NCBI RefSeq assembly: GCF_030698125.1
Contig: NZ_JAUYNV010000033.1
Coordinates: 62,001-126,000 of the forward strand
Origin: Methyloversatilis sp.
GTDB taxonomy: Bacteria; Pseudomonadota; Gammaproteobacteria; Burkholderiales; Rhodocyclaceae
Direction of reading: 5' to 3'
Length of the DNA stretch: 64,000 nt
This document shows, piece by piece, positions 1 through 64,000 of the stretch. Position 1 is the stretch's first letter; every line of letters starts with the position of its first letter. The notes beneath the pieces are model-generated. The model was given only the letters and a program-made list of their open reading frames with translations, searched no databases and was not told where the DNA came from. A program made the position numbers and the translations under genes.

Positions 1-1
1 C

Positions 2-2005
2 GTGCTGCAGCATGTGCACAGCAATTACGAGATCGACCTGTTCGTCGCGCTGATCGCCGCCGCCGCGCGCGAAACGCACACCACCGATCTCGACAATCCG
101 TCGTTGAAGGTGCTGGCCGACCACATCCGCGCCTGTTCATTCCTGATCGCCGACGGCGTCATCCCGGGTAACGAGGGGCGCGGCTACGTTTTGCGCCGGA
201 TCATCCGCCGCGCCATCCGCCACGGCTACAAGCTGGGCGCGCGCGCCGCGTTTTTCCACCGCATGGTGCCGGACCTGGTGGCGCAGATGGGCAGCGCCTA
301 TCCGGATCTGGCCGCGGCGCAGCAGAAGGTGATGGACGTGCTGCGGCAGGAGGAGGAGCGCTTCTTCGAAACCATTGCCAACGGCATGGACATCATCGAA
401 GCGGCGCTGGGCGGGCTGGCCGCCAGGGGCGGGCGCGAACTGGATGGCGAAACCGCCTTCAAGCTGCACGACACCTACGGCTTCCCGCTGGACCTGACCG
501 CCGACGTCTGCCGCGAGCGCAACGTGACGGTCGACGATGCCGGCTTCGAGCGCGCGATGGCGCATCAGCGCGAACAGGCGCGCGCCGCCGGCAAGTTCAG
601 GATGGCCTCGGCGCTGGAATACGAGGGCACGGCGACCGTGTTCCGTGGATATGACACGCTTGCCGTCGACGACGCGCGGGTGGTGGCGCTGTACAAGGAC
701 GGAACGCCGGTCGCGTCATTGACCGAGGGCGAGCAGGGCGTTGTGGTGCTCGACCGGACACCTTTCTATGCCGAATCCGGTGGCCAGGTCGGTGATCGCG
801 GTGTGCTGCTTTCTCCCTCTCCCGCATCAGCGGGAGAGGGCCGGGGTGAGGGCGTTTTTTCAGCGGATCAAACGCGACCGGCCCTCACCCCCGACCCCTC
901 TCCCGCTGATGCGGGAGAGGGGGGTGTCTGTTTCACCGTCGAGGACACGCTGAAGATCCAGGCGGCGGTGTTCGGCCATCACGGCGTGGTCAGCACCGGC
1001 CGTCTGGCGGTCGGCGACACGGTCAGCGCGCGCGTCGATGTGCGCGCCCGCGCCGCGACCGCGCGCAACCACTCGGTCACCCACCTGATGCACAAGGCGT
1101 TGCGCGAGGTGCTGGGCGAACATGTGGCGCAGAAGGGTTCGCTGGTCGATGGCGACAAGACGCGCTTCGATTTCGTGCATCACGCGCCGATGACCGATGA
1201 CGAAATCGCCCGCGTCGAGCGCCTCGTCAATACCGAAATCCTCGCCAACGCGGCGACGCAGGCGCGGGTCATGGGCATCGAGGACGCGCAGAAGACCGGT
1301 GCCATGATGCTGTTCGGCGAAAAGTACGGTGACGAGGTGCGCGTGCTCGACATCGGCTCCAGCCGCGAACTGTGCGGCGGCACCCATGTGGCGCGCACCG
1401 GCGACATCGGGCTGTTCAAGATCACGGTCGAAGCGGGGGTCGCGGCGGGCGTGCGCCGCGTCGAGGCCATCACCGGCGAAAACGCGGTCGGCTTCGTGCA
1501 GGGACAGGACCGGCTGGTCGCACAGGCGGCTGCGGCCTTCAAGGCGCCGCCCGCCGAACTGCCGGCCAAGATTGCGCAGACGCTGGATCACGTGCGTGCG
1601 CTGGAAAAGGAGCTGGCCCGGCTGAAGAGCAAGCTGGCATCGAGCCAGGGCGACGATCTGGCGGCGCAGGCCGTGACCATCGGCAGTGCGAAGGTGCTGG
1701 CAGCGGTGATGGAAGGTGCCGATGTGCCGGCGTTGCGCGAAACGCTGGACAAGCTGCGCGACAAGCTCGGTTCGGCTGCCATCGTGCTGGCCGCGGTCAA
1801 CGACGGCAAGGTGAGTTTGATTGCCGGCGTGACGCCGGACCTGACGGCGAAGGTGAAGGCCGGCGAACTGGTCAATTTCGTTGCTGCCCAGGTCGGCGGC
1901 AAGGGCGGCGGCAAGGCCGACATGGCGCAAGCCGGCGGCACGCAGCCGGAAAATCTGCCGGCGGCGCTGGCCGGCGTCACCGCATGGGTGGAGAGCAGGC
2001 TGTGA
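2..2005 (+). CDS. alaS: Alanyl-tRNA synthetase, C-terminal part (5' end outside window)
   Basis: Charges tRNA-Ala with alanine in the cytoplasm and edits mischarged Ser/Gly. The frame is open from the window edge, so roughly the first 200 residues of a usual 870-880-residue protein are missing. Visible here are the end of the catalytic and tRNA-recognition region, the editing-domain HxxxH motif (HSVTH) with its partner CGGTH, and the C-terminal DHHA1-like domain rich in Gly (VGGKGGGK). Between the beta-barrel sequence GQVGDRGVL and [10 protein letters not shown] there is an extra segment of about 37 residues encoded by a palindromic repeat. The reading frame survives it and everything downstream looks normal, so the enzyme is probably active. 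The stop codon overlaps the next start (TGATG). Confidence 0.97.
813..924. repeat. Paired palindromic (BIME-like) element inserted in frame in alaS
   Basis: There are two palindromes, 815-840 (11-bp arms CCCTCTCCCGC, 4-base loop) and about 895-922. They are inverted copies of each other and are separated by about 54 bases that also carry inverted GGTGAGGG / CCCTCACC blocks. The whole unit is translated in frame with alaS, giving two Pro/Ser/Gly-rich runs ([10 protein letters not shown] and PSPADAGEG). Repeats of this CCCTCTCCCGC type are common between genes in several proteobacteria; placement inside an essential gene is unusual. Confidence 0.85.
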
Positions 2006-2301
2006 TGAAACGGATGATGTTCATGACGCTGGCGCTTGCCGCCGGCGCGCTGGTGCAGGCCGGCGAGGGCGCGATGATCGAAGCGACCACCGCGGCCGGC
2101 GAGAAGGTGCAGCTGATGCCGGACGGGCGCTGGAAGTTCGTCGATCAGGCGAAGCAGGCCGAGGCGAAGAAGATTGCCGACACCTACCCGGAAAACCATT
2201 TGCGCCCGGAAGGCGCACAGGGCGGCTGGTTCGGCACCCGCGTGCTCATGCCGGGCGACAGGGACTACAACCGCGGCACGCTGAATCCGAAGATGCGTTG
2301 A
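2005..2301 (+). CDS. Small exported hypothetical protein
   Basis: A 98-residue protein. Its ATG overlaps the alaS TGA by one base, so it is probably translated by coupling to alaS. The N-terminus ([22 protein letters not shown]) is a Sec-type signal with likely cleavage after about residue 20. The mature part contains EKVQLMPDGRWKFVD, resembling short periplasmic proteins that carry a 'VxLxxDGxWxF' strand pair, followed by a charged helix and a Tyr/Arg/Gly-rich tail. I do not recognise a characterised family, and a role in tRNA charging is not implied by the location. The start is fixed by the overlap and the signal peptide. Confidence 0.75.
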   Translation: MKRMMFMTLALAAGALVQAGEGAMIEATTAAGEKVQLMPDGRWKFVDQAKQAEAKKIADTYPENHLRPEGAQGGWFGTRVLMPGDRDYNRGTLNPKMR

Positions 2302-2324
2302 CCCGGCCCGCCGGAGGCAGCGGG

Positions 2325-3152
2325 TCACAGCACCAGTTCTGCTCCCGTCGCGTGTTCCGCGCAATACTCGATATCGGGCAGGATGGCCGTGCGGTCGAGG
2401 CCGCACAGGTCGGTGATACTGCGGTTCAGGTGTTCGGCGATGTCTTCGGGCTTCACGTCATCATCAATTTCCATCGCGATCTGGGCGGCGACATTGGTCA
2501 GTCGCGCGAGACGCGTGGCGCTCTCGTTGTGCGGCTGGCAGTAGTACTGCATGGCCCGCGCGACGTCATCCGGAAAATTCCAGCGGGCGGCCAGTTCGGC
2601 ACCCACTTCGCAGTGGTTGGTGTGGACCTTCAGCTGCTCGACGGCTGCGCGCTCGCTGACGCTGAGATGATGACAGTCGCGCGCGATTTCTTCGGCCAGC
2701 CGTGGAAAGGCGATGTGGATCATCAGCTGGCCCAGCCGGTGCATCAGGCCGGCGACGTAGGCGTTGTCGGCCTTTTCGCCAGCGTGGCGCGCCAGCATTG
2801 CGTTGGCGCTGGCGGTCATCAATGCGTGGCGCCAGAAGTCCTTCAGGTCAACACCCGGTACCTTGGGAAATGCGCTGCTCACCCCGGCCGAAATGACCAG
2901 CGTGCGCAATACCCGGGTGCCCACCAGCGTGACCGCATGTTCGATCGACCCGATCGTGCGCCGACTGCCGTAGAAGCCTGAATTGGCAATTCGCAGCACG
3001 CGTGCGCTGATCACCGGATCGAGCCGGATGTCGGCGATCAACGGCTGCAGGTCGGCATTTTCATGTTTGAGGGTGTCGATCATCTTCTGCACCACCCGTG
3101 GAATGACCGGTAGTTGCGCGGTGGCGCTGAAAATGCGTTCCATTGCGTTCAT
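2325..3152 (-). CDS. HDOD domain signalling protein
   Basis: A 275-residue protein that is almost entirely one HDOD domain, the non-hydrolysing relative of HD-GYP phosphohydrolases. Typical family sequence is present: LPVIPRVVQKM near residue 14, DPVISARVLRIANSGFYG (residues 46-63), IGSIEHAVTLVGTRVLRTL, and the helix around NAYVAGLMHRLGQLMIH, where the catalytic HD pair of HD-GYP enzymes is not conserved. It follows the EAL-HDOD gene by 24 bases on the same strand, so the two are probably one operon. HDOD proteins usually act as scaffolds in regulatory networks (motility, c-di-GMP, chemotaxis); the target here is unknown. The start has an AAGGAAG ribosome site. Confidence 0.88.
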   Translation of the reverse strand: MNAMERIFSATAQLPVIPRVVQKMIDTLKHENADLQPLIADIRLDPVISARVLRIANSGFYGSRRTIGSIEHAVTLVGTRVLRTLVISAGVSSAFPKVPGVDLKDFWRHALMTASANAMLARHAGEKADNAYVAGLMHRLGQLMIHIAFPRLAEEIARDCHHLSVSERAAVEQLKVHTNHCEVGAELAARWNFPDDVARAMQYYCQPHNESATRLARLTNVAAQIAMEIDDDVKPEDIAEHLNRSITDLCGLDRTAILPDIEYCAEHATGAELVL

Positions 3153-3176
3153 GCAGGCTTCCTTTGTGCGTTCTGG

Positions 3177-4409
3177 TCATTGGCCGAGCGTTGCCGCCCA
3201 GGCCATGGATTCGGAGCTTGCATTCGTGAAATCGGTCAGGCCGAGCGTCGGCAATCGGGTGAGCGTCAGCACGAATTCGTGCGGCGTGTTGTCCTCCCAG
3301 TTGCGCATCAGCGTGAGCAGCGCGCCAAGATTGCCCGACCCATCGTTCAGGGCATTGCGGATGGAAACATCGACCGCCAGGGTCTTCAGTATTTCGTCCA
3401 TCCGCACGCCGAGCAGTGCTGGCAGCAGCGAAAGGATGCCGGTCAGGAACGCGCATTCGGGGTCGCAATCACGGCTGTCGCACCTTTCCGCGAGCAGCTC
3501 CATGGTGCGCGCGCGAGTGGCCACCATCGCGAGCAGCGGGCCGCCGGCCTGCTCGCCGCCTTGTGGGCAGAACAGCAACAATTGCAGCCAGCGCTGCAGC
3601 TGGGTGCGCCCGAGCAGCGTGATGGCCTCGCGCGCAGAAGATATCTGGTGCCCGCCGTTGCCGATCGAGTTCGATACCCGCATCAGATTCACCAGCAGCG
3701 CCGGTTCCTGCTTGATCAGCGGCTCCATTTCCATCGTTTCGGCGTCGCCGATGACGAGCCCAAGCAGTCGAAGCAGCGTCGTTTCACTCGATTTCAGCGC
3801 ACGTGTGCTCAGCACGCTGGGACGGGCGAAAAAGTAACCCTGGAAGTAGGCAAAGCCCAATTCGTTGCAGCGCTGGGCCTGTTCGGCACTGTCGACCTTT
3901 TCTGCCAGAAGCTTCGCCTTGTAGGGTTTGAAGCTTTTGACGATGGCCGGCAGCGTGTCCGGGTCGATGCCCAGCAGGTCGATCTTCACGAAGGACGCAA
4001 TCTCGATGAGGGGCCGGAAGTCGTCCTCCAGGCTGAGCACGTCGTCAAGCGCCAGGCGGAAGCCCTTGGCCACCAGGTCGCGCGCGCGCTCGATGACCAA
4101 CGGCGTCGGCGGGATCGTTTCCAGCAGTTCGATGACGATCTTGTCTGGTGGCAGCAACTCGATTGTTTCGGACATCAGCATTTCCTCGCTGACATTGATG
4201 AAGCCGAAAGCGCTGCCGAGCGAGTTTTCCAGACCCAGCTCGTTGAATACCGTGGTGATCACGCGGGCGGTCGCACTGACGTCGCTGCTGAATTCCGCAT
4301 GCTCCATCTGACCGGAACGGAACAGCAACTCGTAGGCGTAAAGCGCACCATTCCGGTCGAGTATGGGCTGGCGACCGACGAAGATGGGGGTTACGTTGTC
4401 ATTCGACAT
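3177..4409 (-). CDS. Degenerate EAL plus HDOD signalling protein (YuxH/CdgJ type)
   Basis: About 410 residues, starting MSNDNVTPIFVGRQPIL. The N-terminal half is an EAL-like domain (YELLFRSG, IELLETIPPTP, LALDDV, KIDLLGID). The C-terminal half is HDOD (EPALLVNLMRVSNSIG, ITLLGRTQLQRWLQLLLF, GILSLLPALLGV). The EAL signature reads ELLF and several metal-coordinating acidic residues are altered, so c-di-GMP hydrolysis is unlikely; relatives act as protein-interaction or motility regulators. Start choice: the frame stays open to 4523, but 4409 begins exactly at the conserved family N-terminus. Its ribosome site is weak. It probably forms an operon with the downstream HDOD gene. Confidence 0.88.
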   Translation of the reverse strand: MSNDNVTPIFVGRQPILDRNGALYAYELLFRSGQMEHAEFSSDVSATARVITTVFNELGLENSLGSAFGFINVSEEMLMSETIELLPPDKIVIELLETIPPTPLVIERARDLVAKGFRLALDDVLSLEDDFRPLIEIASFVKIDLLGIDPDTLPAIVKSFKPYKAKLLAEKVDSAEQAQRCNELGFAYFQGYFFARPSVLSTRALKSSETTLLRLLGLVIGDAETMEMEPLIKQEPALLVNLMRVSNSIGNGGHQISSAREAITLLGRTQLQRWLQLLLFCPQGGEQAGGPLLAMVATRARTMELLAERCDSRDCDPECAFLTGILSLLPALLGVRMDEILKTLAVDVSIRNALNDGSGNLGALLTLMRNWEDNTPHEFVLTLTRLPTLGLTDFTNASSESMAWAATLGQ

Positions 4410-4542
4410 GTACCGGTTTCGGCATGCCGTACTCAAGATTGAGGGTTTCCCGAGCTTATTTTTCCAACAGGTGCCCATCTCTGCCCACTGCGTCACGGAT
4501 GGCCGGCCTTGCAGGTCGGCCATCCGCTCAGGGCGTGGCGGG

Positions 4543-5919
4543 TCAGAACGGCAGTTTCAGCTCCGGCCGGGCACGCAGCAGCACGCCGCGGAAATCGTCC
4601 TGGATGCGGGCCAGCGCGGCGTCGGTGTCGGCTTCGAAGCGCAGTACCACGACCGGCGTGGTGTTCGAGGCGCGCATCAGGCCGAAGCCGTCGGCGTACT
4701 CGACGCGCAGGCCGTCGATCTTGATGATTTCGCGCGCGCCGTCGAACACCGCCGACTGCTGCATCCCGGCGATCAGCGCGTGCGGTTCGCCCTCGTTCAT
4801 CTTGAGGTTGAGTTCCGGCGTCGAAATCGCGGTCGGCAGGGCCTTCAGCACGACGTTGCCGTCGGGCGAGGCGGAGAGGATTTCCAGCAGGCGCGCCGCC
4901 GCGTACAGGCCGTCGTCGAAGCCGAACCAGCGCTCCTTGAAGAACATGTGGCCACTCATTTCGCCAGCCAGCGCTGCGCCGCTTTCCTTGAGCTTGGCCT
5001 TGATCAGCGCGTGACCGGTGTTCCACATGACGGGCTCGCCGCCGTGTTCGCGCACCCAGGGTGCGAGCAGGCGCGTGCATTTCACGTCGTAGACGATCTG
5101 TGCGCCGGGCTGGCGCGACAGTACGTCGGCGGCGAACAGCATGAGCTGGCGATCGGGGTAAATGATTTCGCCGTCGCGCGTGACCACGCCCAGGCGGTCG
5201 CCGTCGCCGTCGAAGGCGAGACCGATTTCGGCATCACCGGCGGCCAGCACGCGGATCAGGTCTTCCAGGTTTTCCGGCTTGGACGGATCCGGATGATGGT
5301 TCGGGAAGTGGCCATCCACTTCGCAGAACAGCGGCGTCACCTGGCAGCCCATGGCTTCGAACAGCTTGGGGCCGATGTCGCCGGCCACGCCATTGCCGCA
5401 GTCGATGACGATTTTCATCGGCCGCTTGAGCTTCACGTCGGACGTCACGCGGGCGATGTAGGCATCGCGCACGTCGGCATGGCGGGTGGTGCCCACGCCA
5501 TGCACCAGATCGTTCTCGATGATGCGCCGGCGCAGGTCCTGGATCATGTCGCCGTACAGCGTCTGGCCGCCGAGCACCATTTTCAGGCCGTTGTAGTCGG
5601 GCGGGTTGTGGCTGCCGGTCACGCTGACCGCGCTGTCGGTGCCGAGATCGAAGGCGGCGAAGTACGAAAGCGGCGTCGGCACGCAGCCGATGTCCAGCAC
5701 GTCGACACCGGCGGCATTGATGCCGGCGGCCAGTGCGCCCGCCAGTTCGGGTCCCGACAGCCGGCCGTCACGGCCGACCGCGATGGTGCGCTGGCCGCGT
5801 TTGACGGCTTCGGAGCCGAGCGCGTGGCCGATGGCGCGAACCGCCTCCGCGGTCAGCGTCTTGTCGACGATGCCGCGGATGTCGTAGGCCTTGAAAATTT
5901 CGGGTGCGGGGAAGGACAT
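4543..5919 (-). CDS. Phosphomannomutase/phosphoglucomutase (AlgC type)
   Basis: A 458-residue alpha-D-phosphohexomutase that interconverts hexose 6- and 1-phosphates to supply GDP-mannose or UDP-glucose precursors for polysaccharide. It has all four family signatures: the phosphoserine loop SVTGSHNPPDYNG, the Mg-binding DGDGDRLG, the sugar-binding GEMSGH, and the phosphate-binding RASNTTP near the C-terminus. The start MSFPAPEIFKAYDIRG has a good AAAGGAAAA ribosome site; the longer open frame upstream has no family similarity. It stands alone between the EAL-HDOD gene and the TetR gene. The two substrate specificities cannot be separated from sequence, and bifunctionality is likely. Confidence 0.95.
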   Translation of the reverse strand: MSFPAPEIFKAYDIRGIVDKTLTAEAVRAIGHALGSEAVKRGQRTIAVGRDGRLSGPELAGALAAGINAAGVDVLDIGCVPTPLSYFAAFDLGTDSAVSVTGSHNPPDYNGLKMVLGGQTLYGDMIQDLRRRIIENDLVHGVGTTRHADVRDAYIARVTSDVKLKRPMKIVIDCGNGVAGDIGPKLFEAMGCQVTPLFCEVDGHFPNHHPDPSKPENLEDLIRVLAAGDAEIGLAFDGDGDRLGVVTRDGEIIYPDRQLMLFAADVLSRQPGAQIVYDVKCTRLLAPWVREHGGEPVMWNTGHALIKAKLKESGAALAGEMSGHMFFKERWFGFDDGLYAAARLLEILSASPDGNVVLKALPTAISTPELNLKMNEGEPHALIAGMQQSAVFDGAREIIKIDGLRVEYADGFGLMRASNTTPVVVLRFEADTDAALARIQDDFRGVLLRARPELKLPF

Positions 5920-6043
5920 CTGTTTTCCTTTCTCTGGATTCGGGGGCGGCACGGTGCATCGGGTGCCATGCGGCAGCGCGGCAATTATCCGTCGCTTGCC
6001 ATGACAGTGACGCGTATCAGTGCGCACTTCAGTGCGCAAACCC

Positions 6044-6622
6044 TCATCCGCCGGTGATCAGGCGCGCGATGAAGGCGCGCGAGGTGGCCGGGCGCAGCGC
6101 CTCGCGCTCGCCGTCCATCATGCCGAGGCCGAACACATAGGCGTACAGCAGCAGGCTGCGGCTGGCGGCATCGTCGGCGCCATGGCCGGCAGCGACGAAC
6201 AGTGCGGCGGCGCATTCGAGTCGCACCGCATCGACGGCGTCGATCACGGTCTGAGCCGCCGCGTCGTGGCGCGCCCAGTCGCGGATCGCCAGTTCCACGC
6301 GCATGCCGCGCTGGTTGCGCGCCAGACTGTAGGTGTCGATCACGTGGTGAAGTTGCGCGATCTCGTGGCCGGGCGCACATTGCGTGCGCTGCGTGATGTC
6401 GTCGATGCGGCCGGCCCGCCAGTGCTCCAGCAGGGCGTCGAGCAGCGCGCGGCGGTCCTTGAAGTGCCAGTAGAAGCTGCCCTTGGTCAGCCCGAGCTGG
6501 CGCGCCAGGCTTTCCACCTTGACGCCGTCGACGCCGCTGTCGGCCAGCGTCTGGGTGGCCGCGCGCAGCCAGGTATCGCGGTCTGTCTGGAGCCGGGGCG
6601 TGAGGGGTTCGGGTTCTGGCAT
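6044..6622 (-). CDS. TetR-family transcriptional regulator
   Basis: A 192-residue regulator. The N-terminal helix-turn-helix reads LARQLGLTKGSFYWHFKDRRALLDALL (about residues 37-63), and the remaining two thirds form a helical ligand-binding domain without a clear signature. It diverges from etfB-etfA-acyl-CoA dehydrogenase, and the gap contains two ATACG-N4-CGTAY dyads (6663-6700). It is therefore probably the repressor of that operon, sensing an acyl-CoA or related metabolite; this is inference from position. Start 6622 (MPEPEPL) leaves a short basic leader before the HTH. In-frame ATGs at 6652 and 6664 are possible, but the latter would begin inside an operator. Confidence 0.88.
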   Translation of the reverse strand: MPEPEPLTPRLQTDRDTWLRAATQTLADSGVDGVKVESLARQLGLTKGSFYWHFKDRRALLDALLEHWRAGRIDDITQRTQCAPGHEIAQLHHVIDTYSLARNQRGMRVELAIRDWARHDAAAQTVIDAVDAVRLECAAALFVAAGHGADDAASRSLLLYAYVFGLGMMDGEREALRPATSRAFIARLITGG

Positions 6623-6662
6623 GAGGTTATTCCGCTTCCGGGTATTGACCATGGATTCAGGC

Positions 6663-6700
6663 ATACGGTAGCGTACGGACCTGGACATACGCATCCGTAT
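6663..6700. promoter_or_regulatory. Twin dyad operators between tetR and etfB
   Basis: Site 1, 6663-6676, is ATACGGTAGCGTAC and site 2, 6687-6700, is ATACGCATCCGTAT. Both fit ATACG-N4-CGTAY, site 2 as a perfect palindrome, with centres 24 bp apart. The location, 39 bp before the etfB start and 41 bp before the tetR start, is what an autoregulating TetR repressor would use. No binding data; inferred from symmetry and position. Confidence 0.65.
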
Positions 6701-6738
6701 GGACGCGACAGCACCTATCGGCGCAGGAGGCGCGAACG

Positions 6739-7491
6739 ATGAAAGCACTGGTTCCGGTCAAGCGGGTGATCGATTACAACGTGAAGATCCGCGTGGCGGC
6801 CGATGGCAGCGGCGTGGAAACCGCCAATGTGAAGATGTCGATGAATCCGTTCGACGAAATCGCGGTGGAAGAAGCGGTGCGGCTGCGTGAAGCCGGCACG
6901 GTGAGCGAAGTGGTTGTCGTGTCGTGCGGGACTGCGGCATGCCAGGACACCTTGCGTGCCGCGATGGCGATCGGCGCCGACCGCGCCATCCTGGTCAGCA
7001 CCGAGGTCGAACTGCAGCCGCTTGCGGTGGCCAAGTTGCTCGCCGCGGTGGCGAAACGCGAAGCGCCGCAGTTGATCGTCTGCGGCAAGCAGGCGATCGA
7101 CGACGACGCCAACCAGACCGGTCAGATGCTCGCGGCGCTGCTCGGCTGGGGTCAGGCGACCTTCGCGTCGAAGGTGCAGCTGGCCGACGGTCGCGCCGTG
7201 GTGACGCGCGAAATCGATGGCGGCCTCGAAACCGTCAGCGTCGCGCTGCCGGCGCTGATCAGCACCGATCTGCGCCTGAACGAGCCGCGCTACGCCAGTC
7301 TGCCCAACATCATGAAGGCGAAGAAGAAGCCGCTCGACACGCTGACGCCCGACGAACTGGGCGTGGACGTGACGCCGCGCCTGACGACGCTGCGCGTCGT
7401 CGAACCGCCGAAGCGGCAGGCCGGCGTGAAGGTGGCCGACGTCGCCGAACTCGTTGCGAAGCGTCGCACCGAAGCCAGAGTGCTGCGCTGA
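6739..7491 (+). CDS. etfB: Electron transfer flavoprotein, beta subunit
   Basis: A 250-residue AMP-binding subunit of the FAD-containing ETF heterodimer, which takes electrons from acyl-CoA dehydrogenases and passes them to ETF-ubiquinone oxidoreductase. It opens with the family N-terminus [18 protein letters not shown] and contains [18 protein letters not shown] and the recognition segment [11 protein letters not shown]-like sequence ([23 protein letters not shown]). A strong AGGAGG ribosome site precedes the ATG. It is the first gene of an operon with etfA (12-bp gap) and an acyl-CoA dehydrogenase, downstream of the TetR operators. The etf-dehydrogenase linkage implies fatty-acid or related acyl-CoA oxidation. 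Confidence 0.97.
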
Positions 7492-7503
7492 GGAACCCCT
7501 GAC

Positions 7504-8439
7504 ATGAACATTCTGGTCATTGCCGAACATGACAACGCCGCGCTGCGCCCGGCGACGTTGAACACGATCACCGCCGCCTTGAAGATCGGTGGTGACATCA
7601 CCGTGCTGGTCGCCGGCCACGGCTGCGCCGCGGCAGCGAGCGCCGCAGCAGCCGTCGCCGGCGTCACGAAGGTGCTGACTGCCGACTCGCCCCAGTTCGA
7701 ACATGCGCTGGCGGAAGACGTGGCCGCGCTGGTACTGGCGCTGGCGGCCGACTACAGTCATCTGCTCGCACCGGCCAGCAGCTTCGGCAAGAACTTCATG
7801 CCGCGCGTCGCCGCACTGCTCGATGTGGCGCAGGTGTCGGACATCGTGGCGGTCGAATCGGCCGACACCTTCGTGCGCCCGATCTACGCCGGCAATGCGC
7901 TGGCCACGGTGCAGAGCCGCGACGCGATGAAGGTCATTACGGTGCGCGCGACCGCGTTCGACCCGGCGCCGGCTGCCGGCGGCGGTGCCGCGATCGAAGC
8001 CATCCAGCCACCGGCGGCGACCGGGCTGGCCACTTTCGTGTCGCAGGAACTGTCGCAGTCGGCGCGCCCCGAACTCGGCTCGGCACGCGTCGTCGTGTCC
8101 GGCGGACGCGGGCTCGGCAGCGGCGAGGCCTACCACAGCGTGCTCGAACCGCTGGCCGACAAGCTCGGTGCCGCACTCGGCGCCAGCCGTGCCGCGGTTG
8201 ATTCGGGCTATGCGCCGAACGACTATCAGGTCGGTCAGACCGGCAAGATCGTCGCCCCCGATCTCTATATTGCCGTCGGTCTTTCGGGGGCCATCCAGCA
8301 CCTGGCCGGCATGAAGGAATCGAAGGTCATCGTCGCCATCAACAAGGACGCCGATGCGCCGATCTTCCAGGTCGCCGACTACGGCCTGGTGGGCGACCTG
8401 TTCGAACTGGTGCCGAAGCTGGTTGCGGAGCTGGGGTAG
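7504..8439 (+). CDS. etfA: Electron transfer flavoprotein, alpha subunit
   Basis: A 311-residue FAD-binding partner of EtfB. The N-terminal domain starts [14 protein letters not shown]. The C-terminal FAD-binding domain has the diagnostic [12 protein letters not shown], the adenine-contacting [32 protein letters not shown], and ends [20 protein letters not shown]. Length and motif order are normal for bacterial EtfA. It follows etfB with an AGGAA ribosome site. A strong GC hairpin in the gap before the dehydrogenase may set the etf-to-dehydrogenase transcript ratio. Confidence 0.97.
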
Positions 8440-8479
8440 CCGGCGCTGGGGGCAGGTGGGAAGTCGCAGGTAAGTCTTT

Positions 8480-8499
8480 CGCCGCCGCGTTCGGCGGCG
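8480..8499 (+). other. Intra-operon RNA hairpin between etfA and acyl-CoA dehydrogenase
   Basis: A perfect 8-bp stem CGCCGCCG / CGGCGGCG with a CGTT loop lies in the 99-base gap. No T-run follows, so it is not a standard intrinsic terminator; it could stabilise the etfBA message or attenuate read-through. Confidence 0.5.
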
Positions 8500-8538
8500 C
8501 AGCATCAACGGGCCGCCAGAGCCCCGGAGGAGTGAGCC

Positions 8539-10329
8539 ATGAGTGAATACGTTGCCCCGCTGCGCGACATGCGTTTCGCGCTGGAACTGGCCGGGCTGGC
8601 CGAAGTGGTGGCGCTGCCCGGGCTGGAGGATTCGAGCCCCGACGTGGTCGATGCCGTGCTCGACGAGGCCGCGCGCTTCACCTCCGAAGTGCTGTCGCCG
8701 CTGAACTGGATCGGCGACCGCGCCGGCGCCACGCTGGGCGCCGATGGCCGCGTGACGCTGCCGGAGGGCTTCAAGGATGCCTACCGGCAGTACGCGGAGA
8801 ACGGGTGGAACGGCATGGGCTGCGACCCGGCACACGGCGGAGCGGGCATGCCGCATGTAGTGGTCGCGATGATCCAGGAAATGGTGATGGGCGCGAACAT
8901 GGCATTTTCGCTGTGCCCGCTGCTCACCGCCGGCGCCATCGAAGCGCTGTCGCTGTGTGGTTCGGATGAACAGAAGCACCTGTATCTGGACAGGATGGTG
9001 AGCGGCGAATGGACCGGCACCATGAACCTGACCGAGCCGCAGGCCGGCTCCGACCTCGCCGCCGTGCGCACCCGCGCCGAGCCTCAGGCAGACGGCAGTT
9101 ACCGGGTATTCGGCCAGAAGATCTACATCACCTTCGGCGAACACGAACTGGCTGACAACATCGTGCATCTGGTGCTGGCGCGCACGCCGGGCGCACCCGA
9201 GGGCATGAAGGGTATTTCGCTGTTCATCGTGCCCAAATTCGTTCCGGACGCCGACGGCAAGCCGTGCGCGCGCAACGACGTGCGCTGCGTGTCGCTGGAA
9301 CACAAGCTGGGCATCCACGCCAGCCCGACCTGTGTCATGGCCTACGGCGACGACGGCGGCGCGATCGGCTGGCTGTGCGGCGAGGAGAATCGCGGCATCG
9401 AGTACATGTTCATCATGATGAATGCCGCGCGCTATGCGGTCGGCCTGCAGGGCATTGCGGTTGCCGAGCGCGCGTTGCAGGCCGCGATGGACTATGCGCG
9501 CGAGCGGGTGCAGGGCACCGAAGCCGGCATGAAGTCGGGCGAGCGGGTCGCCATCATCCGCCACCCGGATGTGCGCCGCATGCTCATGCTGATGAAGTCG
9601 CAGGTCGAGGCGATGCGCGCGCTGGCCGCCGTGACGGCGGCCTCGCTGGACCGTGCCGAACATGATCCCGACTCCGAGACGCGCGTTCGCGCGCAGGCTT
9701 TCGTCGAACTGATGATTCCGCTGGTCAAGGGCTGGAGCACCGAAACGTCCATCGATATCGCCTCGCTGGGCGTGCAGGTGCACGGCGGCATGGGCTACGT
9801 CGAGGAAACCGGTGCGGCGCAGTACCTGCGCGACGCGCGCATCACCACGATCTACGAAGGTACGACCGCCATTCAGGCGAACGACCTGGTCGGCCGCAAG
9901 ATCGCGCGAGACGGCGGTGCGGCCGCCCGCACGGTGATCGCCGATATGCGCGCGCAGTGCGACGCGCTGGACGCGACCGGTGACGCGGCGCTGGCCGTGA
10001 TCGCCGCCGCCCTGCGCGACGCAGCGCAGGCGCTGGAGCGCGGCGTGGGTTTCGTCATCGAACATTTCCGCAGCGATGTACGCGCCGTGCTGGCCGGAGC
10101 GGTGCCGCTGCTCGGCCTGTTCGGCCGCGCCGCCGGCGGCTGGCAGATGGCGCGCGCCGCGTTGTTGTCGCACCGTCATCTGGCCGGCGGCAGCAACGAC
10201 GCAGCCTTCCATCGCGCCAAGATCGCCAGCGCCCGCTTCTACGCCGACCATGTGCTGAGCCAGTGTGCCGGCCTGGCGCATGTCGTGTGTCAGGGGGCGG
10301 CCGGTACGCTGGACGAGTCGCTGGTCTGA
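8539..10329 (+). CDS. Acyl-CoA dehydrogenase (long, DmdC-like subfamily)
   Basis: A 596-residue flavoprotein that introduces the alpha-beta double bond in an acyl-CoA and hands electrons to the ETF encoded upstream. It contains the acyl-CoA dehydrogenase N-terminal, middle ([22 protein letters not shown] contact) and C-terminal domains, with the catalytic base in [17 protein letters not shown]. It then has an extra helical domain of about 120 residues, as in the long subfamily that includes 3-methylmercaptopropionyl-CoA dehydrogenase (DmdC). Substrate cannot be told from sequence; many members act on medium or long chain acyl-CoA. The ATG has a GGAGGAG ribosome site. Confidence 0.94.
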
Positions 10330-10354
10330 ATGACGGCTACATCGACGTCGCCCC

Positions 10355-10470
10355 GGTCCGCTCCTGCGGTTCCGGCGGTGCCGTGCGTCCGGCGCCCTGG
10401 CCGCGCAGTCGGCGGCCAGCATCCGGGCGCGCGATTGCGGTGTTTCGAGGCTGGCGCGGCCGATGGCGCC
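10355..10470. repeat. Degenerate duplicate of the 3' end of the YlqF-type GTPase gene
   Basis: This 116-base segment matches 10561-10698, the last codons of the adjacent minus-strand GTPase gene plus its REP arm, with scattered substitutions. It lacks one base near 10385 and a 21-base block (CCTTCTGTCGTGCCTTTTCTG on the plus strand). The stop codon of the gene (CTA on the plus strand) is CTG here. It carries no gene of its own. It is read as a tandem duplication of the gene end that has since decayed, and it occupies the gap after the acyl-CoA dehydrogenase. Confidence 0.75.
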
Positions 10471-10488
10471 GTGACATGCTTTTTTCGC

Positions 10489-10571
10489 AGGAGCGGACCC
10501 TGTCCGCGATCAGATCTTCGCGCCTGCCATGTCGCTTGATTACGAACGCATCGCGGACAGGGTCCGCTCCT
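10489..10571. repeat. REP-like inverted repeat, 22-bp arms
   Basis: Arms 10489-10510 and 10550-10571 (core GGAGCGGACCCTGTCCGCGA) are perfect inverted copies around a 39-base loop. Sequences of the TAGGAGCGG...CCGCGA type are a widespread REP family in beta- and gammaproteobacteria. The right arm supplies the TAG stop codon of the GTPase gene, and a partial arm is also present at the start of the duplicated segment at 10355. Confidence 0.8.
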
Positions 10572-11490
10572 ACGGTTCCGGCGATGCCGTGTCGTCCGGC
10601 GCCTTCTGTCGTGCCTTTTCTGCCCTGGCGGCGCGGTCGGCGGCCAGCATCTGTGTGCGCGATTCCGGGGTTTCGAGGCTGACGCGGCCGATGGCGCCAT
10701 CGCGATAGTCCTGCAGCAGGGTGAACGACGCCTTTTCGTAATCCGGCGCGCCGCCCTTGATGCGGTAGCCGCGCCGGGCGGCGATGTGCTGGATGACCGA
10801 CACACCGTCCATGTCCGGCGTGCAACCGTAGCGCGCGGTCATCAGTGCCGGGTATTTCGCCTGCAGCAGGTTGCCGAGAAAGGTGGCGACCTCTTCGTCG
10901 ATGATCGCGTTGCGGCCGATGGCGTGGCTGGCCGCCAGCATCAGGCCGTCGCTTTCGTGCTCGATCTTCGGCCACATCAGGCCGGGTGTGTCGTACAGCG
11001 TGAGCCGCGGCGTCAGGTGGATGCGCTGGATGCTCTTGGTGATTGCCGGCTCGTCGCCGGTCGCGGCGACATGCTTCTTCACCAGCGCATTCATCAGCGT
11101 CGACTTGCCGACGTTCGGGATGCCCATGATGATGAGGCGCAGCGGTTTGAGGTTGTCGTCGCGGTGCGGCGCGAGCGACTGCGCAAGCTGTTCGATGCGC
11201 TTCGCGTCGCCGGGCTTGCGCGCCGAAATCGACACCGCCTTCGTGTTCGGCTGGGCGTTGAAATGCTTCAGCCAGGCTGCCGTCGCCTCCGGGTCGGCGA
11301 GGTCGGCCTTGTTCAGCAACTTCAGGCAGGGCCGGTTGCGATGCGTGCGGATGGCGTGGATCAGCGGATTGCTGCTCGCGTCGGGCAGGCGGGCGTCGAG
11401 CACCTCGACCACCACGTCGACCGACTTCATCGCGTCGGTCGCGTGCTTGCGCGCGGCGGTCATGTGACCGGGGAACCACTGGATGGACAT
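10570..11490 (-). CDS. ylqF: Ribosome biogenesis GTPase, YlqF/RbgA family
   Basis: A 306-residue circularly permuted GTPase. The N-terminus is MSIQWFPGHMTAARK. The motifs come in permuted order: G4 (NKADL, about residue 62), G5 (SARKPG), then G1 (GIPNVGKST), G2, and G3 (DTPG). Family members help mature the large ribosomal subunit (uL16 incorporation in RbgA). The start at 11490 matches the conserved N-terminus; the frame stays open further upstream without similarity. The C-terminal stop is contributed by the REP-like repeat, and a diverged copy of this gene end lies just downstream. Confidence 0.93.
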   Translation of the reverse strand: MSIQWFPGHMTAARKHATDAMKSVDVVVEVLDARLPDASSNPLIHAIRTHRNRPCLKLLNKADLADPEATAAWLKHFNAQPNTKAVSISARKPGDAKRIEQLAQSLAPHRDDNLKPLRLIIMGIPNVGKSTLMNALVKKHVAATGDEPAITKSIQRIHLTPRLTLYDTPGLMWPKIEHESDGLMLAASHAIGRNAIIDEEVATFLGNLLQAKYPALMTARYGCTPDMDGVSVIQHIAARRGYRIKGGAPDYEKASFTLLQDYRDGAIGRVSLETPESRTQMLAADRAARAEKARQKAPDDTASPEP

Positions 11491-11723
11491 GTGAGACGGA
11501 CAACGGAATAAGGCCGCCATTCTACCGGTCGACCGGCTGCGGGCGTGGCGCTGCACAATCGTTCATCGTACGGCCGTGCGAACTGCGAGAATCCTGAAAC
11601 ACAAACCGGCAACGCGACCCGAGGAGAAATCGATGCTCGTCCGACTGATCCAGGCCAGCCGCGTCCAGCCCGATGTCGGTCGAAGCGCTGTTTCAGGCGC
11701 TCATCGGCGTGGCGTGCTGGACG

Positions 11724-12503
11724 TCAACGCGCTGAAGCTGGCGCTCCGCACAGCGCAAGCGAAGCACCGAGCAACGCAGCTCCGGAGTCGGCATCGGCCT
11801 GCAGCAGCGCCACGCCAAGATCGGCGCGTTTCCAGGCCGGGTCAAGCGCGATGTCGCGCACCAGATTGAACTGCCCCTGTGCGTCAGGCGTGAACGGGCC
11901 GATCAGGGTGCGCACGACGAAGTCGTGCTGCAATGTGCGACCCGCATTCTCGCCGCCTGAAATCTTCGATCCCAGCATGCGTTCATACACGGCGACATAG
12001 CCCACCGTGCCGCCGGGCAGCGTGGTGCGCGCGTCGACCTTGAGCAGGTTGCCGCGCACATCGAGCGACAGCATCACGTCAGCGGCCGGTGGCGGCGCCT
12101 TGCGCGCCAGCGTCGTGCGCACCGCGTCAGCCGAGCGCCAGCCGCGAAAATCCTCGCCCGACAGCCTGACCTGCGGTGTGTAGACCACGCTGCCACCCTC
12201 GGCGCGCGCCAGCCGGCGTTGTCGTGCCGAATGGGCGCCCGACGAGTACGGGTCACGCCAGCCCAGGTAGTCCCAATAGTCGACATGGAAGGCCAGCGGC
12301 ACGACCTGCTGCGCGTCGGCCGCCTGTTTCAGCGAACGCAGCCAGTCGTCGGCCGGCGGGCAACTGCTGCAGCCCTGCGAGGTGTAGAGCTCGACCACCG
12401 GCACCCAGCTGCGGCTGGCCTGGCAGGCCGGCGCGCTCTGCGCGAGGACGACTGGAGCGAACGCAGCAGCCAGCAGGCCTGGCAGGACAGAACGCAGCGA
12501 CAT
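11724..12503 (-). CDS. Exported thioredoxin-fold protein, DUF1223 family
   Basis: A 259-residue protein with a Sec signal (MSLRSVLPGLLAAAFAPVVLAQ). The mature protein carries the family hallmark VVELYTSQGCSSCPPADDWL, a thioredoxin-like CxxC (CSSC), followed by PLAFHVDYWDYLGWRDPYSS and VYTPQV. DUF1223 proteins are predicted periplasmic thioredoxin-fold proteins without a settled function; a thiol-redox role is inferred. The ATG has a CCGGAGG ribosome site. It stands alone between the GTPase gene and the PEP-CTERM gene. The 233 bases before it (11491-11723) hold only a doubtful short plus-strand frame. Confidence 0.88.
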   Translation of the reverse strand: MSLRSVLPGLLAAAFAPVVLAQSAPACQASRSWVPVVELYTSQGCSSCPPADDWLRSLKQAADAQQVVPLAFHVDYWDYLGWRDPYSSGAHSARQRRLARAEGGSVVYTPQVRLSGEDFRGWRSADAVRTTLARKAPPPAADVMLSLDVRGNLLKVDARTTLPGGTVGYVAVYERMLGSKISGGENAGRTLQHDFVVRTLIGPFTPDAQGQFNLVRDIALDPAWKRADLGVALLQADADSGAALLGASLALCGAPASAR

Positions 12504-12604
12504 GGAAGGCCTCCGGCATGGGGACATGCGCAGATGACCGGTGTCGCTGCGCCGACCTTACGTGTCTTTCCAGGACGCCGCTGCATTGACCGGCCGCTGC
12601 GTCC

Positions 12605-13678
12605 TCACATCCGGCGACGACGCAGCAGCGCAAGCACGCCCATGCCGCCCAGCATCGACAGCCACGTCGACGGCTCCGGTACCGGTGCGGCAGCGAGGTT
12701 GGCAGCCGCCATCTGCGCACCGATGTAACGGCCGACTTCGCCGGCGCCCTCCGGATCTGCTTCATCGAACGGCTGCGCTTCGTGATCTTCGGGATTGTAG
12801 GCGCCCAGATATTCATAGAACTCGTAGCGCCGGATGATCGATTTCTTGCCACCCAGGTCGCCCGCGAGCGGCTTTTCCAGCAGCAGTTCGTCGCCCTCGC
12901 CGTTGTCCTTGCCCTCCGGCTTCGCCTGGAACAGCACCCACTCGATTTCCGTTTCCGACTGTTCGCGCGGCACGACTTCGTTGTCGCTCAGCAACTCGTC
13001 GAGTTCGACTTCGCGCTCGATCTCCGTCGTGTACACCTTGACCCACTGCGCCTCGCCATACTGCTCGTGCTGCTCCGCAGGTTCCGGCGCAATCACTGCC
13101 TGCACCACCGGTGCGGCAGCCGGCTGACCGGGGTCTGCCGGCACCGGATCGATGACCTGCCAGACCGGGGCCGCGATCAGCACATTGCCGCCGACCGGCG
13201 TGATCTGCCCGGTCGCCGCATCTCCCTTGAGCCAGCGATACGAGGTGCTGGTTGCGTTCTTTTTAAGGCCGAGGCCGAAGTGCTCACAGCCGCTGCCCGC
13301 GTAGCCGGCACCGCCGCCGGACCAGCAACTGTGACCGTCGGTCGGCGAAAAGCTGGTGGGGACAGGCGTCGCGGTCATGAAAGCGCCATTGGCAATATCG
13401 TAGGCACTGAGGTAGCGCACGAAGATGCCGCCGGCGAAGCTGTCGACACGTGGACTGCCGTAGCGATTGTAGGTACCGCCGAAGGTGTAGGTCACGTCCG
13501 AATCGGCTACCCCATGCAGTTCGATCTCGAAGCCATGCGTTTCCGAGCCGGTGTCGTTGTAGACGTCGAAGTTGCTCAGGCTGCCGTAGACGTTCGGGCT
13601 GGCAATGGCCGCGCCAGTACTGCCCGCCAGCAGTGCCACCGCGATCCAGCGTGTGCTGCGGGATGACCTCTTGCTCAT
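12605..13678 (-). CDS. PEP-CTERM sorted extracellular protein with acidic region
   Basis: A 357-residue secreted protein. It has an N-terminal signal peptide (to about residue 26), a beta-rich domain with DSDVTYTFGGTYNRYG, and then from about residue 203 to 315 a strongly acidic Glu/Asp-rich stretch. It ends with a complete PEP-CTERM tripartite signal: VPEPSTW at 333-339, a hydrophobic segment and LLRRRRM. This signal directs cleavage and surface release or anchoring by the exosortase EpsH/archaeosortase-like system, which is not in this window. PEP-CTERM proteins accompany exopolysaccharide and floc formation. Upstream lie a candidate Fnr box and the terminator of the previous gene. The acidic region could bind divalent cations (inference). 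Confidence 0.9.
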   Translation of the reverse strand: MSKRSSRSTRWIAVALLAGSTGAAIASPNVYGSLSNFDVYNDTGSETHGFEIELHGVADSDVTYTFGGTYNRYGSPRVDSFAGGIFVRYLSAYDIANGAFMTATPVPTSFSPTDGHSCWSGGGAGYAGSGCEHFGLGLKKNATSTSYRWLKGDAATGQITPVGGNVLIAAPVWQVIDPVPADPGQPAAAPVVQAVIAPEPAEQHEQYGEAQWVKVYTTEIEREVELDELLSDNEVVPREQSETEIEWVLFQAKPEGKDNGEGDELLLEKPLAGDLGGKKSIIRRYEFYEYLGAYNPEDHEAQPFDEADPEGAGEVGRYIGAQMAAANLAAAPVPEPSTWLSMLGGMGVLALLRRRRM

Positions 13679-13746
13679 GTTTTTATCCTTGTGTTTGACT
13701 GGATGGCGTCGGCAGCGCGCGCGGCACGACGCACGGCGCGAGTTTG

Positions 13747-13760
13747 CTGACGTAGATCAA
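13747..13760 (-). promoter_or_regulatory. Candidate Fnr/Anr-type box upstream of PEP-CTERM gene
   Basis: Read on the minus strand the site is TTGATCTACGTCAG, one mismatch from the Anr/Fnr consensus TTGAT-N4-GTCAA. It lies 68 bases before the start of the PEP-CTERM gene at 13678 and downstream of the terminator of the preceding gene, a plausible activator position. Oxygen- or nitric-oxide-responsive control is inferred only. Confidence 0.5.
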
Positions 13761-13775
13761 TCGTCGTACGCAGAC

Positions 13776-13798
13776 AAAAACCCTGCATTAAGCAGGGG
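13776..13798 (-). terminator. Intrinsic terminator of the gamma-glutamyltransferase-like gene
   Basis: On the minus strand: CCCTGC, loop TTAAT, GCAGGG, then TTTTT. It lies 50 bases past the stop codon at 13850. Confidence 0.8.
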
Positions 13799-13849
13799 TT
13801 AACGAGCGGCGGTGGCGACGCTGGGCGCTTGCGGGTGTGCTCTGACGCC

Positions 13850-15436
13850 TCAGGCGTACTCGACCGAACCGTCCGAGCGCGGGTCGGCAGCACCTTCGAT
13901 CCGGCCGTCGGCGTGGCGAACGATGAGGCCGGCGTGACCGGCGCTTTCGTCGAACTCGAGCAGCGACTCGACCACATGACCCCGCTTGCGCAACGCGTCG
14001 AACACCTCGGGCGCAAAGCGCGACTCCAGTTTCAGGGTGTCGCTGTCCGAGCCCCAGGTCCGGCCGAGCAGCCAGCGCGGTGCCGCGACTGCGGCGGTCA
14101 CGCTGTCACCGAACAACAGGTGGCGCAGCAGCACGGCGGCCTGGAACTGCGGCTGTCCGTCGCCACCCATCGAACCGTAGACAACCGTGCGTCCGTCGGC
14201 CAGTTGCGCCATCGGCGGGTTCAGCGTGTGGAAGGGCTTGCGGCAGGGCTCCAGCGCATTGAGCGCGCCGATCGCCAGCGAAAAGCTGATGCCGCGGTTC
14301 TGCCACAGCACGCCGGTGTCACCCGCGATCACACCGCTGCCGAACTCGTGGTAGATGCTCTGGATGAAGCTCACTGCGCGGCCTTCCGCGTCAACCACGC
14401 CCATCCACACCGTATCGCCCGGCGCACCGCTGACCCAGCCACCGGCGCGCTGCAGGTCGATGCCATCGGCCAGCATGTCGAGACACTCGTCGGACAGCAG
14501 CGACTGCGCGTCCGTGCGCATACGGGCCGGATCGGTCAGGTGACGGTCGCGGATCACGAAGGCCTGGCGCGTCGCCTCGACCACGCGATGGACGAATTCG
14601 GCAGACTGCCCGTGCAGACCGTCGAGTCCGAGGCGGTCGAGCTGGCCGAGTATCAGCAGCGACAGCAGGCCCTGGGTGGGCGGCGGCGTGTTGTAGACGT
14701 GGCCCAGGCTGTGCTCGAGCTTCAACGGCGTGCGCCACTGCGCGCGATGCGTGAGGAAGTCGGACAGGCGCAACGGGCTGCCGGCGGCGCCCAGCGCGGA
14801 GGCCATGCGGCGCGCCAGGTCGCCGCGGTAGAAATCTTCGAGTCCGGCGCGCGCCAGCTGGGCGAGCGTGTCGGCCAGACGTGGCTGACACAGCACATCG
14901 CCGGCCTGCAGCACCCTTTTGTCCGGCATGAAATGCGCGGCGAAGCCGGGCTGGTGGCGCAGTTCTTCCTGTTTCATGTGCAGCCCGTGTGCCAAGCTGC
15001 GCGAAACCGGCATGCCGGTCCGCGCATGGTGTTCGGCATCGCGCAGCAGGCGCGACAGCGGCAGGCGCCCACCTGCCTGGGCCGCCGCTTCGAGTGCCAG
15101 CTGCCAGCCCGACACGGTGCCGGCCATCGTCAGTGCGGCAAGCGGACCGCGGGTCGGCAGGCGGTTGCGCACGTCGTGGTCGGCGTACCAGGTACGACTG
15201 GCGATTACCGCCGCGGCGCCGCATGCGTCGATCGCGCGCGGCGGCTGGCCCGGTTCGGCGATCAGCCAGAAACCGTCTCCGCCGAGCGCGTTCATGTGCG
15301 GATAGACGACGGCGATGGTCGCGGCGGCGGCGATCATGGCTTCGATCGCATTGCCGCCTTCGCGCAGCACGTCGCGCGCCGATTCGCTGGCCAGGTGATG
15401 GGGGGCGACCGCGATGCCGCGGGCAGTGGGTTTCAT
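13850..15436 (-). CDS. Gamma-glutamyltransferase-like Ntn hydrolase (YwrD type)
   Basis: A 528-residue protein of the gamma-glutamyltranspeptidase family, whose members cleave gamma-glutamyl bonds such as that in glutathione. The precursor would self-cleave before the catalytic Thr, best aligned with the Thr in GDTVWMGVVD. Downstream features are conserved: SFIQSIYHEFGSGV and YGSMGGDGQPQ. The motif order matches YwrD-like proteins rather than E. coli Ggt (which has TTHYSV), and the start at MKPTARG gives no signal peptide, so a cytoplasmic location is likely. It has a GGAGATG ribosome site. The substrate is uncertain; a glutathione transferase lies 2 kb away, but no operon links them. Confidence 0.9.
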   Translation of the reverse strand: MKPTARGIAVAPHHLASESARDVLREGGNAIEAMIAAAATIAVVYPHMNALGGDGFWLIAEPGQPPRAIDACGAAAVIASRTWYADHDVRNRLPTRGPLAALTMAGTVSGWQLALEAAAQAGGRLPLSRLLRDAEHHARTGMPVSRSLAHGLHMKQEELRHQPGFAAHFMPDKRVLQAGDVLCQPRLADTLAQLARAGLEDFYRGDLARRMASALGAAGSPLRLSDFLTHRAQWRTPLKLEHSLGHVYNTPPPTQGLLSLLILGQLDRLGLDGLHGQSAEFVHRVVEATRQAFVIRDRHLTDPARMRTDAQSLLSDECLDMLADGIDLQRAGGWVSGAPGDTVWMGVVDAEGRAVSFIQSIYHEFGSGVIAGDTGVLWQNRGISFSLAIGALNALEPCRKPFHTLNPPMAQLADGRTVVYGSMGGDGQPQFQAAVLLRHLLFGDSVTAAVAAPRWLLGRTWGSDSDTLKLESRFAPEVFDALRKRGHVVESLLEFDESAGHAGLIVRHADGRIEGAADPRSDGSVEYA

Positions 15437-15657
15437 CGGGGCATCTCCATGGGCGGCCGCGCGGGCGGTTTCGAATGCCCCCGTATGGTGCATCAAGCGG
15501 CATCGCTTGCGCGGCTTTCCGGCATATTCGAGGCCAACCCGCCGCTGCAACGCGGTTACCGTCGCTTTGCAGGCGTCGCGGCTGGCGGCATGCATCTTGC
15601 GTTCTGCAGGCACCGTCGGTGCCGTGCTGCGCCTTACCCTGCTTACGGATTCAAACG

Positions 15658-17058
15658 ATGCGTCAGAAGTCTTCGCTGCGGTTATCGCTGTCTGCCTTGC
15701 GCGCCCGAGTGCGGCTTGCCTGGCTCGAATTCAGGTACCCGGCGCTGCGCCGGCGCAACCAGGCCTATTTCAAGGTGTGGCTCGGCCGTCTCGTGCTGTG
15801 GGGCGGCGCCGTCGTGGTGGGCATGCTCGCCGTCGGCTTTGCGCAGTTGTCGGACCTGGCCATCCACCACTTCCGGGACATGGCAAGCGAGAACCCGTGG
15901 TGGCCCTTCCTGCTGACGCCGCTTGGCGGTGCACTGTGCGTGTGGGCGACGCGGCGCTGGTTTCCCGGTGCCGAAGGCAGCGGCATTCCGCAGACCATTG
16001 CCGAAATGTCGCGCCCGGAAGATCGAAGCTGGAAGCCGCTGCTGTCGCTGCGCATCATCGTCGGCAAGATTGTCATCGGCGCGGCGGCCGTTGGCAGCGG
16101 ATTTTCGCTGGGCCGGGAAGGTCCGACCGTGCAGGTCGGGGCGTCGATGCTCAATGCGCTGCACCGGCTGCTGCCGGGCGGCCTGCACATTCCGCGTACC
16201 CACATGCTGGTCGCCGGCGGTGCGGCCGGCATCGCTGCGGCATTCAACACGCCGCTGGCCGGCATCGTGTTCGCCATCGAAACGCTGTCGCGCAATGTCG
16301 AGTCGCGCATGAGCGGTCTCATCATCACCGCCATCGTGCTGGCCGGCATCGTGTCGCAGGCCTTTCTCGGCAAGGCGAGCTACTTCGGCCAGATCGCCAT
16401 CGCCGGTACCGACCGTGAAATGGCGCTTGCCGTGGCGATCACCGCGCTGGTGTGCGGCGTCGCGGGCGGCCTGTTCTCGCGCATGCTCATCATCAGTTCG
16501 ACGTCGTGGAAGGGACGGATGGCGGATTATCGACGCGACCATCCGATCCGCTTTGCCGCCGGCTGCGGCCTGCTGGTCGCCGCACTGGGCTACGTCACCG
16601 GCGGCACCAGCTTCGGCAGCGGCTACGGCGAAACCCGTGCGCTGCTCGAAGGCGACACGTCACTGGAGTGGTACTACGGCCCGGCCAAATTCCTCGCCAC
16701 GCTGATCGCCTACCTGTCCGGCCTGCCGGGCGGCATCTTTGCGCCCAGCCTTGCGATCGGTGCCGGCATCGGCCACGACCTTGCGCCGCTGATCGGCCAG
16801 CAGGACGCGCCCGGCATGCTGCTGGTGCTGTGCATGGCCGGCTTTCTCGCCGCGGTGACCCAGTCGCCGATCACCTCCTTCATCATCGTGATGGAAATGG
16901 TCGACGGCTATTCGGTGGTGATCGGCCTGATGGCGGTATCGCTGCTGTCATCGGGGGTATCTCGCATCTTCAGCCAGCCGCTGTATGAAACGGTGGCACG
17001 GCACATGGTGGCGCGCAACGGCGGACCGATCGTGGCGCAGCGGGAGGAAAAGCCGTAG
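15658..17058 (+). CDS. CLC-family chloride/proton antiporter or channel
   Basis: A 466-residue, multi-helix membrane protein with the three anion-pathway signatures: GSGIP (107-111), GREGPTV (152-158, with the gating Glu154) and GGIFAPSLAIG. A Tyr in QPLYETV fits the central anion-coordinating Tyr. It has no C-terminal CBS domains. At the inner proton-glutamate position of E. coli ClcA (second Glu of FIIEEM) this protein has Thr209 (FAIETL). That changes or weakens expected proton coupling, although at least one eukaryotic CLC with Thr there is reported to remain an exchanger. The start at MRQKSSL has a weak ribosome site. It diverges from the gamma-glutamyltransferase-like gene. Confidence 0.93.
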   Translation: MRQKSSLRLSLSALRARVRLAWLEFRYPALRRRNQAYFKVWLGRLVLWGGAVVVGMLAVGFAQLSDLAIHHFRDMASENPWWPFLLTPLGGALCVWATRRWFPGAEGSGIPQTIAEMSRPEDRSWKPLLSLRIIVGKIVIGAAAVGSGFSLGREGPTVQVGASMLNALHRLLPGGLHIPRTHMLVAGGAAGIAAAFNTPLAGIVFAIETLSRNVESRMSGLIITAIVLAGIVSQAFLGKASYFGQIAIAGTDREMALAVAITALVCGVAGGLFSRMLIISSTSWKGRMADYRRDHPIRFAAGCGLLVAALGYVTGGTSFGSGYGETRALLEGDTSLEWYYGPAKFLATLIAYLSGLPGGIFAPSLAIGAGIGHDLAPLIGQQDAPGMLLVLCMAGFLAAVTQSPITSFIIVMEMVDGYSVVIGLMAVSLLSSGVSRIFSQPLYETVARHMVARNGGPIVAQREEKP

Positions 17059-17072
17059 ATGACCCGTCCGGG

Positions 17073-17369
17073 TCAGTGCGCGGCGTTATTGAACTCGCGA
17101 GCACCGAAAGCCCGCCACCCTGCCGGCACGACGGAACACAGCGCAAAACGATGTCCGTTGGTCACGATGATCAGGTGCTCACGCCGGGCTGCGGAGATGA
17201 CGTCAGCCACGCGATCATCGGCTGAGATGCTGCGCAGGCCGATGGCGGCTAACGGTTTGACGTCCGGGGTTGTGTCAGCGGCGGTCGTGCGGCCGTCTGC
17301 CTTGCGCCCGGGTTTTTCGATGCTGTGTGCTGCGCGTTGCGCAGGGTGGTGACGTCTTGCCTCGCGCAT
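17073..17369 (-). CDS. Doubtful small hypothetical protein
   Basis: A 98-residue frame in the 530-base gap between the CLC gene and the glutathione transferase gene. The C-terminal half (ISADDRVADVISAARREHLIIVTNGHRFALCSVVPAGW) looks protein-like and faintly resembles a short CBS-like strand-helix pattern. The N-terminal half is basic and low in similarity to anything I know. A competing plus-strand frame (17059-17352) overlaps it. No strong ribosome site is evident. It may be a remnant rather than a functional gene. Confidence 0.3.
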   Translation of the reverse strand: MREARRHHPAQRAAHSIEKPGRKADGRTTAADTTPDVKPLAAIGLRSISADDRVADVISAARREHLIIVTNGHRFALCSVVPAGWRAFGAREFNNAAH

Positions 17370-17380
17370 GTTCGACCCCG

Positions 17381-17501
17381 TTGAAGTCAGGCCCCCGGGC
17401 GCATGCCCGGTGAATCCGGACCTGCCGTATCAGGGCAGGCCTGATTCAATTAGCGGTCGCCATGCGTAAAGCCTGAGCGCCGATCTGCATCAATCGGCGC
17501 T
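17381..17501. repeat. Cluster of hairpins in gene-poor gap
   Basis: An outer imperfect inverted pair, TTGAAGTCAGGCC (17381-17393) and GGCCTGATTCAA (17438-17449), encloses two small hairpins: CCGGGC-GCAT-GCCCGG (17395-17410) and CCTGCC...GGCAGG (17421-17439). Next to it is a perfect 9-bp stem AGCGCCGAT / ATCGGCGCT (17476-17501). None is followed by a T-run on either strand. The rest of 17370-17588 shows nothing coding. It could be a structured RNA, a palindromic repeat remnant or a DNA structure; undecided. Confidence 0.45.
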
Positions 17502-17588
17502 GCGTGACGCTTGTTCACATGCCCTGCACCAGAGGCTGCAGCGCCGCAGACGATAGGCCATCACGCGACACACCCTGAACACCAGGCA

Positions 17589-18299
17589 TCACACGCCACC
17601 CCTGGTCGATGCGCCGGTTTCAACCATTTTTTGCGCACCGGCCACGAAGGCCCGGGCCTTGTCGTCTTCCGGCTTCGTCAGGTCGATGTCCGATGGCGGA
17701 ATCACCACGCCGCGTTGTGCCGCGGGGCGTGCGTCGATGACATCGAGCCAGCGCTTCAGGTGCGGCAGTTCGTCGATGTTCAGGCCCGACCAGGGATAGG
17801 TGCGCACCCACGCCCAGTTCGCGATGTCGGCGATCGAATAGTCGCCGGCGAGGAATTCGTGGTCTTTCAGGTGACCGTCCAGCACGCGGAACAGCCGCAT
17901 CGATTCGCCCTGATAGCGGTCGATGACCGGTGGCAGCTTCTCCGGGAAGTAGCGGAAGAACACATTGGCCTGACCCATCATCGGGCCGACGCCGCCCATC
18001 TGGAACATCAGCCACTGCAGCACGCGCGAACGGCCCTTCATGTCCAACGGCATCAAGCGGCCGGTTTTTTCCGCCAGATAGATCAGGATGGCGCCGGATT
18101 CGAATACCGCGAAGTCGTCTTCCGCGCGATCGATGATGGCCGGAATGCGACCGTTCGGATTGATCGCGAGGAACCAAGGTTCCTTCTGGTCGCGCGCCGA
18201 CAGCGACAGCGCATGCACCGTGTAGGGCAGCGCAAGCTCCTCCAGCGCGATGGAAACTTTGTGGCCGTTGGGTGTGGCGGCGGTGTAGAGATCGATCAT
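17589..18299 (-). CDS. Glutathione S-transferase, YfcG/Ure2p-like
   Basis: A 236-residue cytosolic protein with an N-terminal thioredoxin-fold domain ([22 protein letters not shown], then [11 protein letters not shown] and [15 protein letters not shown]) and a C-terminal helical domain ([20 protein letters not shown]). The TPNGHK motif is the signature of YfcG/YghU-type enzymes, which lack the usual catalytic Tyr/Ser/Cys and act as glutathione-dependent disulfide reductases. Ribosome site AAGGGAA. It lies downstream of fae on the same strand, but a strong terminator at 18405-18444 separates them, so it is transcribed independently. Confidence 0.92.
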
Positions 18300-18404
18300 G
18301 ATGTTCCCTTCGTTGGAATGGCTGACCTGCGGGTGGTCTCTGCGCCGCAGTGTAGCCTCCACCTTGCGTCGGAGCGAATTGACGGACGCGCCTGCGCACC
18401 GGAC

Positions 18405-18444
18405 AAAAAAAACGCCCCCGGCCAGGCGGCCGGAGGCGTTTTTC
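18405..18444 (-). terminator. Intrinsic terminator downstream of fae
   Basis: On the minus strand an A-run, then ACGCCTCCGGCC, loop GCCT, GGCCGGGGGCGT and a run of eight Ts: a long GC-rich stem. It lies 19 bases past the fae stop codon and probably ends the whole leftward H4MPT operon. Confidence 0.92.
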
Positions 18445-18462
18445 GCAACGAAGCCGTGAAGC

Positions 18463-18972
18463 TTAGTTTGCGGCGAACGGGTGCGTGGCCGAACCCTTCT
18501 TGGCAACCACTTCAGCAGCGGTCGGGGTGCCGGCGACTGCGCGAGCGATCGATTCCTTGACTGCGCGGTAGTTGTAATCCTGGATCTTTGCGTCGTCTTC
18601 GGCCATCCAGTGGATGAACACGCCAACGCAGATGAACAGGTTGTCGGCTTCGTCAGCCGGGATCGTGCCGTCAGCAACGCTGTCGGCGACGGCCATTGCA
18701 ACGCCGCGCTGTGCCGGGCCAAACATCTGGACAGCCTGCTTGGCGCCCTTGATGGTGACCTTGTTGAACATGACCGTTGCCGGCTTGCACAGCAGGTTCG
18801 GTGCAACGACGGCCAGCAGGGACGTGAAACCGTCCTTGTTGTTGACCAGGGCGTTGGCGAAAGCGGATTCAGCAGCGCTGCCACGCGGGCCCATGATCAG
18901 GTCGATGTGAGCGACTTCATTGCCGTCACCGACCAGGGATTCACCAACACACAGACCATTAATCTTCGCCAT
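18463..18972 (-). CDS. fae: Formaldehyde-activating enzyme
   Basis: A 169-residue enzyme that accelerates condensation of formaldehyde with tetrahydromethanopterin to methylene-H4MPT, the entry step of formaldehyde detoxification and oxidation in methylotrophs. It has the family sequence [19 protein letters not shown], with the catalytic His, and [51 protein letters not shown]. Length is as expected (about 170). The ATG at 18972 has a GAGGAG ribosome site; a longer frame adds five residues only. It is the last gene of the H4MPT operon, but its own 141-bp upstream region contains direct repeats, suggesting a separate strong promoter as expected for this abundant protein. Confidence 0.97.
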
Positions 18973-19063
18973 ATTGAATCTCCTCATTACTAGGCAAGTT
19001 ATAGGGGTTTACCCCCTGTGGTAGCCCGCGTTCCGGGTTACGAAACACAGGATAAAAACTTCG

Positions 19064-19083
19064 TTGTGGTGCGTTTGTGGTGC
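19064..19083. promoter_or_regulatory. Direct repeats upstream of fae
   Basis: Two identical 9-mers, TTGTGGTGC at 19064-19072 and 19075-19083 (plus strand; GCACCACAA reading toward fae), are spaced 11 bp start to start, one helical turn. They lie about 92-111 bases before the fae start in a 141-base non-coding gap. They are a candidate activator site; the regulator is unknown. Confidence 0.4.
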
Positions 19084-19113
19084 ATTCCTGCTTTTAGTTT
19101 CGTCGCGGCCGCT

Positions 19114-19998
19114 TCAGGCGCCGGAAGCGGCCTGAACATTGGCCAGAAAGGCCGTCACAACGGTCAGGTCTGCGCTCGTTCCGGGATTGATGCCTGCCGT
19201 TTTCAGACGTTCATCCCATTCCATCAGCGTGTTTTGCATCATAACCGGATCATCCGCCCGTTCAAACCTGTCCAGCAGGCGTATCGCCGTGTTGCGCACC
19301 GATAGCGCCGTTTCCGGACCATGTTTGCGCATGATGTGGGTGTCGGGAATCAATGCGAGACAGAACATGAACACTGTGGCCGCCGCCCATGCTTCACTGC
19401 ACCATCGCTCACGCGCCGCCAGATGCACCGGCAGCAGGTGGCGGCGCACCAGTTCGTATCGGTTTGAGTACAGCGACGCGATGCTGTCGCGGTGTGCAGC
19501 AAGCTGCATTGCCTGCAGCAGCGTGATCCGCGCATCGCCCGCCACGTCGTGATCGTCGCGTCGGCCCAGTCCGGCCGGCTGCGCAAGACGGATTGCCTCA
19601 TAGGCGTGTGACGCGTCGGTGACAGTGAGGCCGGTCAATGTGCGCTGCAGCGATGCGCACAGGCTCTCGTCCGGCTGGCGGTGCAGCGCAGCATGGGCGA
19701 TCGGTGCGCAGCCCAGCACGATGCCCAGATTGGTGTTGCATCCGACCGCCTGCCAGGTTGCGCGCATCGCGCCTTCGATGCGTTCGCCGACAGTCGCGTC
19801 CGCGCGACAGATCGGTCCGGCGGCTGCTTCGGCGCTGGCGATGAAATCGGCCACCTGCATGCGATGACCGGCGCCATGACGGCCGACATTGCCCGGCTTG
19901 AGCGCCTCGACGTCCAGCCGGCACGCGTGCACGAAGGCACTTTCCAGTTCCGCCTGAAGCGCAATCCGTACGGTGTCAGGCGGCGGCGTCATCAGCAT
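19114..19998 (-). CDS. CitG-like triphosphoribosyl-dephospho-CoA synthase family protein (orf7 of H4MPT cluster)
   Basis: A 294-residue protein with the CitG-family landmarks ALKPGNVGRHGAGHRM (34-49), the nucleotide-site segment GCNTNLGIVLGCAPIAHA and the C-terminal GINPGTSADLTVVTAF. True CitG joins ATP and dephospho-CoA for citrate lyase. Homologues in methylotroph H4MPT clusters (orf7) are needed for C1 metabolism and are thought to act in cofactor biosynthesis, but the reaction is not settled. No citrate lyase genes are here, so the C1 reading is favoured. Start: ATG at 19998 or, two codons on, at 19992; both overlap the orf5 stop, giving translational coupling. Confidence 0.85.
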   Translation of the reverse strand: MLMTPPPDTVRIALQAELESAFVHACRLDVEALKPGNVGRHGAGHRMQVADFIASAEAAAGPICRADATVGERIEGAMRATWQAVGCNTNLGIVLGCAPIAHAALHRQPDESLCASLQRTLTGLTVTDASHAYEAIRLAQPAGLGRRDDHDVAGDARITLLQAMQLAAHRDSIASLYSNRYELVRRHLLPVHLAARERWCSEAWAAATVFMFCLALIPDTHIMRKHGPETALSVRNTAIRLLDRFERADDPVMMQNTLMEWDERLKTAGINPGTSADLTVVTAFLANVQAASGA

Positions 19999-20918
19999 GC
20001 GATCTCGCCCGCTGCCGGGCAGCGGCGAAGCAGGTCGTCTGCCAGCGCCTGCGCGATGTTCAGGCTGGTGACGCCCTGCAGCCCCTTCCAGGCCGGGATG
20101 CTGTTCACTTCAAGCACGGTGAGACGGCCGTGGTCGTCGCGCAGGATGTCGACGCCGGCATAGTCCATGCCGGTGGCGCGGGCCGCGTCGACGGCCAGCC
20201 GGGTCAGCGCTTCGTCTGGCGGAATGGCTTCGCAGCGTCCGCCCTGCGACACATTGTTCAGCCAGCTGCGGCCCTTGCGCAGCATGCCCGCGACCGGCTT
20301 GCCGTCGATCACCATGACGCGCCAGTCGCTCCACTCGCCCAGTGCGTCGCGCGAGCGGGCGCTGTAGCGCTGCATGTACCAGACGTGGCCGACGCTTTCC
20401 GCGTCGGGCAGCGCATCGCCGGCCGTCAGGCGCACGATGCCTTCACCCTGCGAGCCGAACAGCGGCTTGACCAGCACGTCGTGGCCGGCGGCGAATTCGC
20501 GCATCAGCACCGCGCGCGCCTCGCTTTCGCTCTCGGCCACCCAGGTCGGCGGCGTCGGAATGCCGGCGTGGTGCAGCAGCACGCTGGTCATCGCCTTGTC
20601 GACGCTCTTTTCGATGGCGCGGGCGTGGTTGTAGACCGGAATGCCCAGTTCGCCCAGGTAGTGCAGGAAGTCCATGCGCAGCACCACCTGCTGCAGCGTG
20701 CCACCGGCCACCCCGCGCACGAAAACGGCCTGCGGCAGCTTCTGTTCGAAGCCGGGCATCAGCACGCCCGACACGCCGCGCTGCAGGTCGATGTGGCACT
20801 CGCCCAGACTGACATAGCGCGCCAGCAGGCCGCGCGCCCGGAAAGCCTCGACCAGGCGCTTGCCGTGCCAGCCCGGCTCGTCGGTCACGATGGCGATGTC
20901 GGCCTGCTGCGCACCCAT
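19992..20918 (-). CDS. ATP-grasp ligase, RimK-like (orf5 of H4MPT cluster)
   Basis: A 308-residue ATP-grasp enzyme. Recognisable parts are PVYNHARAIEKSVDKAMTSVLLHHAGIPTPPTW (start of the ATP-binding region), the glycine-rich loop KPLFGSQGEGIVRL, WRVMVIDGKPVAGMLRK, and the metal-binding end GVDILRDDHGRLTVLEVNSIPAWKGLQG. Relatives (RimK, MptN/CofF) add glutamate to pterins or F420. In M. extorquens-type clusters orf5 is required for formaldehyde oxidation and is thought to modify H4MPT or the methanofuran analogue (glutamate addition; inferred). It begins 5 bases after the mch stop and overlaps orf7. Confidence 0.9.
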   Translation of the reverse strand: MGAQQADIAIVTDEPGWHGKRLVEAFRARGLLARYVSLGECHIDLQRGVSGVLMPGFEQKLPQAVFVRGVAGGTLQQVVLRMDFLHYLGELGIPVYNHARAIEKSVDKAMTSVLLHHAGIPTPPTWVAESESEARAVLMREFAAGHDVLVKPLFGSQGEGIVRLTAGDALPDAESVGHVWYMQRYSARSRDALGEWSDWRVMVIDGKPVAGMLRKGRSWLNNVSQGGRCEAIPPDEALTRLAVDAARATGMDYAGVDILRDDHGRLTVLEVNSIPAWKGLQGVTSLNIAQALADDLLRRCPAAGEIAC

Positions 20919-20923
20919 GACGC

Positions 20924-21922
20924 TTACTGGCCCTCGCCGAACGAACGGGCGAGCAGTTCGGTGTTGATCTGGCCGGCACGGAAGCTTTTGCCGGTGCGCA
21001 GATTGCTGACGATGACGCGCGCCGGGGCGAACAGCATCGGGTCGATCTTGTAGAAATCGTACTTCACTTCCTTGAACACCTCGGCGAACGGACGGCCGTA
21101 GTCGCGCGACGAGGAAGAAGGCAGTTTCTGCGCCAGATCGGCCGCCGAATCGTCGTCGCTGTCTACATAGAGCTGTGCCACGCCGCCGAACAGGATGGCG
21201 TCGTTGGTGCGACCCATGGCGTTCAGGAAATCGGGCGCCGGCGGTGCGACCGGTGCGCTGGCGGAACCGTCGACCACCTGGGACAGCGGGAAGCCCAGCG
21301 CATGTACCTTGTGCAGTGCCACTTCGAGTACGCGGCCGACCACCTGCACCGTGCCGGCCAGGCTGCGCGTCGGCGTCAGGATCAGCGTGACGGCATCGTC
21401 CGCGACACCGCAGTCGCGGCGGATCTTGGCCAGCACTTCGGCCGGTGGCTGGCGATCGACTTCCAGCACCAGCACGGCGTGCTTCGCATCGTCCTTGTAG
21501 CCCAGTTCTGCAAACAGCGGCTCCTTGACCGCCAGCGCGCGACCGGGGCCGGAACCGAGCGCATGGAAGGCGTCCTTGCCTTCACCGTGCGACAGGCTCC
21601 AGCCGGCGTACTGGCTGGCCAGGCAGGCGACGACCGGATGCGTCGAATGCACGTTGATGGTCAGCGGCCAGTGTGCATCGCGGGTGTTGAATGTTGCGGT
21701 GCCCAGACCACCCATGCAGATTTCGGTGATGCGGCGACCGGCTTCGATGCCGCCGTGGCAGTGGATGCCGGCATCGATGACGCGGCCGCCGCCGGGCAGG
21801 GCATCAACCTTGACGCGCAGCGCATCGGCGTCGCGCACCAGGCCTTCGACCAGATCCATCACGTATCGGCCCACGCTGGGCTGGGCACCGGTCAGGACCG
21901 GTCCGTGTTCTGCAGTGCTCAT
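20924..21922 (-). CDS. mch: Methenyl-H4MPT cyclohydrolase
   Basis: A 332-residue cytosolic enzyme that hydrolyses methenyl-H4MPT to formyl-H4MPT in the linear formaldehyde-oxidation pathway. It has clear family sequence: [30 protein letters not shown] (46-75), [21 protein letters not shown], and the C-terminal [25 protein letters not shown]. Length matches bacterial and archaeal Mch (about 320-330). A strong GAGGAGAAG ribosome site precedes the ATG, which overlaps the orfY stop by four bases (ATGA). Confidence 0.97.
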
Positions 21923-23133
21923 GCGCTTCTCCTCGGAATGACAAGATCGTTGTTATGGTCTGTTGCAACTGCTCCGGCGGACGGTGCGATCCGGTGCAGC
22001 ACTTCTTCATGGCGTTGCTGCAACTGCGTGCGAACGCTGTTTTCATCATGGCCCGCGGCGTGTGCCATGCAGACCGGTGTTGCCCTCGCGACAAGGCTGC
22101 CGGCAACCGGCAGGTCGGTGCAGCCGTCCGGCCACCGGATGCCGTCACCGACGATCAGGTCGTGCGGTGCATAGACCACGCGCAGGCCGCGCCGCGTGTC
22201 CGACGGTGACAGCACCACATCGATCAGTTGCCCGGCACAGGCGGCCACATGAGCTGCGAACAGGCCGCCTTCAACCCGGTTCTCGTACAGCGCGAGTGTT
22301 GCGGTCGGCCGCGGGTTGATTTCCAGCAGCACGTGACGGCCGCCCCGCAGCACCAGATCGGCACCGTTCAGTCCGCGCAGTCCGAACGCCTGCACGATGG
22401 CGTTGACATCGCGCTCCAGCGCGGCCAGCTGCGCGTCGTCGAGCGGCAGGTCACTCACCGCTTCGTACCAGGCGTACGGCCCGGCAATCGCCCCGGGAAA
22501 CTGCCGGCTGACGCCGACGATGCGGCCGCGATCGCCATTGGCGAGAAACAGCACCGACGCCGGCACGCCCGCCACGTATTCCTGTGCATGCCAGCCGGGC
22601 GGAATCGCCTCGCCGGCCCACGCTGGTCGTACATGTGCGCCGCCGCAGGCACCGGTCTGTTTCATCAGCCAGCCCTCGGGCGCCCGACCTTCACTGCGCA
22701 TCGCCGCAAAGCGCACGCCCGCCTGCTGCAGGCCGGCAGCCAGCGTGTCCGGCGCCTTGCAGCGCTGTACGGTCGCCGCAGCGTTGCCGATGCGCGGGGC
22801 GGATGGGTGGAGTGCGGTGTCCAGCGCGGCAAGCAGGTCGGGCCGGCGCTCGAAGCCCGATCCGGCAACGACACCGTCCCAGCGCCCGGCCAAACCGGCG
22901 ATCAGCGACGGCAGGTCGTCACCGAAGGCGCCATCGCGAAAACCGGCCCTGACGGTACGTCGGGCAAGCGCCACCGTGTCGGTGTCGGCAAACGGATCCA
23001 TCACGTCGCAGGTCCAGCCCGCCGTGACGCAAGACTGCGCCAGCGCGCGCGCGCTGCCCGACACGATGAGCCAGTGCGGCACCGGCGTGGCTTTCAGCGT
23101 GCGTTCAGGCCACCAGTTCGCGGGCGGTGGCAA
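21919..23133 (-). CDS. ATP-grasp protein (orfY of H4MPT cluster)
   Basis: A protein of about 404 residues with an N-terminal pre-ATP-grasp domain ([14 protein letters not shown]) and an ATP-grasp fold marked by [32 protein letters not shown], and the metal site [26 protein letters not shown]. It corresponds to orfY of methylotroph clusters, believed to work in cofactor synthesis; substrate unknown. The C-terminus is long and His-rich. No ATG is available at the 5' end: the frame can start at a TTG at 23133 (overlapping mtdB by 29 bases) or at a GTG at 23082. The TTG is listed, but the real start is uncertain. Confidence 0.82.
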
Positions 23134-24007
23134 AGGCGTCGCGGAAATCGAGATAGACCGGCTTGTCGGTATTGATCATGCGCTGGAACAATCCGCGCTG
23201 GCACAGGTACTTCACGTTGCCGATGGCCAGCGCGCCGATGCCGACCGCCTTGCCCGAACCCGCCTCCAGCGGCTTGCCGTCGTCCATCACGCCCAGGCCT
23301 TCGACGCCGGCCGGCGGCACGGCGTTCACGTCGGCGGCCACCAGCAGGGAGGTTGCGGACATCAGCTGCGCCTTGCTCAGCACCTGGATGCCGGCCTTGG
23401 CCGTGCACAGGATGATGTTGGCCTGCGGCATCAGGTTTTCCTTCTGTTCGTTCGAACCGGCCTCGACCGGCAGCACCGACGAGCCGTAGCGGGTATTCAC
23501 CACTTCGGACGCGACGCGGGCGCGCATGGCGCTCGAGTGGCTGCCCACCAGCACCTTGGCGCCCGCGCTCGATGCGAGTACGGCTGCGGCGGTACCCACC
23601 GGGCCGGTGCCGCCCAGCACGAGCACGGTCTTGCCTTCGAGTTCGGTGTTGTGCGCCTTGCGCAACTGGCGTTCGACACAGGCGACCAGCGCGGCCGCGG
23701 TGGTGAACGCGCCGCTCGGATCGGCGAATACCGACACCTCGAACGGCGGCACCATCGCATTGCGGCAGGCGTCCAGCATGTCGGCCGCCAGACCGATGTC
23801 GCGGCCACCGATGAACAGGCCGGTGCGCTTCACGCCATTCGGGCCGCGCGAAAAGATCGCGTCCTGCGTCAAACCGTAGATCTGGTCGAGGCCGACGCCG
23901 GAATAGGGCATCAGAACCTGGTAGCCCGCATCACACGCCATGTTCACGTCGAACGGGCTGATGTTGTTGGTCGGGCTGAACATGTGAAGGATGTAGGGGT
24001 TTTCCAT
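23105..24007 (-). CDS. mtdB: NAD(P)-dependent methylene-H4MPT dehydrogenase
   Basis: A 300-residue dehydrogenase that oxidises methylene-H4MPT to methenyl-H4MPT. It begins MENPYILHMFSPTNNISPFDVNMACDAGY, the conserved N-terminus of MtdA/MtdB. The Rossmann domain carries VLVLGGTGPVGTAAAVLASSAGA (about residues 132-154), and other conserved parts are LMPYSGVGLDQIYGLTQDAIFSRGPNG and YLCQRGLF. Placement between RFAP synthase and mch, together with fae, favours MtdB over the H4F-active MtdA. The start at 24007 fits the family; upstream open sequence is unrelated. The ribosome site is weak. Confidence 0.94.
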   Translation of the reverse strand: MENPYILHMFSPTNNISPFDVNMACDAGYQVLMPYSGVGLDQIYGLTQDAIFSRGPNGVKRTGLFIGGRDIGLAADMLDACRNAMVPPFEVSVFADPSGAFTTAAALVACVERQLRKAHNTELEGKTVLVLGGTGPVGTAAAVLASSAGAKVLVGSHSSAMRARVASEVVNTRYGSSVLPVEAGSNEQKENLMPQANIILCTAKAGIQVLSKAQLMSATSLLVAADVNAVPPAGVEGLGVMDDGKPLEAGSGKAVGIGALAIGNVKYLCQRGLFQRMINTDKPVYLDFRDAFATARELVA

Positions 24008-24099
24008 GGTCTGTCTCACTCTTTCCGCCCGAAGGCTGCGTACTCTGGTTACGTCGTTGTCAGGTGCGTGCATGCGTGGGCCACAGGTGTGCCCGGTAC

Positions 24100-25113
24100 T
24101 TATTCACGGCTGGTTGCGGCAGCAGTTGAAGTCTGTCGCGATGTCCACTGCGCGCCTTCGTTGCGCGCAGCACAAATCATCAGTTCGAGCCCGGCTGCAT
24201 CCGCGTAGCGTTCGCGCACCGCCGCGACCATGGCCTGTGCATCGGCCTCGGATGCGGCCAGCGCGAAGCCGGTCGGTCCCCACGAACTCTGGCCGATGCA
24301 GGCCGCGCCCAGTTCCTGCAGCGTGAGCGCAACCTCGCCGACCCGCTTGCTGGTGTAGCGGCCACCCTGTGCCGGCGAAAAATAGTCGCCGACGCAGTGC
24401 TGCAATTCATTGATCGCGGCGCCGAACAGGTCGATGTCTTCCTCGGCCAGCGCCGGCAGTGCGCGCATCAGCACCAACCGGCTGAGCCGGTCGGCCACCC
24501 CAGGCGCGTAGGGCGGCAGCACGCGGAAAGCTTCCTTCTCGGCGCTGCCGTGCAGGCCGCTGCACGCGTGATCGAAAATCAGCACCATGCGCCAGGTGGC
24601 GGGAAAGCGCATCTGCGCAATGATGGGCGGCGGCGCATCCACGGCGCCGCGACCGCCATCGACGATGAAGCCGCCGTCATCAAAACTGCCGATGCCGATG
24701 CCGGACCGGGCGCCCCGATCGAGCAGGCTGGCCACTTCGCGTGAATCCAGATTGAGTCCGTATAGCCGGGCCAGTGCCATGCCGACCGCGAGGGCAAGCT
24801 GGGTGCCGGAGCCCAGGCCCGAATGCGACGGAATGGCATCGGTCAGCGTGATGCGTGCCGGCGGCAGGTCGAAGCGCGTGCTCAGGTCAAGGGCGTAGCG
24901 ATGGGCGCGTTCGGCGTCGTGGCCGGTCACCTGAAGCGTGTCGGCCGGCTCGATCTCGACCACGGTGTTCAGCCCGTTCAGCGTCAGGCCGACGCTGCCG
25001 AAGCGCCGCCCCATGCTGCCGTCGAGATCGATGAAGCCCAGGTGCAGACGCGCGGGGGCCCGGACGGTCAGGGCGGCGGCGGTTGCGTGTCTTGGGTTCA
25101 TCGCGTCAATCAT
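24100..25113 (-). CDS. Beta-ribofuranosylaminobenzene 5'-phosphate synthase (orf17 / MptG)
   Basis: A 337-residue GHMP-kinase-fold enzyme that catalyses the first committed step of methanopterin synthesis, joining 4-hydroxybenzoate or p-aminobenzoate to PRPP with loss of CO2 and PPi. The signatures are VRAPARLHLGFIDLDGSMGRRFGSVGL near the start, the GHMP loop IPSHSGLGSGTQLALAVG, and GIGSFDDGGFIVDGG. It is the first gene of the leftward H4MPT operon. Start: ATG at 25113 (MIDAMNPRH) or 25101 (MNPRH), both close to the conserved region; the frame runs on far upstream opposite fhcB, which is spurious. Confidence 0.92.
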   Translation of the reverse strand: MIDAMNPRHATAAALTVRAPARLHLGFIDLDGSMGRRFGSVGLTLNGLNTVVEIEPADTLQVTGHDAERAHRYALDLSTRFDLPPARITLTDAIPSHSGLGSGTQLALAVGMALARLYGLNLDSREVASLLDRGARSGIGIGSFDDGGFIVDGGRGAVDAPPPIIAQMRFPATWRMVLIFDHACSGLHGSAEKEAFRVLPPYAPGVADRLSRLVLMRALPALAEEDIDLFGAAINELQHCVGDYFSPAQGGRYTSKRVGEVALTLQELGAACIGQSSWGPTGFALAASEADAQAMVAAVRERYADAAGLELMICAARNEGAQWTSRQTSTAAATSRE

Positions 25114-25374
25114 GGTCCGAAGAGCGTTGATTATCCCAAATTCGCCCGCAACACAGGGAAGGCTTGGGTCATGTGGTGCAGCGGCGGAGTCCGGTGCCGC
25201 CGGGCGACGTCGTTTTCGGATCGTGCTGTATCGCATGTGAAACAGACTGATCTCACGCGTTCGTCGTGGCTTCGATGCTGCACTGCGGCATCGGAAGGTC
25301 GGTCCGCAACGGCTTTTTGCATGTTGTATCGTGGCGAATGCTGCCTGTGACCCAACTGATGAAACGGATGATTC
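25114..25374. promoter_or_regulatory. Divergent promoter region of the two H4MPT operons
   Basis: 261 non-coding bases separate the first genes of the leftward (orf17-mtdB-orfY-mch-orf5-orf7-fae) and rightward (fhcBADC) operons, so both must start here. The stretch is less GC-rich than its surroundings in places (for example around 25310-25340), but I could not pick out a convincing -35/-10 pair or a clear operator. Confidence 0.6.
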
Positions 25375-26673
25375 ATGACCGATGAAGCGACTTCGACTGT
25401 CGTCACCGAGGTGGCCTGCCCGCTGTGCGGCCACGCCTGCGACGACCTGAGCGTCGATACCGCCGGCGCTGCGCTGGCGGTGGTGGCCCATGGCTGCGAT
25501 CGGGCGGTCAGCGGATTTGCCCGCCTGGGCGCCGGTTCGACTGCCGCGACGCCGCGCATCGCCGGCGCTCCGGCCACGCTGGACGAAGCCTGTGCCGAAG
25601 CAGCCCGCCTGCTCGCCGCGTCGGCCCAGCCGGTGTTCGGCGGCATGGCGCTCGATGTGAGTGGCGCACGCGGTGCGATGGATCTGGTCGATCGGGCCGG
25701 CGGTGTCATCGACCACATGAACAATGAATTCGGCTGGCGCGCCAGTCGCGCGGTCCAGGACGGCGGCGGCATCAACACCACGCTGGCCGAAGTGAAGAAT
25801 CGCGCCGACCTGATCCTGCTGGTCGGCACCGATGCGGTCAGCGCGCAGCCGCGCTTCTTCGAGCGCTGCGTGTGGGTGAAGGAAACGATGTTCGACCTGC
25901 AGCCGGCCAGCCGGCGCATCGTCTATCTCGGCGGCGGACTCGATACGCAGCCGGGCCACTCGCCGGACGGGCGTGCGCCCGACGTGTTCGACTTCGAGCC
26001 CGGCCGCATGCCCGAAGCGCTGTCGGTGCTCAACGCGCTGGCGGCGCAGCAGCCGGTAGCCGGCGACGCACCGCTGGGTATTGCGCTGGCGCGCTGGCAG
26101 GCACTGGCCGATGCGCTGCTTGGCGCGAAGTACAGCGTGGTCGTGTGGACCGGACCGGCATTCGAGGTGTCGCAGCTCGACCTGAATGTCGGCGCCATCG
26201 TGTCGCTGGTGCGTCGGCTCAATGTGACCACCCGCTGCAACAGCCTGCCGCTGGCCGGCAATGACGGCGACCTGTCGATGGGCGCTGTGCATACCTGGCA
26301 GACCGGCTATCCGATGCGCACCAGTTATGCCAGCGGCGCGCCGAAGTTCGACCCGCTGCACAACGGCATCGACCGCCTGCTGGCGACCGGTGAAGCGGAT
26401 GCACTGGTGTGGATGTCCAGCCTGAACGACCTGCAGGCGCCGCCGGTCACCGACGTGCCGACCATCGTCATCGCTCCGCCGTCGCTGAAGCTGGCCGCCG
26501 AGCCGCAGGTGTACATTCCGGTCGCCACGCCGGGCATGCATCACACCGGTCATTTCGTGCGTACCGACAAGGTCGTGACGTTGCCGCTGCAGGCCTTGCG
26601 CAGGAGCGCGCTGCCGGCCGCCGGCGAAGTGGCGGTCGTCATCGCCACCCGTATGAAGGAGATGCAGTCGTGA
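25375..26673 (+). CDS. fhcB: Formyltransferase/hydrolase complex subunit B (FwdB/FmdB homologue)
   Basis: A 432-residue homologue of the catalytic molybdenum/tungsten subunit of formylmethanofuran dehydrogenase. The N-terminal cysteine motif (Cys15, 18, 22 and 41: CPLCGHACDD...HGCDR) matches the 4Fe-4S site of archaeal FwdB, and TLAEVKNRADLILLVGTD is conserved. Just before it, where archaeal enzymes have a CHGP-type segment with the metal-coordinating Cys or Sec, this protein has FGWRASRAVQDGG without Cys. That agrees with the bacterial Fhc complex acting hydrolytically (formate release) rather than as a redox enzyme. Its stop overlaps the fhcA start by four bases. Confidence 0.95.
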   Translation: MTDEATSTVVTEVACPLCGHACDDLSVDTAGAALAVVAHGCDRAVSGFARLGAGSTAATPRIAGAPATLDEACAEAARLLAASAQPVFGGMALDVSGARGAMDLVDRAGGVIDHMNNEFGWRASRAVQDGGGINTTLAEVKNRADLILLVGTDAVSAQPRFFERCVWVKETMFDLQPASRRIVYLGGGLDTQPGHSPDGRAPDVFDFEPGRMPEALSVLNALAAQQPVAGDAPLGIALARWQALADALLGAKYSVVVWTGPAFEVSQLDLNVGAIVSLVRRLNVTTRCNSLPLAGNDGDLSMGAVHTWQTGYPMRTSYASGAPKFDPLHNGIDRLLATGEADALVWMSSLNDLQAPPVTDVPTIVIAPPSLKLAAEPQVYIPVATPGMHHTGHFVRTDKVVTLPLQALRRSALPAAGEVAVVIATRMKEMQS

Positions 26674-28340
26674 GCGTCATCAAGCTGACCGGCGGCCGGG
26701 TGATCGATCCGGCAAATGGCGTCGACGATCAGGTGCGCGACCTCTACATCCGCGATGGCCGGCTGATCGCCGCGCCGGACGCGAATGACAGGATCAGCGC
26801 CGAGTACAACATTTCCGGCCGCATCGTCATGTCGGGCGCGATCGACATGCACAGTCACATCGGTGGCGGCAAGGTGAACATCGCGCGCGAAATGCTGCCG
26901 GAAGACCATCGCGGCGATCCGGTCGAGCGTACCGAACTGACGCGTTCCAGCTGCGGCCACGCCGCGCCGGGCACCCTGGCGGCCGGTTACCGTTATGCCG
27001 AAATGGGCTACACCGCGGCGTTCGAGCCGGCGTTGCTGCCGGTCAATGCGCGCCAGGCCCACATGGAAATGGGCGATACGCCGATGCTGGACACTGGCGG
27101 CTACGCCATGCTCGGCAGCGATGATTTCCTGCTGCGCATGCTGGCGGCGAAGGAAGACCAGCAGGCGATCAACGATTACGTGGCGTGGACGCTGCACGCG
27201 ACGCAGACGGTCGGCATCAAGGTGGTGAACCCGGGTGCGATTTCCGCCTTCAAGTTCAACCAGCGCAAGCTCGACCTCGACGAACAGAACGCCTTCTACG
27301 GCATCACGCCGCGCGAGATCGTCAAGGTGCTGTCGCGTGCCGTACATGACCTGGGGGTGGCCAAGCCGTTGCACGTGCATGCCAGCAATCTGGGCGTGCC
27401 GGGCAATGTGGACACCACGCTGGGCACGATGGACGCGGCCGAAGGCCTGCCGGTCCACCTGACGCACATCCAGTTCCACAGCTACGGCACCGAGGGCGAG
27501 CGCAAGTTTTCGAGTGCTGCGGCCCGCATTGCCGAGGCGATCAACCAGAAGAAGAACGTGTCGGCCGACGTCGGCCAGATCCTGTTCGGCCAGACGGTGA
27601 CCGCGTCCGGCGACAACATGGTGCAGTACCGCAACGCCGGTCACGGCTCGCCGAAGAAGTCGGTCATCATGGATATCGAGTGCGACGCCGGCTGCGGTGT
27701 GGTGCCGTTCAAGTACAAGGACCAGAACTTCGTCAATGCGCTGCAGTGGGCCATCGGTCTGGAAATCTTCCTGATGGTCGATGACCCGTGGCGCATCTTC
27801 CTGACCACCGACCACCCGAACGGCGCGCCGTTCACGACCTATCCGCACCTGATCAAGCTGCTGATGGACCGCAGCTTCCGCAATGCCATGCTCGACACGA
27901 TCAACCCGGATGCGCGCGCGATGAGCAATCTGGCGGGTCTCGACCGCGAATACTCGCTGTACGAAATCGCGATCATGACGCGCGCCGGTCCGGCCAAGCT
28001 GATCGGCCTGGCCGATCGCGGTCATCTGGCGCCGGGCGCGGCGGCCGACATCGTGGTCTACAAGGAAGATGCCGACCGCGAGCGCATGTTCGAAAAGCCG
28101 GAACTGGTGTTCAAGGACGGCGAACTGGTGGTGCGCGACGGCCGCATCGTCAAGGTGGTGCGCGGCGGCACGCACGCCGTGAAGCCCGAATTCGACATCG
28201 GCATCGAAAAGAAGATCAAACCCTATTTCGAACGTTTCCATTCGGTGCGCATGAACAATTTCAAGATCAGTGACGACGAACTGTGCGAGTGCGGCGGCGG
28301 CTCGAAGCTGATCGCCCATGCCTGCCGGAAGCGGGGTTGA
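26670..28340 (+). CDS. fhcA: Formyltransferase/hydrolase complex subunit A (amidohydrolase)
   Basis: A 556-residue subunit that hydrolyses the formyl-methanofuran analogue to formate and free cofactor. It is an amidohydrolase-superfamily protein with the metal-binding HSHIGGG motif (about residues 60-66), further conserved His in LHVHASNLG and LTHIQFHSYG, and the late Asp in TTDHPNGAPFTTYP. A subunit-specific Cys-rich tail (CECGGGSKLIAHAC) closes the protein. The start is GTG at 26670 (VSVIKLTGG), inside the GTGA overlap with fhcB; the open frame upstream of it is the fhcB antiphase. Confidence 0.96.
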   Translation: MSVIKLTGGRVIDPANGVDDQVRDLYIRDGRLIAAPDANDRISAEYNISGRIVMSGAIDMHSHIGGGKVNIAREMLPEDHRGDPVERTELTRSSCGHAAPGTLAAGYRYAEMGYTAAFEPALLPVNARQAHMEMGDTPMLDTGGYAMLGSDDFLLRMLAAKEDQQAINDYVAWTLHATQTVGIKVVNPGAISAFKFNQRKLDLDEQNAFYGITPREIVKVLSRAVHDLGVAKPLHVHASNLGVPGNVDTTLGTMDAAEGLPVHLTHIQFHSYGTEGERKFSSAAARIAEAINQKKNVSADVGQILFGQTVTASGDNMVQYRNAGHGSPKKSVIMDIECDAGCGVVPFKYKDQNFVNALQWAIGLEIFLMVDDPWRIFLTTDHPNGAPFTTYPHLIKLLMDRSFRNAMLDTINPDARAMSNLAGLDREYSLYEIAIMTRAGPAKLIGLADRGHLAPGAAADIVVYKEDADRERMFEKPELVFKDGELVVRDGRIVKVVRGGTHAVKPEFDIGIEKKIKPYFERFHSVRMNNFKISDDELCECGGGSKLIAHACRKRG

Positions 28341-28344
28341 ACCG

Positions 28345-29241
28345 ATGATCATCAATGGCGTAGCAATCGACGACACCTTTGCCGAAGCATTCGGCATGCG
28401 GGGCATCCGCCTCATCATCACGGCCTACAACGAAACCTGGGCCCTGCATTCGGCCAATGCGCTGACCGGATTCGCGACCTCGGTCATCGCCTGCGGTGCC
28501 GAGGCGGGCATCGAACGCATGATGTCGCCGGACGAAACGCCGGACGGCCGTCCGGGCGTGTCCGTGCTGGTGTTTGCGGTGTCGAGCAAGGAACTGATCA
28601 AGCAGATCGAGCGGCGGGTCGGCCAGTGCGTGCTGACCAGCCCGACCAGCGCCATCTTTGCCGGACTGGACGAAGGCGACCCGGTGCCCATGGGCAAGAC
28701 ACTGCGCTACTTCGGCGACGGCTTCCAGACTTCGAAGCAGATCGCCGGCAAGCGCTACTGGCGCATTCCGGTGATGGATGGCGAATTCCTCGTGCAGGAC
28801 ACGGCGCGCATGGTGAAGGCGGTCGGCGGCGGCAACTTCCTGGTGCTCGCAGATACCCAGGTGCAGGCGCTCGAAGCGTGCGAGGCGGCCATCGTCGACA
28901 TGCGCAAGCTGCGCGAAATCGTCATGCCCTTCCCGGGTGGTGTCGTGCGTTCCGGCTCCAAGGTGGGCTCCAAGTACAAGGCGCTGTCGGCTTCGACCAA
29001 TGACGCCTTCTGCCCGACGCTGCGCGGCGCGACAAAGTCCGAACTCGACGAGCGCATCGGCGCGGTGCTCGAAATCGTCATCGACGGCCTGACCGACGCG
29101 TCGGTGAAAAAGGCGATGGAGGTCGGCATGCGCGCGGTGTGCCGGATCGGTGCCGCCGGCGGCATCCGCCGCCTGTCGGCCGGCAATTACGGCGGCAAGC
29201 TCGGTCAGTTCCAGTACCACCTGCGGGAGATCCTGAAATGA
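28345..29241 (+). CDS. fhcD: Formyl-methanofuran:H4MPT formyltransferase
   Basis: A 298-residue enzyme that moves the formyl group from formyl-H4MPT to the methanofuran analogue bound to the Fhc complex. Typical Ftr sequence: MIINGVAIDDTFAEAFGMRG at the start, ITAYNETWALHSANALTGFATSVIACGAEAGIE, VMPFPGGVVRSGSKVGSKYK, and the C-terminal AAGGIRRLSAGNYGGKLGQFQYHLREIL. The start at 28345 coincides with the family N-terminus; nine extra codons upstream overlap fhcA and are not counted. It overlaps fhcC by four bases (ATGA). Confidence 0.97.
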   Translation: MIINGVAIDDTFAEAFGMRGIRLIITAYNETWALHSANALTGFATSVIACGAEAGIERMMSPDETPDGRPGVSVLVFAVSSKELIKQIERRVGQCVLTSPTSAIFAGLDEGDPVPMGKTLRYFGDGFQTSKQIAGKRYWRIPVMDGEFLVQDTARMVKAVGGGNFLVLADTQVQALEACEAAIVDMRKLREIVMPFPGGVVRSGSKVGSKYKALSASTNDAFCPTLRGATKSELDERIGAVLEIVIDGLTDASVKKAMEVGMRAVCRIGAAGGIRRLSAGNYGGKLGQFQYHLREILK

Positions 29242-30053
29242 GCGCCCTGACATTCACGCTGCGCAGCGCACCGGCCCAGCGCGTCGATGCCGGCATGCTG
29301 ACGCCCACCGCACTGGCGGGGCAGGCGGTGTCCGACATCGCGGCCATCATGCTGAAGCTCGGCAAGCGGGCGCTGCGCGCGGACGAGCTGTTCGACATCG
29401 CCGGCGACGACACGACCGACATCGTGTTCCGTGGTGACTGCAGCAAGCTCGAACGCATCGGCGCCGGCATGAAGTCCGGCCGCGTCACCGTCGACGGCGA
29501 CGCCGGACCTTACGTCGGTCAGGGGCTGCTGGGCGGCACGATCACGGTCGCCGGTTCGGCCGGCGCGTTCTGCGCGACCGGCATGAAGGGCGGTCGCATC
29601 GACATCGTGGGCAATGTCGGCGAATCGGCTGGCGGCGCCATTCCGGGTGAAATGAAAGGCATGGCTGGCGGCCTGTTGCTGGTCGGCGGCAACGCCGGCG
29701 ACCGTCTGGGCGACCGCATGCGGCGCGGCCAGATACTGGTCGGCGGCAATGCCGGCGACTACTGCGGCACCCGCATGATCGCCGGCACGATCGCCGTGGC
29801 CGGCACGCTGGGCGCCTATCCGGCATACGGCATGAAGCGCGGCACGCTCATCCTCAACGCGCTGCCGGCGCAGATGCTGCCCACCATCGTCGATTGCGGT
29901 GCGCACCGGCTCGGTTTCCTCAGCCTGCTGTACGCGAGCTGGAAAGGTCTGCCCGGACCGTTCGGCGCGCTCGACGCCAGCGCCTGCACGGTGCGCCGCT
30001 ACATGGGCGACATGGCGGTCGGCGGACGCGGCGAACTGCTCGTGCGCGGCTGA
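29238..30053 (+). CDS. fhcC: Formyltransferase/hydrolase complex subunit C
   Basis: A 271-residue protein built of glutamate-synthase-alpha-C-terminus-like beta-helix repeats: successive GxxxGxMxGGxIxVxGxxG units such as GAGMKSGRVTVDGDAG, GQGLLGGTITVAGSAG, ATGMKGGRIDIVGNVG and GDRMRRGQILVGGNAG. It is homologous to FwdC/FmdC. In the Fhc complex it scaffolds the FhcA and FhcD active sites. Translationally coupled to fhcD in front and to the next gene behind (TGATG). Confidence 0.95.
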   Translation: MSALTFTLRSAPAQRVDAGMLTPTALAGQAVSDIAAIMLKLGKRALRADELFDIAGDDTTDIVFRGDCSKLERIGAGMKSGRVTVDGDAGPYVGQGLLGGTITVAGSAGAFCATGMKGGRIDIVGNVGESAGGAIPGEMKGMAGGLLLVGGNAGDRLGDRMRRGQILVGGNAGDYCGTRMIAGTIAVAGTLGAYPAYGMKRGTLILNALPAQMLPTIVDCGAHRLGFLSLLYASWKGLPGPFGALDASACTVRRYMGDMAVGGRGELLVRG

Positions 30054-31087
30054 TGACGGCGGGCTGGTGGCCTGACTCGGCCTTCGGTCGGGTCAGGCGC
30101 AACGCAGCCGGGCGGCTGGTCGTGACGGATGCGCTGCTGCGCGACTGGCTGGCAAGGCCCGAACTGGCGCTCGTGGCGGACAGCTGCGACGCCGAGCGTG
30201 CGCTGGTTTCCAGCCTGCTCGGTGAGCCGGCGCGCATCGTTGATCATTCCGAAATCGCCTCGATTGCCGACGCAGACGCGCGCGACAACTGGTTCGCCTT
30301 CATCGCCTTCCGCGACCGCGTGCTCGCCCGGCCGGATATCGAGTCCGCCTGGCTGGAGTTGTTTCTCGACGGCCTGAGCGGCATCGCGCCACTGTTCGTG
30401 CCGCAGCTCACGCAGCTCATCCTGCACGGCCTGCTCGAAGACTGCACCGGCAATGACGGCGCGCTGATGTGGCGCGCAGCCGAACTGTTCTTCCGCAGCC
30501 AGCGCGCCACGCCGCACGCCGGGCGCATCCTGATGGCGGACGCCGAAGTGCTCGGCGACTACGCCGAAACCGGCGGCTTCGGCAATATCGGGCGGCTGAT
30601 CCGCCAGGCCGGGGCGATTCCGCGCGCGGCCGAACTCGACGTGCTCGACGCCGGCAACGCCGCTGAACTGTATGCGCGCGCCGGGCGCCGCGCCGTGCTG
30701 CCGCTGAATTTCGGCCAGCCGGCGCTGGACGCGCTGTGTCGCGTGATGGAGCGCTGGATCGCCCACTTCTACGGCGCTGCCGTCCGCATCACGCCGCAGC
30801 AGGACATCCGCGACGACCAGTGGGCCTGGCACATCGGACTTGACCACGAGGCGATGGACCTTCTGAACACGCTGTATGAAGGCGGCGAACTGGCGCCGGA
30901 CCGCCTGTCGCGCATCGTCGCACTGTTCCGGCTCGATTTTCTCGATGTGCGCGACATGCGCGCCGAACTGCGCCGTGACGGTGCGGCGCGTCCGGTCTGG
31001 CTGGCACTGGCCATGGATGAAAACGGTCTGGTACAGATGAAGCCGCAGAATCTGCTGCTCAACCTGCCGCTGACCGGCACACACTGA
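30053..31087 (+). CDS. Uncharacterised protein of the H4MPT/fhc operon (DUF6352-like, tentative)
   Basis: A 344-residue soluble protein with no signal peptide or membrane segment. It starts MTAGWWPDSAFGRV and contains a well-ordered helical core with LELFLDGLSGIAPLFVPQLTQLILHGLLED, LMWRAAELFFRSQRAT, and QDIRDDQWAWHIGLDHEAMDLLNTLYEGGE. I do not recognise a catalytic motif. Its ATG overlaps the fhcC stop, and it is the last gene before a terminator, so it is made together with the Fhc complex. Proteins of this kind occur almost only in methylotrophs' C1 clusters as far as I recall, hence a role in cofactor synthesis or complex assembly is the best guess. The family number is from memory. Confidence 0.85.
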   Translation: MTAGWWPDSAFGRVRRNAAGRLVVTDALLRDWLARPELALVADSCDAERALVSSLLGEPARIVDHSEIASIADADARDNWFAFIAFRDRVLARPDIESAWLELFLDGLSGIAPLFVPQLTQLILHGLLEDCTGNDGALMWRAAELFFRSQRATPHAGRILMADAEVLGDYAETGGFGNIGRLIRQAGAIPRAAELDVLDAGNAAELYARAGRRAVLPLNFGQPALDALCRVMERWIAHFYGAAVRITPQQDIRDDQWAWHIGLDHEAMDLLNTLYEGGELAPDRLSRIVALFRLDFLDVRDMRAELRRDGAARPVWLALAMDENGLVQMKPQNLLLNLPLTGTH

Positions 31088-31095
31088 AGTCCATC

Positions 31096-31121
31096 GGGCG
31101 TGCGCTGGCGCCCTGTTTGTT
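31096..31121 (+). terminator. Probable terminator of the fhc operon
   Basis: GGGCG, 8-base loop, CGCCC, then TGTTTGTT. Weak T-run, but it is the only stem just after the last stop codon at 31087. A separate run of nine Ts lies at about 31146-31154. Confidence 0.5.
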
Positions 31122-31248
31122 CCCTCATCCCCCCGGGTTTTCAGTTTTTTTTTGATCGCCCTCAAGCTTGCCTGCAGTTTCTGAGCGCGCAAATGAAATC
31201 GTCGCGTTGCGCGTTTAGGATTGTGTCGAAACCCGAAGGAGCCTTGAA

Positions 31249-33985
31249 ATGCGGCATCAGACGGACAATCCGGTAGGGCCGGAAAGCTGGCACGCGCTCA
31301 CCGGCGCAGCGACGCTGGATTCGGTCGGCAGCGCGCGCGATGCCGGACTGACAGCCGACGAGGCGGCGCGCCGACTCGCGGCCGATGGCCCCAACAGCCT
31401 GCCCGTGCCGGCGCGGCGCAGTGTTGTGCAACGCCTGCTTTCGCAGTTCGAAAACGTGCTCATTCGCGTCCTGATCGTCGCTGCCGTGGTGACGGCGCTG
31501 CTCGGGCACCTGCTGGACAGCGCGGTCATCGCCGGCGTGGTGCTCATCAATGCACTGATCGGCTTTCTGCAGGAGGGCAAGGCCGAAGCGGCGCTCGACG
31601 CCATCCGGAAAATGCTTTCGCCGCGTGCGCAGGTGCTGCGCGGTGGGCGCCGGATCGATCTGCCTGCAACGGAACTGGTCCGGGGCGACATCGTGTTTCT
31701 CGCGTCCGGCGATCGTGTTCCTGCCGATCTGAGGCTGCTCGACGTGCGCAACCTGCGCATCGACGAGTCCGCGCTGACCGGCGAGTCGGTGGCGGTCGAC
31801 AAGCACACGGAGGTCTGTGCGGGGGACGCGGCACTCGGTGATCGCCGGTCGATGGCTTTTTCCGGCACGCTGGTGACCTACGGCCAGGGAACAGGCGTTG
31901 CGGTCGCGACCGGCGCAAGCACACAGATCGGCCACATCAGCACCCTCCTTGCTGGGGTGCAGGCGCTGGCGACACCGTTGACACGCAGGATGGCGGCCTT
32001 CAGCGCCTGGCTGACCTGGACCATTCTCGGGGTGGCCACACTGGCGTTCGCCTTCGGCATCCTGGTCCATGATTTTTCGATGGCCGACATGTTCCTCGCC
32101 GCGGTCGGTATCGCCGTCGCGGCAATCCCGGAGGGGTTGCCCGCCATCATGACCGTGACGCTGGCCATCGGCGTTCAGCGCATGGCGAAGCGTCACGCGA
32201 TCATCCGGCGCCTGCCGGCGGTCGAGGCGCTGGGTTCGGTCACGGTCATCTGTTCGGACAAGACGGGCACGCTGACGCGAAACGAAATGACCGTGCAGCG
32301 TGTCGTCACGGCGCGCGACACCTTCCAGGTAAGCGGTGCGGGTTATGCGCCACAGGGCGGGTTTTCGCGCGACGATGGCGAATGCGAACTTGCCGACTGC
32401 CCCGAACTGATCGAGATCGGCCGTACCGCGCTGCTGTGCAATGACGCCGCGCTGAACCCGGATGGCGAGGGCAGATGGGTGCTGGCGGGCGATCCGACCG
32501 AAGGTGCGCTGATCGCGCTGGCACTCAAGGCCGGCCTCGATGCAGGACGCGAAGCAGATATGTTGCCGCGCATCGACACCATTCCGTTCGAATCCGAACA
32601 CCGCTTCATGGCCACGCTGCATCACGATCACCAGGGCCACGCTTTCATTCTGCTGAAAGGGGCGCCCGAGCGCGTGTTCGAACTTTGCCGCACACAACGC
32701 GAGGGCGGAGATGAGAAGCCGCTTCAGTTGCGCGACTGGCATGCCGGCAGCGATATCGTGGCGAGCGAGGGCATGCGTCTGCTCGCGCTGGCCATCAAGC
32801 CGATGGACACTTCGTTGAGCGCGCTGACATTTGCCGACGTCGAAGCCGGCGGCTTCACATTGCTTGCGCTGCTCGGCCTCGCCGACCCGCCGCGCGAGGA
32901 GGCGGTTGCCGCGGTGGCGCGCTGCCGCGGTGCCGGCATCGACGTGCGCATGATCACTGGCGATCATGCGGTCACGGCCCGCGCGATTGGCGAACAACCA
33001 GGGCTGGGCGACACGGTCCGCGTACTCGCCGGCCCGCAGATCGAACGCATGGATGACGCGCAATTGCGCATCGCCGTGGCCGACACCGAAATATTTGCGC
33101 GCGCCAGTCCGGAGCACAAGCTGCGTATCGTGCAGGCGCTGCAGGCCAATGGCGAGGTGGTGGCGATGACCGGCGACGGCGTCAATGACGCACCTGCCCT
33201 GAAACGTGCCGATGTCGGCGTGGCCATGGGTGACAAAGGCACCGAAGCCGCCAAGGAGGCGGCCGGAATGGTACTGGCCGACGACAATTTCGCGTCGATT
33301 GCTGCAGCGGTGGAAGAGGGCCGCACGGTATTCGACAATATCCGCAAGGCGGTCATATTCATCCTGCCGACCGGCGGCGGGCAGGCCGGCATTCTGGTCA
33401 CGGCCATCCTGCTCGGCCTGACGCTGCCGATCACGCCGGCGCAGATCCTGTGGGTGAACATGGTGACTGCCGTCACCCTGTCGCTCGCACTGGCGTTCGA
33501 AACACCGGAACCGGACATCATGCGCCGCCCGCCGAGAAGCCCGGACGAACCGCTGCTGACCGGGTTCCTGCTGTGGCGCATCGCGTTCGTGTCGCTGCTG
33601 CTGGTGACCGGCGGTCTGACCCTGTTCCTGCGCACGCTCGATGAAGGTGGTTCAATGGAACTGGCGCGCACGGTCGCCGTAAACACACACGCTGGTTTTC
33701 GGTGAAATGGTCTATCTGTTCAATGTGCGCCACCTCACCGCAAGTTCGCTGACCTTCAAAGGTGTCACGGGCAACCGCTATGTGCTGCTCGCCATTCTTT
33801 TGCTGCTGGTGCTGCAGGGGCTGTTCAACTATCTGCCGGCAGCACAGATGCTGTTCGGCACCGCGCCTCCGCAGATGAGCGACTGGTGGCCGGTTCTGGT
33901 GTTCGGTGCGCTGCTGATGGTCATCCTCGAACTCGAGAAACTGGCGGTTCGCTCATGGGCACGCCGCGGACAGCAGGGAGGCTGA
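31249..33985 (+). pseudogene. Cation-transporting P-type ATPase (CtpF-like), frameshifted near the 3' end
   Basis: The first frame (31249-33705, 818 residues) encodes an almost complete type II P-type ATPase: TGES (177-180), PEGLP in transmembrane helix 4 (294-298), the phosphorylation site DKTGT (Asp337), and TGDGVNDAPALK. It ends early with THAGFR. The second frame (33707-33985) continues exactly where expected (MVYLFNVRHLTASSLTF and the last transmembrane helices). The join lies at an (AC)4 tract, 33683-33690; removing four bases restores VNTLVFGEMVYLFN. Helix 6 reads NMVTAVTLSLALAFE, like mycobacterial CtpF, rather than SERCA NLVTD. It may be inactive, a sequencing error or a slippage switch. 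Confidence 0.85.
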
Positions 33986-33989
33986 CCTC

Positions 33990-35630
33990 ATGGAACCGCT
34001 CTTTCACCTTCTTGGCGGTCTCGGCCTGTTCCTGCTCGGCATGGGGTTCATGACGGACGGACTCAAACTGGCTGCCGGCCCCGCGCTGGAGCGCATTCTG
34101 TCCGACTGGACGCGCACACGGCTGCGCGCACTGCTGTCCGGCGTGCTGGTGACCGGGCTGGTGCAATCGTCGAGTGCGGTGACGGTCGCCACCATCGGCT
34201 TCGTCAATGCGGGCCTGCTGACACTCGGTCAGTCCATGTGGGTCATTTTCGGCAGCAATGTGGGCACCACGATGACCGGCTGGCTGGTTGCGCTGGTCGG
34301 CTTCAAGATGCCGATCGAGCTGTTCGCGTTGCCGCTCATCGGTGTCGGCATGCTGCTGCGTCTCACCGGCGAAGGGTCGCGCCGCGGGGCGATCGGCATG
34401 ACGATCGCCGGCTTCGGTGCGTTGTTCCTCGGTATCGATGTGTTGCGGGAGGCATTCGGAGGTCTCGGGTCCGCTGTCAGTTTCGACGCCTGGGCAGCCG
34501 GAGGAGCCGGCGGTGTGCTGTCCGCCGTACTCGTCGGGATCGTATTGACCACGCTCATGCAGTCATCGAGTGCCGCGATGGCCGTCGTGCTGACGGCCGT
34601 GGCGGGTGGCGTGGTGCCCTTGTCGGTGGCCGCCGCCGGCGTGATCGGCGTCAACCTCGGTACCACCATCACGGCGATCATCGCCGCACTGGGCGCGACA
34701 CCGAATGCCCGTCGCACGGCTGCGGCACATGTGGCGTTCAATCTGATCACCGCGGTCGTTGCCCTGCTGTGTCTTCCGGTATTGCTTGCGCTGGTCGCGT
34801 GGATGACGGATGTGCTGGAACTCGAGCCGACGGCGACCACCGTTCTCGCGACGTTCCACACCACGTTCAATGTGCTCGGCGTGCTGCTGATGTGGCCCCT
34901 GTCCCTGCGGCTGGAGCGTGCCCTGTCGGCGCGTTTCGTTACACCCGACGAAGACGCCGGACGTCCGCAGCACCTCGACGCGAACGTACTTTCGGTACCG
35001 ACGCTGGCGCTGGATGCACTGGCGCTGGAGGCGCGCCGGGTCGGCGCGATGGCCAGAGGGATGGTGCTGTCGGCGATCGATGGCGCAACGCCCGCATCGC
35101 TCGCGCACCAGCGCGAGGCGTTCGACCGACTTACGCGGGCGGTCGCCGGATTCGTCGTCAGCATCCACCGCAGCACGATGAGTGCAGCCAGCGGCGAGCG
35201 CCTGCCGCGCGTCCTGCGCGAGTTGCGGTACTACGAAACGGTGGCCCGCATGGCATCCGTGATGGCGGAGCCGGTTCCTTCGGGACCGCTTCCGGACGAC
35301 GTGGTCCGCTGCGAGACGCACTTTCGTGCACAGGTACGCGACTGGCTCGCGTTGGTGCTGCCCGCGGGGGATGCGGCCAGTCTGCCAGCCGCCGCAGTGC
35401 TGCCCGATGCGCTGGTTGCCGGCTATGCCGCCCTGAAGGACGCGATTCTGCGTGCCGCCGCTGCCGACGCGCTGGACATCGTGCGCATGGATGCCCTGCT
35501 GGAGCGCGCACGCGCCATGCGGCTTGCAGCGGAACAGGCCGGAAAGGCGCTGCAGCTCCTGCACCGGATCGAAATGAATGACGAAGCGATGAGTCCGGAT
35601 GAAAGCCGGATGCATCTGATTGCCGAATGA
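33990..35630 (+). CDS. Na/Pi cotransporter family protein with PhoU-like domain
   Basis: A 546-residue inner-membrane protein. The transport part holds two inverted repeats, each with the QSSSA motif (GLVQSSSAVTVATIGFV near residue 52 and TLMQSSSAAMAVVLTAV near residue 189), the signature of NptA-type sodium/phosphate cotransporters, plus GSNVGTTMTGW and GVNLGTTITA. The C-terminal 200 residues are helical and PhoU-like, probably cytoplasmic and regulatory. Start ATG with a GGGAGG ribosome site, five bases after the P-type ATPase frame, so the two are probably co-transcribed. Confidence 0.92.
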   Translation: MEPLFHLLGGLGLFLLGMGFMTDGLKLAAGPALERILSDWTRTRLRALLSGVLVTGLVQSSSAVTVATIGFVNAGLLTLGQSMWVIFGSNVGTTMTGWLVALVGFKMPIELFALPLIGVGMLLRLTGEGSRRGAIGMTIAGFGALFLGIDVLREAFGGLGSAVSFDAWAAGGAGGVLSAVLVGIVLTTLMQSSSAAMAVVLTAVAGGVVPLSVAAAGVIGVNLGTTITAIIAALGATPNARRTAAAHVAFNLITAVVALLCLPVLLALVAWMTDVLELEPTATTVLATFHTTFNVLGVLLMWPLSLRLERALSARFVTPDEDAGRPQHLDANVLSVPTLALDALALEARRVGAMARGMVLSAIDGATPASLAHQREAFDRLTRAVAGFVVSIHRSTMSAASGERLPRVLRELRYYETVARMASVMAEPVPSGPLPDDVVRCETHFRAQVRDWLALVLPAGDAASLPAAAVLPDALVAGYAALKDAILRAAAADALDIVRMDALLERARAMRLAAEQAGKALQLLHRIEMNDEAMSPDESRMHLIAE

Positions 35631-35742
35631 GGCAGCATGCATCCGGCGTCGTGGCGCGTCGAAGACGGTTGTTTACGTCGGCGATCCCGTCTGCCGGATG
35701 CGGGATCGACAGTGAGGCAAGGATGCGGGAGATATATGTTTC

Positions 35743-37413
35743 ATGGTGACTGAAGGGATGCAACCCAGCGTGTTCGCCGAAATGGCACTGCTGCTCGGGC
35801 TGACCACGGCCGCTGGTGCGCTGGCCGTGCGTCTGCGCCAGCCGGTGCTGATCGCCTACATCGTGGTCGGCATACTGGCCGGGCCGGCGGCTTTCGGATT
35901 TGTCCAGGCGCATGACCAGATCGATCTGCTGGCGCAGATAGGCGTGGCGGTGCTGCTGTTCGTGGTCGGACTCAAGCTCGATCTGGCTCATGTCAGGCGC
36001 ATCGGTCCCGTTGCGCTGGCAACCGGTCTGGGTCAGCTGTGCTTCACGATATTCTTCGGTTTCATCCTGGTGCTGCTGCTCGGCAGGGGCGCGATGGAAG
36101 CGCTTTATGTCGCGGTTGCACTGACCTTCTCCAGCACCATCATCATCGTCAAGCTGCTGTCCGACAAACGGGAGCTCGATTCGCTGCACGGACGCATCGC
36201 GGTCGGCTTCCTGATCGTGCAGGACATCGCGGTCGTGCTGGCCATGATGGCCATGAGTGCGCTGCGCGGCGCCGGCGATGCGGGCGCCGCGGAAGTCGTG
36301 CTGTCGCTGCTCGCGCGGGTGTCGGGTGCCGCGCTGATGATCTTCGTGCTGATGCGCTACATCCTGCCGCCGCTGGTGCGCACCATGGCGCGCTCGCAGG
36401 AGCTGCTGCTGCTGTTTGCGATCGCCTGGGGAACCGGCCTTGCCGCACTGGGCGAGTGGGCCGGCTTCTCGAAAGAGGCCGGCGCCTTCGTGGCGGGTTT
36501 TTCGCTGGCGTCGACCCCTTACCGTGAAGCCATGAGCGCCCGCCTGACCGGCGTGCGTGACTTCCTTCTGCTGTTCTTCTTCATCGATCTCGGCGCCCGG
36601 CTCGATCTGTCGACGCTGGGCGATGAAGTCGTGCCGGCGATGGTGCTCAGCGCCTTCGTACTGATCGGCAACCCGCTGATCGTGATGGCCATCATGGGGT
36701 ACATGGGCTATCGCAAGCGCACCGGCTTTCTGGCCGGTCTGACCGTTGCGCAGATCAGCGAGTTTTCCATCGTGTTCGTCGCCATGGGCATCACGCTGGG
36801 TCACGTCGGCCGCGAGGCGCTGGGGCTGACGACGCTGGTCGGGCTGGTCACCATCGCACTGTCTACCTACATGATCATTCACGCACAGCCGCTGTTCGAG
36901 AGGCTGTCACCCTGGCTGTCGATATTCGAGCGCAAGCATCCGTATCGCGAGGTGACGGTCGAAAGCGGGGTCGAGCGCTCCGGTACGACCGACGTGATGG
37001 TGTTCGGGCTCGGCCGCTACGGCAAACGCCTTGCGCTGCAACTTGCCGACGCCGGCTTGACCGTGCGCGGCATCGACTTCGATCCGGAGGTGGTGCTTGA
37101 GTTGCGCGGGCGCGGAGTACAGGTGGATTTCGGCGATGCGCAGGACCCGCATTTCCTCGACAGCCTGCCGCTCGACACAATCCAGTGGGCGATCAGTACG
37201 CTGCCTGATTTCGAATCCAACCGCGAGTGGCTGGCGGCGCTGAGGGCGCGCCACTTTGCCGGCGAGGTGGCGATCGTGGCCCGTGACGATGTGCAGGGTG
37301 AGCAGCTCAAGCGCGCGGGTGCCCCGATCGTGCTGTATCCGTTCCGCAATGCGGTGGATTATGTTGCGGAACACCTGTCCGATTTGATACGCAAGAAGGG
37401 AGGAGCGACATGA
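35743..37413 (+). CDS. CPA2-family monovalent cation:proton antiporter with TrkA-N domain
   Basis: A 556-residue protein. About 12 transmembrane helices of the Kef/CPA2 type (PVLIAYIVVGILAGP, LLFVVGLKLDL, SSTIIIVKLLSDK, AWGTGLAALGEWAGFSKEAGAFVAGFSLA) are followed from about residue 415 by a Rossmann NAD(H)-binding RCK domain (MVFGLGRYGKRLALQLADAG). It probably exchanges K+ or Na+ for H+, gated by nucleotide or redox ligands. Start: ATG at 35743 or an internal ATG at 35758 (MQPSVFAEM), the latter closer to the first helix. The stop overlaps the following universal stress protein start (ATGA), coupling the two. Confidence 0.92.
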   Translation: MVTEGMQPSVFAEMALLLGLTTAAGALAVRLRQPVLIAYIVVGILAGPAAFGFVQAHDQIDLLAQIGVAVLLFVVGLKLDLAHVRRIGPVALATGLGQLCFTIFFGFILVLLLGRGAMEALYVAVALTFSSTIIIVKLLSDKRELDSLHGRIAVGFLIVQDIAVVLAMMAMSALRGAGDAGAAEVVLSLLARVSGAALMIFVLMRYILPPLVRTMARSQELLLLFAIAWGTGLAALGEWAGFSKEAGAFVAGFSLASTPYREAMSARLTGVRDFLLLFFFIDLGARLDLSTLGDEVVPAMVLSAFVLIGNPLIVMAIMGYMGYRKRTGFLAGLTVAQISEFSIVFVAMGITLGHVGREALGLTTLVGLVTIALSTYMIIHAQPLFERLSPWLSIFERKHPYREVTVESGVERSGTTDVMVFGLGRYGKRLALQLADAGLTVRGIDFDPEVVLELRGRGVQVDFGDAQDPHFLDSLPLDTIQWAISTLPDFESNREWLAALRARHFAGEVAIVARDDVQGEQLKRAGAPIVLYPFRNAVDYVAEHLSDLIRKKGGAT

Positions 37414-38306
37414 AGCCAATCCGTAACATTCTCGCGGCAACTGATCTTTCGGCGCCGGCCCGCGAGGCGCTTGCCCGTGCATTCCAGCTCGCTGCGGAGA
37501 CGGGTGCCCGGCTGACGCTGATGCATGCAGTCAGCAGCGGGGTGATGGCGATGCTGCATGAATTGCTCGGCACCGGCGCACCGACGGTCGAGCAGCGCAT
37601 CGTCGATGATGCCTGCAACACGCTGCGTGACCTCGCCGACGAACTGGGGCGGGCGCATGGGGTATCCGCCGCAGTGCGGGTGTCGACCGGCGCCGTCGTG
37701 CAGGAAATCGTCGGCCAGCTCGATGAACTCGCTGCCGATCTGCTGGTGGTCGGGGCGCGCGGTGAGGATTTCATGCGTCACCTGATGCTGGGTTCGACCG
37801 CAGAGCGCATGCTCGGGGTGATGACGAAGCCGGTGCTGGTGGTACGCCAGCCACCTCATGCACCGTACCGGCGCGTGCTCGTGCCGGTTGATTTCTCGAT
37901 GGCGTCCGGACCGTCGCTGCAGGCTGTACGCGTGCTCGCGCCGCGCGCCGAAATCATTCTGCTGCACGCCTTCGAACTGCCGTTCGAAGGCAAGCTGCGT
38001 TATGCAGGCATCGACGACGCGGCAATACATGCGCTGCGGATCGCCGAGCGCAGCTCGGCTTTCCAGCACATGGAAGCGCTGCAGGCAAGCGCCGGCATTG
38101 CCGACCAGTCGCGCATCATCGTTCGCCACGGAGATGCGTGTTCACTCATTCGCGAAGTACAGCAGCAGGAACACTGTGATCTGATTGCGCTCGGCAAGCA
38201 GGGTCGCAACCGTATCAAGGAAATGCTGCTGGGCAGCGTGACCCGCCATGTCCTTTCGGAATCCGACTGCGATGTGCTGGTCGTCGGCGATTCGAGCGCG
38301 GGGTGA
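37410..38306 (+). CDS. Tandem universal stress protein
   Basis: 298 residues made of two UspA domains. Domain 1 begins IRNILAATDLSAPAREAL and ends with the ATP-binding motif VVGARGEDFMRHLMLGSTAERML. Domain 2 begins YRRVLVPVDFSMASGPSL and ends IALGKQGRNRIKEMLLGSVTRHVL. Both keep G-x2-G-x9-G-(S/T), so ATP binding is expected. Translational overlap with the antiporter gene suggests that it modulates that transporter or responds to the same stress (inference). The convergent histidine kinase gene follows after 119 bases. Confidence 0.92.
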   Translation: MKPIRNILAATDLSAPAREALARAFQLAAETGARLTLMHAVSSGVMAMLHELLGTGAPTVEQRIVDDACNTLRDLADELGRAHGVSAAVRVSTGAVVQEIVGQLDELAADLLVVGARGEDFMRHLMLGSTAERMLGVMTKPVLVVRQPPHAPYRRVLVPVDFSMASGPSLQAVRVLAPRAEIILLHAFELPFEGKLRYAGIDDAAIHALRIAERSSAFQHMEALQASAGIADQSRIIVRHGDACSLIREVQQQEHCDLIALGKQGRNRIKEMLLGSVTRHVLSESDCDVLVVGDSSAG

Positions 38307-38425
38307 CGTTGACCCGATGCGGGTAGATATCGCGGCCCGTCGTCCCGGGCCTGCTGCGGCAAGCATGTCGTCGTCGCTACGGTGAGCCGGATTCAGGCTG
38401 CGCAGCGTGAGCGGCGCAGCACCCA

Positions 38426-40291
38426 TCAGCACGGATGGTTGCCGCAGGGCAGGGCGAACGAAAACACGGCACCCTGGCCGGGTGTCGATGTCGCCGTTAC
38501 CCGACCGCCGTGTCGCTCGACGATGCGGCGTACGATGGACAGGCCGATGCCGCAGCCCGGATGGTCCTTCCGGCCATGCAGCCGGGTGAACGGCTCGAAC
38601 AGCCGGTGCGCCTGCTCGGGCGGAAAGCCTTCTCCGTTGTCTTCGGTTTCGAACACCCATTCATCGCCCTCCCGCACACAGCGCACATGGACCGAAGGCG
38701 CGGCGCGACTGCTGCTGAACTTCACCGCATTGCCGAGCAGGTTGAGCCACACCTGCCTCAGTAGCGCGCCATCGCCGTCCACCACGGGCAATGCTGCGAC
38801 ATGAAAGCATTCGGGGCGGGCCGGCCCTGCATCGCACAGCTGGGTCACGCATTCCTGCACCAGCGCCATCATGTTCACCGGCTGGAAGTCCACGGGCTGG
38901 ATGCGCGCAAACGACAGATTCAGCAGTTCGTCTATCAGGTCCGACATCGTGTTGGCGCCGTCGCAGATCTGTCTGAGCAGGCGCTGGCCGTGCTCGTCGA
39001 GTAGCGCCGCATGGTCTTCGCGCAGGATGTTGGCGTAGCCATTGATGGCGCGCAGCGGCGCGCGCAGATCGTGCGAGACCGAATAACTGAAGCTTTCCAG
39101 TTCGCGGTTGCGCGCTTCGAGGTCGGCGGTCCGCTCCGCGACGCGCGTTTCGAGCTGCTGATTGAGTGCCAGCAAGGCGCGTTCGTCCTCGGTCAGCTGC
39201 TTCACCAGACGGCCGATCGATTGCGACAGCTGCGCAATTTCGTCGCGTCCGTCGAGTCGTGGCAGTACCACGTCACGCTCACCTTCGGCGAGCCGGTCGG
39301 CCGCCAGCGCAATGTTGCGCATCGGCCTCGCCAGCCGGTCCGCCACGGCCCAGCCCAGCGTCATGCAGAGCAGGCCGGCAACCAGCCCGATCAGCCACAG
39401 GGTGTAACGCATCGAGGTCGCGTAGGCATTCGCGACGTCGAGCGGCTGGCGAACGACCACCATCCAGCCCGGGTTGCTGACATCGCCGATGCCCTCGCTG
39501 CGTGCATGGGCGGTCACATAGTCCTTGTCGTCATCCCATCGAATGACGCGGTAGCCCGGTTGATCGGTCGCGTCATTCAGCACCTGCGGCATCAGGAGTG
39601 ATACCAGATTCGCGGGTGCCAGCAATGCGCGCCGGTCGGCACCCACCACGAATACCTCGGCCTCCCGCAGCTGTTGCAGCGGTTTGAGCAGTGTGCGCTC
39701 GATCTCGCGCGCCCAGTGCCAGCTCAGATATGCGCCCAGTACACCGCTGAACCTTCCGTCAGGATCGAACAGCGGCGCGGTGACGTCGACAAAGCGCCAG
39801 GTGCTGCCATCTTCGTTCACGGGCAACAGCGGGGCCAGCAGCGCGGCGTCGCGCACATTGCCGACGAAAGGCTGCCCCCCGAGCGACTGCCGGAACCACG
39901 GCCGTTCCGACACGTCGGCGCCTTCCAGCAGGCCGCCGGTCGCTGCGCGAACGATGCCATTCGGGTCGGCCACACCTATCCAGGTGTAGTGACGGTTGCG
40001 CGCCTGCATGCTTTCCAGCTCAGCACGCTGCTGCATGGCCGGAGCCTGATCGCCGATCAGGCCCTCCCGGGTCGCGAGCGTGCGGATTTCGTTGCTGCGC
40101 TCGAAGAGGTCGCGGTCCATCGTGACGGCCATGCGGTCGGCCAGTTCGGTAAGCGCCCGACCTGCTTCGCGTTCGAGCGCATTCGACGCCAGCCAGCCGG
40201 CAAGCAGGCCCAGCAGGATGGATACGACCAATGCAAGTCCGCCGAAGGCGATCCCCATGCGTGCCCGCAACGAGCGGCGCGGATCAATCAC
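38426..40291 (-). CDS. Membrane sensor histidine kinase (Cache-HAMP-HisKA-HATPase)
   Basis: A 621-residue protein. Transmembrane helix 1 (GIAFGGLALVVSILLGLLAGWLA) and helix 2 (TLWLIGLVAGLLCMTLGWAVA) bracket a periplasmic Cache-type sensor of about 270 residues. Then come HAMP (DRLARPMRNIALAADRLAEGE), a coiled coil, HisKA with the phosphoacceptor in SYSVSHDLRAPLRAINGY, and the ATPase domain (N box NLLGNAVKFSS, DNGEGFP, GCGIGLSIVRR). The kinase part is of the phytochrome-like type. No response regulator lies beside it. Start: the frame opens at a TTG at 40510, but a GTG at 40291 with a GAGG ribosome site sits just before the first helix and is preferred. Confidence 0.9.
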   Translation of the reverse strand: MIDPRRSLRARMGIAFGGLALVVSILLGLLAGWLASNALEREAGRALTELADRMAVTMDRDLFERSNEIRTLATREGLIGDQAPAMQQRAELESMQARNRHYTWIGVADPNGIVRAATGGLLEGADVSERPWFRQSLGGQPFVGNVRDAALLAPLLPVNEDGSTWRFVDVTAPLFDPDGRFSGVLGAYLSWHWAREIERTLLKPLQQLREAEVFVVGADRRALLAPANLVSLLMPQVLNDATDQPGYRVIRWDDDKDYVTAHARSEGIGDVSNPGWMVVVRQPLDVANAYATSMRYTLWLIGLVAGLLCMTLGWAVADRLARPMRNIALAADRLAEGERDVVLPRLDGRDEIAQLSQSIGRLVKQLTEDERALLALNQQLETRVAERTADLEARNRELESFSYSVSHDLRAPLRAINGYANILREDHAALLDEHGQRLLRQICDGANTMSDLIDELLNLSFARIQPVDFQPVNMMALVQECVTQLCDAGPARPECFHVAALPVVDGDGALLRQVWLNLLGNAVKFSSSRAAPSVHVRCVREGDEWVFETEDNGEGFPPEQAHRLFEPFTRLHGRKDHPGCGIGLSIVRRIVERHGGRVTATSTPGQGAVFSFALPCGNHPC

Positions 40292-40695
40292 CTGAAAACC
40301 TCGGTCGATCGGCGCCGCGGGCAGGGTTGGCGGGGGGTACGGCAAGGCGAGAGGACGGGGCAGGATGGTTCCCTGCAAGGACGCGCGACGCAGCCTGGCG
40401 CCCAGCAGGCCGCGTACGCGGCGTCGAAGCGGCTTCACCCGAAGGTTCAGGCGCCGGGAAACGAAGACCGTATCGACGGCGAGGACTTTCAATACAGGGC
40501 AGGCGATCAACTGAGATTTTCAGGACAAGTGATGGCATCGGTCGTCAGTCCGAAAGAAGCGGGGTGCGGAACCGATGACTGCATCGCAGCCTGATGCACT
40601 GCAATCGTAAAGGCCCCCGCGAAAACCGCATTCCCGGACTATAGGACATCCACATGAACACGCGAATGTCGTATGTCAAACAAGGTTTCGGGTGA
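40292..40695. other. Non-coding gap between histidine kinase and polysaccharide operon
   Basis: 404 bases. It must hold the kinase promoter and the 3' end of the polysaccharide operon transcript. The minus-strand frame continues upstream of the kinase GTG to a TTG at 40510, but that Arg/Pro-rich stretch looks non-coding. I found no clear terminator hairpin with a T-run, repeat or other gene. Confidence 0.5.
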
Positions 40696-42774
40696 TCAGA
40701 ACCAGGCGTTGAGCGTGACGCTGCCGAAACGGCGCCAGTAGCCACTGCCGCCGCCCGGCGAGCCCGCTTCGCTGTCGGACATGCCGGCGGCCGCACGCAG
40801 CTGCCAGCCGGGCCCGAGGTCGTAGGCGACCCAGCCTTCGAGCAGATAGTTGCGACCGGATGCGCCGTTGCCGTCGCCATCGGTTTCGTCGTAGCGGCCG
40901 AACGCGGCCTTGGCGTAGTAGCTCCACGGGCGGACGTCGTCGTAGATCGACATGAAGGCCCGGTATTCGAGATAGCGGTCCGGGTTGTAGTAGCCGCGAT
41001 TGGCGCGGCTGACGTCCCATGGCCGGCTGTTTTCGAACCGGTTGCCTTCGAAGCCCAGCCGGATCTGCGGACGCGTCCACAGCGCGTAGTCGCCGCGCCA
41101 CGCAATGCGGGTGCGCTGGTTGTTGTCGTCGAATTCGAGCCGCGCGAAGCTCCCGGCGAAGCTCCAGCGCGGTGTCGGCGTGTAGGTCGCACCGACTGAA
41201 ATATCGCGGAAACTCACTTCGTTGCGCAGTGCGCTGATGGTGTCGATGATGCCGCTTCCGGTTTCTGCGTCAATGCGCCACAGATCCGCGGGAACGTAGC
41301 GCAGGCGCGCTCGCCATACGGTGCTCTGCCAGCCGTCGTAATCCCGTCGGCCGAGCGTGAAACCGGGCCACAGTGTGCCGCGCCCGCCGCGCACCTCACC
41401 CAGGCGCAGGCCGTAGGTCGCGCTGATTTCGCTGCCGCTGACCGTGCGACGCGGCGAGCGCGTGCCGGTTTCGTAGCCGCTGATCTGCGGCAGGCGCACG
41501 CCGAGCTCGAACAGTTCGGTCGGCGAACGTCGCCAGCCGGCCAGCGCGAACGGCGTGACGATGCGCAACCGGTCGGCGTCGTCCGACCAGTCGATGCCGG
41601 CCGAAGCGTAGTGCTGCGTATCGCGCCGGATGCGGAAATCGCGCAGCCACAGCGCACCCTCGTCGGTGACATCGGTCAGCAGCGGCATGGCTTCGTCGGC
41701 GTAGCCGGCCCAGTACAGGGCGCGCGCTTTCGCCACGTTCAGGCCGGGATCTGCAGACGTATCCATCCGGTCGAATTCGCCGACCGCTGCGCGATGCCGA
41801 CCGGAGAAGTTTTCGGACTGCGCCAGACCGAGCCGCGCATCGGCATCGTCCGGATCGGCCTGCAGCAGGGCGGCATAGATTTCCCGCGCACCCGCCGGGT
41901 CGTCCGACCAAAGCAGCGCGCGCGCAAGACCGCGCTGTGCACCGCGGTCGTCCGGCTGGTCGGCGAGCAGCTTGCGCCACGCTTCGGCAGCGCAGGGGTG
42001 GCGGTCCAGCGCGGCGCAGGCCTGCGCAAGACCGCGCCAGGTTTCGGGCAGACCTATCCCTTCGGCATGCGCTTCCGAGAACAGCGTACGGGCCCCTGCG
42101 GCATCGCCAGACCACAAGGTCTGCCAGGCCAGCGGCAGCAACCAGTCGGTGCGCCGCTCCGGCGCCAGTTGAAGCGCTTGCCGCCAGGCGAGCGCCGACT
42201 CTGCGTTGCGGTCGGCATAACCCAGCACGCGCGCTATCTCCGCCGTGCGCGTCGCATCCGCACGGTCGACCTGTGCCAGTTGTGCATAGATGTCCAGCGC
42301 ACCGGCGTAGTCCTGCGCTGCGGTGCGCGAACGTGCCAGACCGAGCAGGGATTCGATCAGGCCGCGCCTACTGTCGTTGACCGATGTCGCATCGGACCAG
42401 CCATTCATCCGCTGCTGGAACAGCGCCGCGGCGCGTTCGAATCGACCCGCCCAGAGCGACTGCCAGGCGAGTGAAGGGAGGATGTCTGCCTGCCGGGGCG
42501 GCGCACTGTGCAGGGCGCGCTCGTACAGGTCGGCGGCTGCTGCGTTGCGGTCGGCAAACCCTTCGACCCGCGCCGCTTCGATCAGCAGGTCGGTGTCGTC
42601 CGGAAACTGGCTCACCAGCCCGCGGTAGAGGTCGATCGCGGGCGCATAGTCGCGTGCCTCGACCAGTCGTCGCGCTTCCTCGCGCTGCGGGTGGACCGCG
42701 AACGCAGGCTGCGCTGCGGCCAGCGAAAGCGTCAGGGTCACGGCGAGTGCAAGGGCAGGCAGTGCGCGCGTCAT
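40696..42774 (-). CDS. TPR plus outer-membrane beta-barrel protein (PgaA-like exporter)
   Basis: A 692-residue protein with a signal peptide (MTRALPALALAVTLTLSLAAAQPAFA). The N-terminal 350 residues are tetratricopeptide-like helical repeats (AIDLYRGLVSQFPDDTDLLIEAARV, ADLYERALHSAPP, AREIYAALLQADPDDADARLGLAQ). The C-terminal half is beta-barrel-like with alternating aromatic residues and a terminal Phe (NAWF), the outer-membrane insertion signal. This architecture is that of PgaA, the poly-N-acetylglucosamine export porin. It is the third gene after pgaC- and pgaD-like genes. The start at 42774 fits the signal peptide; no PgaB deacetylase gene is present. Confidence 0.85.
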   Translation of the reverse strand: MTRALPALALAVTLTLSLAAAQPAFAVHPQREEARRLVEARDYAPAIDLYRGLVSQFPDDTDLLIEAARVEGFADRNAAAADLYERALHSAPPRQADILPSLAWQSLWAGRFERAAALFQQRMNGWSDATSVNDSRRGLIESLLGLARSRTAAQDYAGALDIYAQLAQVDRADATRTAEIARVLGYADRNAESALAWRQALQLAPERRTDWLLPLAWQTLWSGDAAGARTLFSEAHAEGIGLPETWRGLAQACAALDRHPCAAEAWRKLLADQPDDRGAQRGLARALLWSDDPAGAREIYAALLQADPDDADARLGLAQSENFSGRHRAAVGEFDRMDTSADPGLNVAKARALYWAGYADEAMPLLTDVTDEGALWLRDFRIRRDTQHYASAGIDWSDDADRLRIVTPFALAGWRRSPTELFELGVRLPQISGYETGTRSPRRTVSGSEISATYGLRLGEVRGGRGTLWPGFTLGRRDYDGWQSTVWRARLRYVPADLWRIDAETGSGIIDTISALRNEVSFRDISVGATYTPTPRWSFAGSFARLEFDDNNQRTRIAWRGDYALWTRPQIRLGFEGNRFENSRPWDVSRANRGYYNPDRYLEYRAFMSIYDDVRPWSYYAKAAFGRYDETDGDGNGASGRNYLLEGWVAYDLGPGWQLRAAAGMSDSEAGSPGGGSGYWRRFGSVTLNAWF

Positions 42775-42812
42775 AAAACAGGTTGCTGCGGGCGATTCGT
42801 ATAACAAAAGTA

Positions 42813-44084
42813 TCAGGCCTCGCGCCCGGTGCGCGGCGTGTTCCACGTGATGGACTGTCGCGCAGGCGCAACAAACAGGTGGTGCAGCGACATGCAGGTG
42901 GTGATCGCAAGGAAGGCCCAGTAAACAAGCGGATAGAAAACGGCGTAGGGAAAGTAGCGCCAGATTCCACGGTCATACCGGTGGTCGATCAGCGTACCCA
43001 GAGCGAGCTGTATCAGACACAGCGTGGCGATTGCCATGCCCCACAGATTGGGTAGCGGCGATGCGCCGACCGGTGGGAAACCGATCGCCCAGGAAGCGAT
43101 CCACAACGCGGTCATCGCGACGAACACGATGGCCCAGCTGATCGACAGCACCGATTCGATGAACATCGGCCACATGCGGCGGTAACGCCAGTGCAGGATG
43201 ACGTCGCGATGGCGGCGCAGCACCTGCATCAGGCCGCGCGCCCAGCGCAGCCGCTGCCGGAACAGTGCCCGGAAGTGCGTCGGCACCGTCATCCACACGA
43301 TGGCGTGCGGCTCGTAGCGGATGTCGTGAAAGTGGCGCTGCAGCTTCCAGGTGAGTTCGATGTCTTCGGTCGGCATGTCGGGCGAAAAGCCGCCGACCGA
43401 CTGCACGGCGCTCTTGCGGAAGGCGGCCACCACGCCCGACACGGTGACGATGCGGCCCCAGATGCGCTGCGAACGTCGCAGCAGGCTGACGATGGACGTG
43501 AATTCGATCGCCTGAAGCCGGCTCAGGAAGTTGTCGACGTTGCGCACCCGCGGGTTGCCGGTGACCGCCGCGACGCGGGCACTCAGGAAGTGCGGTACCA
43601 GATGCCACAGGATGTCGGGCTCGGGTTCCGCATCGGCGTCCATGATGAGCACGATGTCGCCGCGCAGCATCGGCAGCGCGTCGTTCAGCGCCATCGCCTT
43701 GCCTTCGTTGATGCGCTTGTCGATCAGGCGCACCCGGCCGGTCTGCACGAACGGCAGCACCTGGCGTACCGTGCCGTCGCGGGAACCGTCATTGACCACC
43801 ACGATTTCGTAGTCCGGGTAGTCGACCGCGCACACCGCGACCAGGGAGCGCGCGATCACAGCGTCTTCGTTGTGCGCCGGAATCAGTATGCTGACCGGCG
43901 GAGCGAAGCTGCGGTCGGGCGGTGTTGCGTCCGGTTCGTCACGTTCCCAGCGAAACACGAAGAACAGCGACGTGGTGATCCACACCAGGCTGGAAATGAT
44001 GGGGTAGGCAGCAAAGAAGAACAGCGCCACCGAGTAGGTTCCGGTGTACTGAAAGCTGATCAGCAGGCCTTCAAGTGGGTGCAT
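42813..44084 (-). CDS. pgaC: Membrane glycosyltransferase family 2 (PgaC/IcaA-like)
   Basis: A 423-residue processive beta-glycosyltransferase in the inner membrane. It has an N-terminal transmembrane pair, then a GT-A domain: SILIPAHNED, VVVNDGSRDGT, the metal/UDP motif MDADAEPEPD, PTEDIELTWKLQ (TED catalytic base) and QRLRWARG (the Q-x2-RW motif of processive synthases). Three or four C-terminal helices follow. It is closest in architecture to PgaC, which polymerises UDP-GlcNAc to poly-beta-1,6-GlcNAc with PgaD; another beta-glycan product cannot be excluded. The gap to pgaD is 9 bases and to the exporter gene 38. Confidence 0.9.
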   Translation of the reverse strand: MHPLEGLLISFQYTGTYSVALFFFAAYPIISSLVWITTSLFFVFRWERDEPDATPPDRSFAPPVSILIPAHNEDAVIARSLVAVCAVDYPDYEIVVVNDGSRDGTVRQVLPFVQTGRVRLIDKRINEGKAMALNDALPMLRGDIVLIMDADAEPEPDILWHLVPHFLSARVAAVTGNPRVRNVDNFLSRLQAIEFTSIVSLLRRSQRIWGRIVTVSGVVAAFRKSAVQSVGGFSPDMPTEDIELTWKLQRHFHDIRYEPHAIVWMTVPTHFRALFRQRLRWARGLMQVLRRHRDVILHWRYRRMWPMFIESVLSISWAIVFVAMTALWIASWAIGFPPVGASPLPNLWGMAIATLCLIQLALGTLIDHRYDRGIWRYFPYAVFYPLVYWAFLAITTCMSLHHLFVAPARQSITWNTPRTGREA

Positions 44085-44093
44085 GACGGCGGG

Positions 44094-44507
44094 TCAGCCC
44101 TTGGCGAACAGTCGCGACACTCCTGGATCGACGCTGCGCGGCGCGAGGCAGCGATACAGCTTTCGGGAATCGACGACGCCGATCACGGTGATGCGTGCGG
44201 TGCGCAGCATGTCCCAGTCGGCCACCACCGGGCGCCCGGCCCAGTCCTGCAGGTATTCGGCCTTCGTGTCGGGCAACCGGCGCCGGGGGCCCTTGAGCTT
44301 GAAAATCGCGAGGTTGTGCAGCACCCAGTACAGCGTCACCGCAGGGCTGATGACCAATGTGGCAACGATCATCCAGGCCAGTACGCCATAGTCGGGCAGG
44401 TCGCGACCGACCAGCAGCCAGGCCCAGCCGAACAGCAGCCACCCTGCGCCGAGGACAACGACATGCACAAGCCGCTGACCCGCGCTGCGCAGGGGCTCAC
44501 GGCGCAT
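44094..44507 (-). CDS. pgaD: PgaD-like small membrane protein
   Basis: A 137-residue protein, the same length as E. coli PgaD, with two transmembrane helices (LVHVVVLGAGWLLFGWAWLLVG and YGVLAWMIVATLVISPAVTLYWVLHNLAIF) and a short basic, cytoplasmic C-terminal domain. PgaD stabilises PgaC and with it binds c-di-GMP to switch on polymer synthesis; sequence similarity is limited, so the name rests largely on topology and on the gene lying directly before pgaC. The ATG overlaps the stop of the preceding PEP-CTERM gene (TGATG), so translation of the two is coupled. Confidence 0.75.
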   Translation of the reverse strand: MRREPLRSAGQRLVHVVVLGAGWLLFGWAWLLVGRDLPDYGVLAWMIVATLVISPAVTLYWVLHNLAIFKLKGPRRRLPDTKAEYLQDWAGRPVVADWDMLRTARITVIGVVDSRKLYRCLAPRSVDPGVSRLFAKG

Positions 44508-45319
44508 CAGGCACGTCGCCGGGCGGCAACGGCGATCAGGCCCAGCCCACCCAGCAGCATCCACCAGGTGGCGGGTTCCGGTACCGGCAGCGGCTGCGTC
44601 AGGCTGAGCAGGTTTTCGGTCGGCACGAGCGACCAGTCGGCGGCTCCCTCACGCAACCAGCGCAGATCGACCACGCCGGCTTCGAGCCGGTTGTAGGCGC
44701 CAAGCTGGAAGCGGTACAGGCCGACGTCGAGCAGGATGTCCTGGTCGAAGCCCAGGCGGTCACGCGGATTCACGCCGTCCTTGACCAGCGACAGCGTCGC
44801 GCCGTCTGCGCCGTACAGGTTGAAGAAAAAGCCGTCGTCGTAAAGAACGCCGAAGTTGTAGAGGCTTTTTTCGGTGATGCGGATGTAGCCGTCGAAGCGC
44901 GACAGCCAGTTGGTCTGTGGCTCGCTCAGCGGCAGCGGCAATGTGCTGCCCCACTGAGACGAATACATGTCGTTGTAGAGCGCGTTGCCGAAATTCACCT
45001 GGCTCGCGATACCGGTCCAGCGCTCGATCACAGCGGATTGTCCGACCGGCTGGTCGATCAGCGCATGCCAGTCGGCGATGCCCCATATGCCGGTGCCCCA
45101 TGCAAAGGTGGAAACCGGCTGCCCGCTGCCGAAAGTCTGCGTGGCTTCATCCCACAGCACGGTGCTGCCCTGCCAGTTGTCATCGATCTTGACGAACAGC
45201 GCATCGGAGCCGCCACCCGTGCCATAACTTCCGGGCAGTGCAGGGGCCAGGTCGACGGCGAAGGCGGCGAGCGGTGCCGCCAAGGCCGTCGCCAGCAATG
45301 ACGAGAGTGATTTTTTCAT
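44507..45319 (-). CDS. PEP-CTERM sorted protein heading the polysaccharide operon
   Basis: A 270-residue secreted protein: signal peptide to residue 21 and a beta-rich body (RFDGYIRITEKSLYNFGVLYDDGFFFNLYG, rather like a PA14-type carbohydrate-associated fold). The C-terminal PEP-CTERM signal has VPEP at 246-249, a hydrophobic helix and ARRRA. It is the first gene of a four-gene operon with pgaD-, pgaC- and pgaA-like genes, with a one-base stop/start overlap to pgaD. That makes it the best candidate for a protein that is anchored in or decorates the polymer. The exosortase is not in this window. Confidence 0.92.
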   Translation of the reverse strand: MKKSLSSLLATALAAPLAAFAVDLAPALPGSYGTGGGSDALFVKIDDNWQGSTVLWDEATQTFGSGQPVSTFAWGTGIWGIADWHALIDQPVGQSAVIERWTGIASQVNFGNALYNDMYSSQWGSTLPLPLSEPQTNWLSRFDGYIRITEKSLYNFGVLYDDGFFFNLYGADGATLSLVKDGVNPRDRLGFDQDILLDVGLYRFQLGAYNRLEAGVVDLRWLREGAADWSLVPTENLLSLTQPLPVPEPATWWMLLGGLGLIAVAARRRA

Positions 45320-45716
45320 GAATGTGGTGTCCGGATTGAGCGAAGTCCTGCAGCATCGGACGCGTGCGTTACTGCGCCATGACTGCGTTTCGGACCGATT
45401 ATGTAATACAACTTAGGTTATGTGTCTGCCGGAAGGCAGGACACCCGTCACAGCGGTCGTCGTGCAGGCCTGCGGGAATGCCAACTATTGTTACAACGAG
45501 CCTGCCGGACCGCATTCGGGCGCTGTGGTCGGGCGCGGCAGCGCATGCTCGCACCAGGTTGGCACTCGCACGCCGCACCCTCCGGGTCCGTTCTGCACCG
45601 CGTCGACGCTGCCGTTATACTTCGCCGCGATTTGTGTACGGCCGACATCCTCCTGCGCCAGGCCGGCAGATGTGTCCGCGCCAACACACCGTTCAATACC
45701 CAGTGACCGTCACGCC
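45320..45716. promoter_or_regulatory. Divergent regulatory gap between PEP-CTERM/pga operon and serC
   Basis: 397 bases. An AT-rich patch at about 45398-45425 (read toward the PEP-CTERM gene: ACATAACCTAAGTTGTATTA) is a plausible promoter. A hairpin at 45422-45443 (GTGTCTGCC ggaa GGCAGGACAC, one bulge) adjoins it and could be an operator or leader structure. I looked for a sigma-54 site as found for some PEP-CTERM genes: only TTGGCA without a matching -12 element is present. The serC-proximal half shows no recognisable element. Confidence 0.45.
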
Positions 45717-46883
45717 ATGACCGCCGAAAAGCCCCTGATCCGTCCGTTGCGGCCCTCTTTTTCTTCCGGGCCGTGCGTGAAGCGCCCCGGCTGGACGCCG
45801 GCGGCGCTGGGCGATGCGTTCATCGGCCGTTCGCACCGTGCACCGCAGGGTCTGGCCAGGCTGAAAGAGGTCATCGACCTCAGCCGTGCCGTACTCGGCG
45901 TGCCTGACGACTACCGGATCGCCATCGTGCCCGGCTCGGATACCGGCGCGGTCGAAATGGCGCTGTGGTCGCTGCTCGGCGAACGCGACGTCGACTGTCT
46001 GGCGTGGGAAACCTTCGGCCAGAGCTGGGTGACGGACGTCGACAGCGTGTTGAAACTGGCGGGCGCCCGAACGTTTGTCGCACCGTTCGGCAGCCTGCCC
46101 GACCTGAACGCCGTCAGCTGGGAGCACGACGTGGTGTTCACGTGGAACGGCACGACCAGCGGCGTGCGCGTGCCGCACGGCGACTGGATTGCCGACGACC
46201 GCAGCGGCCTGTCGATCTGCGACGCCACGTCGGCCGCCTTTGCGATGGAGCTGCCGTGGCCGAAGCTCGACGTGACCACGTGGTCATGGCAGAAGGTGCT
46301 CGGCGGCGAGGCTGCGCACGGCATGATCGTGCTCAGCCCGCGCGCGGTCGAGCGGCTCGAGCGCCATGTGCCTGCGTGGCCGGTGCCGAAGCTGTTCCGC
46401 ATGACCAACAAGGCGGGCCTGATCGAAGACCTTTTTGCCGGCAGCACGATCAACACGCCGTCGATGCTGTGTGTCGAGGATCAGATCGATGCGCTGCGCT
46501 GGGCGGCGTCCGTCGGCGGTCTGCCCGGTCTGATCGCGCGCAGCCTGGCCAGCTTCGACGTGCTGGCGCGCTGGATCGATCGCAGTCACTGGGCGGCCTT
46601 CCTGGCCGAACACCCGGCGACCCGCTCGAACACCTCGGTCTGTCTGAAGATTGTTGATCCGTGGTTCACCGAGCAGCCGCCGGCCACGCAGTGGGCGCGG
46701 GTACGCCGCATGTGCGCGCTGCTCGAACAGGAAGAGGCCGCCTTCGACGTTGCGGCCTACCGCGATGCGCCACCCGGCTTCCGCATCTGGTGCGGCGCCA
46801 CGGTTGACGTCGCCGATGTCGTCGCCCTGACGCCCTGGCTGGATTGGGCCTATGAAACCGTGAAGCAGGAATCCTCCGAATGA
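45717..46883 (+). CDS. serC: Phosphoserine aminotransferase (alphaproteobacterial/archaeal type)
   Basis: A 388-residue PLP enzyme that converts 3-phosphohydroxypyruvate and glutamate to phosphoserine. It begins RPLRPSFSSGPCVKRPGW and has IAIVPGSDTGAVEMALWSLLGE, the PLP pocket FTWNGTTSGVRVP and CDATSAAFAMELPW, and the Schiff-base Lys in TTWSWQKVLGGEAAHGM. This is the TIGR01365-like subgroup rather than the E. coli SerC subgroup. The start at 45717 fits the conserved N-terminus. It overlaps serB by four bases, giving a two-gene serine operon; serine is the glycine/C1 acceptor in the serine cycle of many methylotrophs. Confidence 0.94.
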   Translation: MTAEKPLIRPLRPSFSSGPCVKRPGWTPAALGDAFIGRSHRAPQGLARLKEVIDLSRAVLGVPDDYRIAIVPGSDTGAVEMALWSLLGERDVDCLAWETFGQSWVTDVDSVLKLAGARTFVAPFGSLPDLNAVSWEHDVVFTWNGTTSGVRVPHGDWIADDRSGLSICDATSAAFAMELPWPKLDVTTWSWQKVLGGEAAHGMIVLSPRAVERLERHVPAWPVPKLFRMTNKAGLIEDLFAGSTINTPSMLCVEDQIDALRWAASVGGLPGLIARSLASFDVLARWIDRSHWAAFLAEHPATRSNTSVCLKIVDPWFTEQPPATQWARVRRMCALLEQEEAAFDVAAYRDAPPGFRIWCGATVDVADVVALTPWLDWAYETVKQESSE

Positions 46884-47557
46884 ACCGCGCCATCCTGTTC
46901 GACTGTGACAGCACGCTGTCGACGATTGAAGGCATCGACGTGCTGGCCGAACAGGCCGGTGTGGTCGATCAGGTCGTGCCGCTGACCACCGCGGCGATGG
47001 ACGGCCGGCTGAAACTCGAAGACGCCTACGCGGCGCGACTGGACCTGATACGCCCGGACGCCGCCGCCATCGAGGCGCTCGGCCAGCACTACATCGATAC
47101 GCGGGTGGCGGGCGCGTGCAAGGCGGTCGCCGCACTGCGCGCACTGGGCTGGCAGGTGCATGTGGTCAGTGGTGGCATCCGGCAGGCGGTGCTGGCGCTG
47201 GCGCGCCATCTCGGCGTGCCGGACGAGCGCGTGCATGCGGTCGACCTGCAGTTCGACGAAGCCGGTGCTTACGCCGGCTTCGACCGCAGTTCTCCTCTGG
47301 CGCGCAGTGGCGGCAAGGCCGAGGTGTGCCGGGCGGTGCTGGGCGAGGTGGACAGCGTCGTCATGGTGGGCGACGGCATCACCGATCTGGAAGCCGGCGA
47401 CGCCGGTGCAACGGTGATCGGCTTCGGCGGTGTCGTGCGGCGCGACATCGTCGCGCGCCGCGCGCATCACTTCATCGATCGTGCCGACCTGCGGGAAGTC
47501 GTGAAGCTGGTCGCCACACCGGAAGAATTCGACCGCGTCGACCTGCTGCTGCGCTGA
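46880..47557 (+). CDS. serB: Phosphoserine phosphatase (HAD superfamily)
   Basis: A 225-residue HAD phosphatase performing the last step of serine synthesis. Motif I is FDCDSTLSTIEGID (nucleophile and acid Asp pair), motif II VVSGGI, motif III Lys in SGGKAEVC, and motif IV MVGDGITDLEAG. The helical cap begins after VLAEQAG. It has no N-terminal ACT domain, so it resembles the short SerB class. It is coupled to serC by ATGA overlap, which supports the assignment over a generic HAD phosphatase. The convergent next gene ends four bases away. Confidence 0.93.
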   Translation: MNRAILFDCDSTLSTIEGIDVLAEQAGVVDQVVPLTTAAMDGRLKLEDAYAARLDLIRPDAAAIEALGQHYIDTRVAGACKAVAALRALGWQVHVVSGGIRQAVLALARHLGVPDERVHAVDLQFDEAGAYAGFDRSSPLARSGGKAEVCRAVLGEVDSVVMVGDGITDLEAGDAGATVIGFGGVVRRDIVARRAHHFIDRADLREVVKLVATPEEFDRVDLLLR

Positions 47558-47560
47558 GCG

Positions 47561-48013
47561 TCAGCGCGCCGCGCCGGTGCGGCGCAGCGGCCCGAAGCAC
47601 TGCTTCACCTCCGGTGCCACGCACACGATGTGCTGGTCACCCTCCGGGTTGAACTTCACGTACACGGTGTAAAGCCGGTTCGTGTCGTCTTCTTTCGAGC
47701 CCGCGCAATCCGTGCCGCCGTGGTCCTTCAGGATGGTCGCCTCCAGCTTGTAGAAGCCGGTGTCCGATCCCTTCGGATCGAATACATACGCCATTTCGCT
47801 GCGCTCTTCGCCGCTGTGCACCGAACCGCTGCCATCGATGCGGTACTCGTAGGTTTCGCTGCACTGCGCCGGATCGGTCCAGCTCCAGGCACCAGCGAGC
47901 TGCGGCACGGGCGAGGCTGCGCGCTCGGCATCGGCCGGGACGGCCAGGGCGGTCTGTGCGGCAAGCAGGCCGAAGGACAGCAGGCAGGCGAGCTTCAGGG
48001 AAGTTGAGGGCAT
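47561..48013 (-). CDS. Exported hypothetical protein with disulfide potential
   Basis: A 150-residue protein with a clear signal peptide (MPSTSLKLACLLSFGLLAAQTALAVPA). The mature part contains four Cys (AQCSETYEY, GTDCAGS, IVCVAPEVKQCFG), suiting two disulfides in the periplasm, and a central strand pattern GSGSVHSGEERSEMAYVFD. Family unknown to me. The start has a GGAG ribosome site; it diverges from the HExxH protein gene with a 201-base gap between. Confidence 0.75.
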   Translation of the reverse strand: MPSTSLKLACLLSFGLLAAQTALAVPADAERAASPVPQLAGAWSWTDPAQCSETYEYRIDGSGSVHSGEERSEMAYVFDPKGSDTGFYKLEATILKDHGGTDCAGSKEDDTNRLYTVYVKFNPEGDQHIVCVAPEVKQCFGPLRRTGAAR

Positions 48014-48214
48014 GATGGACTCCGTTGCGGGACGTGTGGGTGATCGGCTGGACGACGCATTCTGGCAATCGCTGCATTTTCCGACACGGGCGCCGTGCAC
48101 GAGTTCGTGCGGAGCGGAACGATTTCGCGCGGCGATGTCGAAATGCCGGGATATCTTCCCAGACATGGCGCTTTACCCGAAACCGGCGCCTACCGAGCCC
48201 CGAAGGATGCACAC

Positions 48215-48766
48215 ATGGTTGACAGCGCAATCATTGCCCACCTGTTCAGCGTGGCGGCAGCCCTGTCGGGTTACCCGGCGATAGCCGAACCGGATCGACC
48301 GCTGCTGCGGCTCATGACGCCCGCGGCGCTGGTCGAGGAAGTGTGCCCGGACGCGCCGTCGGAGTGCGAGGAACTGGTCGCCTTGTACGACCGTGAGCGC
48401 CACCAGGTGCTGATACGCTCGGATCTTGACCTGCAGGACGCAGCCGACAATTCCTTCCTGGTGCACGAGTTCGTCCATGTGCTCGAAGCGCGTCAGAAGG
48501 GGGCGGCGTATCAGCAGGACTGCATGGCCACGCTGCGTTCCGAGCGCGAAGCCTACCGCGCGCAGAACATCTATCTCGACCGCGAGGGGCGCCTGGAACG
48601 GCATGGCGGCATGCTCGCCCACCGCGTGTGTGCGGCCGACCAGCCGGGCGGCAGCGGCACCATGAAACTCGAAATGGCGCCCGCCGGCCCGCGCGATGAA
48701 CAGGCGCTCGAAGCTTTCATGCAGGACCTGAACCGGCGCGACGCGTCACCGGCGCTGCGCCGGTGA
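48215..48766 (+). CDS. HExxH-containing protein (DUF6647-like, possible zinc metallopeptidase)
   Basis: A 183-residue protein starting MVDSAIIAHLFSVAAALSG, which is weakly hydrophobic and may be a poor signal peptide. The centre has SFLVHEFVHVLEARQ, whose HEFVH is the HExxH zinc-binding motif of zincin peptidases; a downstream Glu in SEREAYRAQNIYL could be the third ligand. Two Cys pairs (CPDAPSECEE, QQDCMATL and RVCAADQ) suggest an extracytoplasmic location. The family number is from memory and the peptidase role is inferred. Ribosome site AAGGA. Convergent with the large oxidoreductase gene. Confidence 0.7.
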   Translation: MVDSAIIAHLFSVAAALSGYPAIAEPDRPLLRLMTPAALVEEVCPDAPSECEELVALYDRERHQVLIRSDLDLQDAADNSFLVHEFVHVLEARQKGAAYQQDCMATLRSEREAYRAQNIYLDREGRLERHGGMLAHRVCAADQPGGSGTMKLEMAPAGPRDEQALEAFMQDLNRRDASPALRR

Positions 48767-48782
48767 CGGTCGACCGGCGGCG

Positions 48783-51700
48783 TCACAGCAGTACGCGCTC
48801 GATGCCGCCGTTGTTGGCCTGGTCGATGTAGCGCTCCGCCCAGTCGGCGCCGAGCAGGTGGCGCGCCATTTCGACCACGATGTAGTCGGCCTGCGTGGCG
48901 CTGTCGTTGTCGTACCGTGACAGGCCCTGCAGGCAGGACGGGCAGGACGTCAGGATCTTCACGTCCCCCTTGAAACCGTCCGCGCGTTGCACGTCGGCGC
49001 CCTTGCGCATCTCTTCTTCCTTGCGGAAGCGCACCTGGGTGGAAATGTCCGGCCGGCTGACTGCCAGCGTGCCGCTTTCGCCGCAGCAGCGATCGTTCAG
49101 CGTCACCTTCGAACCGTCCGCCGTGCCGATCAGCTGATTGACCACCTTGAGCGGCGCGTGCGTTTTCATCGGCGTGTGGCAGGGGTCGTGATACATGTAG
49201 CGCACGCCTTCGACGCCTTCGAGCTTCAGGCCCTTTTCCATCAGGTACTCGTGGATGTCGAGCAACCGGCAGCCGGGGAAGATCTTGTCGAATTCGTACT
49301 TCTGCAACTGGTCCATGCAGGTGCCGCAGGACACGATGACCGTCTTGATGTCGAGATAATTCAGCGTGTTGGCCACACGGTGGAACAGCACGCGATTCGA
49401 CGTGCTGATCTGCTGGCCCTTCTCGGCTTCGCCGCCGGCGGTCTGCGGATAGCCGCAGCACAGATAGCCCGGCGGCAGCACGGTCTGCGCGCCGACGTGG
49501 TACAGCATCGCCTGCGTGGCCAGCCCGACCTGCGAAAACAGCCGTTCCGAACCGCAGCCGGGGAAGTAGAACACCGCTTCCTGCTCTTCCGACGCGCGCT
49601 TCGGATTGCGGATGACCGGCACGATGGCCGCGTCCTCGATGTCGAGCAGCGCGCGCGAGGTGCGTTTCGGCAGCTTGCCCGGCATCGGCTTGTTGATGAA
49701 GTGGATCACCTGCGCCTTGATCGGCGGCCGACCGAGTGTCGGCGGCGGGTTCTTCGTCTGCCGGTCGATCAGGCCGAGCGCCTTGCCCACCGTGTGGCCG
49801 AGCCGCTGCGCCTTGTAGCCGATACCCATCATCGCCACGCGCAGTGCCTTGATGGTGGCCGGATCGGTCGCGTTCAGGAAGGCCATCGACGCTGCCGTGC
49901 CCGGGTTGAACTTGCGCTTGCCCTGCTTGCGCAGCGCGTTGCGCATGGCGATCGACACGTCGCCGAAGTCGATGTCGACCGGACAGGGGTTGGCGCACTT
50001 GTGGCACACCGTGCAGTGGTCGGCGACGTCGCTGAATTCGTCGAAGTGGCGCAGCGACACGCCGCGCCGCGTCTGTTCTTCGTACAGGAAGGCCTCGATC
50101 AGCAGCGAGGTGGCGAGGATCTTGTTGCGCGGCGAGTACAGCAGGTTGGCGCGCGGCACATGGGTCGAACACACCGGCTTGCACTTGCCGCAGCGCAGGC
50201 AGTCCTTGATCGACGTGGCGATCTGGCCGACGTCGCTCATTTCCATGATCAGCGATTCGGTGCCGAGCAGCGAGAACGACGGCGTATAGGCGCGCGACAG
50301 GTCACCACCCGGCAGCAGCTTGCCGGCGTTGAAATGGCCATCCGGATCGACGCGCCGCTTGTAGTCGATGAAAGGTGCCAGTTCGTCGTCGGTCAGGAAT
50401 TCCAGCTTGGTGATGCCGATGCCGTGCTCGCCCGAAATGACGCCACCGAGCGAACGCGCCAGCGCCATGATGCGGGCGACCGCCGCATTGGCTTCCTGCA
50501 GCATGTCGTAGTTGTCGGAATTCACCGGGATGTTGGTGTGCACATTGCCGTCGCCGGCGTGCATGTGCAGCGCGACGAACACCCGGCTGCGCAGAACGGC
50601 CTTCTGTTCGGCCTCGATGCGTTCGAGGATGGGCCGGTACATCGCACCGTCGAAAATCTCTTCCAGCAGCGGCTTCAATTCGCGCTTCCACGACACGCGC
50701 ACCGAATAGTCCTGCAGCCGGTGGAACAGCGTCGGCGACGCCGCCCGGTTGAGCAGCGGACCGACTTCGACACCGAGCGAGCGAATGATTGCCTCGGCAC
50801 GTTCCAGCGGCATGTCTAGGTTGTCGCGCAGCCACTGCCAGCGTCCGCGCACTGCGGCCACCTGCTGCAGCGCCTGCGTGCGGCGGTCGCCGAGCAGCTG
50901 GTCGGCGTCGATGTTGGCGTCACCCGCGTGCAGCGGCAGCTCGCCGCGCAGCAGCGTCACCAGTGCATCGCAGAAGCGCAGCTTGCTGGCGATCGACAGT
51001 TCGATGTTGATGCGTTCGATGCCGTCGCAATAGTCACCCATGCGCGGCAGCGGAATCACCACGTCTTCGTTGATCTTGAACGCGTTGGTGTGGCGCGCGA
51101 TGGCGGCGGTGCGGGCGCGGTCGAGCCAGAAGGTCTTGCGCGATTCGGCCGACACCGCGATGAAGCCTTCGGCGCCGCGCTGGTTGCACAGGCGCACGAC
51201 TTCCGACGCGGCCGCCATCACCGTCGTTTCGTCGTCGCCGACGATGTCGCCGATCAGCACCATCTTCGGCCGGCCGTGGCGGCGCGCCTTGGTGGCGTAA
51301 CCGACGGCACGCACATAGCGCTCGTCGAGGTGCTCGAGGCCCGCGAGCAGCACGCGCGCATTGCCGGCCTTGGGCAGGGCGTCGAGGTAATCCTTGATTT
51401 CGACGATCGCCGGCACTGCCTCGCGCACCTGGCCGAAAAATTCGAGACAGACGGTGCGGGTGACCGGCGGCAGCTTGTGCAGGATCCAGCGCGCGCTGGT
51501 GATCAGGCCGTCGCACCCTTCCTTCTGCACACCGGGCAGGCCGGACAGGAATTTGTCGGTGACGTCCTTGCCGAGGCCTTCCTTGCGGAAACGCGCGCCA
51601 GGCACTTCGAGCGTTTCGGCATCGCCGCGCGGCGTCCTGCCATCGGCCTCGAAGTGCTGGATGGAAAAGCGCACCAGCGCCGCGTCGTGGATCTTGCCGA

Positions 51701-52718
51701 GATTGTGGTCGAGCCGGGTCACTTCGAGCGGAAAGCCGTCGGCATCGACCATGCGCCAGCTCGCGAGGTTGTCGAGCGCGGTGCCCCACAGCACGGCCTT
51801 CTTGCCGCCGGCATTGGTCGCGATGTTGCCGCCGATGCACGAGGCGTCGGCCGACGTCGGATCACAGGCGAACACCAGTCCGGCGTGTTCCGCCGCGTCC
51901 ATCACGCGTCGCGTCACCACGCCGGCGCCGGTGCGGATGGTGGCGTAGGGCGTTGCCAGACCGGGCAGCACGGTCGATTCGACCGGTCCGATATCGATCA
52001 GCTTTTCGGTATTGATGACCGCCGACGTCGCGGTCAGCGGCACCGCGCTGCCGGTGTATCCGGTACCGCCGCCGCGCGGGATGATGGTCAGCCCGAGTTC
52101 GATGCAGCCGCGTACCAGCGGCGCAATTTCATCTTCGGTATCCGGATACAGCACGACCATCGGGTATTCGACCCGCCAGTCGGTGGCATCGGTCACGTGC
52201 GACACGCGCGCCAGGCCGTCAAAGGCGATGTTCGCCTCTCGCGTGTGGCGCCCGAGCACCTTGACGATGCGCCGGCGCAGCGCGCGCACGGTGGCGAAAT
52301 GCGCCGCGAACGCGTCAACCGCGGCGCGCGCGGCCAGCAGCAGCTCGCCCACCTTGCGGTCGCGTTCCAGCGTCGCCGCATCACCACTGCGCTGGCGGCG
52401 CTGCTCGATCTCGCCCAGTCGATGGTGCATTGCACCGACCAGCGCAGCCTGCCGCTTCGGATTGTCGAGCAGGTCGTCTTCGAGGTAGGGATTGCGCTGC
52501 ACCACCCAGATGTCGCCCAGCACTTCGTACAACATGCGCGCGGAGCGGCCGGTCAGACGTTCGCCGCGCAGGCTGGCGAGCGTGTCCCACAGCGGCGCAC
52601 CGAGCAGCCGGATCACGATTTCGCGATCGGACAGCGAGGTGTAGTTGTACGGTATTTCGCGCAGTCGGGTAGGTTCGCGCGAAGCTTGCAAATCGATGAG
52701 CGCGGTAGCGGATTCCAT
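48783..52718 (-). CDS. Giant FAD-linked oxidase with Fe-S and CCG domains (DUF3683 N-terminus)
   Basis: A 1311-residue protein with, in order, a DUF3683-like N-terminal domain (residues 1-170), a PCMH FAD-binding domain ([15 protein letters not shown]) and a FAD-linked oxidase C-terminal domain ([29 protein letters not shown]). Then come two 4Fe-4S motifs ([11 protein letters not shown] and [13 protein letters not shown]) and two CCG domains of heterodisulfide-reductase/GlpC type ([10 protein letters not shown]...CCGYPQ and SCGTCMDQL...CCGESGT). It is thus a fused D-2-hydroxyacid (lactate/glycolate-type) dehydrogenase and electron-transfer subunit. Substrate unknown. ATG at 52718 is listed; a TTG two codons upstream is also possible. 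Confidence 0.9.
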
Positions 52719-52882
52719 CAACAAGCCGTGTAGAGATTCGGGGACGCATTATACGTCCGCTGGTTGTGCACTGCGCCAGACTGGAAACGATATGCGCCGA
52801 TAACCGTCCACCGGCAGTCCGCATTGCTGCCCGGACCGGACTTTCGCCGGTCCGCCGCTTCACTTCGACTTCAGGATGTCTC

Positions 52883-53959
52883 TTGGATACCCTCACACAC
52901 GCCCTGTCCGGCGCACTGCTCGGACGCCTGCTCGCCCGACCTTCCGATCCCGCAAGGCCGGGGCCGGAACCGTGGCAGATGGTGGTCGCCGGCGCAGCGG
53001 CCGCGACCTTCCCTGACCTCGATTTCGTGCTTGGCTACGTGTCGGAGCTGACCTATCTGCGCGGCCACCGCGGTGTGACGCATTCCTTTGTGCTGCTGCC
53101 GCTGTGGGGGCTGCTGATTGCCTGGCTGCTGGCGCGGCTGCCGAAAATGCGCGCGCAAGGCGTCGACTGGCGTTCCTTTTACGTCGTGGTGTGCGCCGGC
53201 ATCGGCATCCACATCCTCGGCGACCTGATCACGCAGTTCGGCACGATGATCCTGGCGCCTTTTTCCGATCGTCGCTTTGGCTGGGGCACCACGTTCATCA
53301 TCGACCTGCCACTGACCGGGCTGCTCGTTTCAGGGCTGGTGGCGAGCGCGCTGTGGCGGCGCAGCCGCGCACCGGCCGCATTCGGGCTGGCGGCGGTGTG
53401 CGCATGGGTCGGCGTCGGCGCAGTCGGAAAGTCGGAAGCCATCGATGCCGCGCGGCGCCATGCGGCGGAGCAGGGCATCGCCGCGGTCGCGATCGACGCG
53501 ATTCCCCGGCCGGCTTCGCCCTTCAACTGGACCGCGGTGATCGACGACGGCGAGCGCTTCCATACTGCGCATATCAATACGCGGCGAGAGGAGATTCTTC
53601 AGGCCGGGCCGGACGACAACCTCATTCGTCGCCTTTCGTCGCATTACCGGCCGGTGGCGATGGCGCAGTGGCAGGTGCGCGAACGTTTCGGAAATGGCGG
53701 ACAGGGCGAACTGCGGGAACAGGTGCGCGCCGTCTGGTCGGCGCCGGACTTCGCAGTCTTCCGCTGGTTCGCAATGTTTCCGGTGCTCGACAGCGTCGGC
53801 AGTGCGGCGGGTGGCGCCTGCATCAGCTTTCGCGACCTGCGCTTCGAAACCCCCGGGCGCGACAACCTGCCGTTCCGCTATGGATTGTGCGAGAGCGGCG
53901 CTGGATGGGCGCTGGTCGAACGCACGATGGCGGGCTGGCGCAGGTTGAGCGGACGCTGA
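52883..53959 (+). CDS. YdjM-type membrane-bound metal-dependent hydrolase family protein
   Basis: A 358-residue protein of the YdjM/DUF457 family, with the conserved start DTLTHALSGALLG, FPDLDFVL, the His cluster RGHRGVTHSFVLLP, and IHILGDLITQFGTMILAPFSDRRFGWG. Several transmembrane helices occupy the first 200 residues, followed by a soluble C-terminal domain of about 160 residues. Family members are thought to be metal-dependent phospholipase-like hydrolases; the function is unproven. The start is TTG at 52883, which places the family's LDTLTHA at the N-terminus and has an AGGA ribosome site; upstream open sequence is not conserved. Confidence 0.82.
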   Translation: MDTLTHALSGALLGRLLARPSDPARPGPEPWQMVVAGAAAATFPDLDFVLGYVSELTYLRGHRGVTHSFVLLPLWGLLIAWLLARLPKMRAQGVDWRSFYVVVCAGIGIHILGDLITQFGTMILAPFSDRRFGWGTTFIIDLPLTGLLVSGLVASALWRRSRAPAAFGLAAVCAWVGVGAVGKSEAIDAARRHAAEQGIAAVAIDAIPRPASPFNWTAVIDDGERFHTAHINTRREEILQAGPDDNLIRRLSSHYRPVAMAQWQVRERFGNGGQGELREQVRAVWSAPDFAVFRWFAMFPVLDSVGSAAGGACISFRDLRFETPGRDNLPFRYGLCESGAGWALVERTMAGWRRLSGR

Positions 53960-53962
53960 ACG

Positions 53963-54004
53963 AAAAAAGCCGGGCCGGCAGTCCGCAGACCACCGGCCCG
54001 GCTT
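53963..54004 (-). terminator. Intrinsic terminator of the TonB-dependent receptor gene
   Basis: Stem AAGCCGGGCCGG / CCGGCCCGGCTT with a 14-base loop; on the minus strand it is followed by a T-run (six As at 53963-53968 on the plus strand). It may also slow read-through from the convergent plus-strand gene. Confidence 0.88.
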
Positions 54005-54020
54005 CACTGTTCCCGGCCGC

Positions 54021-56240
54021 TCAGTACCGCACGGCCACCGTCAGCTGAATGGCGCGTTCGGTGCCCGGCACGGCGAAGCCGCCGTTTTCATACAGCGCCT
54101 CGTAATAACGCTTGTCGAACAGGTTGAGCACGTTCAGACGAACATCGTAGCGCGGCTGTTCGTAGGCCAGCATCAGGTCGGCTCGTACGAAGCTCGGTGC
54201 CTGCGCGATGGCGACCGGGTTGGTGCCGCCGGTACCGTAGGCGAGGCGATTGCCTTTGGCCTCAAGGCCGCCGCCGACGCGCCAGGCCGGCGTAATGCGG
54301 TAGGTCGTCCACAGATTGCCGGTATAGCGCGGTGTGTTGCGCGGGCGCAGGCCGACGATGTTCGGATTGTTTGCTGCGAACACTTCGTCGATTTCCGCCC
54401 GCATCAATGCAATGCCGCCAAACACGTCCCACTGCGGCGTGATGCGGCCGGCCGCCTCGATTTCGAAGCCATCGGTGTGGCGCTCCTTCGACAGCACGGC
54501 GGCGTTCGCCTGCTCGAGATCCGTATTGCGCTCGTTGAATTTGGTGGCGCGGTACAACGCGGTACGCAGCGACAGCGCGCCGTCGAACAGTTCCCACTTG
54601 GTGCCCAGTTCCACCGTGCGGCTGCGCTCGGCGTCGTAGCGGATACCGTTGTTCAGCTGGTACAGGTCGGCGGTCGGATTGAACGAGTCGCTCCACGCGA
54701 AGTAGTAAGTCTGTACGTCGCTGGGCTGGAACAGCAGGCCGCTGCGATAGCTCCATTCGCTGTACTTCAGGTTGAATGCGGTCGTCGCCAGCGTGGTTGA
54801 ATTCAGCGTGTGGTAGTCGGCGTCCATGTGGTCATGGCGAAGCCCCAGCAACAGCTTCCAGTTCGGCATGAATTCGATCTGGTCCTGCGCATAGACGCCG
54901 ATCGAATCGCCTTCATAACCCGCCGGGTTGAACCGGACGCGGTTGCCATAGGCCGCCGGTACCGCCACATCCGGATCGGGGTTGCCGACGGTGGTGGTGG
55001 GTGCGGTGACATTGACCGAAGTGTAGGACCAGCGATCCGCCTTTTCACGCAGCAGTTCGAGTCCGAACAGCGCCTCGTGCTTCATGCCCGCCAGCGCGAA
55101 TTTCGTTGTCAGGTCGCTCTGCAGCGTGTAGGTGCTTTCTTCACCGCCGCGCGCCTGACGGCCGCGTGTGATCACGGTCGCGTCGTTCACCGTCGCAGTG
55201 GTCGCGCCGCCCGGCAGACGCGGTGCCACGCCCCACAGATCGCGCTTGTAGTCCGCGTAGCGGGCAACGGTGCGCAGTTCGGTGTCGGACGAGAAGCGGT
55301 GCGTCCAGATGCCGGTGGTGATGTTGGTGTCGTTCTGCTCGTAATCGGACGACGTGCCGTAAAAGCGGCTGGCCGAAACGTCGAGTGGCGATCGGGTGAC
55401 CTGCGAGCGGGTGATGGTGCCCGGTCGGCTGACGAAAGGCACACCGTAGTCCGGCACGTTCTTCGTCGTGTAGTAGAGGTGACCGATCGAGAATTCATCG
55501 GCGGTGCCGATACCCCAGCGCAGCGTTGGCGCGATGCCTTCGCGGTCCGATTCGACGCCATTGCGCGAGCTTTCGGCGTCGGTCTTCATCGCGCTGATGC
55601 GAAATGCCATGTTTTCACCCAGCACCTTGTTCACATCTGCGGTGACGCGTCCGTACTCATGGCTGCCGACGGTGGCCGATACTTCGGTGCGATCGACCAG
55701 GCCCGGCTGCTTGCTGACCCGGTTGATGACGCCGCCGGCCTGACCGCGGCCGAACAGCATGGCGGCCGAGCCGCGCAGCACATCGATCTGCTCGACGTGG
55801 AACACCTCGCGGTTGTACTGGGCGACGTCGCGGATGCCGTCCAGATACAGGTCGCCGAACGAATAGAAGCCGCGCAGCATGATGTTGTCGCCGATGCGGC
55901 CGCCTTCGCCCGAATTGAACGTGAGGCCGGCGACGTGGCGCAACGCGTTCTTCATCGTGTCGGAATTGCTGTCCAGCATGAGCTGTTCGGTCACGGTGGT
56001 GATCGCCTGCGGAATGTCCCTGGACAGCTGATTCGTCCTGGCCGAGCGGACGATGCCCGACTGGTATCCGTTGTTCGGCGAATTCGGGCGTTCGCGTGTG
56101 TCGCTCACCTGAACTTCAGGCAGTACGGGGGTCGTGCCGGCGGGGGCCGTCTGTTGTGCCTGGGCGACATTGCCGGTCGACAGCGCCATCAGCATGGCGG
56201 CCGCCAGCGACAGCGGCTGCTGCGGGGGAGTGCGGGTCAT
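54021..56240 (-). CDS. TonB-dependent siderophore receptor (Fiu/CirA-like)
   Basis: A 739-residue outer-membrane receptor with a signal peptide (MTRTPPQQPLSLAAAMLMALSTGNVAQAQ). The plug domain has QLSRDIPQAITTVTEQLM, NIMLRGFYSFGDLYLDGIRD and VEQIDVLRGSAAMLFGRGQAGGVINRVSK. A 22-strand barrel ends in an aromatic residue (TVAVRY). The plug pattern is that of ferric-catecholate receptors such as Fiu; the ligand is not certain. The start at 56240 has an AGGA site. About 106 bases upstream is a Fur box shared with the divergent feo operon, so expression should rise under iron limitation. Confidence 0.94.
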   Translation of the reverse strand: MTRTPPQQPLSLAAAMLMALSTGNVAQAQQTAPAGTTPVLPEVQVSDTRERPNSPNNGYQSGIVRSARTNQLSRDIPQAITTVTEQLMLDSNSDTMKNALRHVAGLTFNSGEGGRIGDNIMLRGFYSFGDLYLDGIRDVAQYNREVFHVEQIDVLRGSAAMLFGRGQAGGVINRVSKQPGLVDRTEVSATVGSHEYGRVTADVNKVLGENMAFRISAMKTDAESSRNGVESDREGIAPTLRWGIGTADEFSIGHLYYTTKNVPDYGVPFVSRPGTITRSQVTRSPLDVSASRFYGTSSDYEQNDTNITTGIWTHRFSSDTELRTVARYADYKRDLWGVAPRLPGGATTATVNDATVITRGRQARGGEESTYTLQSDLTTKFALAGMKHEALFGLELLREKADRWSYTSVNVTAPTTTVGNPDPDVAVPAAYGNRVRFNPAGYEGDSIGVYAQDQIEFMPNWKLLLGLRHDHMDADYHTLNSTTLATTAFNLKYSEWSYRSGLLFQPSDVQTYYFAWSDSFNPTADLYQLNNGIRYDAERSRTVELGTKWELFDGALSLRTALYRATKFNERNTDLEQANAAVLSKERHTDGFEIEAAGRITPQWDVFGGIALMRAEIDEVFAANNPNIVGLRPRNTPRYTGNLWTTYRITPAWRVGGGLEAKGNRLAYGTGGTNPVAIAQAPSFVRADLMLAYEQPRYDVRLNVLNLFDKRYYEALYENGGFAVPGTERAIQLTVAVRY

Positions 56241-56345
56241 CTGAGTCAGTCCTGGAGTGAAGTTGTCGGGACTGGCTTGCAGAGGGGCTGGCTGGTCCGC
56301 GGTCTGTCCGGTGAAAACACCGGCAGCGACGCGAGGTGGACTATA

Positions 56346-56364
56346 ATCGAGAATGATTCTCGTT
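56346..56364. promoter_or_regulatory. Fur box between siderophore receptor and feoAB genes
   Basis: ATCGAGAATGATTCTCGTT with a perfect core dyad CGAGAAT-G-ATTCTCG (56348-56362), in an AT-rich patch. Matches the GAGAATGATTCTC form of Fur boxes. Placed to repress both the leftward receptor gene and the rightward feo genes when iron is plentiful. Confidence 0.85.
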
Positions 56365-56524
56365 AAAATTAGCGTTGTAATCATTTGATGCGTGAACGCA
56401 ATACGGGCCGACCTGCGCCGGATAGGCAGCCGCCCCGTTACCCGGGTCGCGCCAGAACGGCGCGCTTCGCCGCACACGCTGCAACCTGCGCCTATCGACT
56501 GCTACCGGATCACGTACACCCTGG

Positions 56525-56791
56525 ATGACCATGCCTGATACGGAAATGCGGCTGAGCGATGCGGAAACCGGCGCGCCCATGGTGGTGATCGGTCTGGACG
56601 AACGTGCCGGACTGCCGGATCTGCAGATGCGCCTGCGCGAGCTGGGCTTCATGGAGGGGGAACCGGTGTGCGTGCTGCGTCGCGGGCAGCCCGGCGGCGA
56701 GCCGCTGGCGGTGCGCATCGGCGCATCGACCTTTGCACTGCGCCGCATCGAAGCCGCCTGCGTGCGTGTCGCGTCCAGGCAGGTCAAGTGA
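56525..56791 (+). CDS. feoA: Ferrous iron transport protein A
   Basis: An 88-residue SH3-like FeoA protein: LPDLQMRLRELGFMEGEPVCVLRRGQPGGEPLAVRIGASTFALRRIEAACVRV is the full domain. FeoA assists the FeoB Fe(II) permease, probably by contacting its cytoplasmic domain. Start ATG at 56525, or 56531 (MPDTEM), which has a better-spaced GGATG. The stop overlaps the feoB start (TGATG). Confidence 0.92.
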   Translation: MTMPDTEMRLSDAETGAPMVVIGLDERAGLPDLQMRLRELGFMEGEPVCVLRRGQPGGEPLAVRIGASTFALRRIEAACVRVASRQVK

Positions 56792-58659
56792 TGACCGCAA
56801 TCCCCATCGACAGCCGTCGTTTGACGCCGCCCACGCTGGCGTTGGTGGGCAATCCGAATTGCGGCAAGACGGCGCTGTTCAATCTGCTGACCGGCAGTCA
56901 CCAGAAGGTGGCCAATTACGCCGGTGTCACGGTCGAGCGCAAGGAAGGCTGGCTGCGCACGCCGGCCGGCAAACGCCTGGCTGTGCTCGATCTGCCCGGT
57001 ACCTACAGCCTGGCGCCGAATTCACCGGACGAACAGGTGACCTGCGACGTGCTCGCCGGCCGGCTGCCGGGTGAGCGTCGCCCCGATCTGGTGCTGGCGG
57101 TGGTCGATGCGACCCAGCTGGCGCGCCAGCTGCGACTGGTGCTGGGCCTGCGGCGGCTCGGCCTGCCGCTGGTCGTGGTGCTCAACATGACCGACCTCGC
57201 ACGGGCACGCGGTGTCGATGTCGATGTCGAGGCGCTGTCGCGCGCACTTGGCGTCCCGGTCGTATCGACCGTCGCGGTGCGCGGTGGCGGCGCCGATGCG
57301 CTGTTCCGGTTGCTCGATGCGGCGCTGCCTCCGGTAGCACTCGCAGCCTCTGCCGGCAGCGTGGTCGATGACTACCGGCAGGTGAAGGACATCCTGACGA
57401 CGCTGGGCCTCGATCGCGTGCCGGCACACGCCTTCACCGATCGCGCCGACCGTGTGCTGCTGCATCCACTGGCCGGTCCGATGCTGCTGTTCGCGCTGCT
57501 GTTCCTGATCTTTCAGGCCGTGTTTGCGTGGGCCGAAGCGCCGATGGGCTGGATCGAATCGGCCACGGCGCTGCTCGGCGATTTCGTCGGAAGTGTGCTC
57601 CCGGACGGTCTGCTGCGCAGCCTGCTCACCGACGGGCTGATCGCCGGACTGGGCGGCGTGCTGGTGTTCCTGCCGCAGATCGTCATCCTGTTCTTCTTCA
57701 TCCTGCTGCTCGAAGAGTCCGGCTACCTGCCGCGCGCCGCCTTCCTGCTCGATCGGCTGATGGGCGGCGTCGGGTTGTCCGGGCGAGCCTTCATTCCGCT
57801 GCTGTCGAGCTTTGCCTGCGCGATTCCCGGCATCATGGCCACGCGCACCATCCAGAATCCGCGCGACCGCTGGGTGACCATCATGATCGCGCCGCTGATG
57901 ACCTGTTCCGCCCGGCTGCCGGTGTATGCGCTGCTGATCGGCGCCTTCATTCCGGCGCGCCGCGTGGCCGGCGGACTCGAACTGCAGGGGCTGGTGCTGT
58001 TCGCGCTCTATCTCGCGGGCATCGTGTCGGCCGTGCTGGTGGCCTGGCTGCTCAAGCGGCTTGGCTCGAAAGACCGGCAGCACACGCTGCTGATGGAACT
58101 GCCGGACTACCACTGGCCGTCGCTGCGCAACCTGGCAATCGGCCTGTGGCAGCGCGTGCTCATATTCCTGCAGCGGGTCGGCGGCATCATTCTCGCGCTC
58201 ACCGTGCTGCTGTGGTTCATGGCCAGCTTTCCGGGTGCGCCGGCTGACTTCGCAGGCGCGCCGATCGAATACAGCTTCGCGGGCCGGCTCGGTCATTTCC
58301 TGCTGCCGCTGTTCGAACCGATCGGCTTCAACTGGCAGATCGCGGTGGCGCTGGTGCCGGGCATGGCGGCGCGTGAGGTCGCGGTGAGCGCGCTCGGCAC
58401 CGTGTATGCGCTGTCGGCCACGGCCGACGATACCGCGCAGGCCCTGGTGCCGTTGATCGTCGCCGGCTGGAGTCTGCCGACCGCGCTGTCGTTGCTCGCC
58501 TGGTATGTGTTCGCGCCGCAGTGTCTGTCGACGCTTGCCACGGTACGGCGCGAAACCGGTGGCTGGAGCGCGCCGCTGCTGATGGCGGGCTATCTGTTCG
58601 CGCTGGCGTATGCGGCCTCGTTCGTCACCTACCGCATTGCACTGGCCTGCTGCACATGA
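56791..58659 (+). CDS. feoB: Ferrous iron transporter FeoB
   Basis: A 622-residue Fe(II) permease. The N-terminal G domain has G1 GNPNCGKTALFN, G2 GVTVERKEG, G3 DLPGTYSL and G4 NMTD. After a short helical linker come the membrane domains with two Gate motifs, LLSSFACAIPGIMATRTI and MIAPLMTCSARLPVYALLIGAF, each holding the conserved Cys. It is shorter than E. coli FeoB (773), with a compact linker region after the G domain. Part of the feoA-feoB-small membrane protein operon, controlled from the Fur box upstream of feoA. Confidence 0.96.
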   Translation: MTAIPIDSRRLTPPTLALVGNPNCGKTALFNLLTGSHQKVANYAGVTVERKEGWLRTPAGKRLAVLDLPGTYSLAPNSPDEQVTCDVLAGRLPGERRPDLVLAVVDATQLARQLRLVLGLRRLGLPLVVVLNMTDLARARGVDVDVEALSRALGVPVVSTVAVRGGGADALFRLLDAALPPVALAASAGSVVDDYRQVKDILTTLGLDRVPAHAFTDRADRVLLHPLAGPMLLFALLFLIFQAVFAWAEAPMGWIESATALLGDFVGSVLPDGLLRSLLTDGLIAGLGGVLVFLPQIVILFFFILLLEESGYLPRAAFLLDRLMGGVGLSGRAFIPLLSSFACAIPGIMATRTIQNPRDRWVTIMIAPLMTCSARLPVYALLIGAFIPARRVAGGLELQGLVLFALYLAGIVSAVLVAWLLKRLGSKDRQHTLLMELPDYHWPSLRNLAIGLWQRVLIFLQRVGGIILALTVLLWFMASFPGAPADFAGAPIEYSFAGRLGHFLLPLFEPIGFNWQIAVALVPGMAAREVAVSALGTVYALSATADDTAQALVPLIVAGWSLPTALSLLAWYVFAPQCLSTLATVRRETGGWSAPLLMAGYLFALAYAASFVTYRIALACCT

Positions 58660-58865
58660 TCTTTTCCGTGACCGATCTGCTGGCGCTGGTGATCGTCGGT
58701 CTGGCCGCATGGAAGGTGATGCGCGTCGCCCGGGCGCGGCTGAGTCCGCCTGGCGAGTCGATGAGCGATCCGGGAAGCAAGCCGGATGCAGACGCGGGCA
58801 GCGATGGAGGCGATGACGGCTGCCATGGCTGCCGTCAGTGCCCGGGGCGCGAGTCACGCCGCTGA
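58656..58865 (+). CDS. FeoB-associated Cys-rich membrane protein
   Basis: A 69-residue protein overlapping the feoB stop (ATGA). One N-terminal transmembrane helix (TDLLALVIVGLAAWKVMRVA), a Pro/Ser/Asp/Gly-rich linker and a C-terminal CHGCRQC, a short Cys motif that could bind Fe(II) or an Fe-S cluster. It takes the position of FeoC but is not the winged-helix FeoC. Many feoAB operons end with such a small Cys-rich membrane protein. Confidence 0.8.
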   Translation: MIFSVTDLLALVIVGLAAWKVMRVARARLSPPGESMSDPGSKPDADAGSDGGDDGCHGCRQCPGRESRR

Positions 58866-58879
58866 GCGCGCGCCGCGCG

Positions 58880-59668
58880 TCAGGCGGCTGGCTCGGCCAT
58901 CAGCAGCGGGCGCGAAGTGTGTGGGTCGATCCAGACGCGGCAATCCAGTCCGAAGGCGTCCGCCAGCGCGGCCGACTGAAGCACTTCGAACGGCGCACCG
59001 TCGGCCCGGATGCGGCCGTCGGCCAGCAATACCAGACGGTCGGCATAACGGGCGGCAAGATTGAGGTCGTGCACGATGGCGAGCACGCCGGTCATGCGGC
59101 TGTGTGCGCGATCGCGCGCGCAGGCCAGCACGCGGTGCTGCCAGGCGATGTCGAGGGCCGCGACCGGTTCATCGAGCAGCAGGAAGTGGGCGCCGGGTGT
59201 GCCGCGCCAGATCTGTGCCAGCGCGCGCGCCAGATGCACGCGCGCCTGCTCGCCGCCGGACAATGTGCTGCACAGCCGGTCGGCCATGGCCTCGCAGCCG
59301 GTGAGTGCCATCGCGGCACGCGCGATGGCGCGGTCGTCGGCACCCGGCCGGCCGCCGTGATGCGGGAAGCGGCCGAGGGCGACCACCTGCCGTGCGGTGT
59401 AGTCGAGATCGCTGCGCTGGTGCTGGGCGTGCACCGCGCGCAGCGTGGCCAGTTCGGCTGCGGGAATGTGGCGCAGCGGGCGCCCGTTGCACGACACGGC
59501 ATCGCAGGCGGCGTCGATGTCGCCGGATAGCGCACGCAGCAGCGTGGTCTTGCCGGCGCCATTCGGGCCGATCAGGGCCAGCATTTCGCCGGGTCGCACG
59601 TCGATCGACACGTCGTCGATCAGCCTGCGCTGACCGGCCATGACGCAGAGGTGGCGGGCGCTCAGCAT
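58880..59668 (-). CDS. hmuV: Heme ABC transporter, ATP-binding protein
   Basis: A 262-residue ATPase: Walker A GPNGAGKTTL, Q-loop region AQHQRSDLDY, signature LSGGEQARVHLARALAQ, Walker B FLLLDEPVAALD and the switch His in IVHDLNLAARYADR. This is the FecCD-partner class used for heme and siderophores, and the heme assignment comes from hmuS and hmuT in the same operon. Last gene of the operon; its ATG lies one base after the hmuU stop. The start at 59668 (MLSARHL) was chosen over a longer Cys-rich frame that overlaps hmuU. Convergent with the feo operon (14-base gap). Confidence 0.94.
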   Translation of the reverse strand: MLSARHLCVMAGQRRLIDDVSIDVRPGEMLALIGPNGAGKTTLLRALSGDIDAACDAVSCNGRPLRHIPAAELATLRAVHAQHQRSDLDYTARQVVALGRFPHHGGRPGADDRAIARAAMALTGCEAMADRLCSTLSGGEQARVHLARALAQIWRGTPGAHFLLLDEPVAALDIAWQHRVLACARDRAHSRMTGVLAIVHDLNLAARYADRLVLLADGRIRADGAPFEVLQSAALADAFGLDCRVWIDPHTSRPLLMAEPAA

Positions 59669-59669
59669 G

Positions 59670-60719
59670 TCAGTGTTCCTGCGCGGCGCGCCGGCGCAGC
59701 AGCAGCATGAAAAAGGGCGCACCGAACAGTGCGGTCAGCACGCCGATCGGCAGTTCGGCCGGGCTGACCCAGGTGCGTGCCGCACTGTCGGCCAGCACGA
59801 CCAGCAAGGCGCCGGCCAGCGCACTGGCCGGCAGCAGCAGGTGGTGCGATGGCCCGGCGAGGCGGCGTGCCAGATGGGGTGCAATCAGGCCGATGAATCC
59901 GATGGTGCCGGTCAGTGCCGTGGTGGCGCCGACCGATAGCGCGATCAGCACCACGCAGGCGCGGTTCAGCGTGCCGACCGCCACGCCCAGGTGCGCCGCC
60001 TGTGCTTCGCCCAATGCCAGCGCATCGAGCGGCCCGGCCTTGCGCAGCAGCAGCGCGAGTGCCACGCCGACCGCCGCGGCGGCGGCGATGACACCCGGCC
60101 AGGTGGCGCCGGCCAGACTGCCCAGCGTCCAGAATGTGAATTGTCGTACCTGCGCGTCGCTGCCCATGAACAGCAGCAAGCCGATGCCCGACATGGCGAG
60201 CGCGTTGATGGCGATGCCCGACAGCAGCATCAGCGTGACCGAACTGCGGCCATTGCGGCGCGACGCGGCATAGACCAGCGCCGTGGTGAGCGCGGCACCG
60301 GCGAATGCGGTCAGCGGCAACAGCGCACTGGCGGCCCAGCCACCCGTGCTCATGGCGCGCTCGCCAAGGATGACCACGGCGGCTGCGGCCAGTGCGGCGC
60401 CGCTGCTGACGCCGACCAGACCGGGGTCGGCGAGCGGGTTGCGCATCAGGCCCTGCATGGCGGCACCGGCGATGCCCATGCCGGCGCCGGCGATCACCCC
60501 GAGCAGCACGCGCGGCAGACGCAGCGTCCAGATCACCAGATCGGCATCCGACCCGACCTGCTGCCCGAGCAGCGCGCTGACGACGGTCGCCGCCGGCAGG
60601 TCCACCGCACCACTGGCCAGCGCATGCACGACGGCGCCGATCAGCGCGGCCGCCAGCAGCCAGAGCGTCAGGCTGGCCGGCGGGCCGATGCGCGGCAACT
60701 CGACACTGCGCAGGTTCAT
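59670..60719 (-). CDS. hmuU: Heme ABC transporter, permease
   Basis: A 349-residue FecCD/BtuC-family permease with about ten transmembrane helices. Diagnostic parts: RLPRVLLGVIAGAGMGIAGAAMQGLMRNPLADPGLVGVSSGAALAA, GSLAGATWPGV, and the coupling-helix region GTIGFIGLIAPHLARRLAGPSHHLLLPASALAGALLVVLAD. Moves heme across the inner membrane as a homodimer with HmuV. The ATG overlaps the hmuT stop by four bases. Confidence 0.95.
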   Translation of the reverse strand: MNLRSVELPRIGPPASLTLWLLAAALIGAVVHALASGAVDLPAATVVSALLGQQVGSDADLVIWTLRLPRVLLGVIAGAGMGIAGAAMQGLMRNPLADPGLVGVSSGAALAAAAVVILGERAMSTGGWAASALLPLTAFAGAALTTALVYAASRRNGRSSVTLMLLSGIAINALAMSGIGLLLFMGSDAQVRQFTFWTLGSLAGATWPGVIAAAAAVGVALALLLRKAGPLDALALGEAQAAHLGVAVGTLNRACVVLIALSVGATTALTGTIGFIGLIAPHLARRLAGPSHHLLLPASALAGALLVVLADSAARTWVSPAELPIGVLTALFGAPFFMLLLRRRAAQEH

Positions 60720-61555
60720 GGCGTGCGCATCCGCTGCGCCAGATCGAGCACCGCGGCCGGCAGACGCGGCCCGAAACCGAGCAGGCGCAGCGCGTCCAGC
60801 GTCACCAGCCGGCCGGCACGCGCGGCGGGCAGCGCGGCCAGACCGGGTCGGCCGAGAAAGGCGGCGCGGCCGCCGGCGGTGGCGATCGCCTCGTCGGTCG
60901 TGACGATGATGTCGGGTGCCGCCGCCAGCGCTGCTTCCAGCGTCAGCGGGCGGTAGCCGTTGAAGCGGCCGGCCATGACGTTGACGGCACCCGCATAGTC
61001 GATCATGGCTGCGGCGGCCGTGCCGTCGCCGGCGACCATCGGACTGGCACCGCCATGATCGAGAATGAACAGCGCACGCGGACGTCCCGGCAAGGCAGCG
61101 ACCTGTTGCCGCGCCGCCGCCCAGTCGGCATCGAAGCGCTCGGCCAGCGTGCGCCCGGCGTCGTCCAGCGCGAGCGACGCGGCGATGGCGCGGATGGTGC
61201 CGCCGACCTGATCGGCACGGTGGCCGGCGTCCAGCTGCAGCACGCGCACGCCGGCACCCTGCAACTGGGTCAGCGCAACCGGCGGGCCGGCGTCGGCGGT
61301 GGCGATCAGCAGCGTGGGCCGCATCGACAACACGCCTTCGGCCGCCAGCGCACGCTGGTAGCCGACCCGCGGCAGTGACTGCGCCGCCTCCGGCCAGGTG
61401 CTCGTGGTATCGGTCGCGACCACGCGGGCGCCCGCGCCGAGCGCATAGACGATTTCGGTGACCGCACCGCCGACCGTGACCAGACGCTGTGCGCTGTCGG
61501 CCAGCGCCGGGCCGCACAGCGCGGCCAGAACGCTCAGCAGGGCAAGACGCTTCAT
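60716..61555 (-). CDS. hmuT: Heme-binding periplasmic protein
   Basis: A 279-residue type III solute-binding protein: signal peptide MKRLALLSVLAALCGPALA, then RLVTVGGAVTEIVYALGAGARVVATDTTSTWPEAAQSLPRVGYQRALAAEGVLSMRPTLLIAT and GRPRALFILDHGGASPMVAGDGTAAAAMIDYAGAVN. The TTSTWPE and VGYQR stretches are typical of heme-binding HmuT/ShuT, with a conserved heme-ligand Tyr in GYQR. Coupled by ATGA overlap both to hmuS before it and to hmuU after it. Confidence 0.93.
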   Translation of the reverse strand: MKRLALLSVLAALCGPALADSAQRLVTVGGAVTEIVYALGAGARVVATDTTSTWPEAAQSLPRVGYQRALAAEGVLSMRPTLLIATADAGPPVALTQLQGAGVRVLQLDAGHRADQVGGTIRAIAASLALDDAGRTLAERFDADWAAARQQVAALPGRPRALFILDHGGASPMVAGDGTAAAAMIDYAGAVNVMAGRFNGYRPLTLEAALAAAPDIIVTTDEAIATAGGRAAFLGRPGLAALPAARAGRLVTLDALRLLGFGPRLPAAVLDLAQRMRTP

Positions 61556-62616
61556 GCGGCGACGCGGTCGGTCGACGGGCAGACCTGACGCACCAGCGCA
61601 CGCCAGTCTTCGCGTTCCGGCTTGCCCGGTTTGCGCTCGCCGAAGAACAGTGCAATCGTTTCGCCGCCGGCGTCGAGCAATTCGACCGAGGTGACGATGC
61701 CATCGGAGGTCGGCTTGCGCACCAGCCAGGTTTCCGCCACCAGATCGTGCCGCAGGTGCAGGTTGAATCCGGGGTCGAGCACATTCAGCCAGTTGCCCAT
61801 GACTTCGATGCGATGCACCGGCCCGGTGTGGATCTGGATCATGCCGGGGTTGCCGACGAAGCACATGATGGACACCGACTGCGCTGCCGCCTGTTCCAGC
61901 AGCGGGCGCGACAGGACGTTGTCCAGCCGTTCGGCATGGCCGTCAGGCGCCAGCTGCATGGCCTGTCGGCGCGACACCTTGTGACGGCGCAGCAGCGGGA
62001 AGAAGTCGTGCGTGTCCTTCATGGCCAGCCAGTCGCGACGGAAGGCGTCGGCGTCGATCGTGGCCAGTGGCGTTTCCGCGTCCGGCTCCGTGCTGCGCAG
62101 TTCGACCTGTTCACCTGCCTGCTGGTCGTCGGCGGTGCAGGTCGCCACCAGTGCGTGCCAGGCGTCGAGCTTCGTGCCGGCGCGCGAGAACACCTTGTGC
62201 ACGGCGTCGCCGTGGCGGTCGTAGAACTGGAAGCTGAGCGAGGTGCCGCGTGGCGTTTCGTCGGTCACGGCATAACCATGCGTCCATTGACCGTAAAAGA
62301 TGCGCAGGTCGATCACGCTGCCCAGCGCCAGCCCGACTTGGGCGTTGCCGGACATCTGTTCGAAGCTGCCGGTCTTTTCATGCACCGCGGCTTCGTTGCG
62401 GGTCAGCACCATGACTTCGCCCAGTTCCGGCATGCGCTGGAACAACGCATCGAACGGGCCGTGCAGACGTATGGCATCGCGGCCGACGCCGCAGGCAATG
62501 GCTTCTCCTTCGCTGATGCCCAGTGCCGCCGCGGCGTCGCGGTTGCGCAGGCGCCGTTCGGCTTTCAGGGCGTGGAAGGTGTGGTACAGGCTTTCGGGAT
62601 CGGCAATGCGGGTCAT
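61552..62616 (-). CDS. hmuS: Hemin-degrading/heme-handling factor
   Basis: A 354-residue cytosolic HmuS/ChuS-type protein with two homologous halves: first TRIADPESLYHTFHALKAERRLRNRDAAAALGISEGEAIAC and LGEVMVLTRNEAAVHEKTGSFE, second FFPLLRRHKVSRRQAMQL and IQIHTGPVHRIEVMGNWLNVLDPGFNLHLRHD. Binds incoming heme and either degrades it or hands it on. Start at 62616 with a GGAGA ribosome site; the frame continues upstream into the PEP-CTERM gene region without similarity. It lies 35 bases after that gene, in the same operon. Confidence 0.94.
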   Translation of the reverse strand: MTRIADPESLYHTFHALKAERRLRNRDAAAALGISEGEAIACGVGRDAIRLHGPFDALFQRMPELGEVMVLTRNEAAVHEKTGSFEQMSGNAQVGLALGSVIDLRIFYGQWTHGYAVTDETPRGTSLSFQFYDRHGDAVHKVFSRAGTKLDAWHALVATCTADDQQAGEQVELRSTEPDAETPLATIDADAFRRDWLAMKDTHDFFPLLRRHKVSRRQAMQLAPDGHAERLDNVLSRPLLEQAAAQSVSIMCFVGNPGMIQIHTGPVHRIEVMGNWLNVLDPGFNLHLRHDLVAETWLVRKPTSDGIVTSVELLDAGGETIALFFGERKPGKPEREDWRALVRQVCPSTDRVAA

Positions 62617-62651
62617 GGAAGTCTCCGGCTCGGGGTGGGCGGGGCGGCGCG

Positions 62652-63299
62652 TCAGGCGCGGCGGCGGGCGATGGCGCCAAGCAGGCCGAGGCCGGCCAGC
62701 AGCGACAGCCAGGTGGCGGGTTCGGGCACCGGTGCCGCGAGCACGGCCAGCTGGTCGAGGCTCAGGTGGGCGGCCGGGCTGGCGAAGGCGAACTGCAGGG
62801 CGAGCGGGTCGGTGACCGTCCAGCGCCACCAGGCTTCTTCCTCGCTGCCACCGAAGCCGCCCAGCGTGGCGCTGAACGACACGACCTTGCTGGCGGCGAC
62901 GCCATTGAGCGTTGCGATGTCGTTGGCCGCCGTGCCCTGGGTGGCGATGCGCAGCCACACGTCGTAGGTGCCGGCGGCCGGGGCGGCGAGATCGACGATG
63001 AAGTTCGCAGCGCCGCCGCTGCTGTACAGATTGCCGCTGCCGGTCAGGAAGGATCCGGCGGCCGGATTGGTCTGGCTCAGCGAGCCGCTGCCGGCGATGT
63101 CGGGGGTGGCGTCAAGGCTGGTGCTGTCGAATACATTCCATTCGGCATAGATGTCAGCGCTGGCCCAGGGCGTGGCGGAGGTGGCACCGTTGCCGTCGAA
63201 ACCGGCGAGCGGGGTATCCCAGACCGCACCGGCGGCGAAAACGGAAGAAGAAGACAGCACGCACAGCGCGCCGGTCGAGCACAGACGACGGAAAGACAT
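62652..63299 (-). CDS. PEP-CTERM sorted protein in the heme-uptake operon
   Basis: A 215-residue secreted protein: signal peptide (to about residue 22), a beta-rich domain (NFIVDLAAPAAGTYDVWLRIATQG, SEEEAWWRWTVTDPLALQFAF) resembling carbohydrate-binding or PA14/CBM-like jelly rolls, then VPEPATW (191-197), a hydrophobic helix and ARRRA. It sits between a Fur-box-preceded small gene and hmuS on the same strand, so it is probably iron-regulated. A surface role in heme capture or in the biofilm matrix under iron limitation is inference. Confidence 0.9.
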   Translation of the reverse strand: MSFRRLCSTGALCVLSSSSVFAAGAVWDTPLAGFDGNGATSATPWASADIYAEWNVFDSTSLDATPDIAGSGSLSQTNPAAGSFLTGSGNLYSSGGAANFIVDLAAPAAGTYDVWLRIATQGTAANDIATLNGVAASKVVSFSATLGGFGGSEEEAWWRWTVTDPLALQFAFASPAAHLSLDQLAVLAAPVPEPATWLSLLAGLGLLGAIARRRA

Positions 63300-63419
63300 G
63301 ATGGGCCTCGTTCAGAGCCATGCATCCCTTCCCCGCGAAGGCGACTGCTCAGGTGTTGTTTCTGATGATGTGAGTCCGCGGCCCCGCGCCGCCGGACGGT
63401 GCTGCACGAACGGTTCGGT

Positions 63420-63623
63420 TCAGCCGGCGGCGAAATCGATCACGTAGCGGTACTGCTTGCCGCAATCGATGATCACTTCCTTCTGCCCGCGCTTGAGCAG
63501 GCGCACTTCCACACTGAGCGACCCGAAGCCGTCATGCCGTATCAGCTCGTCGAGCAGGCCGGCAAGTCGGGATTTCAGGGCGTCTGAAGATGAAGCGTCC
63601 AGACCTGACGTGGCGTCGTGCAT
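63420..63623 (-). CDS. Small protein at the head of the Fur-controlled heme operon
   Basis: 67 residues: an N-terminal helix (DALKSRLAGLLDELIRHDGFG) followed by SVEVRLLKRGQKEVIIDCGKQYRYVID. The second part has the 'LL..gqkEvII..GkqYR' pattern reminiscent of hemin-uptake protein HemP, but the usual C-terminal LILTK is absent and the length and N-terminus differ. Starts about 52 bases downstream of a Fur box; the PEP-CTERM gene follows after 120 bases on the same strand. Probably a small regulator or carrier in heme uptake; function not established. Confidence 0.7.
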   Translation of the reverse strand: MHDATSGLDASSSDALKSRLAGLLDELIRHDGFGSLSVEVRLLKRGQKEVIIDCGKQYRYVIDFAAG

Positions 63624-63674
63624 GGTGACCGGAATGTCCGGCGCGGCTGGGCCGCGCTGTGTTGAACCGGTTCA

Positions 63675-63693
63675 AATAATAATGATTCTCAGT
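63675..63693. promoter_or_regulatory. Fur box upstream of heme-uptake operon
   Basis: AATAATAATGATTCTCAGT: the same ATGATTCTC half as the Fur box at 56346, with a more degenerate left half, in a locally AT-rich patch. It lies 52 bases before the small gene that heads the PEP-CTERM/hmuSTUV series. Confidence 0.75.
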
Positions 63694-63759
63694 TCGGTGT
63701 CAAGCTAAACGAGCTGGAAAGAGGCGGGAGCTTGCTCCGCTGGTGCGCAGTGCGCAGGT

Positions 63760-64000
63760 TCAGCTGGCCTGCGGACGCAACACGAAGCGGTCGGTCAGGG
63801 CGGGCGTGCCATGTGGCGTGACCGAGGGGTTGAGCACATCGAGGAGATACGCGCCTTCGCCCAGCCGCGCAAAACTTGATGCGTCGATCCAGTATTCGCA
63901 GCCGGCGATTTCGCCCAGCTTCACGTCGGACTCGCCGAGCGCGATCGAGCCGATGGGCCGGCACAGCGGCTGCACGCTTTCAGCCATCGCATCGTGGCGG
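63760..64000 (-). CDS. DUF779-like protein, 5' end beyond window
   Basis: The 3' part (about 80 codons) of a gene whose frame is open to the window end. The sequence PLCRPIGSIALGESDVKLGEIAGCEYWIDASSFARLGEGAYLLDVL matches the C-terminal half of DUF779 proteins (pattern MCYP...G..DVLLGEIAG..FYI...Q), short proteins often found beside aldehyde dehydrogenase genes. An ATG at 63987 exists, but the conserved region extends upstream of it, so the true start is outside. The family call is moderately sure; the function is unknown. Confidence 0.65.
   Translation of the reverse strand, partial: RHDAMAESVQPLCRPIGSIALGESDVKLGEIAGCEYWIDASSFARLGEGAYLLDVLNPSVTPHGTPALTDRFVLRPQAS

Follow-up and report, generated by a model that had tools for sequence, protein, structure and literature searches.

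The window is a stretch of 64,000 nucleotides from the 4.2 Mb genome of the betaproteobacterial Methyloversatilis sp. under study (G000), and nucleotide positions given without a contig are window coordinates. The window starts within alaS, which encodes alanyl-tRNA synthetase (AlaRS). The alaS reading frame is open at the window start, with 667 C-terminal codons inside the window and the beginning of the gene, including the N-terminal catalytic part, upstream of it. The complete gene has 918 codons from stop to stop and encodes 909 amino acids counted from the methionine. The following features were found:

2..2005, plus strand: alaS, alanyl-tRNA synthetase, with tRNA-synt_2c, tRNA_SAD and DHHA1 matches
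809..931, plus strand: the insert, at approximately residues 270-310 in the window reading, replacing the short loop of the congeners (ends approximate)
815..840, no strand assigned: left hairpin (motif count, genome hairpin scan, folding as single-stranded DNA)
844..852, plus strand: left tag GGGTGAGGG, read in the sequence and also present between hairpin and DUF559 elsewhere
853..881, plus strand: spacer of 29 bp, in the place occupied by the DUF559 gene in larger elements
882..890, plus strand: right tag CCCTCACCC, inverted (read in the sequence, comparison of DUF559 flanks)
896..921, no strand assigned: right hairpin (motif count, genome hairpin scan, folding as single-stranded DNA)

The left hairpin is the 26-bp sequence CCCTCTCCCGCATCAGCGGGAGAGGG with perfect 11-bp arms and a 4-base loop, and the right hairpin is its exact reverse complement. 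The inverted tags sit between the two hairpins, giving the order hairpin, tag, spacer, tag and hairpin. Four occurrences of CCCTCTCCC were counted in the whole window, all of them in the alaS unit; 0.37 were expected, and none of 100 shuffles reached 4. When positions 813-922 were folded as single-stranded DNA, a folding energy of -52.7 kcal/mol was obtained (z -11.0), and none of 200 shuffles was as low. For the mRNA hairpin of the insert, the value was -95.9 kcal/mol over 115 nt. Of the six frames in which the unit can be read, two contain no stop codon, and alaS is read in one of these. The two palindromes that the preliminary description had placed in frame inside alaS were therefore confirmed as inverted 26-bp hairpins. 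The unit gave no match above the gathering threshold in an Rfam scan; the matches below it were mostly to miRNA models, i.e. generic hairpins.

The AlaRS of G000 was then compared with those of its relatives. Among 19 aligned alaS genes (13 of the genus and 6 others), the insert was found in G000, G003 and G007 only. It is missing from the ten other congeners, and the remaining 16 of the 19 genes have a short, unrelated loop, e.g. ELRGAQGIFKV. The protein has 871 residues in G008, G011 and G012 and 872 in G001 and G009, so that AlaRS of G000 is 37-38 residues longer, in agreement with the addition of about 37 residues estimated beforehand. A search for alaS gave matches in all 61 genomes of relatives (weak only in G016, G028 and G042, partial in G027). 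Among the genomes listed with matches to both halves of the gene, all but the carriers break at query residues 269-274 and 305-311. In a second collection, which may overlap the 61 genomes, a short loop was present at the insert site in all of the best 80 of 587 matches. Since the best segment of these 80 loci was never above 71% identity, they apparently lie outside the genus. A second intact alaS, which the preliminary description had named as a finding that would speak against it, was not found in G000, where the sole other match scored 20.7 bits. The repeat lies in an essential enzyme encoded by a single-copy gene.

The inserts of G003 and G007 carry an additional partial unit of 33 bp, resulting in a length difference of 11 residues. 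In alaS of G003 and G007 and at an intergenic site on contig C16, a partial unit recurs that breaks off at the hairpin loop (GCTGATGC) and is followed by a new copy. The second alaS hairpin of G003 shows a loop inversion. The alaS gene of G003 (G003:C36, L079:559-3675, minus strand) also contains another insert, roughly 115 residues long and without a Pfam match, between EEERFF and HDTYGFP; its N-terminus is unlike that of the congeners, and the gene looks recombinant.

A structure model of the window part of AlaRS, based on 34 sequences, reached a mean pLDDT of 86. In this model, which follows a check suggested by the preliminary description, strands 267-270 and 310-320 enclose the insert, which is modelled as a disordered loop with a pLDDT of 40-66 in this block and below 50 at residues 277-297. 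The dN/dS values (NG86) of the insert were 0.78 for G000-G003 and 0.89 for G007-G003, and the pair G000-G007 had no synonymous change; the stretch is short and these values are rough. In the other parts of alaS, dN/dS was 0.04-0.27. The protein sequence of the insert thus looks little constrained. The preliminary description had inferred that the repeat family can be domesticated as a protein insert. Under such a reading, the insert would be selected for a function in AlaRS or because its mRNA hairpin makes translation pause. Three species have retained the insert in frame, and its synonymous changes are few, but pairing at the DNA level or gene conversion would equally yield few such changes, and their scarcity fits DNA-level pairing or recent exchange. 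Given dN/dS values of 0.78-0.89 in two of the three pairs, the modelled disorder and a length that varies by an 11-residue unit, domestication is unsupported and we regard it as highly improbable. The insert looks tolerated rather than domesticated.

The sequence around the insert was analysed in codon windows. Codons 429-584 of G000 alaS are 84-97% identical to G007 and G003 and 74-82% to G011, whereas G011 is the match, at 93-99%, for 10 of the 13 windows outside this block. The remaining three are codons 367-428 (83%), 645-704 (89%) and 885-918 (85%), and both G003 and G007 are divergent at codons 367-428. The recombination is therefore not confined to the insert: the insert (codons 520-561) lies on a shared, foreign-looking block, and the gene recombines elsewhere too. 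The diverged block around the insert is shared, and ordinary recombination would yield the same pattern as co-conversion. The intergenic C16 site is filled in G000, G003 and G007, and G011 and G012 have just a 24-bp hairpin with a similar core there, which could be a degenerate copy at this 'empty' site. A second site, on contig C10, carries a copy in G000 and G003; G007 lacks it, and its flanks there are only 76-86% identical. Sites without the unit thus exist in congeners, but their flanks have diverged and the unit ends are unreadable, with no legible target duplication.

The genome of G000 contains 22 hairpins with exact arms; together with inexact ones and after grouping of neighbours, they form 14 loci. 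Judged by inspection of reading frames and GC3 rather than by annotation, 11 of the 14 look intergenic, as the preliminary description had expected of such repeats, and 3 lie in frame in recognised genes, namely alaS, metG and uvrA. Inverted palindrome doublets that are dispersed and, by this inspection, mostly intergenic are a REPIN-type trait. The two other genes were located as follows:

G000:C40:111499-114249 (L101), minus strand: metG whose reading frame takes in three hairpins and a complete DUF559 domain
G000:C44:13355-18598 (L099), plus strand: long tandem uvrA of 1748 codons in which three repeat copies are spread over two linkers

The first uvrA linker has 57 residues between the matches to solved UvrA, the left of which is weak, compared with 28 in the structure. 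In metG, DUF559 and the repeats sit between the MetRS body and the C-terminal tRNA-binding domain. This arrangement is in frame in G000, G003 and G007; the match skipped the DUF559 stretch in all 7 other congeners searched, and the six linkers read were short. G010-G012, left out of the metG search, gave no DUF559 match. Full-length DUF559 was found in G000, G003 and G007 only of the 13 genomes of the genus (G006 had a partial match of 31 bits), the same three species that carry the alaS insert. The metG copy scores above the Pfam cut-off for DUF559 (PF04480). With a dN/dS of 0.06-0.22 in the three species, it is under purifying selection.

REPIN-RAYT systems consist of non-autonomous inverted doublets and a gene framed by the same palindromes. 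The repeats described here could accordingly be ordinary REPs or REPINs moved by a RAYT, a Y1/HuH transposase, with DUF559 as a bystander that often lands near repeats. The doublet architecture and the intergenic dispersal resemble REPINs, and G000 has two Y1_Tnp matches. Neither of these two loci has a CCCTCTCCC hairpin in a 3.2-kb stretch (RAYT was looked for in G000 only), which makes a RAYT less likely here, and the framing of DUF559 described below also speaks against this explanation. We consider this explanation unlikely. Other hairpins lie near the two Y1 transposase matches (C54 and C29; L096 and L097).

The flanks of DUF559 genes in relatives show the order hairpin, tag, gene, tag and hairpin. 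To quantify this, DUF559 loci were collected from the 61 relatives and from a draw of 299 genomes of the phylum, and 43 of 59 loci had a full stretch and were kept. They are best-scoring loci, with orthologues among them. Short or edge-cut stretches led to the loss of 16 of the 59 DUF559 loci and of 8 of 30 control loci of PIN genes, which came from the same 299-genome draw and were not matched genome by genome. When up to 2 mismatches per arm were allowed, the hairpin motif was present upstream of 29 of the 43 DUF559 genes, downstream of 32 and on both sides of 26, and was missing from one or both sides in 17. In the controls it occurred in 0 of 86 far windows, 0 of 44 PIN flanks and 4 of 76 alaS 3' ends. 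Near flanks reached a motif-free inverted-repeat score of at least 16 in 23 of 43 cases, compared with none of the 43 far flanks and none of the 22 PIN loci. Mismatched near-flank pairs, taken from different loci, also scored at least 22.5 in 5% of cases, so that part of this score comes from a motif common to the family and not from pairing specific to a locus. In 38 of the 43 loci, at least one side has a hairpin with arms of 8 or longer; the tag lies usually, not always, between hairpin and gene and faces the gene, as in the alaS unit. Terminators were rejected as the source of these hairpins, given the motif at just 4 of 76 alaS 3' ends and the hairpins that are also upstream. Generic hairpins (arms of at least 8) are common at 3' ends, being present at 31 of the 76 alaS ends, and we therefore relied on the motif and on the upstream hairpins.

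In the phylum sample, the repeat was present in 61 of 77 genomes with a strong DUF559 match and in 35 of 222 without (p 7e-24), and the association held within 13 families (CMH p 3e-9). Among the relatives, the repeat was found in 12 of 15 genomes with DUF559 and in 8 of 46 without (p 2e-5). The unstratified p-values are inflated by relatedness. A strong match was defined as E <= 1e-20, a cut chosen after viewing the list, so that 31 of 108 genomes, with weaker matches, were counted as negative; 66 genomes with neither a strong match nor the repeat entered through the total alone. The exact motif was missing from 16 of the 77 genomes with strong DUF559. Some genomes without strong DUF559 have repeats, as a RAYT would allow: G199 has 107 copies, G220 (weak match) 105 and G114 57, and G002, with no DUF559 match, has 9.

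Amplification by the host, through replication slippage or template switching and homologous recombination, would need no dedicated enzyme. The loop inversion and partial tandem units of G003 and G007 and the mosaic alaS are products expected of such processes. Since this leaves both the placement around DUF559 and the within-family association unexplained, we hold it to be rather improbable.

The arrangement varies outside the relatives. Downstream of ycjD, the DUF559 gene of E. coli, there are tagged hairpins of the CCCTCTCCC type and none upstream, and at the four DUF559 loci read in Azospirillum the palindromes are upstream only. In the Azospirillum and E. coli records examined, no cleanly empty DUF559 site showing a target duplication was seen: the Azospirillum locus was filled in 7 of 7 records covering the place, and two E. 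coli strains without ycjD have efflux genes there and not a clean gap. A further locus, in a different family from the alaS and metG carriers, was read:

G089:C2 (L161): HsdM with DUF559 in frame

Here the hairpin, DUF559 and the following hairpins are all translated, and N6_Mtase was matched in two stretches around DUF559. This is a second, independent case of DUF559 in frame, and the conserved DUF559 residues are intact in it. In L146 (G324:C201), DUF559 shares a frame with a C-terminal domain of cobalamin CbiG (Pfam), and the open frames of L145 and L148 are similarly long.

The DUF559 profile matches 3hrl, an 'Endonuclease-Like Protein' (1e-39), and 3r3p, a 'Mobile intron protein' (3.5e-4), which we take to be the EDxHD homing endonuclease I-Bth0305I. 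The residues D49, E60, D62 and H66 are invariant in 36 of 36 aligned DUF559 domains and are kept in the metG copy. DUF559 is a PD-(D/E)XK/Vsr-like nuclease. In line with this, PMC1189080 states that the YcjD profile detects Vsr. DUF559 may also do other work. According to PMC12907096, Caulobacter cells that lack a methyltransferase show a DNA damage response caused by the DUF559 protein VsrA, and VsrA was interpreted as mismatch repair; DUF559 also weakly matches a part of the model of the defence protein DpdF. Like the EDxHD homing endonucleases, the element has a similar nuclease profile and may lie on co-transferred flanks; unlike them, it has palindromic ends, no intron or intein, and inserts that keep the reading frame.

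As the closest precedent, the preliminary description had named the Rickettsia palindromic elements. They share with the alaS insert a palindromic repeat in frame in proteins, and they are not known to have a nuclease partner. They belong to another bacterial class, the likeness drawn here is that of the in-frame placement, and the alaS family differs by its nuclease-bearing form in frame in metG. They are also not the only precedent: PMC3733652 (2013), which cites them, reports intragenic REPs in other species, with uvrA and tRNA synthetase genes among the hosts, so that palindromes inside genes are not new. The GTAG- and CGTC-tagged REPs described there are likewise short palindromes, often dimers, some of them intragenic. 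The alaS hairpin differs in that neither GTAG nor CGTC adjoins the stem (read at 805-845 and 880-930), and the main text of that paper contains no 'ccctc', 'gaggg' or 'vsr'. In the open-licence literature, titles and abstracts combining DUF559 with palindromic repeats concerned unrelated subjects only, none combined it with inverted repeats, and no report of a DUF559-hairpin pairing was found in the papers searched.

Taken together, our results make it probable that the alaS insert is a non-autonomous REPIN-like doublet, and that the autonomous form of the family carries DUF559 between the same ends. The inverted doublets and the framed gene recall REPIN-RAYT, with a Vsr-like nuclease in place of the HuH transposase. 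Since the hairpins frame DUF559 in many bacteria, it is a candidate for their mover. The DUF559 protein would be made and active and would cut at the hairpin, the tag or the target, thereby moving the repeats, and repair would then copy or insert the unit. In alaS, the doublet would have landed in a tolerant loop, in a stop-free frame, and be translated as a disordered loop of AlaRS. It would then have spread among the three congeners by recombination together with its flanks, as expected from its position on an alaS block common to them.

More broadly, the chances are about even that DUF559/YcjD-type nucleases serve as the dedicated enzymes that mobilise the CCCTCTCCC palindromes in Pseudomonadota, forming a RAYT-independent REP system with miniature and nuclease-bearing units that can both insert in frame in essential enzymes such as AlaRS and MetRS. 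If this is true, the nuclease rides as a domain of a host protein. For some families of palindromic repeats, such as the CGTC REPs (PMC3733652), no mobiliser is known. With a statistically tight partner that E. coli K-12 possesses in the form of YcjD, the question of the mobiliser becomes testable in a laboratory strain. The entry of the repeat and its nuclease into synthetase genes in frame is also a route from mobile DNA to new protein sequence.
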